From positions 1-38,325 of the forward strand of contig JAAZEK010000197.1 of NCBI GenBank assembly GCA_012512335.1: a stretch of 38,325 nt of DNA, in the 5' to 3' direction. The stretch comes from Clostridiales bacterium. GTDB taxonomy: Bacteria; Bacillota; Clostridia; Caldicoprobacterales; DTU083. The position numbers and the translations under genes were made by a program. Below, one piece after another: positions 1 through 38,325 of this stretch. The notes beneath the pieces are model-generated. The model searched no databases, was not told the DNA's origin, and saw only the letters and a program-made list of their open reading frames with translations. Position 1 is the stretch's first letter. Each line of letters begins with the position of its first letter.

Positions 1-93
1 TGCTTAACGCATTTTCTGCTGATATTCGCTAAGATTGATAATCGTTCCTGCAAAGGCTCCTTCCATATGATTTATTATTTTGCAGTGAACAGT
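1..93 (-). mobile_element. MITE-like element copy 1, truncated by window start
   Basis: tgcttaacgcattttctgctgatattcgctaagattgataatcgttcctgcaaaggctcc...atttattattttgcagtgaacagt is the reverse complement of the left half of the copy at 7415-7635; ends in the TIR cagtgaacagt. Confidence 0.8.
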
Positions 94-214
94 AACGATT
101 ATTTTGCTCTACATAAATTATATTGTTATATAGTACACAGTAACGCTTATTTAGGTTAGAATAAGGTATAAAGATAGAGATAATAATTTTAGATGGAAGG
201 GTGGAGTAAAGAGG

Positions 215-1189
215 GTGGAAATTAGTTTGCCTGCAAAGATATTTGGGCTTGTTAAGCACGAATTAAATATTTACTTTAGTACAATCGTAAATAAGGAAAT
301 AAGTAACTATTACATAAAGGTAAAATCAGATAAAGGCACACACCAATCAAGACGTTGGACATATATGCCAACGGAAGCAGAGAAATTTGAAATCACTATT
401 GAGTTGTATAACGATAATGGGGAGTTCATAATTAGTAAAACCAGCTTGGTTATTATTCAAGCAGAAGCAGTCGGTAGGGGAATCATAAAAACAGCAGTAG
501 TTATTGGCGACAGCACTGTTAATGCCAGCAAAATCACCAAACGGATGCTAAATAATTTTTCTACAGATTCTATGAGCTTGGAGTTAATTGGTTCACGTGG
601 TCTTGCGCCAAATTTACATGAAGGTCGTGGGGGATGGGCAGCGGCTAGCTATCGTACAGACCTTGAATGCGATGGTAAGATTAATCCATTTTATAATGAA
701 GAAACATCTGATTTTGATTTTGCCCATTATATAAACTCTAATGGATATAGAGTTCCGGATTATGTGTTTATACACTTGGGAATCAATGATACATTTTTAG
801 AAGAATCAGACGTAGCTATCAAGGAGAAAATTGAGAAGATGTTATTGGATTACGATTTTATCATCAAAAATATCAAATCATATAACCCAAACATAAAAGT
901 TGCTTTGGACGTCACTATACCATCTAATGTAAATCAGGATGCGTTCGGTGCTAGCTATGGATGCTTACAAACTCAGTGGAGATACAAGCGTAATAACTTT
1001 ATATGGGTAAAGCGTATGATTGACTATTACGATGGCCGGGGAGAGGAGAACATATATATTGTCCCTACTCATCTTAATATAGACCCTGTTTCAGGATTCC
1101 CTGTAGATAATGCTGTTCATCCAAATGAGCATGGTTATAATCAGATTGGTGATGTAATATATTTTTTCATTAAATCTTTCGAGGAATGA
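215..1189 (+). CDS. SGNH/GDSL-type hydrolase family protein
   Basis: 324 aa ORF; GDS block (VVIGDSTV), block III-like HLGINDT, C-terminal block V-like VHPNEHGY; GTG start. Confidence 0.75.
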   Translation: MEISLPAKIFGLVKHELNIYFSTIVNKEISNYYIKVKSDKGTHQSRRWTYMPTEAEKFEITIELYNDNGEFIISKTSLVIIQAEAVGRGIIKTAVVIGDSTVNASKITKRMLNNFSTDSMSLELIGSRGLAPNLHEGRGGWAAASYRTDLECDGKINPFYNEETSDFDFAHYINSNGYRVPDYVFIHLGINDTFLEESDVAIKEKIEKMLLDYDFIIKNIKSYNPNIKVALDVTIPSNVNQDAFGASYGCLQTQWRYKRNNFIWVKRMIDYYDGRGEENIYIVPTHLNIDPVSGFPVDNAVHPNEHGYNQIGDVIYFFIKSFEE

Positions 1190-1195
1190 GAAAGA

Positions 1196-1217
1196 AGGAT
1201 CCGTATATTCGGATCCT
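1196..1217. terminator. Hairpin between convergent genes (possible bidirectional terminator)
   Basis: aggatccg-tatatt-cggatcct perfect 8-bp arms; weak U-tract. Confidence 0.4.
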
Positions 1218-1485
1218 ATTCTATTTCCACTTTTATGATTCTGTTCTCTTTTTCGGCTTCATCAAATACTCGCAATAGTGTTTCTCCATATTTCTCAAGG
1301 TTAGCTGTTATGGATGCGGGATACCTGATTCGTATTAAGGTTGGCTTACCGTATGAGCTAAGCATATCGTGTAGAGCATCTAGATTTTCGCCGTAAAAAC
1401 TTGGAAAGCTGAGCTTCTCCGCTATATATTCGTGAGCTCGTTTCTTGGTTTTGAATAGCCTTCCATCGATGATAATTTTAGTCAT
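1216..1485 (-). CDS. Barstar-family ribonuclease inhibitor
   Basis: 89 aa; FPSFYGENLDALHDML matches barstar LPEYYGENLDALWDCL; barstar-like VF.EA.....I..I C-terminus. Confidence 0.9.
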   Translation of the reverse strand: MTKIIIDGRLFKTKKRAHEYIAEKLSFPSFYGENLDALHDMLSSYGKPTLIRIRYPASITANLEKYGETLLRVFDEAEKENRIIKVEIE

Positions 1486-2105
1486 AAATCTTCCTCCCCA
1501 TACAGCAAAGTGAAAGACTCATAGTGATCATCAGTGTAGTAGATGAGGCCATCGTTTGAGAAGACTATACGTTTCGCACCACGAGAGGATTTGCCAAGGG
1601 TATCAATATCGCATTCGGTAAAGCTTCTACCTTTATTCTCAGGAAGCAGGCCTTCATAGTTCCCAAATCGATCCCCACCTATACACTTACCAGGTGCGTA
1701 TTTTTCCACGCTACCGCCATCCCAGCCTAGTTTTCTAGCCTCAGACTTTGTAATGAAGTTGTTAGGGAGTCGTTTATAGATATGTAAATATAACGCAACA
1801 TCTTCTTTAGTTGTATAGGAGCCTGCCTCATCAATCAGTGCGGGAGATTCAGATGGGTCTGTTGGACCACTAGTGTTTGACGGGGCGTCTGTGGTTGTCG
1901 GTGCATCCGTGGTCGTTACGGCACTTGCTGTAGATGAAGTATCTGGGTTAGGTGTAGTAGCTGCCGTAGGCTCTACACTAGTTGTTCCCTCAGTAGGTTG
2001 AGGGGGCAGGATATCACCTTCATAGATATCACACGAGCTTAGTAGCCCAATCATAGAAACAAGTATTAGTATCGGTATTAATAGTTTAGTTAGTTTTTTC
2101 ATCAA
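1482..2105 (-). CDS. Lipoprotein-anchored barnase-family ribonuclease
   Basis: Signal peptide with lipobox LLSSC, Thr/Ser/Pro-rich linker, then a C-terminal domain with barnase motifs: RLPNNFITKSEARKLGW, PGKCIGGDRFGNYEGLLP, SFTECDID, SRGAKRIVFSNDGLIYYTDDHYESF. Confidence 0.9.
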   Translation of the reverse strand: MMKKLTKLLIPILILVSMIGLLSSCDIYEGDILPPQPTEGTTSVEPTAATTPNPDTSSTASAVTTTDAPTTTDAPSNTSGPTDPSESPALIDEAGSYTTKEDVALYLHIYKRLPNNFITKSEARKLGWDGGSVEKYAPGKCIGGDRFGNYEGLLPENKGRSFTECDIDTLGKSSRGAKRIVFSNDGLIYYTDDHYESFTLLYGEEDL

Positions 2106-2235
2106 GTCACCTTCATTCGTAGCAATAAAATCATTATATTGAATTTCTGCCTATGTTTCAAGTAACTCGTAGCTCCTGTGTTTGTATTTGTAGTATTCAT
2201 AGCTACTATGTAGAAAGTTGCTTTTACCAGTATTT

Positions 2236-2475
2236 TGAGCAGAATTTCAAGTAATGTACCATTTTCGACATGAATTTGGAGCTTTTTAGTCATTTGTGAG
2301 CAGAAATTCAACTAATGCATAAAAAATCTAAGAAAAACCGTGCACTAGTTGAAAAATTGCACAGAAAAGACCAAAAATCAGATAAAATACAGTGAAATCC
2401 ATACACTACTTGATATTTTGCTCATAAATAGGTAAATTACTAGTGTAATCTATGCACTAGTTGAAAAATTGCACA
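2236..2475. repeat. Two-sided array of ~24-bp motif (TGAGCARAAWTTCAASTARTGYA), inverted then direct
   Basis: Inverted units at 2236-2258 and 2297-2320; opposite-orientation units at 2341-2364, 2402-2425, 2453-2476; a weaker unit near 2148-2170. Confidence 0.7.
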
Positions 2476-2488
2476 GAACTCATGGATT

Positions 2489-2599
2489 ACTGTTCACGCC
2501 AAAATAATAAATCATATGGAAGAAGCCTTTGCAAGATTGATTCGTGATGGCAACAGCGACTGGAATATATTTATTATTTTAATTTACTCAGTGAACAGT
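2489..2599 (+). mobile_element. MITE-like element copy 2, internally deleted (111 bp)
   Basis: actgttcacgccaaaataataaatcatatg...ggaatatatttattattttaatttactcagtgaacagt; both TIRs kept, interior missing relative to 7415-7635. Confidence 0.85.
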
Positions 2600-2682
2600 T
2601 TCCCCCATGGTACTTTTATAGAACTTACCACCAAAACCATTTGACTTAGTCGCTGTTGGTTTCTATAATGAAATGGATGTAA

Positions 2683-2783
2683 AATTAGTAGATTAGAAGA
2701 TAGAACTAGTAAATTAGAAGATAAATTAGTGGACTAGCAGATAAACTAGTAGATTAGAAGGTAACTTAGTAGATTGGCAGATT
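2683..2783. repeat. Degenerate 20-bp tandem repeat, 5 units
   Basis: Units aattagtagattagaagatag / aactagtaaattagaagata / aattagtggactagcagata / aactagtagattagaaggta / acttagtagattggcagatt. Confidence 0.85.
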
Positions 2784-2835
2784 ATTAGATATAAAAGTAG
2801 ATAGATAGAAAAAATAGGTTGGTGAACACTGAAGT

Positions 2836-3528
2836 ATGAGGTACAAGGATATAATATCAGGCATTTTTCTAAAGCGGCCGAACCGCTTTATTGCTCATGT
2901 GATGGTAGATGGAAGAGAAGAAATCGCACATGTAAAGAACACTGGAAGGTGTAGGGAGTTGTTGATACCTGGTGTTACAGTGTATCTGCAGCAGCATGAT
3001 AACCCCAAACGTAAGACAAGATTTTCACTTATAGCAGTGGAAAAAGGTGAGCTTTTAGTAAATATGGATAGTCAAGCTCCTAATAAAGTTATGTTGGAAG
3101 CCTTATCTAATGGACTCTCTTTACCGGGTCTGATGGAGCCCTTGACCAAAATCCAGTCGGAATCTGTGTATGGCAACTCACGCTTTGATTTTTATGTTGA
3201 ATCAAGGGATAAGGAAGCCTATATTGAGGTAAAAGGAGTCACTCTAGAAGACGGAGGAGTAGCAAAGTTTCCAGATGCACCTACCGAACGTGGTGTGAAG
3301 CACATTCGGGAGCTGATAGAAGCTGCTAATACAGGATTTTTAGCATATATCATCTTCGTGGTACAGATGAAAGGAATAACTTATATGACAGCTAATGATG
3401 AAACCCACGAAGCATTTGGAGAAGCACTGCGTGAAGCTCATAAGGCTGGTGTGACGGTGATTGCCTATGATTGTCTGGTTACCCCTGATAACTTACAGAT
3501 AGATCAAGTCATACCTGTGATACTCTAG
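2836..3528 (+). CDS. sfsA: DNA/RNA nuclease SfsA (sugar fermentation stimulation protein homolog)
   Basis: 230 aa; RPNRFIAHV, HVKNTGRCRELL, SRFDFYVE...YIEVKGVTL, FPDAPTERGVKHI motifs. Confidence 0.93.
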   Translation: MRYKDIISGIFLKRPNRFIAHVMVDGREEIAHVKNTGRCRELLIPGVTVYLQQHDNPKRKTRFSLIAVEKGELLVNMDSQAPNKVMLEALSNGLSLPGLMEPLTKIQSESVYGNSRFDFYVESRDKEAYIEVKGVTLEDGGVAKFPDAPTERGVKHIRELIEAANTGFLAYIIFVVQMKGITYMTANDETHEAFGEALREAHKAGVTVIAYDCLVTPDNLQIDQVIPVIL

Positions 3529-3681
3529 CTTTGTAGAAGAATAAAGTTAGTTACTGTTAGTAATTATTCATAAAAAATTTACTATTGAATTCGATACACT
3601 GACTGCGTTTATGTTATAATAAATACATTCGATGAAGCAAAGTCTCAGGATTTTGCATTATGTTTTACATAATTAACTGAG

Positions 3682-4152
3682 GTGAAGAACGTGTATTATA
3701 ATGAAAATGATTTTAAAGAAGTTAAAGGTCAACTAAGGAAGGTCGTCATGCTAGTTGTCCTAATTGCTCTTATCTTTATCATCACAGCGATTGCTTTCTT
3801 GTTGCGCCAACCACAGTGGATGGGAGCGACTTTTCTATCTGTTGGCGTGTGCCTAACTATTTTGATCTGGGGAGTGTATGGAACTCCAATTTATAGTTAT
3901 TATTGTTTTATAAAAGATATCAAGCAAGGACGCACTAGGGAATTAAGAGGTAAGATAGTTAATATTACTGATGAGCCAGTTTATAAGGACAACAGGCTTC
4001 TATATTTTGAAGTTACTCTTTTGGATGAAAAGGATGGAGTAGAGAGGCTACTGCTGTTTGATGGCAACATGGGAAAACCACCTTTTGAGCTAGGCAGTAA
4101 TTATTATTTTCGAACCCATCAGAACTACATCATACAGTCAGGTGAGAATTAG
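3682..4152 (+). CDS. Small membrane protein of unknown function
   Basis: 156 aa, two predicted hydrophobic segments; GTG start preceded by gag-rich region. Confidence 0.55.
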   Translation: MKNVYYNENDFKEVKGQLRKVVMLVVLIALIFIITAIAFLLRQPQWMGATFLSVGVCLTILIWGVYGTPIYSYYCFIKDIKQGRTRELRGKIVNITDEPVYKDNRLLYFEVTLLDEKDGVERLLLFDGNMGKPPFELGSNYYFRTHQNYIIQSGEN

Positions 4153-4583
4153 TTTTCAATGTCAGGAATTATCTGAATAGGTAGCTCGTTATCCAGAGTA
4201 TTCTGACCCAGGATATTTCCATCCTGTGTGACATATACCACAATGCAGTGCCCGTAGGGATTTTGTTTTGATTCATCATTCTGGTAGAGCCGTATCTCCA
4301 GGTACTCTCCTGGATATTCTACCGTTTTACCATCCTCTAGAGCAATGTGGGCAGTTGTAGTTCCAGCATCATGATACTCTATATATGTTTCTTGAAAGCT
4401 TATAGTCTCTCCTTGTTCCTTTAAGTAGTTGGCGGCTATATTGATAAGCTTAAGATCATCCATATGGGTGAGGCGAGACTGGGTTTCAACTGTTGGTTCT
4501 GATGGTTTGCAGGAAGGTAAGAATATAAGTACAGATATTATTATGGCGATTAGAACTATTAACCTACTATTCATATACAACAT
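4149..4583 (-). CDS. Putative lipoprotein, unknown function
   Basis: 144 aa; N-terminal hydrophobic segment ending LPSC lipobox. Confidence 0.6.
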   Translation of the reverse strand: MLYMNSRLIVLIAIIISVLIFLPSCKPSEPTVETQSRLTHMDDLKLINIAANYLKEQGETISFQETYIEYHDAGTTTAHIALEDGKTVEYPGEYLEIRLYQNDESKQNPYGHCIVVYVTQDGNILGQNTLDNELPIQIIPDIEN

Positions 4584-4674
4584 CGCTCCATTCTCTTGAC
4601 TATTAAGAGTATATGCATAATCCTGGTATAAGAATACCTTTGGCTTGGAAAAGTAGAGAATCTTTTTTTGCTAA

Positions 4675-4724
4675 TAAAAAAGGCATCTATGGAAGTGAGT
4701 CTCCTCCATTAGATGCCTTTCTAA
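4675..4724. terminator. Rho-independent terminator (minus-strand gene 4734-4985)
   Basis: aaaaaaggcatctatgga...tccattagatgccttt stem; T-run on the minus-strand transcript. Confidence 0.8.
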
Positions 4725-4733
4725 TTAAGTATA

Positions 4734-4985
4734 TTATTCTTCTGTAGCGGTCTCTACCATTATTTCGATTTTTCTTTCAAACTTTTTGTCCCAGTCAAAA
4801 GTATCTTTATCGAGAAAGTGAAGCATGGGGCAAAATCGAGTTACTCCTTCTGCCACCTTCATGGAGCCTAGCAAGGAAATCATTTTTGAAGAATTCATAA
4901 TTCCTATTCCCAAGAGCGTCAAACCACTAGCTATTCGACAATAGGCATCTAATTCACCAACATTTTTCTGCATTGAATCACACAT
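4734..4985 (-). CDS. DUF2892 (YgaP-like transmembrane domain) family protein
   Basis: 83 aa; NVGELDAYCRIASGLTLLGIGI...GVTRFCPMLHFL. Confidence 0.7.
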   Translation of the reverse strand: MCDSMQKNVGELDAYCRIASGLTLLGIGIMNSSKMISLLGSMKVAEGVTRFCPMLHFLDKDTFDWDKKFERKIEIMVETATEE

Positions 4986-5102
4986 CCTTTCATTGAGCTA
5001 TCAGAGTACAGCGTTTACTCTATTTTGCCCAATGAAAATTATGATATTCCCTCAAGTTAAAGACTTAATATAGCAATTGAACTTAAGCACAGCTTATGGA
5101 TG

Positions 5103-7205
5103 TTAGTTTTTTTCGTATTCTGGTGCGTCTGTTTGGTATAAAACGCTTGTGGAAATGCGTTGATTGAGATAGTACACAGAGGTATTGGAAGCACCTGCTC
5201 GAGAGGATTCCAGTCTCAATCGTCGCGGATCATCGGAATAATCGAAGCTTGCTCGGTTTACTGGCATCAGCCCTTTAGGTGTATAACTATCATAGAGGTT
5301 AGTCTCCAGCACTAGGTCCGATATGCTAAGCTGATTCAATGCTTTTTCCTTGTAATCTTCTGCTTGTTGAGTCAGAAGCTCGTTGGTTTCTTCTATGGGA
5401 AAACCTGTAATTGTATCATAAATATGCTCACCAATATAAGTGTAGAAGGTAGAAACCATGTCACCGTTTCGTAGTGCAACCACTTCATCTCTTTCTGGAG
5501 ACAGCAAATCCTGACCCATTAGGATTTGAGTCTTAGTATCAATTCCTAATAAGTGCAGAATAGTTGGTAGGATGTCTATTTGACCGCCTAGTTCCTTGTC
5601 AACATGTCCACCACCATATCCTGGAATATGGATAATCAGAGGCACCTTTTTCATATTCATGTCATCAAGCTCTGTCCAGGTATCTTGGTCTCGTCCCAAT
5701 AAGTGGGTTAGATCCTTATTCCGGTTCTCTGAAATACCGTAATGGTCACCATAGAGAACAATTATAGAATTCTCATAGATACCAGATAACTTAAGGTAAT
5801 TAAAGAACTCCTCTAAGGCTTGATCAGCATAATTGGAGCTTGGAAAATAACCATTCACCGAATCATCTGCTGTGTTTGCCGGGGGGAAGCTATTATTTTC
5901 ATCCAAAGGAAAGGGATGATGGTTTGATAAAGTAATAAATTTTGCATAAAAGGGTTGTTGTAACTGCTCAAGATACTGCACTGATTGCTGAAAAAACAGC
6001 TTGTCCTTCAAGCCATATTCCGCAGAATTTTCCTCAGTTAATATAAAATCCTCTGCATCAAAGAAATAATCATATCCCAGCCCAGGGTACATATCATTTC
6101 GATTCCAGAAAGAACCTGCATTGCCATGGAAGACTGCGCTGGTGTAATCTGCTTTGTTGCGTAAAATTTGTGGTAGGGCATAGTAAGTATTTTCAGCATA
6201 CTTAATAAAAGCTGACCCTTTTGCAAGTCCGAAAAGAGAGGTTTCTGTCATTAACTCCGCATCGCTACTTTTACCCTGACCAATCTGAGCGTAAATATTC
6301 GAGAAAGAAATACTGTCTTTACTATGATAGAGCTTGTTTAAAAAGGGGAGTACCTCCCAGCTCCTTCCATTCTCATCCTTTAGATGGAAATCAATTAAAA
6401 ATTGCTGAATGCTCTCCATATGAATCATTATAAGGTTTCGCTCCTCAGCGATACCAAATAGCTCTTGATTAGGTGTTGTCTGATGCTGATTGATGTAGGA
6501 GGATACCTTTTTAATATCGCTTTTTTCTAAAGTTACTGTTGCAGATTGGAAGGTTTGTACGCTGTCATAGATGGTAAAGCCTCCAATACCCAGATACTTT
6601 ACAATATAATTTCGGTCAAAGGTTTTTGTCAACAACATTGGGCGATTAATTTCTGCTAAGCCTAAATTGAAGAGAAAGATACAAAGTGAAATTATTATAG
6701 CTTTTTTTCCACATGGCTGAGTATAGAATTTCCTTTCATCTGCTAGGACCAACTTGGAACTCCTCAGGCGGATAAGCAAAAACAGGCAGATGACATCCGC
6801 CATGTACATGAAATCGTACCATTTCATTAAGGCAAAGGTTGAAGTTATAAGATTATCAGCCCCGTTAAATATACTGGTAGATTCAAAAATAGTAGTCAGA
6901 GTTAAAAAATCAGTAAACTCACGATAATATAATACATTAGCATAGATAAGGATGGAATAAAAAAGATATAGAGCAAATAAAATTTTATGACCTTTCTTAA
7001 CATTTTTGGCGAAAAGACTTAATGACAACAAAAAAACTGCGCCTGCAACTGGATTAATTAGTAAAATAATATGTTGAAACAAGCCTTTGACACCAAGATT
7101 AAAATCTATTTGATAGCTGATATAAGTCTTCGCCCACAGAAGAATGATAGCTAGAAATAAGATACAGCTATGTCTACGATAGAAGTCTAATAATTTTTGT
7201 TTCAT
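5103..7205 (-). CDS. LTA synthase family / sulfatase-fold transferase
   Basis: 700 aa; multiple N-terminal TM segments then extracellular sulfatase domain (IMIHMESIQ, GQGKSSDAELM, TLSNHHPF, IIVLYGDHYG). Confidence 0.88.
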   Translation of the reverse strand: MKQKLLDFYRRHSCILFLAIILLWAKTYISYQIDFNLGVKGLFQHIILLINPVAGAVFLLSLSLFAKNVKKGHKILFALYLFYSILIYANVLYYREFTDFLTLTTIFESTSIFNGADNLITSTFALMKWYDFMYMADVICLFLLIRLRSSKLVLADERKFYTQPCGKKAIIISLCIFLFNLGLAEINRPMLLTKTFDRNYIVKYLGIGGFTIYDSVQTFQSATVTLEKSDIKKVSSYINQHQTTPNQELFGIAEERNLIMIHMESIQQFLIDFHLKDENGRSWEVLPFLNKLYHSKDSISFSNIYAQIGQGKSSDAELMTETSLFGLAKGSAFIKYAENTYYALPQILRNKADYTSAVFHGNAGSFWNRNDMYPGLGYDYFFDAEDFILTEENSAEYGLKDKLFFQQSVQYLEQLQQPFYAKFITLSNHHPFPLDENNSFPPANTADDSVNGYFPSSNYADQALEEFFNYLKLSGIYENSIIVLYGDHYGISENRNKDLTHLLGRDQDTWTELDDMNMKKVPLIIHIPGYGGGHVDKELGGQIDILPTILHLLGIDTKTQILMGQDLLSPERDEVVALRNGDMVSTFYTYIGEHIYDTITGFPIEETNELLTQQAEDYKEKALNQLSISDLVLETNLYDSYTPKGLMPVNRASFDYSDDPRRLRLESSRAGASNTSVYYLNQRISTSVLYQTDAPEYEKN

Positions 7206-7414
7206 AAAACTAGATCCTTTCAGTATTTACACATCATTAGTCGTAGTTAGATAATCTACAAATTGAACCTAAATAATACTACATCATATTCTATGACGTT
7301 TTTTACCATAGAAAGTTCCATGGGATCGTTTCTTACTTGCCAACTATTAATTATATATTATTTTGGACTCGTTTTCAATTAGTAAATCAACGTCTCAGCA
7401 ATCTTAGAGTAATA

Positions 7415-7635
7415 ACTGTTCACATCCAAAATAATAAATCATATGTAAGGAGCCTTTGCAGGAACGATTATCAATCTTAGCGAATATCAGCAGAAAATGC
7501 GTTAAGCACCTTTCACTGTCTGAACGAAGTGAGTTTGGAAGATGTAGGATTTTCAGCTGAGATGAGCTCTAGATTGATTCGTGATGGCAACAGTGACTGG
7601 AATATATTTATTATTTTGATTTCCCAGTGAACAGT
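7415..7635 (+). mobile_element. MITE-like element copy 3, full length (~221 bp)
   Basis: TIRs actgttcac...gtgaacagt; subterminal aaaataataaat / atttattatttt; interior matches copy 4 (reverse complement). Confidence 0.9.
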
Positions 7636-7644
7636 CACTAATAA

Positions 7645-7974
7645 CTAGAGCAATTGAAGTAATGCTGATGCAATAATTCCTGTTAGAATTGTCAGGAGCA
7701 AATTTTTAGTCTTAAATGCTACCAGTATGCAGGGGAGTGCGGCAATTAAGGTGGTGTTATCCAAGGAAAAGGATAAATTGCCATTGGGCATAAAAAGGCT
7801 GGGGAAGAGTAGTGCGGATAACACAGCTATTGGAATTTGTTTCAGCCAGCGGATAACCAGCGGTGGTAGATTTAAGCGTGACAGCACCACTAAGGGAAGA
7901 AGCCTAGGAAGTTGGGTGACAATACTCATGCCTATAATTATATAAATCATATCTGATCTCATTTGTCCAACCAC
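7645..7974 (-). CDS. azlD: AzlD family branched-chain amino acid transport protein
   Basis: 109 aa; TQLPRLLPLVVL...LPPLVIRWLKQIPIAVLSALLFP. Confidence 0.88.
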   Translation of the reverse strand: MVGQMRSDMIYIIIGMSIVTQLPRLLPLVVLSRLNLPPLVIRWLKQIPIAVLSALLFPSLFMPNGNLSFSLDNTTLIAALPCILVAFKTKNLLLTILTGIIASALLQLL

Positions 7975-8648
7975 GCTCCTAATGTAGCTGCTAATACAGT
8001 TGCAACAATTATATTAAAATTATCCTTAAGAAGAAATACTAATACCACAGACAAGATGCCAGCAGCCAGGGATACCAGGATATCGGATTTACCTTTTAGT
8101 TGAGTGAATATAAGTCCTATAAACATAGCGGGAAGAGCAAAATCCAATCCCCATTTTTGAGGGTCGGAAATAGAATTGCCCAATAAACAGCCTAAAACAG
8201 TACAAGCAATCCAGCTGCCATGAGCGAGATTGTTTAATGCAAAATAAAACCATTTAGATGCCTTCCCAGTTGAAGCCTCAGGATAACCAGCTGCATATGT
8301 TTCATCGGTAATTTCTAGGCTGATAAGGGCAAGGGAGCCTGTTGATAAATGCTTCAAGAGTGGTGATAGTGAGGCACTCATAAGCATATGCCTCAGGTTC
8401 ACGAGAAAAGTGGTACCAATAATTGCTATGGCAGAAGCGTTGGCGGCTATCATAGCCGATGCTATAAATTGTGCAGAGCCTGCATAAACCAAGAGAGATA
8501 AAAAGAAGACATCAACCCAAGTTAAGCCCTGTTGAGCAGCCATTATTCCAAAGGCCAAACCTAGTGGAATATAGCCAAGAGCCACGGGAGTTGCTGCCTT
8601 CCATCCCTTTAAAATTTCTTTTTTCAATAGAATCTTCTCCAACTTCAT
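7959..8648 (-). CDS. azlC: AzlC family branched-chain amino acid permease
   Basis: 229 aa; ATPVALGYIPLGLAFGIMAAQQG, YAGSAQFIA, NLRHMLMSASLSP. Confidence 0.92.
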   Translation of the reverse strand: MKLEKILLKKEILKGWKAATPVALGYIPLGLAFGIMAAQQGLTWVDVFFLSLLVYAGSAQFIASAMIAANASAIAIIGTTFLVNLRHMLMSASLSPLLKHLSTGSLALISLEITDETYAAGYPEASTGKASKWFYFALNNLAHGSWIACTVLGCLLGNSISDPQKWGLDFALPAMFIGLIFTQLKGKSDILVSLAAGILSVVLVFLLKDNFNIIVATVLAATLGAWLDK

Positions 8649-8741
8649 TTATAATCAATAAACCATATCATAATCGAAAATAGAGGAGAAGGCAATCACA
8701 AATCATAAGCAAGTAAATAGTATTGATGATTTTTCAAAATC

Positions 8742-9383
8742 TTATATATTATCATGTAGCCTATCATTTAAATGCTTTAGCAGTTGATCCAAGGAAGAGA
8801 ACCAATCTTCATTATATATCATAACATTATCTGGTACCTTCAACTGAACTGGAGCAAAGTTCCAAATAGCCATAACACCACTTTTGACAAGTATGCTGCA
8901 AATTTCCTGTGCTGAAGGAGCAGGTACGGATATAATTCCAATTCGTACCTTCATCCTTTCGCACAAATTACTCAACTTATCCACTGAGAAAACTTGCTTA
9001 CCATTGATACTTTCACCAACAACTGATTCATCAGTATCGAAAGCTGCTACTATATTCATCCCATGCTTAGCAAATCCTTTGTAATGGAGTAATACTTGGC
9101 CAATATTTCCTGCGCCTACAAGAACTGCACTCTTTGTATCTCGATAACCAAGAAATTGCTCTATGGAAAATATAAGATCCTGGGTAATATATCCAATTCG
9201 GGGCCGTCCACCTGCACTGACTGAAGCTAAATCTTTTCTTACGAGCACATCATTTAAGTCTAAGGCTTCTGCAATGGCTGTTGCAGATACATTTGTTGGA
9301 CCGTCACTAGGCAATGACCTTAGATAGCTTAGATACAACGGTAGTCGCTGTATGGTTTGTCGGGAGGCGGTCTTATAAGCCAT
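8742..9383 (-). CDS. rex: Redox-sensing transcriptional repressor Rex
   Basis: 213 aa; TIQRLPLYLSYL, VRKDLA..SAGGRPRIGY, VLVGAGNIGQVLLHY. Confidence 0.95.
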   Translation of the reverse strand: MAYKTASRQTIQRLPLYLSYLRSLPSDGPTNVSATAIAEALDLNDVLVRKDLASVSAGGRPRIGYITQDLIFSIEQFLGYRDTKSAVLVGAGNIGQVLLHYKGFAKHGMNIVAAFDTDESVVGESINGKQVFSVDKLSNLCERMKVRIGIISVPAPSAQEICSILVKSGVMAIWNFAPVQLKVPDNVMIYNEDWFSSLDQLLKHLNDRLHDNI

Positions 9384-9385
9384 TT

Positions 9386-10786
9386 TTATTCTCCTTTACT
9401 TGTGATGAACTCATCTATTGCAGCAGCAGCTGCCTTTCCTGCTCCCATTGCAAGTATTACTGTAGCAGCACCTGTAACGGCATCACCACCAGCGTAAACG
9501 CCTTCGCGAGATGTTAATCCAGTATCCTCCTCAACAATGATTCCGCCCCATTTATGAGTTTCAAGGCCTTTAGTTGTGGACTTGATCAAAGGATTGGGAG
9601 AGGTACCTATAGACATAATTACGCTATCTACATCCAAATCAAATTCACTATTTGGAATTGGAACAGGTCGGGCTCTACCAGAGTCGTCTGGCTCACTAAG
9701 CTCCATTTTTTCACATCTGATTTTTTGGGTCCAGCCTTTTTCATCACCTAGTATTTCAGTGGGGCTAGTTAGGAACATGAACTCTATGCCTTCTTCCTTG
9801 GCATGTTCAATTTCCTCCAGTCTTGCAGGTAATTCCTTTTCTGTTCGTCGATAGATAATCGATACATCGGCACCAAGGCGTTTTGCACATCTTGCAGCAT
9901 CCATAGCAACATTTCCACCACCTACTACCGCAACCTTATTACCTGTGTGGATGGGTGTAGAGCTATGGTCTTCATAAGCCTTCATTAGATTTACACGGGT
10001 TAGAAATTCATTAGCAGAATAAACACCATTTAGGTTTTCACCTGGTATATTCATGAATCTAGGAAGTCCAGCACCAGAGCCGATAAATACAGCTTCAAAA
10101 GCATAATCTTTCATAAGCTCATCAATGGATAAAACCTTTCCGATAACCATGTTGGTAGCGATTTTTACTCCTAGATCCTTTAGTGTGTCAATTTCCTTTT
10201 GTACAATTGCTTTTGGAAGACGAAATTCAGGAATTCCATATACCAAAACCCCACCTGATACATGTAATGCCTCAAATATAGTAACTTGATAGCCTTTCTT
10301 AGCAAGCACTCCAGCGCAAGCAAGACCAGAAGGTCCAGAACCAACTACAGCTACTTTATGGCCGTTTGAAGCTGGTTTTTCTACCTTTTCATTGTTGTTT
10401 GCCATATGATAATCTGCTACAAAACGCTCTAATCTACCAATTGCTACTGGTTCACCTTTGATTCCTCGAACGCATACCTGCTCACATTGTGACTCTTGGG
10501 GGCATACTCTGCCGCAAACAGCAGGCAATGAGTTGGAGTGGCTGATTATCTCATAGGCGGCTTCAAAATTACCTTCAGCTGTTTCCTTTATAAATGCAGG
10601 AATATCTATTCCCACGGGGCAACCACCAACGCATGGTTTATGCTTGCATTGCAAACAACGTTTTGCTTCGTCAATTGCCTGTTCAGGAGTATATCCAAGG
10701 GCAACCTCAAGGAAGTTACTGTTTCGCACATTTGGATCTTGTGCTGGCATTTCATTCTTCTTCATTGCCATATTGAATTTTGCCAT
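9386..10786 (-). CDS. nfnB: NADPH-dependent glutamate synthase small-subunit-like; NfnB (electron-bifurcating ferredoxin:NADP+ oxidoreductase)
   Basis: Cys clusters CLQCKHKPCVGGCPVGIDIP and CGRVCPQESQCEQVC, two Rossmann motifs GSGPSGLACAG and GGGNVAMDAAR. Start revised from the ORF track to MAKFNMAMKK with RBS ggaggttgaata. Confidence 0.9.
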   Translation of the reverse strand: MAKFNMAMKKNEMPAQDPNVRNSNFLEVALGYTPEQAIDEAKRCLQCKHKPCVGGCPVGIDIPAFIKETAEGNFEAAYEIISHSNSLPAVCGRVCPQESQCEQVCVRGIKGEPVAIGRLERFVADYHMANNNEKVEKPASNGHKVAVVGSGPSGLACAGVLAKKGYQVTIFEALHVSGGVLVYGIPEFRLPKAIVQKEIDTLKDLGVKIATNMVIGKVLSIDELMKDYAFEAVFIGSGAGLPRFMNIPGENLNGVYSANEFLTRVNLMKAYEDHSSTPIHTGNKVAVVGGGNVAMDAARCAKRLGADVSIIYRRTEKELPARLEEIEHAKEEGIEFMFLTSPTEILGDEKGWTQKIRCEKMELSEPDDSGRARPVPIPNSEFDLDVDSVIMSIGTSPNPLIKSTTKGLETHKWGGIIVEEDTGLTSREGVYAGGDAVTGAATVILAMGAGKAAAAAIDEFITSKGE

Positions 10787-10787
10787 T

Positions 10788-11630
10788 TTATTCAACCTCC
10801 TTGTCGTAAAGGTTACAGACCTCTTCATGAGCTTTTTTTTCAAAAGACTTGTATGTGGCAGCTCGAGCCATTGCTTCATCAAAATCAACTTCATGGGCGT
10901 TAAAATCCGGACCATCTACACAGGCAAATTTCGTTTTTCCCCCTACAGAAAGACGACAACCTCCGCACATACCAGTACCATCAATCATTACAGGATTCAT
11001 GCTAGCTACTGTATCTACTTCATACTCTTTTGTTAGTGCACTTACAAACTTCATCATTATAAGAGGACCAATGGTAATAACCTGATCATACTTTTCGCCA
11101 CTATCAAGCAGCTCTTTCAGAGCGTTGGTGACAACCCCTTTTTCACCGTAGCTACCGTCATCAGTCATTATTATAAGTTTGCTACTCACTTGCTTAAATT
11201 CATCTTCCAATATTAACAAGTCCTTGTTTCGGAAGCCAACAATAGCATGAACCTCGCAACCCTGATCATGAAGCTTCTTAGCAACGGGGTAGGCTATTGC
11301 GCACCCTACACCACCACCTACAACAGCTACCTTTTTTAAGCCTTCAGTTTCTGTTGCTTTACCTAGAGGTCCAACAAAGTCATGAAGGGAATCGCCTTCA
11401 TTTAATTGATTAAGGGCTTCTGTAGAGCCACCAACAATTTGAAATATTATAGAAACTGTACCTTTCTCTCTATCATAATCAGCAATGGTTAGAGGGACCC
11501 TCTCTCCATTCTCATCAATACGAAGGATGATAAACTGACCAGGTTCTGCTTTTTTTGCTATTAGCGGTGCTGAAATTTCCATCCTGGTAACAGTAGGATT
11601 CAGCTCGGTTTTCTTAACTATTTGATACAT
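10788..11630 (-). CDS. nfnA: Sulfide/dihydroorotate dehydrogenase-like FAD/NAD-binding protein; NfnA
   Basis: 280 aa; PGQFIILRIDENGERVPLTIAD, GPLGKATE, GGGVGCAIAYPVAK, C-terminal DGTGMCGGCRLSVGGKTKFACVDGPDFNAHEVDFD [2Fe-2S] motif. Confidence 0.9.
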   Translation of the reverse strand: MYQIVKKTELNPTVTRMEISAPLIAKKAEPGQFIILRIDENGERVPLTIADYDREKGTVSIIFQIVGGSTEALNQLNEGDSLHDFVGPLGKATETEGLKKVAVVGGGVGCAIAYPVAKKLHDQGCEVHAIVGFRNKDLLILEDEFKQVSSKLIIMTDDGSYGEKGVVTNALKELLDSGEKYDQVITIGPLIMMKFVSALTKEYEVDTVASMNPVMIDGTGMCGGCRLSVGGKTKFACVDGPDFNAHEVDFDEAMARAATYKSFEKKAHEEVCNLYDKEVE

Positions 11631-11723
11631 ATAGTTTCCTCCTTAATAAATAATTATGAATGCTTCCAATTAGGAAGTCTTATTCTATAAACTCATATAC
11701 AGTACTCACATAAGAGGTAGATA

Positions 11724-11741
11724 CTGATATAATTTTAACAA
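11724..11741. promoter_or_regulatory. Candidate Rex operator upstream of nfnAB-rex
   Basis: ctgatataattttaacaa vs TTGTTAANNNNTTAACAA (11 of 14 defined positions). Confidence 0.4.
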
Positions 11742-12016
11742 TCTTTTTTTGATAAAATTAAGAATTTTCGACATATATCAATTAAACGATATCGATATAT
11801 TGATTTTTGTAAATAAAGTCATATAAAGCAATTATCTTACACAAAACACTGTATTATAACAGCTTTACCTGTTATATAACTCATTTATAACTCAAAAATT
11901 TATCAACTAGCCTATATCGATATTATAATCCAGTAAGGAAATCAAGTCAATAGCTTAGCATAAAATGTTGAATAAAATGATATTAGATAAAAAATAAAAG
12001 AAATTACAAAAGGTAG

Positions 12017-12045
12017 TTGACAAAAATATAACGATAGACTAATAT
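12017..12045 (+). promoter_or_regulatory. Sigma-A type promoter for SDR gene
   Basis: ttgaca - 17 bp - taatat. Confidence 0.75.
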
Positions 12046-12104
12046 ATGAACCGAAAGTAATGATAATAAAAAATAATTATTTAACTATTAGGAGGAGACT
12101 TAAA

Positions 12105-12878
12105 ATGTCAATTAAGAATTTATTCGATTTAACAGGAAGAGTAGTAGTTATAACAGGTGCATCTTCAGGACTAGGAGTTCAAATGGCAAAAGCATATGCT
12201 AAGCATGGTGCAAATATTGCTATCATGGCACGTCGTAAGGAAAAGCTTGAAGCTGTAGCAGCGGAAATTCGTACTCTTGGAGTAAAATGTTTGCCAGTTA
12301 CATGTGATGTAACTGATACAAATGCCATTATAGAAGCTGTTGAAATAATTGAAAAAGAATACGGCAAGGTAGATATAGTAGTAAATAATGCAGGTACAGG
12401 ATATGTTGGACCAGCAGTAGAGATGAAAGACGAAGATTGGAACTGGAATGTTGAATTGGATCTGAATAGTGTATTTAAAGTATCCAGAGAATTCGCAAAA
12501 GGCATGATAAAAAACAATTATGGACGGATAATTAACATTTCATCAATGTATGGTATGGTTGGAAACATGGCTCTTCCAAGTGCTGGCTACCATGCTGCTA
12601 AGGGTGGTGTTCTCAATCTGACAAGAGCTTTGGCGGCGGAGTGGGCATCACATGGTATTACAGTTAACTGCATTTGCCCAGGTTATTTTGAAACCGAGCT
12701 AACTGGGGACACATTAAATACTGACTCTTTCTCTACTTATATGAAAGCGACAGTACCTTTAGGACGATATGGAAACGAAGGAGAACTTGATTCTACAGCT
12801 GTGTATCTAGCCTCTGATGCGTCTGCTTATGTAACAGGTGTAATAATTCCTGTAGATGGTGGATATACCTGCGTATAA
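12105..12878 (+). CDS. Short-chain dehydrogenase/reductase family oxidoreductase
   Basis: TGASSGLG, NNAG, YHAAKGG catalytic YxxxK, ICPGYFETE; ATG 12105 with aggagg RBS preferred over the upstream 12060 start. Confidence 0.92.
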   Translation: MSIKNLFDLTGRVVVITGASSGLGVQMAKAYAKHGANIAIMARRKEKLEAVAAEIRTLGVKCLPVTCDVTDTNAIIEAVEIIEKEYGKVDIVVNNAGTGYVGPAVEMKDEDWNWNVELDLNSVFKVSREFAKGMIKNNYGRIINISSMYGMVGNMALPSAGYHAAKGGVLNLTRALAAEWASHGITVNCICPGYFETELTGDTLNTDSFSTYMKATVPLGRYGNEGELDSTAVYLASDASAYVTGVIIPVDGGYTCV

Positions 12879-12960
12879 GAGATTAAAGCCGTTGGCTTAA
12901 ATCTCGGAATTCGGAAGTCAGAAGTCAGAATTTTGAAAACAGAAACATAAGTCAGAACAA

Positions 12961-12990
12961 GACAGTTCATATGAACTGTCTATTTTTTTC
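12961..12990 (+). terminator. Rho-independent terminator
   Basis: gacagttcatatgaactgtc perfect palindrome followed by tattttttt. Confidence 0.88.
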
Positions 12991-13037
12991 TAAATAATGC
13001 TTGACAGTATATTAAAGGGTTTATAGAATATAATAGT

Positions 13038-13058
13038 AAATGCAAATGATATGCATTT
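13038..13058. promoter_or_regulatory. Fur/Zur-family-like operator upstream of cbiM
   Basis: aaatgcaaatgatatgcattt, 10-1-10 near-perfect palindrome (9/10 pairs), just downstream of tataat at 13029-13034. Confidence 0.5.
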
Positions 13059-13076
13059 AGAAAACTGGAGGGTAGT

Positions 13077-13853
13077 ATGAGTCATATACATTTACCAGAT
13101 GGTGTGTTGCCACCTATATGGTGGATACTAGGTTTTGTTTTATCTTTTATTTTGCTATGGTTTTTTGCTAGGAGGATACAAGGTGATGAAGCGCGCAAGA
13201 AAATCCCTTTTGTAGGGGTTATAAGCGCATTAATGCTTATATTCATGTCCATTCCTTTGGGGTTCTTGCCAGTTCATCTCAGTCTGGCAGTCTTATGTGG
13301 TATATTAGCAGGTCCAGGGCTGGGCTTCATAGCGGTATTTGTTGTTAATACAATTTTGGCATTAATGGGTCATGGAGGCTTTACTACAATAGGCATAAAC
13401 ACATTGCTTATGGGAGGGGAAGCCATCATAGGCTATTATATCTTTAAAGCCTTATCCAAGAAAATAAATTATACATCATCCGCCATAACAGCCAATGTTG
13501 TAGCGCTACTTTTATCTACAGTCTTAATGGTGCTTATAGTAGGATCTACGGTGGGTTTGATTGAAGCTTTACCTCTTCACAACCATGATCACGATCATGA
13601 CCATGAAATTGTTAGTCATGAACATGGAAATGAATCATCTGATAACGACCATGATCATGAAAGTCATAGTCACGATGACGAACATGAAAAATCTGAATTG
13701 GAAGGTTTTAATTTTCTATCTCTTAGCGGATGGAGTGCTGTGATTATTGTAATTTTGTCTGGTATTCTTATAGAGTCTTTGGTTACTGGGCTAATTATCC
13801 GATTTTTTTCCAAAGTCAGGCCAGATTTTATTGATTCCGCTCATTTAACATAA
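13077..13853 (+). CDS. cbiM: CbiM/NikM-type ECF transporter substrate-binding component with His-rich insert
   Basis: MSHIHLPDGVLPP N-terminus; HNHDHDHDHE...DNDHDHESHSHDDEHEK segment; multiple TM helices. Confidence 0.85.
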   Translation: MSHIHLPDGVLPPIWWILGFVLSFILLWFFARRIQGDEARKKIPFVGVISALMLIFMSIPLGFLPVHLSLAVLCGILAGPGLGFIAVFVVNTILALMGHGGFTTIGINTLLMGGEAIIGYYIFKALSKKINYTSSAITANVVALLLSTVLMVLIVGSTVGLIEALPLHNHDHDHDHEIVSHEHGNESSDNDHDHESHSHDDEHEKSELEGFNFLSLSGWSAVIIVILSGILIESLVTGLIIRFFSKVRPDFIDSAHLT

Positions 13854-13869
13854 AGGAGAGCAAATTGAA

Positions 13870-14583
13870 ATGCATATAGCTGCAGTAGATAATATGGCCA
13901 ACAACGGGAATAGCTTTATTCATCGAGTACAACCTCTTACCAAGGTATGCGTATCTTTTTTGTTTTTGGCTTCTCTAATTTTCTCAAACCATATATATAA
14001 GGCAATCTTACTTTTATTAGTTCCTATACTTTTTATTCTCTTATCCAAAGTGGATTTTAAAGAAATATTGCATCTTGCTCTATATCCTGTCATATTTAGT
14101 CTATTATTTGCTCTCATCCAATTACAACAATCTTGGATGGCAGCGGTGCTGGTTATGATAAAGGCTATAGGAGCAGCACTAAACATGCTGGTGTTAATTA
14201 CTACTACACCATACACGGACATATTTGCAGTGTTTTCTTATGTTTTGCCGGGAGTAATCGTAGATATTTTTATTTTCACCTATCGTTCTCTCTTCATATT
14301 ACTAGATAGCATAGATAGTATGCTAAGAAATATTCGCCTTCGAGGTGGATTTCACCCTATGAGGCTTTTGTTCAATCTTAAAAACATAGCAGGGGCCTTA
14401 GGTGTAATGATTATACATGCATTTGAAATGAGTGAGAGGCTCTACCGGATTTATTCTCTTAGGGGATACAATGGGAAAATCCATATAACTCGTGAACGGA
14501 CCCCAATGCAAATAGAAGATATATTGTTACTTATTTTTTCACTGATAGTATTGACAGGAGTGTTGATTCCATGGAGCATTTGA
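13870..14583 (+). CDS. cbiQ: ECF transporter T component, CbiQ family
   Basis: 237 aa; HRVQPLTKV start region, YRSLFILLDSIDSMLRNIRLRGG, LYRIYSLRGYNG coupling motifs. Confidence 0.88.
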   Translation: MHIAAVDNMANNGNSFIHRVQPLTKVCVSFLFLASLIFSNHIYKAILLLLVPILFILLSKVDFKEILHLALYPVIFSLLFALIQLQQSWMAAVLVMIKAIGAALNMLVLITTTPYTDIFAVFSYVLPGVIVDIFIFTYRSLFILLDSIDSMLRNIRLRGGFHPMRLLFNLKNIAGALGVMIIHAFEMSERLYRIYSLRGYNGKIHITRERTPMQIEDILLLIFSLIVLTGVLIPWSI

Positions 14584-15407
14584 TTCAAGTACATTGCATT
14601 AAACATATTTATCCAGATAAAACAGAGGTGAGCCTCTGCGGTTTGGATTTTGTTGTAAATTCCGGCGATAGGGTGGTAATTTTAGGCCCAAATGGGGCTG
14701 GCAAAACCACCTTAATTTCTCATATATTAGGCTTACTATCACCAGTGGATGGACAGGTTGAAGTTATGGGTATGCGACCTGATAAAAATTTTAATCAAAT
14801 CCGAAAGCATATTGGTGTAGTCTTCCAAAATGTAGACGAGCAGATAATTGGACCCCGTGTTTATGATGATATTGCTTTTTCTCTTCGTAATGAAAGGTTT
14901 TCCAGACAAGAAGTAGATGAGAGAGTAAATAAAATAGCTTCTATGTTGGGGATAGAGGATCTTTTGGATAAGATACCTCACTATTTGAGTGGTGGTCAGA
15001 AGAAAAAAGTAGCCTTAGCAGGGGCGATTTCCATGATGCCTAAGATACTAATTTTAGACGAGCCCTTTGATGGGTTAGACCCTAAATCTAAAACAGAAAT
15101 GATTGCCTTGTTAAATAGATTGAATGATGAAAATGGAATTACCTTGGTAACCACCACCCATGATATCAACATAGTACCGCAAATATCAGATTTAATTTAT
15201 GTAATCAATAAGGGCTTGATTGTAACAAAAGGAAGCCCAAATGAAGTTTTTGAGCAGGTAGAGCTGTTGCGTGAAGCGAACTTGGAGCCACCTATTCTAA
15301 TGGATTTATTCGACCGTCTGAGAAAAAGAGGATATCCACTTAAACCTATTGATAGTATGGAGAATGCCATGGAGCAGTTAGAAAAAATTCTGATAGATCC
15401 TAAATGA
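14571..15407 (+). CDS. cbiO: ECF transporter ATPase, CbiO family
   Basis: Walker A GPNGAGKTT, signature LSGGQKKKVALAGA, Walker B ILILDEPFDGLDP. Confidence 0.95.
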   Translation: MEHLIQVHCIKHIYPDKTEVSLCGLDFVVNSGDRVVILGPNGAGKTTLISHILGLLSPVDGQVEVMGMRPDKNFNQIRKHIGVVFQNVDEQIIGPRVYDDIAFSLRNERFSRQEVDERVNKIASMLGIEDLLDKIPHYLSGGQKKKVALAGAISMMPKILILDEPFDGLDPKSKTEMIALLNRLNDENGITLVTTTHDINIVPQISDLIYVINKGLIVTKGSPNEVFEQVELLREANLEPPILMDLFDRLRKRGYPLKPIDSMENAMEQLEKILIDPK

Positions 15408-15519
15408 TGGATTGCCTTTTCTGCGTTTTTTTAGTAGAATGACTAGTAAATTATTATTACATGGGGAAACTAATCAACCTCATGTTTGATACAGTCAGTA
15501 AATGAGGGGGATTTTTTTT

Positions 15520-16176
15520 ATGAATGTTGTTTTATTAGGACCTCCAGGGTCAGGAAAAGGAACTCAGGGAGCTCTTTTAGCCGATCGATTGCAAACTCGT
15601 CCTTTATCAACTGGGGATTTGTTTAGAGAAATTTTAAAAGAGCCTGACCATCCATTGTATTCTCAGGTGCTAGTGATAAAACAAGGTATGTTAGTATCTG
15701 ATGATGTAGTCAATCAAGTTGTGGAGCATGGGATTAACAAACCAGAATATGAAAATGGTGTATTGTTTGATGGCTATCCAAGAACCATAGCTCAAGCAGA
15801 AGCCCTTGATGGAATTCTTGCAGATGTAGGGAGTAAGATAGATATTGTCGTTGATTTGGATGTTACCAAGGAGGTTCTATTTTACCGTATATTGGGAAGA
15901 ATGCTTTGTTCAAATTGTAAAAAAATCTATCATGAGGAACAGGGACTAAGCCATTGTACAGCCTGTGGAGCTAGCCTGATTCGACGAAGTGATGATAATG
16001 AAGAGACTATTGTACAGCGATTAGAGGAATATAGAAGCAAGACAGAACCATTGGAAGACTATTATAAAAAAAGCAAGGCAGCTTTTGTCACTGTAACTAT
16101 TGATGATTATTCCTTGTCACCACAGGAAGTTAATCAGCAGGTTGTTGAGCTATTGAAAGAAAACAAAGTAATTTAA
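15520..16176 (+). CDS. adk: Adenylate kinase with Cys4-type zinc LID
   Basis: GPPGSGKGTQ, LSTGDLFRE, FDGYPRT, CSNCKKIYH...CTACGA. Start at 15520 (MNVVLLG) with gaggggg RBS. Confidence 0.9.
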   Translation: MNVVLLGPPGSGKGTQGALLADRLQTRPLSTGDLFREILKEPDHPLYSQVLVIKQGMLVSDDVVNQVVEHGINKPEYENGVLFDGYPRTIAQAEALDGILADVGSKIDIVVDLDVTKEVLFYRILGRMLCSNCKKIYHEEQGLSHCTACGASLIRRSDDNEETIVQRLEEYRSKTEPLEDYYKKSKAAFVTVTIDDYSLSPQEVNQQVVELLKENKVI

Positions 16177-16186
16177 GCGAGGGATT

Positions 16187-16912
16187 ATGAAAATTTCCGT
16201 TTTTGCTATTGGGGACTTACACCTTGCAGGTGCAATTGACAAGCCCATGGATATATTTGGAAAACACTGGGAGAATCATTGGGCTCGAATTCAAAAGGAC
16301 TGGGAAGAGAAGGTTTCCGACCAGGACATTGTTCTGATTCCGGGGGATATCAGCTGGGCTATGAAGCTTTCAGATGCAAAAATTGATTTGGACAATATAG
16401 CTGAATTGCCTGGGAAGAAAATTTTAATAAAGGGAAATCATGATTACTGGTGGTCATCCGTATCTAAGGTTCGTAGTATTCTGTCACCATCCGTAAGTGT
16501 AGTGCAAAATGACAGTGTAATGGAGTCTGGTTTTATCTTCTGTGGAACCAGAGGATGGATAAATCCTGGAATGAAGGACTTCTCACAGCAAGATGCCAAG
16601 GTATACAATAGGGAAGTTCAAAGATTAAAGCTTTCCCTGGACAGTGCGGTCTCGTCGCAGCAGGCAAGAGAAGGTGTGGAAGAAGGTAATATTTTAATTG
16701 CAATGTTGCACTATCCGCCTTTTGACGAAAAGGGTCAACCCACGGAAATAGTTAACACCTTAACTCAATACAAACCAGCTCATGTAGTATATGGACACCT
16801 TCATGGTGAAGGAAGTCGGATAGCCTTCGAGGGGGAATATGAAGGTACAGAATATCATTTAGTTTCCTGCGATTATCTAGATTTTAAGCTGAAACGAATC
16901 ATAACAATTTAA
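16187..16912 (+). CDS. Metallophosphoesterase family protein
   Basis: GDLHLAG, PGDISWAM, KGNHDYWW, LHYPPF, YGHLHGE. Confidence 0.92.
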   Translation: MKISVFAIGDLHLAGAIDKPMDIFGKHWENHWARIQKDWEEKVSDQDIVLIPGDISWAMKLSDAKIDLDNIAELPGKKILIKGNHDYWWSSVSKVRSILSPSVSVVQNDSVMESGFIFCGTRGWINPGMKDFSQQDAKVYNREVQRLKLSLDSAVSSQQAREGVEEGNILIAMLHYPPFDEKGQPTEIVNTLTQYKPAHVVYGHLHGEGSRIAFEGEYEGTEYHLVSCDYLDFKLKRIITI

Positions 16913-16930
16913 AAAACATTTTAAAAAGGG

Positions 16931-16958
16931 TACACCGATTAAATCGGTGTATTTTTTT
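16931..16958 (+). terminator. Rho-independent terminator
   Basis: tacaccgattaaatcggtgta followed by ttttttt. Confidence 0.9.
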
Positions 16959-17023
16959 GTTTTTTTAAATCTTTTTTTAAAAATGTAGCAGGAATTCACT
17001 ATTTCATATAGAATAGTAGATAA

Positions 17024-17056
17024 AGTGGTGTGAAGTGGTTTAAAGTGGTGTATAAT
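17024..17056 (+). promoter_or_regulatory. MraZ-box array and -10 of dcw promoter
   Basis: agtggt at 17024, 17034 and 17044 (exact 10-bp period) followed by tataat at 17051-17056. Confidence 0.7.
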
Positions 17057-17107
17057 ACCCCTAACATTCTATACATTTTATTTTTGTGGTGAAAGGAGGC
17101 GTACATT

Positions 17108-17539
17108 TTGTTCATTGGTGAATATCAACATTCGATTGACCCAAAAGGTAGAGTATTCATGCCAGCTAAGTTTCGAGATGATTTGGGCGACAAGTTTGTT
17201 GTTACCAAGGGCTTGGATAATTGTCTATTTGTATATCCAAACGAAGAATGGAAGAGCCTAGAACAAAAGCTTCGCACGCTTCCTCTCACTAGTAAGGAAG
17301 CTCGGGCTTTTATTCGTTTTTTCTTTGCAGGTGCTGCTGAATGTGAGGCTGACAAGCAAGGAAGAATCTTGCTACCAGCCAATCTCAGGGAATATGCAGA
17401 TCTTGAAAAGGATCTATCAATTATTGGAGTATCTACTCGAGTTGAGATTTGGAATAGAGAAGCTTGGGAAAGCTACAATGGTGAATCCAGTATGGATCAA
17501 GAGGCAATTATAGAAAAAATGGCGGAATTGGGCATTTAA
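17108..17539 (+). CDS. mraZ: Transcriptional regulator MraZ
   Basis: 143 aa; [26 protein letters not shown] start with aaaggagg RBS. Confidence 0.97.
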
Positions 17540-17562
17540 TTCTTGACCAGGAAAGGAATCCT

Positions 17563-18489
17563 ATGAGTTTTCAACATATACCTGTTTTGTTGCAGGAGAC
17601 TATAGAACATCTAAAACCGGCTCCCGGTAAAACCTATGTAGACGGCACCTTGGGTGGAGGAGGACATTCCTTAGAAATTTTGAAGGCGATATATCCTTCT
17701 GGACGCTTAATTGGCATTGACCGAGATACTGCTGCCATAGAAGCTGCGACAAATAAGCTGTCAGATTACTCCGATTCCTTTCGAGGTATTCATGGAAACT
17801 ACGTTGATATAAAGAGCTTACTATCTGATTTGAGTATATATGAAGTAGACGGAGTACTGTTAGATTTGGGTGTATCCTCTCATCAGCTAGATACTCCAGA
17901 TAGAGGTTTTTCCTACCACGAAGAAGCTCCTCTAGACATGCGTATGGACACAAGCCAGGACTTCAGTGCTAGTGATCTGGTTAATAGCTCCTCTCAGGAG
18001 GAACTAGCACAAATCATTTGGGAATACGGAGAAGAGCGATGGGGAAAGCGTATAGCTGAATTTATTGTTAAGAACCGTCCCATTGAAACCACTACGCAAC
18101 TAGTTGAGGTTATAAAAATGGCAGTGCCTTCTTCAGCTAGACGGGGAGGTCCCCATCCAGCAAGACGTACCTTTCAAGCTCTGAGAATTGCAGTAAATCA
18201 AGAACTCAGTCTGCTTGAAGAAGCCATACGCAATGCAGTAGAGGTTTTAAAACCGGGAGCTAGGCTTTGTGTCATTAGCTTTCATTCTTTAGAGGACAGA
18301 ATTGTAAAGAATACTTTTCGCAGCTTGAAAGACCCATGTATCTGTCCCCCTAATGCACCCATATGCATATGTGGTTTGACATCAGTAGTAGATATTATTA
18401 CTAGAAAACCTGTTATAGCAAGTGAAGAGGAATTAAATGTAAATATAAGGGCTAGAAGTGCAAAATTACGAGTATGCCAAAAACGATAA
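17563..18489 (+). CDS. rsmH: 16S rRNA (cytosine1402-N4)-methyltransferase RsmH
   Basis: HIPVLLQETIEHL, DGTLGGGGHS, LDLGVSSHQLD, SFHSLEDRIVK. Confidence 0.97.
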   Translation: MSFQHIPVLLQETIEHLKPAPGKTYVDGTLGGGGHSLEILKAIYPSGRLIGIDRDTAAIEAATNKLSDYSDSFRGIHGNYVDIKSLLSDLSIYEVDGVLLDLGVSSHQLDTPDRGFSYHEEAPLDMRMDTSQDFSASDLVNSSSQEELAQIIWEYGEERWGKRIAEFIVKNRPIETTTQLVEVIKMAVPSSARRGGPHPARRTFQALRIAVNQELSLLEEAIRNAVEVLKPGARLCVISFHSLEDRIVKNTFRSLKDPCICPPNAPICICGLTSVVDIITRKPVIASEEELNVNIRARSAKLRVCQKR

Positions 18490-18527
18490 TAACATCAATA
18501 CATAAACTGCTGGGAGGCTGAATAAAA

Positions 18528-18998
18528 ATGTTAGCAGAGAATTATGCATATTTAGAAGAAAGAGTTCCAGTAATGGAACAGGTGAGAAAAGAAGAGCCGA
18601 AACGGCAGGAAAAAACTCGGCAGCTTCCCGTTAGAAAGCATCATACACTAAGGAAGGTTCTGACCATTGGAATGGTCTTAGTATGTTTCGCTACAGCTTG
18701 TTTCACTATTTTCCGTTATGCTCAGATAACAGAAAACCATAGAGCGATTCTGGCCTTAGAGAAGACTCTAGAGGATGAGAACCTACGGAAGGAAAACTTG
18801 AAAGTAGAATTAGCTTATCATAAGGACTTAAATACAATTGAGTTTACCGCAACGGAAATGGGTATGAGGTATCCAGAAGAGGGCCAGGTGGAATATGTGC
18901 ATCTTCCTGAGGCGAACAGAGTCATGGAGCAAGCTAGTGCTTCATCCGCTCAGGATAAACCAAGCTTATGGAAGCGATTTTTGGGGAGATCCAACTAA
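18528..18998 (+). CDS. ftsL: FtsL-like septum protein
   Basis: Single TM small protein with short coiled-coil, positioned between rsmH and the PBP gene. Confidence 0.7.
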   Translation: MLAENYAYLEERVPVMEQVRKEEPKRQEKTRQLPVRKHHTLRKVLTIGMVLVCFATACFTIFRYAQITENHRAILALEKTLEDENLRKENLKVELAYHKDLNTIEFTATEMGMRYPEEGQVEYVHLPEANRVMEQASASSAQDKPSLWKRFLGRSN

Positions 18999-19034
18999 AG
19001 GCCGTTTCTCACATTTGGGAAGGGGGTATTGCTG

Positions 19035-21182
19035 ATGTCTGCACCAGCAGTAACAAATAGAAAAAGACTTCTGGCGCTACTATTGGCTGTTTTTCTGCTA
19101 TTATTTGCTTTAATAATAAGAAGTGGATATATTCAATTGGTATGGGGACAGGAACTTCAAGTTAAGGCACTAGATCAGTGGACACGATCTCTGGATGTAT
19201 ATCCAAAAAGAGGGATAATATATGATCGTAATAAGGAAATATTGTCACAAAGTGCTACTGCCGACAGTATAGCAGTACGACCTAGACAGTTGGCGGATCC
19301 AAAGACTACAGCTATCAAGCTTGCTGAAATTTTGGATATAGATGAAGATGGGCTTTATGAAAAGATATCGGATAAAACCAAGTCGGAGATTTGGATTAAG
19401 CGTCAATTGACTCGAGAGGAATCTGTCGCAATTCGGAGCTTGAATATTAAGGGTATCTATTTTACCGAGGAGCCAAAACGCTACTATCCAAATGGGAATC
19501 TTGCTTCTCATATTCTGGGCTTCACAATGAAATATGCTGAACCTGCAGAGGGAATTGTTGGCCAAGAAGGAATAGAATTATACTACGATAAATATTTGAA
19601 GGGCTTACCAGGTAGGCTTATAATGGAAACCGATGCCCAAGGGAAGGAAACTCCTACAAATGTAGAGAGGATGGTTCCTCCTATTGATGGCTGGAATGTT
19701 ATTCTTACCATTGATCAAGTCATTCAGCATTTTGCAGAGAAGGCAGTTTCCGATGCTATGGAGCAATATCAGGCGGAAAAGGTATATTGCATTGTTATGG
19801 ACCCCAAAACTGGTGATGTTCTTGCTATGGCTAATCGTCCAGATTTCGATCCCAATGAACCGCCTCGGGAGTTAGGCTATGAGGGCATGGAAGCCTTTAT
19901 AAAAAATATAGCTGTTAAAGACAATATGGACCCAGGATCTACCTTTAAGATTATCACCACTGCAGCTGCTCTAGAATCAGGTGTAGCTAGTGTGAATTCT
20001 ACATACAACGATCCTGGCTATAGAATAGTAGATGGGCAACGGATTAAGTGTTGGAAACATGGAGGCCATGGTCATCAGACCCTTCACGAGGCGGTACAGA
20101 ATTCTTGCAATCCTGTATTTATGGATATGGCATTAGGTATGGGAGCATCGGAATTCTATGATTATTTAGAAAAATTTGGCTTTGGTTCTAGAACCGGAAT
20201 TGATATAAATGGGGAAGAAAGAGGCGTAATGATTAGCGAAGCCTCTGTAAAAAATGTAGACTTAGCTCGCATAGGTTTTGGCCAGTCAATAGCTGTTACC
20301 CCAATTCAATTGATTAGTGCAACTGCTGCTGTAATAAACGGTGGTAATTATATGGAACCTAGACTGGTAAAGGCCATGGAGTTCGATGATGGTAATGAAT
20401 ATATATATGAGGAGAATAAACCAGTAACTCTTAGAAGGGTTATTTCTGAAAGCACATCTAGCGCAATGCGTGATATACTAGAGAGTGTTGTAAGTGAAGG
20501 CAGTGGAAAAAATGCTCGTATTGCAGGGTATAAGGTTGGCGGAAAAACAGGAACTGCTCAGAAATATAGCGAAACTGGTGGTATAAAGCAAGGTGCTGTA
20601 ATAGCCTCTTTTATTGGATTTGCTCCAGCAGATGATCCTCAATTATTGGTATTATTTATGGTAGACGAGCCAAAGGTTGCTGTGGATTTTGGAAGTGTAG
20701 TAGCTGCTCCTTATGTAAAAATGATATTGGAAGACTCTTTAAACTATATGGGAGTTGAACCAGTTTTTGATGGAAATTCTCAGGAAGAAACAAGGATGGT
20801 CACCGTACCTGATGTTACTGGAAAAGCATTGACAGATGCTGTTAAAGAGCTTCGGGATGCAGGGCTAGATTATCTTGCAGAACAGACCGGGACTGAGGTA
20901 GCAAAGCAGATGCCCTTAGAAGGTGCAAAAGTTATGGTTGGAACTACAGTTCTTCTTTATACTGGAAGCGGAGATTCGGAACCAGGCTCGGAGGATGACC
21001 AGCAAGTAGAAGTTCCTGATGTTACAAATAAATCTATTAGGGAAGTTAACAATATCTTGGCTTCTGAAGGACTTAGGTTAAAAACAGAGGGATCAGGCTT
21101 GGCTGTCAGCCAGAAACCTGAAGCTGGAACTTTGGTCGAACCAGATACTCTAATTACCGTAACTTTTGAAGCTCCTGAGTGA
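19035..21182 (+). CDS. spoVD: Class B penicillin-binding protein (SpoVD/FtsI type) with PASTA domains
   Basis: GSTFK and KTGTAQ transpeptidase motifs, RGIIYDRN, two C-terminal PASTA repeats (VPDVTGKALTDAV; VPDVTNKSIREV). Confidence 0.93.
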   Translation: MSAPAVTNRKRLLALLLAVFLLLFALIIRSGYIQLVWGQELQVKALDQWTRSLDVYPKRGIIYDRNKEILSQSATADSIAVRPRQLADPKTTAIKLAEILDIDEDGLYEKISDKTKSEIWIKRQLTREESVAIRSLNIKGIYFTEEPKRYYPNGNLASHILGFTMKYAEPAEGIVGQEGIELYYDKYLKGLPGRLIMETDAQGKETPTNVERMVPPIDGWNVILTIDQVIQHFAEKAVSDAMEQYQAEKVYCIVMDPKTGDVLAMANRPDFDPNEPPRELGYEGMEAFIKNIAVKDNMDPGSTFKIITTAAALESGVASVNSTYNDPGYRIVDGQRIKCWKHGGHGHQTLHEAVQNSCNPVFMDMALGMGASEFYDYLEKFGFGSRTGIDINGEERGVMISEASVKNVDLARIGFGQSIAVTPIQLISATAAVINGGNYMEPRLVKAMEFDDGNEYIYEENKPVTLRRVISESTSSAMRDILESVVSEGSGKNARIAGYKVGGKTGTAQKYSETGGIKQGAVIASFIGFAPADDPQLLVLFMVDEPKVAVDFGSVVAAPYVKMILEDSLNYMGVEPVFDGNSQEETRMVTVPDVTGKALTDAVKELRDAGLDYLAEQTGTEVAKQMPLEGAKVMVGTTVLLYTGSGDSEPGSEDDQQVEVPDVTNKSIREVNNILASEGLRLKTEGSGLAVSQKPEAGTLVEPDTLITVTFEAPE

Positions 21183-21325
21183 GCTTGAAGTGGTAGAATG
21201 AGGATAAGGACATGTGAAACCCTCATGGATGAGAGCTTAAAAAAGGTATGGTTTACTGATGTTATGTATATACTTACAAGTGAGATAAACAGCCTGCTGA
21301 GGCTGGTATTCGGGAGGAATTGGGA

Positions 21326-22777
21326 ATGAAACTCAGAGACTTGTTGAAAGGAATTGAAGTTCTACGCACTGAAGGGTCTTTAGACATCCCTATCAGTGGA
21401 ATTCATTATGACTCAAGACAGGTGACCCCTGGGTCCTTGTTTTTTTGTATAGAAGGGTATAATGTAGATGGTCACAATTATGCTGCCATGGCAGTAGATA
21501 AAGGTGCTGTGGCTGTTTTACTTAGAAAGGACATTCAATTACCTAAGGGGATTAGCAAAATATTTGTGTCGGAAACCCGCAAGTGCATGGGGCTTCTTTC
21601 ATCTAATTTCTATGATAATCCAACAGAGAATTTGATGTTATTTGGAGTAACAGGGACTAATGGAAAAACTACTACTACCTATATGATTAGATCCATTTTG
21701 GAACAAGCTGGAAAGAAGACGGGGCTCATAGGTACTATAACCAATTTAATTGGCGATCAGATGATAGCTACAGAGCATACTACACCAGAGTCTCCTGATT
21801 TACAGAGATTGTTTCACCAGATGGTTGAAGAAAATGTAGACTCGGTTGCTATGGAGGTTTCCTCTCATTCACTGGAATTAAGTCGAGTAGCAGGCTGTAC
21901 ATTTCAAATTGGTATTTTTACAAACTTAACTCAAGATCATTTGGATTTTCATGGAACTTTGGATAAGTATAGAGAAGCCAAGGCCAAGTTGTTTAAGTTA
22001 TGTAAATTAGCTATAATTAATGTGGATGATGAAAGTGGACGTATTATCCTGGAAGGTTTAGAGAGTCCGTCTTTTACCTATGGAATTTACAAACCAGCGG
22101 ATATTTTTGCTCGAGATATTGAGATTATGGCTGATGGGGTATCATTTAACCTGCATATTCTTGGAGTCAAGATTAGCATTAATCTTAAAACACCAGGAAT
22201 TTTCAGTGTATATAATGCACTTGCAGCAGCTTCTGCCTGCTATGCTGCAGGGATCTCATTAAAAGACATCCAGTTGGGCTTGGAATCTATACAGGGTGTT
22301 AGTGGGCGTTTTGAATTATTGGATACTAATACAGACTATTCTGTGATTATTGATTATGCACATACTCCTGATGGCTTGAAGAATATACTGACAACCGCCA
22401 GGGATTTAAGCGATGGTAGGATAGTTACCTTGTTCGGCTGTGGCGGAGATCGGGATGTTGCCAAGCGTCCATTGATGGGTGAGGTATGTGGAGAATATTC
22501 TGATTTTTGTATAGTCACTTCAGACAATCCCCGTAATGAAGAAGCTATGGATATTATAAATGACATTTTACCTGGATTGAATAAGACTAAATGCCCATAT
22601 GAGCTTATAGTTGATCGTAGGGAAGCAATAAAATATGCTCTGGACAATGCATTAGCTGGAGATGTGATTATTCTTGCCGGAAAAGGTCATGAAACCTATC
22701 AATTAGTAAAAGGGCAAACCATTCCCTTCGATGAAAAGCAAATTGTTGCTCAGATATTGGGAAGGGAGAAGGTTTGA
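21326..22777 (+). CDS. murE: UDP-MurNAc-tripeptide synthetase MurE
   Basis: VTGTNGKTTTTYM, DYAHTPDGL, TSDNPRNE. Confidence 0.96.
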   Translation: MKLRDLLKGIEVLRTEGSLDIPISGIHYDSRQVTPGSLFFCIEGYNVDGHNYAAMAVDKGAVAVLLRKDIQLPKGISKIFVSETRKCMGLLSSNFYDNPTENLMLFGVTGTNGKTTTTYMIRSILEQAGKKTGLIGTITNLIGDQMIATEHTTPESPDLQRLFHQMVEENVDSVAMEVSSHSLELSRVAGCTFQIGIFTNLTQDHLDFHGTLDKYREAKAKLFKLCKLAIINVDDESGRIILEGLESPSFTYGIYKPADIFARDIEIMADGVSFNLHILGVKISINLKTPGIFSVYNALAAASACYAAGISLKDIQLGLESIQGVSGRFELLDTNTDYSVIIDYAHTPDGLKNILTTARDLSDGRIVTLFGCGGDRDVAKRPLMGEVCGEYSDFCIVTSDNPRNEEAMDIINDILPGLNKTKCPYELIVDRREAIKYALDNALAGDVIILAGKGHETYQLVKGQTIPFDEKQIVAQILGREKV

Positions 22778-24189
22778 TGAAACCACTATCCATAAAAGAG
22801 GTGACAAATGCTGTTGGAGGCCGAGTCGCGAGTAAAGGTTCTGCCAAAGTGATTACGGGTGTATCTACTGATAGCAGGACAATCCAAGCAGGCGACCTCT
22901 TTATTCCTCTAGTAGGTGAAAACTTTGATGGTCATGATTATATAATGCAAGCAGCTGAAAAAGGTGCTGTCGCTATTTTGACACATAATCTTAACAGAAC
23001 TTTGCCCCAAGGAGTACATACAATAGTTACTGGGAACACACTAAAAGCTCTACAGGATTTGGCTGCATGGTATTTAAGAAGTCTGCCAATTCCCATCATT
23101 GCTGTAACTGGCAGTACTGGGAAGACCACTACTAAGGACCTTATAAGCCTTGTTCTTTCAAAGAGGTATAAAGTACTGAAGACCCAGGGGAATTTCAATA
23201 ATGAAATTGGCTTGCCTATGACTCTTTTCCAATTGGAAGCTCATCATGAGATTGGGGTATTGGAAATGGGTATGAGTGGTTTTGGTGAGATTAGTCGTCT
23301 AGCGGCTATTGCACCACCTAAGGCTGTGGTCTTTACTAATATAGGAGTATCACACATTGAGAATTTGGGTAGCCGTGATAACATATGGAAGGCAAAATCG
23401 GAAGTGTTAGAACAACTTCAAAGTGACTGTACTGTCCTTTTAAATGTAGATAACGATATTCTTCATCGTGAAGGAAAGGCTATGATTGACAATTCGACTC
23501 CTTATAAGCTGCTACGCTATGGAACGGAAAATGAGGCGGATTATCGAGCAGAAAACATTCAATTACTAGGTGAAGCAGGTATTAAATATGATTTAGTAGC
23601 CGAGGGGGAAATTTGGCCTATTTACCTTAAGGTGCCCGGACGACACAATGTACTTAACAGTCTTGCAGCCATAGCGACAGGCAGAGCTTTTGGGGTGGAA
23701 ATGGCTGATATTCAAGAAGCTCTTCCATCTTATATAGGTGGCAACATGCGTTTGGATATTTTTTCTGTTCCAGGTTTTGATGATGTTAAGATTATAGACG
23801 ATGCTTACAATGCCAGTCCAGATTCTGTTCAGGCAGCGCTGAAAATATTGGAGGACATGAAAGGTTCTCGTAAAATTGCTATCCTTGGCGACATGCTGGA
23901 GCTGGGTGAATATACAAATGAAGCCCATCAACTGATAGGGAAATCTGTTGCAGAATGCGGGGTAAATGTTTTAATTACTGTAGGAAAAGCAGGTATCTGG
24001 ACTACAGAGGCTGCGATTAAGTCAGGAATGGATGACAAAGCTCTTTTTCATAAAACCAGCAATGGGGAAATCATCAATTGGTTAGAAGAAAATCTACAAC
24101 AAGGAGATCGTGTGCTAGTGAAAGGTTCTAGAGGATTAAAAATGGAAGAGATTGTATCACATCTAAGACAGGGGAGGGACTTGAGTTGA
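22777..24189 (+). CDS. murF: UDP-MurNAc-tripeptide D-Ala-D-Ala ligase MurF
   Basis: VTGSTGKTTTKDL, GNFNNEIGLP, DDAYNASPDSV. Confidence 0.97.
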   Translation: MKPLSIKEVTNAVGGRVASKGSAKVITGVSTDSRTIQAGDLFIPLVGENFDGHDYIMQAAEKGAVAILTHNLNRTLPQGVHTIVTGNTLKALQDLAAWYLRSLPIPIIAVTGSTGKTTTKDLISLVLSKRYKVLKTQGNFNNEIGLPMTLFQLEAHHEIGVLEMGMSGFGEISRLAAIAPPKAVVFTNIGVSHIENLGSRDNIWKAKSEVLEQLQSDCTVLLNVDNDILHREGKAMIDNSTPYKLLRYGTENEADYRAENIQLLGEAGIKYDLVAEGEIWPIYLKVPGRHNVLNSLAAIATGRAFGVEMADIQEALPSYIGGNMRLDIFSVPGFDDVKIIDDAYNASPDSVQAALKILEDMKGSRKIAILGDMLELGEYTNEAHQLIGKSVAECGVNVLITVGKAGIWTTEAAIKSGMDDKALFHKTSNGEIINWLEENLQQGDRVLVKGSRGLKMEEIVSHLRQGRDLS

Positions 24190-25181
24190 GATCTTACGCA
24201 TTCATAGTTATTATATCCTTTTTGGCTACCCTGTTACTGGGAATTATACTTATACCTTGGCTTAAGAAGTTGAAATTCGGACAGCAAGTTAGGGATGATG
24301 GCCCAAAAACTCATCTTAAAAAAACCGGGACACCTACTATGGGGGGAATTATTTTTATTTTTCCTTTAATATTGGTTAGTTTGCTTGAAACCAGGGGAAG
24401 CGGAGAATTTGTAATAGTCGCCGTACTTTCAACCCTAGGTTTTGCACTAATTGGTTTTTTGGATGATTATATCAAAGTTGTAAAAAAGCGTTCATTGGGA
24501 TTGCGAGCCTACCAAAAGATAATAAGTCAGCTGGTTATAGCTGTGGTTTTAGCTTTTTATGCTTATTTAAATCCCTATATTGGAAGCAGTGTAATAGTTC
24601 CTTTTATAGGTGCAGAATGGGACCTGGGGGTTTTCTATATTCCCATTGCCACTTTTATTATTATAGGCACCGTTAACAGCGTCAATCTTACAGATGGCTT
24701 GGATGGACTTTGCTCTGGAGTCACTCTTGTAATTACTGCGACTCTTAGCATTATTCTTACCTTTTCAGCTAAGCTTGCCAATGAGGAAAGTCTTGGTTGG
24801 CTAGCGGAAAATTATCAGGATTTGATTGTATTTTCTGCCGCATTGACAGGTGCACTACTGGGCTTCTTGCGTTATAACGCCCATCCTGCACAAGTGTTCA
24901 TGGGAGATACAGGTTCTCTAGGCTTAGGTGGTGCAATTTCTGCCCTATCCATACTCCTTCGAATACCCCTGTGGATCCCTATATTTGGCGGAATCTATTT
25001 GGCGGAGGCAGTTTCTGTAATTCTGCAGGTGGGATCCTTTAAACTACGGGGTAAGAGGATATTTAAAATGGCGCCTATACATCATCATTTTGAATTGAAA
25101 GGCATGCCTGAGACTAGGGTAGTTTCAATGTTTATGATTGCTACTGTCTTTCTGTGTCTGATTACACTTTTAAGCATCTAG
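24186..25181 (+). CDS. mraY: Phospho-MurNAc-pentapeptide transferase MraY
   Basis: TMGGIIFI, GFLDDYIKV, NLTDGLDGL, MGDTGSLGLGG, APIHHHFE; TTG start, overlaps murF stop. Confidence 0.97.
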   Translation: MRSYAFIVIISFLATLLLGIILIPWLKKLKFGQQVRDDGPKTHLKKTGTPTMGGIIFIFPLILVSLLETRGSGEFVIVAVLSTLGFALIGFLDDYIKVVKKRSLGLRAYQKIISQLVIAVVLAFYAYLNPYIGSSVIVPFIGAEWDLGVFYIPIATFIIIGTVNSVNLTDGLDGLCSGVTLVITATLSIILTFSAKLANEESLGWLAENYQDLIVFSAALTGALLGFLRYNAHPAQVFMGDTGSLGLGGAISALSILLRIPLWIPIFGGIYLAEAVSVILQVGSFKLRGKRIFKMAPIHHHFELKGMPETRVVSMFMIATVFLCLITLLSI

Positions 25182-25193
25182 GAGGATTTGGGG

Positions 25194-26555
25194 ATGGAGA
25201 TTAAAGATAAAACCGTGTTGGTAGCAGGTATGGCGCGCAGTGGTTTATCCGCTGCTAAATTGCTGTACAGGCTTGGAGCGCGAGTCATCGTTTACGATAA
25301 AAAAAAACATGATGAAGTTAGCGACCTAGTAGAAGAATTAGAGAGTGCTATTCATTGCGAATTTTGTTTGGGTGAAGAACCGGACAAGCTATTGGGGCAG
25401 ATAGACCTTATTGTATTGAGCCCTGGTATACCAACTGATGTTCCTTTCCTTGTCAAAGCAAAGTCCATAGGAATAAAAGTTATAAGTGAGGTTGAATTGG
25501 CGTATCAATATTGTAAGGCACCGATTTTAGCTATCACAGGGACAAACGGAAAAACTACTACCACAACTTTACTAGGTGAAATTATAAAAGCGTCAGGGAT
25601 AACTACCCATGTAGTAGGTAATATTGGAGTTCCTTTTACAGCTAAGGTAGAGGAGATTAAATCCTCTGATATAGCTGTGGTAGAAATAAGTAGCTTTCAG
25701 CTACAGACTGTTGAGGAATTTCGTCCTTGGATTTCTCTTATGCTAAACCTTACTCCAGATCATTTGGACCGCCACAAAACCATGGAGGATTATTTAGCTA
25801 CTAAAGCACGTATATTTGAAAATCAGATCGAGGGAGACTTCCTCATACTTAATGGTGAAGATCCTTTGGTAAAAGAATTGAAGCCTGATAATGGGAGCAA
25901 AGTTTTTTTCTTTAGTTCCTTACGAACCTTGGAGGAAGGCGCTTGGGTAGAAAATGGTCAAATAATGATTAATATAGGCAAAGGAGCTTTGACTATATGT
26001 CCAGTAGAGCGAGTAGCTATTCCAGGATCGCATAATCTGGAAAATGCATTAGCCGCTGCCTTAGCAGCTGCACTTGCTGGTGTAGAGTCGAAGCTTATAG
26101 CAAAGGTACTAAAGGAGTTTCCTGGAGTTGAGCATAGAATTGAGAAGGTTGATACTATAGACGGTGTTGTCTACTACAATGATTCCAAGGGAACTAATCC
26201 AGAGTCCTCAATTAAAGCTATTGAGGCTATGAAGGGATCTATAGTACTAATTGCAGGTGGATTTGACAAGAAGGCCAGTTATGCAAATTTAATAGATGCT
26301 TTTGGTGGGAAGGTTAAAGAACTGGTTTTGCTAGGGGAAACTGCAGAGACCATTGCAGCGGCTGCTAAAGAAAAGGGCTTTAACAATATTCATATGACAA
26401 AAACTATAGAAGAAGCTGTGGAGAAATCCTGCGCACTCTCCTACCCAGGATGGAATGTATTATTGTCTCCAGCATGTGCTAGCTGGGATATGTTTAAGGA
26501 TTTTGAGGAGAGAGGTCGAGTATTCAAGGAGGCAGTCAAGGCATTGAGGAGGTAG
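25194..26555 (+). CDS. murD: UDP-MurNAc-L-alanine:D-glutamate ligase MurD
   Basis: ITGTNGKTTTTTLLGE, LNLTPDHLDRH, NDSKGTNPESS, SPACASWDMF. Confidence 0.97.
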   Translation: MEIKDKTVLVAGMARSGLSAAKLLYRLGARVIVYDKKKHDEVSDLVEELESAIHCEFCLGEEPDKLLGQIDLIVLSPGIPTDVPFLVKAKSIGIKVISEVELAYQYCKAPILAITGTNGKTTTTTLLGEIIKASGITTHVVGNIGVPFTAKVEEIKSSDIAVVEISSFQLQTVEEFRPWISLMLNLTPDHLDRHKTMEDYLATKARIFENQIEGDFLILNGEDPLVKELKPDNGSKVFFFSSLRTLEEGAWVENGQIMINIGKGALTICPVERVAIPGSHNLENALAAALAAALAGVESKLIAKVLKEFPGVEHRIEKVDTIDGVVYYNDSKGTNPESSIKAIEAMKGSIVLIAGGFDKKASYANLIDAFGGKVKELVLLGETAETIAAAAKEKGFNNIHMTKTIEEAVEKSCALSYPGWNVLLSPACASWDMFKDFEERGRVFKEAVKALRR

Positions 26556-26561
26556 GGGGAA

Positions 26562-27656
26562 ATGGCCAAGAAAAGACCAATTGATTTTCCAACTTTATTA
26601 ACTACTATCATACTGGTCGCCATCGGTATAGTTATGGTATTTAGCGCTAGCTACTATAGCGCTGCCGAAGCCTGGGGTGATGGCTTGTTTTTTTTCAAAA
26701 GACAATGTCTCTGGGCGGTGCTTGGGTTTACTGGTATGTTTGTTGCATCTCGGATTGACTATTCCAAGCTTCAGAGATATTCCAGATTGTTTATATTAAT
26801 TAGTATTGTATTGCTAATATTAGTTTTATTAATAGGAGAACCGCGAAATAATGCGAAAAGATGGTTAGGTATCGGTAACTTGAGCATTCAGCCTGCTGAG
26901 ATAGCAAAGTTTGCCATGATGTTCTTCATATCTGATACAATTGCTAGAGATAGAAACAAAATAAAGAAGTTTTTTACGGGGCTACTTCCAATTTTAATGG
27001 TGTCTGGTTTCGTGTTCTTATTAATACTTATGCAACCAAATTTAAGTACAGCAGGCAGTATTTTGATACTAAGCCTAGTAATGCTTTTTGTAGGAGGGGC
27101 AAAGCTATGGCATTTTGGTGGACTTATAGGTGCAGGAGCTGTAGCTGCGGTGGCATTAACTATATCAGCACCATACCGATTTAAACGGTTTACAGCCTTT
27201 ATGGACCCTTGGGAAAACCCATTAGCGGATGGCTGGCAATTGATACAATCCTTATATTCCCTTGGCTCTGGAGGGCTTTTTGGTTTAGGACTAGCTCAAA
27301 GTCGACAGAAGTATTTCTATCTACCCTATCCGGAAACAGACTTTATATTTGCAATTGTAGGAGAGGAACTGGGCTTTATAGGAGTTATCCTATTAATTTC
27401 TCTCTTTATGATATTGATTTGGAGGGGGATACGTATTGCTCTCACCGCACCAGATTTGTTTGGTTGCCTTCTTGCTACGGGGATTATCTCTATGATAGCT
27501 ATTCAAGTGGTTATAAATATTGCAGTTGTCACAGTATCTATGCCAACAACTGGAGTTCCTTTACCCTTTATAAGCTATGGAGGTTCTTCTATAGCTATGT
27601 TTTTGACAAGTATTGGCGTGCTTTTGAATATCTCAAAGCAATGCAAAGTAGCGTGA
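26562..27656 (+). CDS. ftsW: FtsW/SpoVE SEDS glycosyltransferase
   Basis: 364 aa polytopic; QPAEIAKF, QPNLSTAGSI, PYPETDFIFAIVGEELGF, PLPFISYGGSS. Confidence 0.95.
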   Translation: MAKKRPIDFPTLLTTIILVAIGIVMVFSASYYSAAEAWGDGLFFFKRQCLWAVLGFTGMFVASRIDYSKLQRYSRLFILISIVLLILVLLIGEPRNNAKRWLGIGNLSIQPAEIAKFAMMFFISDTIARDRNKIKKFFTGLLPILMVSGFVFLLILMQPNLSTAGSILILSLVMLFVGGAKLWHFGGLIGAGAVAAVALTISAPYRFKRFTAFMDPWENPLADGWQLIQSLYSLGSGGLFGLGLAQSRQKYFYLPYPETDFIFAIVGEELGFIGVILLISLFMILIWRGIRIALTAPDLFGCLLATGIISMIAIQVVINIAVVTVSMPTTGVPLPFISYGGSSIAMFLTSIGVLLNISKQCKVA

Positions 27657-27779
27657 TAGATTTTTCGTCATGATCTTGTAATGTAACACCTGAATTTCAT
27701 TCGCATAGTATGTTATTGAATCGGAATTGCATGCCCATTTCCACATACTATTTAAAGTCGAAGAAAGAGGTGTGACTGT

Positions 27780-29048
27780 ATGGCAAGATATCGAGTCCGG
27801 GGAGGACGAAAGCTGGAAGGAAAAATTAGGGTTGTTGGAGCCAAAAATGCCATTTTACCCATTCTAGCAGCAGTAATCTTAACGCGGAAACCGGTAGTAC
27901 TTTATGATTTCCCCAGTCTTGCAGACGTTGAAAATATGTTGCTGATCTTGCAATCCATTGGTTGTCAAGTGACTAGAGAAAATTCTACCCTGATACTGGA
28001 CCCCTCGGGAATTAACAGTGGGGTGATACCAGACAGGTATGTAAAGGAAATACGTTCCTCAATTGTTGTACTGGGGGCAGTATTGGCTAGGATGAAGAAA
28101 GCGAGAATTACTTATCCGGGAGGCTGCGAAATCGGGCAGCGTCCTATCAACCTGCATTTGCAGGGTTTACGTCAATTGGGGGTTGTTATTGACGAGTCTC
28201 ATGGTTACCTGGAGTGTGAAGCAAGCAATATGATAGGAACCGATATCCATCTTGACTATCCAAGTGTTGGTGCCACTGAAAACATAATGCTAGCAGCAAC
28301 TCAAGCCAAGGGACGGACGAAAATACGAAATGCCGCTAAGGAACCTGAAATCACCGACCTGCAGAATTTTATTAATAGCATGGGTGGAAAGGTTTATGGG
28401 GCTGGTAGCAATACTATAGTAATTGATGGAGTAGAAGACTTCCATGAAACGGAATATACCGTTATCCCCGATCGAATTATTGCTGGTACTTATCTAATAG
28501 CAGCCGCTGTTACAGGAAGTGACTTGGTTGTTGATAATGTAAACCTTGAGCATATCCAAGCTCTAGTAAACAAACTGAGGGAAACTGGATGTGTGGTTAG
28601 GCCACTAAATGGAAACCATACAGGTGCCGTTAGAGTGCAAGCTCCACAGCGACTCAGAGCAGTTGAAAACACGAAAACCTATCCTCATCCAGGTTTCCCA
28701 ACGGATATGCAGGCATTGTTTATGAGTTCTCTAACTGTTGCAAGCGGAACCAGTATCATTACGGAAAATATTTTTGAAAATAGATTCAAGCATGTTCCTG
28801 AGCTTATCAGAATGGGTGCTAGAATTCGAATTGAAGGTAGAATTGCCGTTATTCAAGGAGTTCCTAGGCTGAAGGGAGCGGAGGTAAGCGCTGGAGATCT
28901 ACGAGGAGGCGCAGCATTGGTCCTAGCTGGCCTAAATGCTGAAGGTGAAACCCTGATAGATAACATATATCATATAGGACGTGGTTATGATAAACTGGAT
29001 GAATATTTACGAAGTGTCGGTGCGGACATTGTTCGATTAGAAGATTAA
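27780..29048 (+). CDS. murA: UDP-GlcNAc 1-carboxyvinyltransferase MurA
   Basis: 422 aa; GAKNAILPILAA, PGGCEIGQRPINLHL, PHPGFPTDMQA, DLRGGAALV. Confidence 0.96.
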   Translation: MARYRVRGGRKLEGKIRVVGAKNAILPILAAVILTRKPVVLYDFPSLADVENMLLILQSIGCQVTRENSTLILDPSGINSGVIPDRYVKEIRSSIVVLGAVLARMKKARITYPGGCEIGQRPINLHLQGLRQLGVVIDESHGYLECEASNMIGTDIHLDYPSVGATENIMLAATQAKGRTKIRNAAKEPEITDLQNFINSMGGKVYGAGSNTIVIDGVEDFHETEYTVIPDRIIAGTYLIAAAVTGSDLVVDNVNLEHIQALVNKLRETGCVVRPLNGNHTGAVRVQAPQRLRAVENTKTYPHPGFPTDMQALFMSSLTVASGTSIITENIFENRFKHVPELIRMGARIRIEGRIAVIQGVPRLKGAEVSAGDLRGGAALVLAGLNAEGETLIDNIYHIGRGYDKLDEYLRSVGADIVRLED

Positions 29049-29060
29049 TGAAGGATGCTC

Positions 29061-29100
29061 CGTCATAAGACTTTACTACAAGCCTAAGTTTTATGACGGA
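29061..29100. other. Intergenic hairpin between murA and ftsQ
   Basis: ccgtcataagactt...aagttttatgacgg, 13/14 bp arms, no U-tract. Confidence 0.6.
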
Positions 29101-29165
29101 TAGCTTTATATAAAACAGATGAGGGATTTGTTACCAAAATCATGAATCTCCTGGAGGATAAAACT

Positions 29166-29954
29166 ATGGGTAGAAATGGGACAAGAAGTGGGTTTTACCG
29201 TTTCATGGTTTTGCTGCTTTGTTTGGCAGCGGTTGTATTTATAGGAACGGAAATTTTTCAAGTGGAAAATTGTATAGTTGTAGGTAGTCATACCTTGGAC
29301 GATGATGTTATAATAAATATATCAGGTGTATCCAAGTCAGATAATATCTTTAAAATAGATAAGAAGCTGGTTAAAACCCGGATTGAAAGCAGTGCACCTT
29401 TTCCCAAGGTTCTTGCTGTTTCTATCAAACTACCTGATGAGGTGATTATTTCTATAGAAGAAAGAACTGCTGTGGCACTGATCCCTTACTTAAGCTCTTA
29501 CCTGCTAATAGACGACAGCGGGTTTGTATTGGATATTATTAAGGAGGATAGCATACCAACTCTTCCAATTGTTGAAGGCATACACATCACTCGCCTTAAA
29601 AAAGGAAGCTTGTTGGAGCTAGCAGAAAGCGATAAATATCGATATAAAGTTCTGACTGTAATGCTAGAAGCTGTCACAGAATGGGGATCTGGTGAATTAA
29701 TTAATAGCATTTCCCTTGATAATCCTGATGGGATATCTTTTCTAACGAGGGATGGAATTTCTGTATATATTGGACAGGCAGTAGAGCTGGACAGAAAATT
29801 GGGATGGTTGCATTCGGAAGCATACACGACTGTGCAACAAAGCGATCAGGAGGGTAGCTTGGATGTCAGCGTTCCAGGTAAGGCTGTATTTCACCCTGAT
29901 CCTGTAGAAGAGGAAGAAGAGGAAACCTTGGAAGAAGAAAACACAGATAATTAA
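29166..29954 (+). CDS. ftsQ: FtsQ/DivIB-type division protein (POTRA)
   Basis: N-terminal TM then VENCIVVGSHTLDDDVIINISGV POTRA-like motif; ATG with ctggaggat RBS; acidic C-tail. Confidence 0.85.
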   Translation: MGRNGTRSGFYRFMVLLLCLAAVVFIGTEIFQVENCIVVGSHTLDDDVIINISGVSKSDNIFKIDKKLVKTRIESSAPFPKVLAVSIKLPDEVIISIEERTAVALIPYLSSYLLIDDSGFVLDIIKEDSIPTLPIVEGIHITRLKKGSLLELAESDKYRYKVLTVMLEAVTEWGSGELINSISLDNPDGISFLTRDGISVYIGQAVELDRKLGWLHSEAYTTVQQSDQEGSLDVSVPGKAVFHPDPVEEEEEETLEEENTDN

Positions 29955-29967
29955 ATGAGGTGAAGGA

Positions 29968-30678
29968 TTGAAAACCTTAGGTGGTAAAATCGCTATTACC
30001 TTGGTAAGCATAATATTGGGATTGATGTTAGCATTACAATTTAAAAATGTACAAAATGTAGGTGGAAATGTTTCCTTACAACGCACCCAGGAGCTTACTA
30101 GTCAAATACAAAGAATGAATCAGGACATTCAAAGTCAGGAAAAGCTAATTGTCGAGCTTGAGGGTAGGATTGTTGAGTATGAAAACGCTGCTCAAGATGA
30201 GGGGAAGCTTAATGATGCTATGTATCAGGAATTGGAAAGAGCAAGAATTATAGCTGGATTGACAGAGCTGGAGGGAGCTGGGGTAGTGGTTACCTTAGAT
30301 ATCGTTCCTTATTCAGACTGGGGTGAGTATGGTATTGTTCGAAATGTGTATCATGACGATCTATTAGCATTGATTAACGAACTAAATGCAGCTGGTGCAG
30401 AGGCCTTGGATATCAATGGAGAACGAATTATTGCTACCACTGAAATACGCAGTGCAGGTGATTATATCGTTATTAACACCAACCGTTATTCGACTCCTTT
30501 TGAGATCAAAGCTCTAGGAAATCCAGATACATTAGAGGCGTCCCTGAAATTACTAGGTGGTGTAGCTGACTCCCTTGGAGAAGAGTTGGAGATCTCTATT
30601 CGGCGGGAGGATAAGATTCGAATCCCAAAATTTAGTGGGCCATTGCAATTAGAGTATGCTCTACCTCCCCATTCTTGA
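29968..30678 (+). CDS. DUF881 family protein
   Basis: TM + coiled coil + GAGVVVTLDI...LINELNAAGAEALDINGERI. Confidence 0.85.
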   Translation: MKTLGGKIAITLVSIILGLMLALQFKNVQNVGGNVSLQRTQELTSQIQRMNQDIQSQEKLIVELEGRIVEYENAAQDEGKLNDAMYQELERARIIAGLTELEGAGVVVTLDIVPYSDWGEYGIVRNVYHDDLLALINELNAAGAEALDINGERIIATTEIRSAGDYIVINTNRYSTPFEIKALGNPDTLEASLKLLGGVADSLGEELEISIRREDKIRIPKFSGPLQLEYALPPHS

Positions 30679-30715
30679 TAACATCGACGTATGTGATAGC
30701 TTGAGAGGAGCCGGA

Positions 30716-31462
30716 ATGAATAAACAAAACCAAGCAGTTTGGATGCTCACTCTTGTCTGTGTTTTTCTCGGTTTTTTTGCAGTCCATGCATTTAACAGAA
30801 CCCAGTCCAAGGAGAAAATTGTTAATATTGCTTCCTTGCAGAATATTGAAGAGCTTCTTAATCAAAAAAAACTGTTAGATAATAAAAAAATGGAACTAGA
30901 ACGGATAATTACACAGCAAGAAAGCAAGTTAAAGGAATATGAGAATAAAGCTGGCCAGACTAGTACACAGCTGCAGCAGCTACAGATAGAAATAGAGGAA
31001 ACAAAGCTAAAAGCAGGGTTGATGCCTGTACAAGGGCCAGGAGTAGAGATTGTATTAAATGATAGGAAACGAGATTCAGTTTTAACTGATAACCCCAACT
31101 TGCTTAGCTATTTTATAGTCCATGATAGTGATATGCTTAATGTTATAAATGAGCTAAGAGGGGCTGGGGCAGAGGCTATTGCAGTAAATGGGACAAGAAT
31201 TGTAGCAAGCTCCCGTATAAGCTGTGGCGGGCCTACCATTAATGTAGGTAAATATGAACGATTTGCACCACCATTTATTATCCAGGCTATTGGAAACCCA
31301 GATAATCTTCTAGGAGCTTTTCGAGAAGAAAATAGTATATATCATGATTTGATTGCCTGGGGACTGGAATTTCAGATTAAGAAGCTAAATAGTATTGAAA
31401 TCCCTCGCTACTTTGGGGATACAAACTATACACATGCAAGATTAGTTCAGGAGGATGAGTAA
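30716..31462 (+). CDS. DUF881 family protein (paralog)
   Basis: Same architecture; VINELRGAGAEAIAVNGTRI, FIIQAIGNPDNL; ATG 30716 preceded by gaggag. Confidence 0.85.
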   Translation: MNKQNQAVWMLTLVCVFLGFFAVHAFNRTQSKEKIVNIASLQNIEELLNQKKLLDNKKMELERIITQQESKLKEYENKAGQTSTQLQQLQIEIEETKLKAGLMPVQGPGVEIVLNDRKRDSVLTDNPNLLSYFIVHDSDMLNVINELRGAGAEAIAVNGTRIVASSRISCGGPTINVGKYERFAPPFIIQAIGNPDNLLGAFREENSIYHDLIAWGLEFQIKKLNSIEIPRYFGDTNYTHARLVQEDE

Positions 31463-31823
31463 AATGTTGTTGCCGCTCATTGGTATAATGATTGGGATTT
31501 TTCTTGGAATGATGCTGCCTATTGATATTCCTACAGCATATTCTTCATACATGTCCATTGCAGTTTTGGCAGCTCTGGATTCTGTATTTGGGGGAATTCG
31601 ATCGACCTTAGAAAAACAATTTGAAGCTGATGTCTTTATTTCGGGATTTTTTGGTAATGCAGTTCTAGCTGCTGGCTTAACGTATCTTGGAGAACGCTTG
31701 GATGTTCCTATATATTTATGTGCCATATTCGTCTTCGGATATCGTCTATTTAACAATTTCGCCTTAATTAGAAGGCATTTTCTTGGGCTTCTTCGAAAAA
31801 AATCCTATTTAGAGGATAATTAG
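31455..31823 (+). CDS. sbp: Small basic family protein (DUF1290)
   Basis: MLLPLIGIMIGIFLGMMLPIDIPTAYSSYMSIAVLAALDSVFGGIRS. Confidence 0.9.
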   Translation: MSKMLLPLIGIMIGIFLGMMLPIDIPTAYSSYMSIAVLAALDSVFGGIRSTLEKQFEADVFISGFFGNAVLAAGLTYLGERLDVPIYLCAIFVFGYRLFNNFALIRRHFLGLLRKKSYLEDN

Positions 31824-31899
31824 GGCAAATAATGTTTTATCTTTACATGGATTTGTGATAACATAGTAAAAAGATTATATATGAAGTGAGGTTCCTATT

Positions 31900-33090
31900 T
31901 TGAAAGATACAGTAACAGCCATAGATATAGGCACCACCAAGGTGGCAGTACTGTTATGCCAAAGGAGCTATAACGACAATCTGGGCTTGTCTGGATTTGG
32001 CCAAGTAGCTTATGAGAAAGCACAAAATGACGAATGGAAATCCGATAAGGTATTAGTACCTTCATTGAAAACGGCTTTAGGACAAGCTAGCAAAATGGCT
32101 GGTGTCAAAGTTAGCAATTGCACTGTGGGTATCCCAAGTGAGTATTGTGGGCTGGTTTCAAATCGCGGGGAGATAAGCTTGGATAAGCCTATAACCCGCC
32201 AGGATACTATGAGTCTGCGAAAGCAAGTTGCTAATTATTCGCTGCCCGCTCCCTGGAAGATTAGTGATGTTATATATGGTAACTATTTGGTGGATGGCAT
32301 GCCAGTAAGCAATCCCGTGGGACTTTCATGCAAAACACTGGAACTAGAGGCCAATATAATCTGCATCGACACTGAATTTATCAGGCAGATTACTCATGCC
32401 CTGAATTCGCTGCAAATTAATGTAGAAAGCTGGCTCCCAGTCCCAATTGTTAGCGCTAAGGCTCTACTAACGGATGAAGAGAGACAAAAGGGTACCTTGT
32501 TTATAGACGTTGGTGGGGAGTCCATCGACCTGACTATTTACAAGGAAAACATCCCCGTATTTCTTGACTGGATTCCCCTTGGTGGAAATGCCATTACTCG
32601 AGACATTGCAACCAGCGTTAAGGTTTCCTATGAAGAAGCAGAAAAGCTGAAGCGCTTTTGCGTTCTGGGACTAGCCTTACGAGATGATCCTGAAGCAGCT
32701 GAAATGAATCTTCCCATACGAGAAGGGAAAGAGATATTCAATGTTCCAATGGAACTTCTCCAAAGGGTTGTGGAAGCTAGAGCAGACGAAATGTTGGATT
32801 TAGTGGAAAAACGAATTGCAGATGAAGGCTTAAAGGACAGCTATAATAGTATAATTCTTACAGGCGGAGGCTTAGCTCTGTTTCGTGGAATACGGGAGTT
32901 TGCTTTCAAGAAGATGAATGTTCCTATAAGCTTAGGTGTTCCTGATGTAATAGGCTTATCTGGACCAACGCATTCAGCAGTATATGCTATAGGGCTTGCA
33001 GGTCTTAACAATAATGAATCAGCTTCTGTTACGACTAGTAAAGTGCTTAAAGCCCTTATTAGGAAAATTAAAGAAAAATTAAAGTTATGA
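31900..33090 (+). CDS. ftsA: FtsA-like actin-fold cell division protein
   Basis: AIDIGTTKVAVLLC, LFIDVGGESIDLTIY, ILTGGGLALFRGI; C-terminal amphipathic LKALIRKIKEKLKL; adjacent to ftsZ. Confidence 0.85.
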   Translation: MKDTVTAIDIGTTKVAVLLCQRSYNDNLGLSGFGQVAYEKAQNDEWKSDKVLVPSLKTALGQASKMAGVKVSNCTVGIPSEYCGLVSNRGEISLDKPITRQDTMSLRKQVANYSLPAPWKISDVIYGNYLVDGMPVSNPVGLSCKTLELEANIICIDTEFIRQITHALNSLQINVESWLPVPIVSAKALLTDEERQKGTLFIDVGGESIDLTIYKENIPVFLDWIPLGGNAITRDIATSVKVSYEEAEKLKRFCVLGLALRDDPEAAEMNLPIREGKEIFNVPMELLQRVVEARADEMLDLVEKRIADEGLKDSYNSIILTGGGLALFRGIREFAFKKMNVPISLGVPDVIGLSGPTHSAVYAIGLAGLNNNESASVTTSKVLKALIRKIKEKLKL

Positions 33091-33124
33091 TAAAAATTCT
33101 CAATAAACAAGAGGAGGGTATGGC

Positions 33125-34207
33125 GTGTTGGAATTTGATATCGACAATGATCAATTTGCGCAAATAAAGGTAGTTGGAATCGGGGGAGCCGGTAATAATG
33201 CTATTAACCGGATGATACTAGAAGGTATGAAGGGTGTAGATTTTATTTCGGTGAACACCGATAAACAGGCTTTATATCTCTCACAGTCAACTCAAAAGAT
33301 TCAAATAGGAGAGAAGCTAACAAAAGGCCTTGGTGCAGGAGCTAATCCTGAAATTGGTGAGAAAGCTGCAGAAGAAAGCCGAGAAGAGATTGCACAATCC
33401 CTTAAAGGCGCCGATATGGTTTTTATCACTGCTGGAATGGGCGGGGGCACAGGCACTGGTGCAGCGCCAATAGTAGCAGAGCTAGCTAAGGAGCTGGGGA
33501 TATTGACTGTTGGTGTTGTCACCAGACCCTTCCTTTTTGAAGGTCGTCAAAGATCCATAAACTCGGAAAAGGGTATAGCCATGCTAAAGGACAAGGTAGA
33601 CACCTTGATTACCATACCCAATGACAGACTTTTACAGGTAGTTGAAAAACGTACTTCCATGCTGGAAGCCTTTAAAGTTGCTGATGACGTACTACGTCAA
33701 GGTGTACAGGGTATATCAGACCTGATTGCTGTACCTGGCCTGGTCAACCTTGACTTTGCTGATGTTCGTACGATCATGCGTGAAAAAGGCTTAGCACATA
33801 TGGGTATTGGTAAAGGTAGTGGCGACAATCGCGCAACTGATGCAGCCAAGCAGGCGATTCAAAGTCCATTGCTGGAAACCACAATTGAAGGAGCCAGAGG
33901 TGTTTTGCTCAACATCACAGGTGGACCGAATTTGGGGCTGTTCGAAGTCAATGAAGCTGCTGAGCTTATTGCAGAAGCTGCTGATCCAGAAGCAAATATC
34001 ATATTTGGTGCAGTAATTGATGAGGACTTACAAGATGAAATCCGTATCATCGTTATTGCCACTGGCTTCCAACATCAAAAGGAAAAACAGGAACGTAAGC
34101 AGGTAAGCAAGGTTATTGAATCAGTAAAGTCAGCTGTTACTACTGAGAATGAACAATCCGATGATCTAGACATTCCAACCTTCCTCAGAAGAAATCGCTT
34201 AAAGTAA
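33125..34207 (+). CDS. ftsZ: Cell division protein FtsZ
   Basis: [25 protein letters not shown] tubulin signature, C-terminal [13 protein letters not shown]. Confidence 0.99.
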
Positions 34208-34236
34208 TCATATAGTATAATCGTTTTAGAAATTAA

Positions 34237-34278
34237 AACAAAGGCTTATATCGAAGCAATTATTATGAAGCCTTTGTT
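34237..34278. other. Hairpin 1 downstream of ftsZ
   Basis: aacaaaggctt...aagcctttgtt, 11-bp perfect arms. Confidence 0.6.
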
Positions 34279-34337
34279 GAAATACCTTTAACGGAAAGTG
34301 TATTATAAGGAAATCTATACTTTCCTAGGCATTATTA

Positions 34338-34378
34338 AATAACGACAATAAAGTACCTTTATTGTCGTTATTTTTTTG
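34338..34378 (+). terminator. Strong rho-independent terminator after ftsZ
   Basis: aaataacgacaataaag-tac-ctttattgtcgttattttttt, 17-bp perfect stem plus T-run. Confidence 0.93.
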
Positions 34379-34477
34379 GTTTTGCACACATGGTTCTACA
34401 AGATTCTCTTTTTGAATATGTTAATATGAATACAATAATTAAAAAGGACAGTGAGTGGACAAAAGGTAGGGGTAGGG

Positions 34478-35374
34478 GTGGAGTACCGATTTTTGGATGT
34501 CATTTGGTTGGATAATCTGCTGGTTAATTTTGTGGTACTGTGGCTCACATGGAAGATATCTGGAAACAATGCTCCCATGTGGCGCTTATGGTGCTCTGCC
34601 TGCATCGGAGCTTGTTACACTATATTGCTAATTCTACCTGGTTTTTCTGTGCTATCTACTTTTATACTTAAGATAATGCTGTCTTTGGCAATGCTGGCTG
34701 TTGGATTTCGGATATCTTCCTTTTCGGCAGGACTGAAATTGCTGGGCTATTTTTATGGTATCACTTTTCTGATGGGAGGGGCTGCTTTTGGCTTTTATTA
34801 TTTTTTTAATGCCGATATTCATGTAAGCCAGGGTATGTTTCTCATCAAAGACTTCCCCATAAAAATAATAATTTACTCCATGGCTTTTATTATCATGCTA
34901 TACCGGTGGCTGTGGCCTTTATTGCAGCTTAGAATAAACCATCATCAGCTGGTTTATAAAGTTAAGATACACTTTGGAGATGACAGTGTGATTTTAGATG
35001 GGTTTCTAGATACAGGAAACGAGTTGGCGGATCCTATATCTGGCCGTCCAGTAATGGTGGTGGAATTTGATTCAATAAGGATTATACTTCCAGCTGAAAT
35101 AGAAAAAATATATAAGGAAGGTAAAGAACAACAATTGGACTATGTGACTGAGATTTTATCAGAGTCCACATGGATTAATCGTTTCTTTATAGTGCCATAT
35201 AGCACCCTGAATACTAGTAATGATTATCTTTTAGCCTTTAGACCAGATAGTATTGAGATTCTTACAGAAGGAAGCTGGTTGGAAACCAAACAATCCCTGG
35301 TGGGAATCCGCAACCGTAAACTATCCACTGACGATGAGTATCATGCTTTAATTCAACCACAAATAATCCCATAG
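34478..35374 (+). CDS. spoIIGA: Sigma-E processing peptidase SpoIIGA
   Basis: Five TM N-terminus, aspartic protease motif LDGFLDTGNELADPISGRPVMV; immediately before sigE. Start GTG 34478 or 34451. Confidence 0.9.
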   Translation: MEYRFLDVIWLDNLLVNFVVLWLTWKISGNNAPMWRLWCSACIGACYTILLILPGFSVLSTFILKIMLSLAMLAVGFRISSFSAGLKLLGYFYGITFLMGGAAFGFYYFFNADIHVSQGMFLIKDFPIKIIIYSMAFIIMLYRWLWPLLQLRINHHQLVYKVKIHFGDDSVILDGFLDTGNELADPISGRPVMVVEFDSIRIILPAEIEKIYKEGKEQQLDYVTEILSESTWINRFFIVPYSTLNTSNDYLLAFRPDSIEILTEGSWLETKQSLVGIRNRKLSTDDEYHALIQPQIIP

Positions 35375-35389
35375 CAGGAGGTAAAATAT

Positions 35390-36121
35390 ATGTCTTTGTT
35401 TAATAAGCTAAAGATGCACTACCAGGTTCTCCGAATTAAAATTATCAGCAAGCTCCAATTTGTAAAGGCAAGGTTTATCTACTACATAAGTGGCAATGAA
35501 GCCCTCCCACCGCCCTTGTCTACCGAGGAGGAGGTAAGTCTTATTTCAAGGCTGGACCAGGGGGATCTTTCAGTTAAAGGCACTTTGATTGAAAGAAATC
35601 TTCGCTTGGTTGTTTATATTGCCAGAAAGTTTGAAAATACGGGAGTAGGGGTAGAGGATTTAATATCCATAGGCACCATAGGCTTGATTAAGGCAGTTAA
35701 CACCTTCGACCCTTCTAAAAAAATTAAATTGGCTACCTATGCTTCCAGATGTATAGAAAATGAAATTCTTATGTATCTTCGTAGAAATGGGAAGGTGAAA
35801 TCTGAGGTTTCATTTGATGAACCATTGAACATAGATTGGGACGGTAATGAATTGTTGCTCTCGGATATTTTAGGCACGGAAAATGATTTGGTAACCAAAT
35901 ACATAGAGGATGAGGTTGATAAGGAGCTTCTGTACTTAGCTATGGATCATCTTACCCAAAGGGAAAGATGCATAATCGAGCTGAGATTTGGACTCAAAGA
36001 CGGCTCAGAGAAAACTCAAAAAGAAGTAGCAGATTTGTTGGGAATTTCCCAATCATATATTTCTCGCTTGGAAAAACGTATTATAAAACGTTTGAAAAAG
36101 GAAATAAGTCGAATGCTATAA
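35390..36121 (+). CDS. sigE: RNA polymerase sporulation sigma factor SigE (pro-sigma-E)
   Basis: Sigma-70 region 2 [41 protein letters not shown]-terminal pro-sequence; follows spoIIGA. Confidence 0.95.
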
Positions 36122-36206
36122 GCGAATAAATTACTCCATCTGAGGCAATACTTTCTTTAAGAAGGACATCCTGTTTTTCACAGGATCAGGGATGGAGGGA
36201 AAATGC

Positions 36207-36980
36207 ATGCACACGAATAAAGTGGAAATTTGTGGCGTAAACACATCGCAGCTTCCTGTCCTTACAAATGAGGAAATGATGAAGCTATTTTCGCGAATGC
36301 ATGCCGGAGACGAAAGTGCAAGACAAGAGTTTATACAGGGAAATCTGCGATTGGTGCTCAGTGTGATTCAGCGATTCAATAATAGGGGCGAGTCTGTAGA
36401 CGACTTGTTTCAGGTTGGTTGCATTGGCTTGATTAAGGCTATTGACAATTTTGATACGTCTCATAATGTTCGATTTTCTACCTATGCAGTACCGATGATC
36501 ATCGGGGAAATTCGAAGATATCTTCGAGATAATAATTCTATAAGGGTTAGCCGCTCTCTTAGAGATATAGCTTATAAGGCATTGCAGGTTAGAGAACAAT
36601 TAATTTTCAAGAATTCCAAGGAGCCAACAGTATCAGAGATTGCTAAAGCATTAGAAATGCCTAGGGAAGAAGTCGTGTTTGCCCTGGACGCAATTCAAGA
36701 TCCAATTTCATTGTTTGAACCTATCTATCATGATGGCGGTGATGCCATATTTGTAATGGATCAAATCCAAGATGAAAAGACTCAGGATGAAACTTGGTTG
36801 GAGGGAATTGCCTTAAAAGAGGCCATGAAGAAGCTAAACGATCGGGAAAAACTGATACTCACCTTAAGGTTCTTTGATGGAAGAACTCAAATGGAGGTAG
36901 CCGAGGAAATCGGTATCTCTCAAGCACAAGTATCAAGACTTGAAAAGACAGCTTTAAATCATATGCGCAAATATATTTGA
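36207..36980 (+). CDS. sigG: RNA polymerase sporulation sigma factor SigG
   Basis: NKVEICGVNTSQLPVLTNEEM, DLFQVGCIGLIKAIDNFD, ISQAQVSRLEKTAL. Confidence 0.95.
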   Translation: MHTNKVEICGVNTSQLPVLTNEEMMKLFSRMHAGDESARQEFIQGNLRLVLSVIQRFNNRGESVDDLFQVGCIGLIKAIDNFDTSHNVRFSTYAVPMIIGEIRRYLRDNNSIRVSRSLRDIAYKALQVREQLIFKNSKEPTVSEIAKALEMPREEVVFALDAIQDPISLFEPIYHDGGDAIFVMDQIQDEKTQDETWLEGIALKEAMKKLNDREKLILTLRFFDGRTQMEVAEEIGISQAQVSRLEKTALNHMRKYI

Positions 36981-37038
36981 CCTAATCCTCGTCATTTTTT
37001 CTCTTCTAGCTTAATAAGATAGAAGGAGAAGATTAGTT

Positions 37039-37261
37039 ACTGCTCATAACTAGGGAAAATAAAAAATATATTTCACTCACTGTTGCGCTCACGAATCAAT
37101 CTAGAGCTCATCTCAGCTGAAAATCCTACAACTTCCAAACTCACTGCGTTCAAACAGTGAAAGTTGCTTAACGGATTTTCTACTGATATTCGCTAAGATT
37201 GATAGTCGTTCCCGCAAAGGTTCGTTGCATATTATTTTTTATTATACAAGACGTGAGCAGT
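37039..37261 (-). mobile_element. MITE-like element copy 4, full length (~223 bp), variant TIR
   Basis: actgctca...tgagcagt TIRs; interior (gaatcaatctagagctcatctcagctgaaaatcctac...tgatattcgctaagattgat) is the reverse complement of copy 3. Confidence 0.88.
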
Positions 37262-37292
37262 AGCGAAGATAGCAGTGGAGCGAGGTGATTAT

Positions 37293-37547
37293 ATGCCAAA
37301 ATCATCGGATTTTAGAACAAAGGAAGTCATAAATGTCCGAGATGGCAGACGTCTAGGTAATATTATTGATATGGAATTTAATTTAAGTGAAGGAAGGATA
37401 ACAGCTATTGTAGTTCCTGGTGCTAGCCGATTCCTAGGCTTACTTAAGGAAGAGGATGATGTAATAATTCCCTGGGATAAGATCAAAAAAATAGGTGACG
37501 ATGTAATACTAGTGGATGTTGCTATTCGAGTTCCTATGCATGGATAG
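37293..37547 (+). CDS. ylmC: YlmC/YmxH family PRC-barrel sporulation protein
   Basis: RTKEVINVRDGRRLGNIIDMEFNLSEGRITAIVVPG; ATG at 37293 with gaggtg RBS. Confidence 0.88.
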   Translation: MPKSSDFRTKEVINVRDGRRLGNIIDMEFNLSEGRITAIVVPGASRFLGLLKEEDDVIIPWDKIKKIGDDVILVDVAIRVPMHG

Positions 37548-37626
37548 TTGATAAACTAATGGACGAAAGTGCAAAATCATAATATAATGGGTACAAACAG
37601 TTCTGGAAGGAGAGGGGTCCCCAAAA

Positions 37627-38082
37627 ATGAAGTGCCCATTTTGTTTTACACTGGACAGCAAGGTGGTGGATTCTCGGCCCACAGATGAAGGATCGGTTAC
37701 CCGAAGAAGAAGGGAATGTATCGACTGCGGGAAGCGTTTTACCACTTACGAAAAGATAGAAAACTTGCCTATTTTGGTAGTGAAGAAGGATGGTCGACGG
37801 GAAGCATTTGACAGCAATAAAATCATGTCTGGTCTTTTACGGGCATGCGAAAAGCGTCCACTGTCCGTACACAGATTGGAAACTGCCGTGGAGGATATTG
37901 AAAAGCAAGTATATAATTCTCTAGAGCGAGAGATTTCCAGCCAGACCATTGGTGAAATGGTGATGGAAAAGCTACGGGAACTAGATGAGGTAGCTTATGT
38001 TCGTTTTGCCTCTGTATATAGGCAATTTAGGGATATTAACACTTTTATGGATGAATTGAACAAGCTACTTAAGGACAAGTAA
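37627..38082 (+). CDS. nrdR: Transcriptional repressor NrdR
   Basis: MKCPFC...[33 protein letters not shown] zinc ribbon + ATP-cone. Confidence 0.97.
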
Positions 38083-38096
38083 ATTATTATATAAGA

Positions 38097-38136
38097 AAAG
38101 CTAGTATTTGGCATTTTGTTGAATACTAGCTTTTTT
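38097..38136 (+). terminator. Rho-independent terminator after nrdR
   Basis: aaaagctagtatt...aatactagctttttt. Confidence 0.88.
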
Positions 38137-38230
38137 CAATTTTTGGTAGTTGCCCTGAGAAGCATACAAGTGGAATTGTCAGGGTAAGATAATTTCGCAT
38201 TCAATTGAAAATAAAAGAGGTGACAGAATT

Positions 38231-38325
38231 ATGCCCATAGGATTAACTCTCCTGGTTGTGGCAAGTATATTAGTTTTATTTGGCGTGGGACATCAAGTTC
38301 TGGACAGGATGCGACTAAACGACAA
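38231..38325 (+). CDS. Partial CDS at window end, putative membrane protein (possibly DUF1614)
   Basis: ATG at 38231 after aaaagaggtgac RBS; MPIGLTLLVVASILVLFGVGHQVLDRMRLND, open to window end; not in the ORF track. Confidence 0.5.
   Translation, partial: MPIGLTLLVVASILVLFGVGHQVLDRMRLND

What the first reader, a model, noticed from the sequence alone, without database searches (positions are those of the whole stretch)
7415..7635. Dispersed ~220-bp MITE-like family (4 copies in 38 kb) with nested inverted repeats
Full copies at 7415-7635 and 37039-37261 (opposite orientation), a deleted one at 2489-2599, and one at the window edge. TIR ACTGTTCAC/GTGAACAGT, then subterminal AAAATAATAAAT/ATTTATTATTTT, then an inner TCACTGT...ACAGTGA pair conserved in both full copies. 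No ORF or transposase. All copies are intergenic. The density suggests an abundant genome-wide family; the nested symmetry suggests a foldable RNA or cruciform.
Basis: seen in the sequence. Interest (0 to 1): 0.62.

Follow-up and report, generated by a model that had tools for sequence, protein, structure and literature searches.

The report
Hairpin MITE family with IS66-type ends
The window carries four copies of a short, gene-less jumping element that is scattered in dozens of copies through this spore-forming bacterium, and its ends match those of a subgroup of the IS66 insertion sequences whose enzyme most likely moves it, as it seems to move many unrelated hairpin elements in other gut and anaerobic bacteria.

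Summary
Target-site duplications (TSDs) are exactly 8 bp: 9 of 44 own-genome copies are exact, 26 of 44 match at 6 or more of 8, against about 1% in a control; the flagship copy has TAATAACT at 7410-7417 and 7639-7646. The genome holds about 40 or more copies and 152 TIR ends (control 9); shortened copies run from 57 to 151 bp. Each full copy is one imperfect hairpin, with 10 pairs changed on both sides (shuffles 3.0 +/- 1.5). No Rfam match; none of the 44 copies lies inside a long ORF.
New: the same TIR and 8-bp TSD bound unrelated hairpin interiors in Lachnospiraceae, Christensenellaceae and Coriobacteriia. A 2272-bp element with identical TIRs and an exact 8-bp TSD (L341) encodes an IS66-family transposase that clusters with ISBst12-type elements of Geobacillus and Deinococcus (TIR GTAACTATTCA, 8-bp TSD), apart from canonical IS66.
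Best reading: non-autonomous MITEs moved in trans by ISBst12-type IS66 transposases. No partner was found in the host genome. A new MITE family of a known kind; the RNA reading is unsupported.

The parts
1..96 (-). Copy A: MITE cut by the contig edge; outer TIR 85-96 (GTGAACAGTAAC)
   Evidence: 1-82 is 99% complementary to 7427-7508
2486..2602 (+). Copy B: internal-deletion derivative, 117 bp; TIRs ATTACTGTTCAC / GTGAACAGTTTC; TSD ACTCATGG/CCCCATGG (6 of 8)
7412..7638 (+). Copy C: full MITE, 227 bp; left TIR eroded, right TIR 7627-7638 GTGAACAGTCAC
7410..7417 (.). Left TSD of copy C, TAATAACT (overlaps the eroded left TIR)
7639..7646 (.). Right TSD of copy C, TAATAACT
7427..7438 (+). Subterminal AAAATAATAAAT of copy C, pairs with ATTTATTATTTT before the right end; near-invariant stem
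37036..37264 (-). Copy D: full MITE, 229 bp, diverged subgroup; TSD GAAGATTA/GAAGATAG (6 of 8); between sigG (36192-36980) and the ylmC/ymxH-type gene (37275-37547)

Best explanation
The repeat is a non-autonomous DNA transposon (MITE). SHOWN: a 12-bp TIR GTTACTGTTCAC, 8-bp TSDs, no ORF, a whole-length hairpin, dozens of copies and many internal-deletion derivatives. SHOWN elsewhere: an element with identical TIRs and an 8-bp TSD that encodes an IS66-family transposase of the ISBst12 type. INFERRED: such a transposase, recognising the 12-bp ends, moved the MITE in trans, with an 8-bp staggered cut giving the TSD. INFERRED: the hairpin interior is tolerated or favoured because folding brings the two ends together, and hairpin-provoked replication slippage makes the shortened copies. 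The host's own partner has been lost, or lies in the unassembled part of this MAG.
For: Copies and TIR count. TSD: only length 8 stands out; 9/44 exact, 26/44 at 6 or more of 8, control about 1%. Hairpin and covariation: (97.2% of cells paired; 10 pairs with double changes against 3.0; slid controls 4 or fewer). Same TIR and 8-bp TSD on unrelated interiors in other taxa. Partner: L341 695-2966, both TIRs exact, TSD TAAATGGA, PF03050 1.2e-13 and NF033517 1.1e-31. Same ORF1 and transposase behind the same TIR in L104; a like end after the transposase in L398, L404 and L406. ISBst12-type TIR GTAACTATTCA with exact 8-bp TSD in ISGst1 and relatives; ISDge4 TIR GTAACTGCTCAGCA with 8-bp direct repeat (PMC12898284). 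Tree: new transposases with ISGst1/Deinococcus/Chlorohelix, apart from canonical IS66, 100/100.
Against: No ISBst12-type transposase was found in the host MAG (one PF03050 hit, canonical IS66 with TIR GTAAGCGTCAAATAC), and several MITE-rich genomes gave no PF03050 hit at all. No similarity between the MITE and L341 beyond the ends was noted (not tested by a dedicated alignment). Transposition was not observed, and insertion polymorphism was not tested.
Confidence: 0.8

Rival explanations
1. MITEs mobilised by another 8-bp-TSD family (canonical IS66, IS256, or an IS4 relative such as IS1675) that happens to have this TIR.
For: IS4 (IS1675-like) and canonical IS66 copies sit in the same genomes; IS4 copies or derivatives were found inside GTTACTGTTCAC elements (L246, L247, L358).
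Against: Canonical IS66 TIRs are GTAAGCG. IS1675-type TIR is CCAATGTCATTAAGTTAAGG, and these copies look like nested insertions into the MITE TIR. No IS256 in the host or in G392. The host IS4 has a different TIR.
Confidence: 0.1
2. A foldable functional RNA or regulatory hairpin family (terminator or attenuator), with selection on its RNA structure as the reason for its spread and conservation.
For: Strong fold (z -5.0, -6.5), compensatory changes, copies intergenic.
Against: No Rfam match; 8-bp TSDs and TIRs show transposition; both strands fold strongly; other families with the same TIR have unrelated interiors. Arm-to-arm exchange also gives compensatory changes.
Confidence: 0.06
3. Fixed relics of an old burst: a former MITE that is now immobile in this host (compatible with the best explanation for its origin; differs on present activity).
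For: Pairwise identity averages 91%; many copies have eroded TIRs or TSDs; no partner found in the host; the sister species in the genus has only fragments.
Against: 9 exact TSDs and pairs up to 98% identical suggest some fairly recent insertions.
Confidence: 0.4

Closest known systems
IS66 family, ISBst12 subgroup (ISGst1, Geobacillus and Deinococcus relatives, ISDge4)
   Same: Similar ends (GTAACTATTCA or GTAACTGCTCAGCA against GTTACTGTTCAC), 8-bp TSD, homologous transposase in L341, no TnpB seen in L341
   Different: The window element has no transposase; the autonomous element L341 carries an extra ~100-aa ORF of no known family before the transposase and is 2272 bp against ~1.5-1.65 kb for the relatives measured
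Prokaryotic MITEs (for example MITEAba12 PMC6382973, MITEPsy1 PMC3189936)
   Same: Short, non-coding, TIR-bounded, TSD-making, several to many copies
   Different: Here one TIR is shared by 23 sequence-unrelated interiors across two phyla, nearly all long hairpins
ERIC, REP and other palindromic intergenic repeats (from general knowledge)
   Same: Intergenic, palindromic, dispersed
   Different: TIR plus 8-bp TSD give it a transposon identity; no Rfam match in the window

Membership tests
MITE | Terminal inverted repeats | tested here: met
   GTTACTGTTCAC at both ends
MITE | Target-site duplication of fixed length | tested here: met
   8 bp only; copy C TAATAACT
MITE | Short and without a transposase gene | tested here: met
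   about 57-231 bp; no ORF of 80 aa or more lies in the window copies
MITE | Multiple dispersed copies | tested here: met
MITE | Mobilised by an autonomous partner with the same ends | tested here: inconclusive
   Partner type with identical TIR found in other records (L341, L104), not in the host; mobilisation itself cannot be tested here
IS66 family, ISBst12 subgroup (L341 as partner) | IS66 DDE transposase (PF03050) | tested here: met
   1.2e-13, above Pfam cut-off; NF033517 1.1e-31 but below its curated cut-off
IS66 family, ISBst12 subgroup (L341 as partner) | Transposase groups with ISBst12-type rather than canonical IS66 transposases | tested here: met
   Split supported 100/100, (midpoint root; ISBst12 itself was not at hand, ISGst1 and Geobacillus/Deinococcus relatives stand in)
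IS66 family, ISBst12 subgroup (L341 as partner) | 8-bp TSD and GTnACTnnTCA-type TIR | tested here: met
IS66 family, ISBst12 subgroup (L341 as partner) | Single transposase ORF, no accessory ORF | tested here: not met
   An extra ~100-aa ORF of no known family precedes the transposase in L341 and L104; hence called ISBst12-type, not a member of ISBst12
Rfam RNA family | Match to a covariance model | tested here: not met
   No match at gathering score in the window

The most novel reading that the evidence does not exclude
The foldback interior is a functional requirement of this transposition system. Any hairpin that acquires two GTTACTGTTCAC ends becomes a substrate, so unrelated hairpin families arise repeatedly across Bacillota and Coriobacteriia; in the extreme, two TIRs 3 bp apart (27 bp) are themselves mobile, as the 12 such units with 8-bp TSDs in Murimonas intestini could suggest.
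Probability: 0.15. Interest if true: 0.7.

Novelty: new member of a known kind. Interest (0 to 1): 0.42.

Why it matters
It gives an unannotated genome-wide repeat a mechanism (ISBst12-type IS66 transposition) and shows one 12-bp end shared by many unrelated MITE families across two phyla of mostly anaerobic and gut bacteria. I found no description of IS66-derived MITEs in the papers that I could search (open-licence papers only). The pattern makes a general question testable: does a bacterial transposase prefer hairpin cargo, and how small can a substrate be?

Tried and rejected
Canonical IS66 as partner: host copy and others have TIR GTAAGCG. IS256: none in the host or G392. IS4: host copy has another TIR. 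L246 in Murimonas first looked like an autonomous partner; it is an IS1675-like IS4 nested in a MITE. The C282 pair 2604 bp apart in the host is two deleted MITEs flanking host genes. TIR ends fetched from about 20 further host regions belong to this same MITE family apart from two that sit in other sequence (C10, C177); none is an IS end. Searches with the MITE in plasmids and phages gave nothing useful. Exact TIR pair 188-218 bp apart in viral contigs: none. Paper search for the TIR as text: none.

Full report
OBSERVATION. The repeat is genome-wide: BLAST of 7405-7645 against the host assembly (2.9 Mb, 583 contigs, 87.6% complete) gave 46 matches, about 40 of them separate copies; only 40 of 157 candidates were scored, so this is a floor. 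The 12-mer GTTACTGTTCAC at 1 mismatch or fewer occurs 152 times against 9 for the reversed pattern. In about 20 further host regions fetched around such ends, the ends belong to the same family apart from two that sit in other sequence.

BOUNDARIES. The TIR is 12 bp, GTTACTGTTCAC. For 44 delimited host copies, exact flanking duplications were found for 9 at length 8, 1 at length 4 and none at lengths 5-7 or 9-11; 26 of 44 match at 6 or more of 8, against about 1% when left and right flanks of different copies are compared. The flagship copy has TAATAACT at 7410-7417 and 7639-7646; its left TIR is eroded, as expected from slippage between two ACTGTT repeats (inference).

STRUCTURE. Most full copies are 221-231 bp, mean pairwise identity 91%. 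The element folds over its whole length. On 23 full copies, a 77-pair structure is paired in 97.2% of cells; 10 pairs have double changes against 3.0 +/- 1.5 in shuffles and 4 or fewer in slid structures. Clear cases are columns 101-134 (C-G to A-U and G-C), 91-140 and 41-189. The shuffle control does not remove relatedness, and the structure was derived from these sequences, so this shows that the arms change together, not that an RNA is selected; exchange between arms would do the same. Derivatives of 57-151 bp lack part of the interior of the hairpin. No copy lies inside an ORF of 100 aa or more; a few overlap an ORF edge.

DISTRIBUTION. The same interior is found only as fragments in the one other genome of the genus, and among the other relatives searched only short matches appeared. 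The TIR is much wider. A scan of 84,980 species genomes for an exact TIR pair 188-218 bp apart gave 45 stretches in Lachnospiraceae, Christensenellaceae, other Clostridia, Atopobiaceae and other Coriobacteriales; by my count, 16 of the elements have an exact 8-bp TSD and 5 more match 7 of 8. With the ends trimmed, 51 elements including the host consensus form 23 unrelated clusters; interiors fold better than shuffles (z -2.7 to -17.4) in 22 of 23. In 14 such genomes the exact 12-mer occurs 6-209 times against 2 or fewer for the control. G392, in another family of the class, has its own hairpin MITE with this TIR and an unrelated interior.

PARTNER. Scanning viral contigs for GTTACTGTTCACAC found L341 695-2966: 2272 bp, exact TIRs, exact TSD TAAATGGA. 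It encodes a ~100-aa ORF of no known family and a 556-aa protein with the IS66 transposase domain. L104 in G084 begins with the same TIR, the same ORF1 (63% identity) and the same transposase (52%) before its contig ends; L398 (50%) ends in CTGAACAGTAAC shortly after the stop; transposase C-terminal fragments lie just inside such a TIR in G404 (GTTACTTTTCAC), G084 (exact) and, with weaker TIRs, G405. Plasmid relatives include Geobacillus, Anoxybacillus and Deinococcus IS66 elements. Three of these have TIR GTAACTATTCA and exact 8-bp TSDs; ISDge4, placed in the ISBst12 group by its authors, has GTAACTGCTCAGCA and an 8-bp repeat (PMC12898284). In a tree the new transposases group with these and apart from canonical IS66 at 100/100.

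MECHANISM. Most likely the MITE ends are recognised by an ISBst12-type transposase acting in trans. Shown: ends, TSD length, and the transposase family of an element with the same ends. Inferred: trans-mobilisation, and that the host partner is lost or unassembled. I found no ISBst12-type transposase in the host.

SIDE OBSERVATIONS. In Murimonas intestini a 142/143-bp element dominates, and 12 sites hold only 27 bp, two TIRs 3 bp apart, with 8-bp TSDs (6 of 12 exact; sites were selected for a TSD match of 5 or more of 8, so the share is not a rate). The 142-bp element carries an internal extra TIR, so deletion between direct repeats explains them; the 9:3 ratio of inner to outer type fits a crossover anywhere in the 12 bp. 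Direct movement of 27 bp is not excluded. IS1675-like IS4 elements or derivatives appear to have inserted into such elements at least three times (L246, L247, L358).

VERDICT. A real, large MITE family with a well-supported partner type. Ordinary in kind, new as a family, unusual in how many unrelated hairpins share one end.

Noticed in passing
L199 1486-1512, L255 554-580, L257 492-518, L290, L291, L317 and others (Murimonas intestini, G403): 27-bp units made of two TIRs 3 bp apart, flanked by 8-bp TSDs; possibly slippage products of a 142-bp MITE, possibly the smallest mobile form.
   Followed up: partly
L246 ~341-2035; L247; L358 ~211-944: IS1675-like IS4 elements (TIR CAATGTCATT) or their derivatives sitting in the TIRs of GTTACTGTTCAC elements; IS1675-type copies in plasmids also sit in palindromic flanks.
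   Followed up: partly
L341 891-1205; L104 2268-2573: Conserved ~100-aa ORF (IYQYDKRSGITYAYESYSYWDKEKKMTRAKRKLIGR) of no known family before an ISBst12-type transposase.
   Followed up: partly
window 2341-2478; L025; L036; L055: Second short intergenic repeat, TGCACTAGTTGAAAAATTGCACAGAA, in loose arrays at a few host loci.
   Followed up: partly
window 2682-2782: AT-rich tandem repeat, 20-bp and 40-bp periods (AAATTAGTAGATTAGAAGAT), directly upstream of sfsA (2836-3528).
   Followed up: no
window 37036-37294: Copy D ends about 10 bp before the predicted start of the ylmC/ymxH-like gene after sigG, so it may affect its expression.
   Followed up: no
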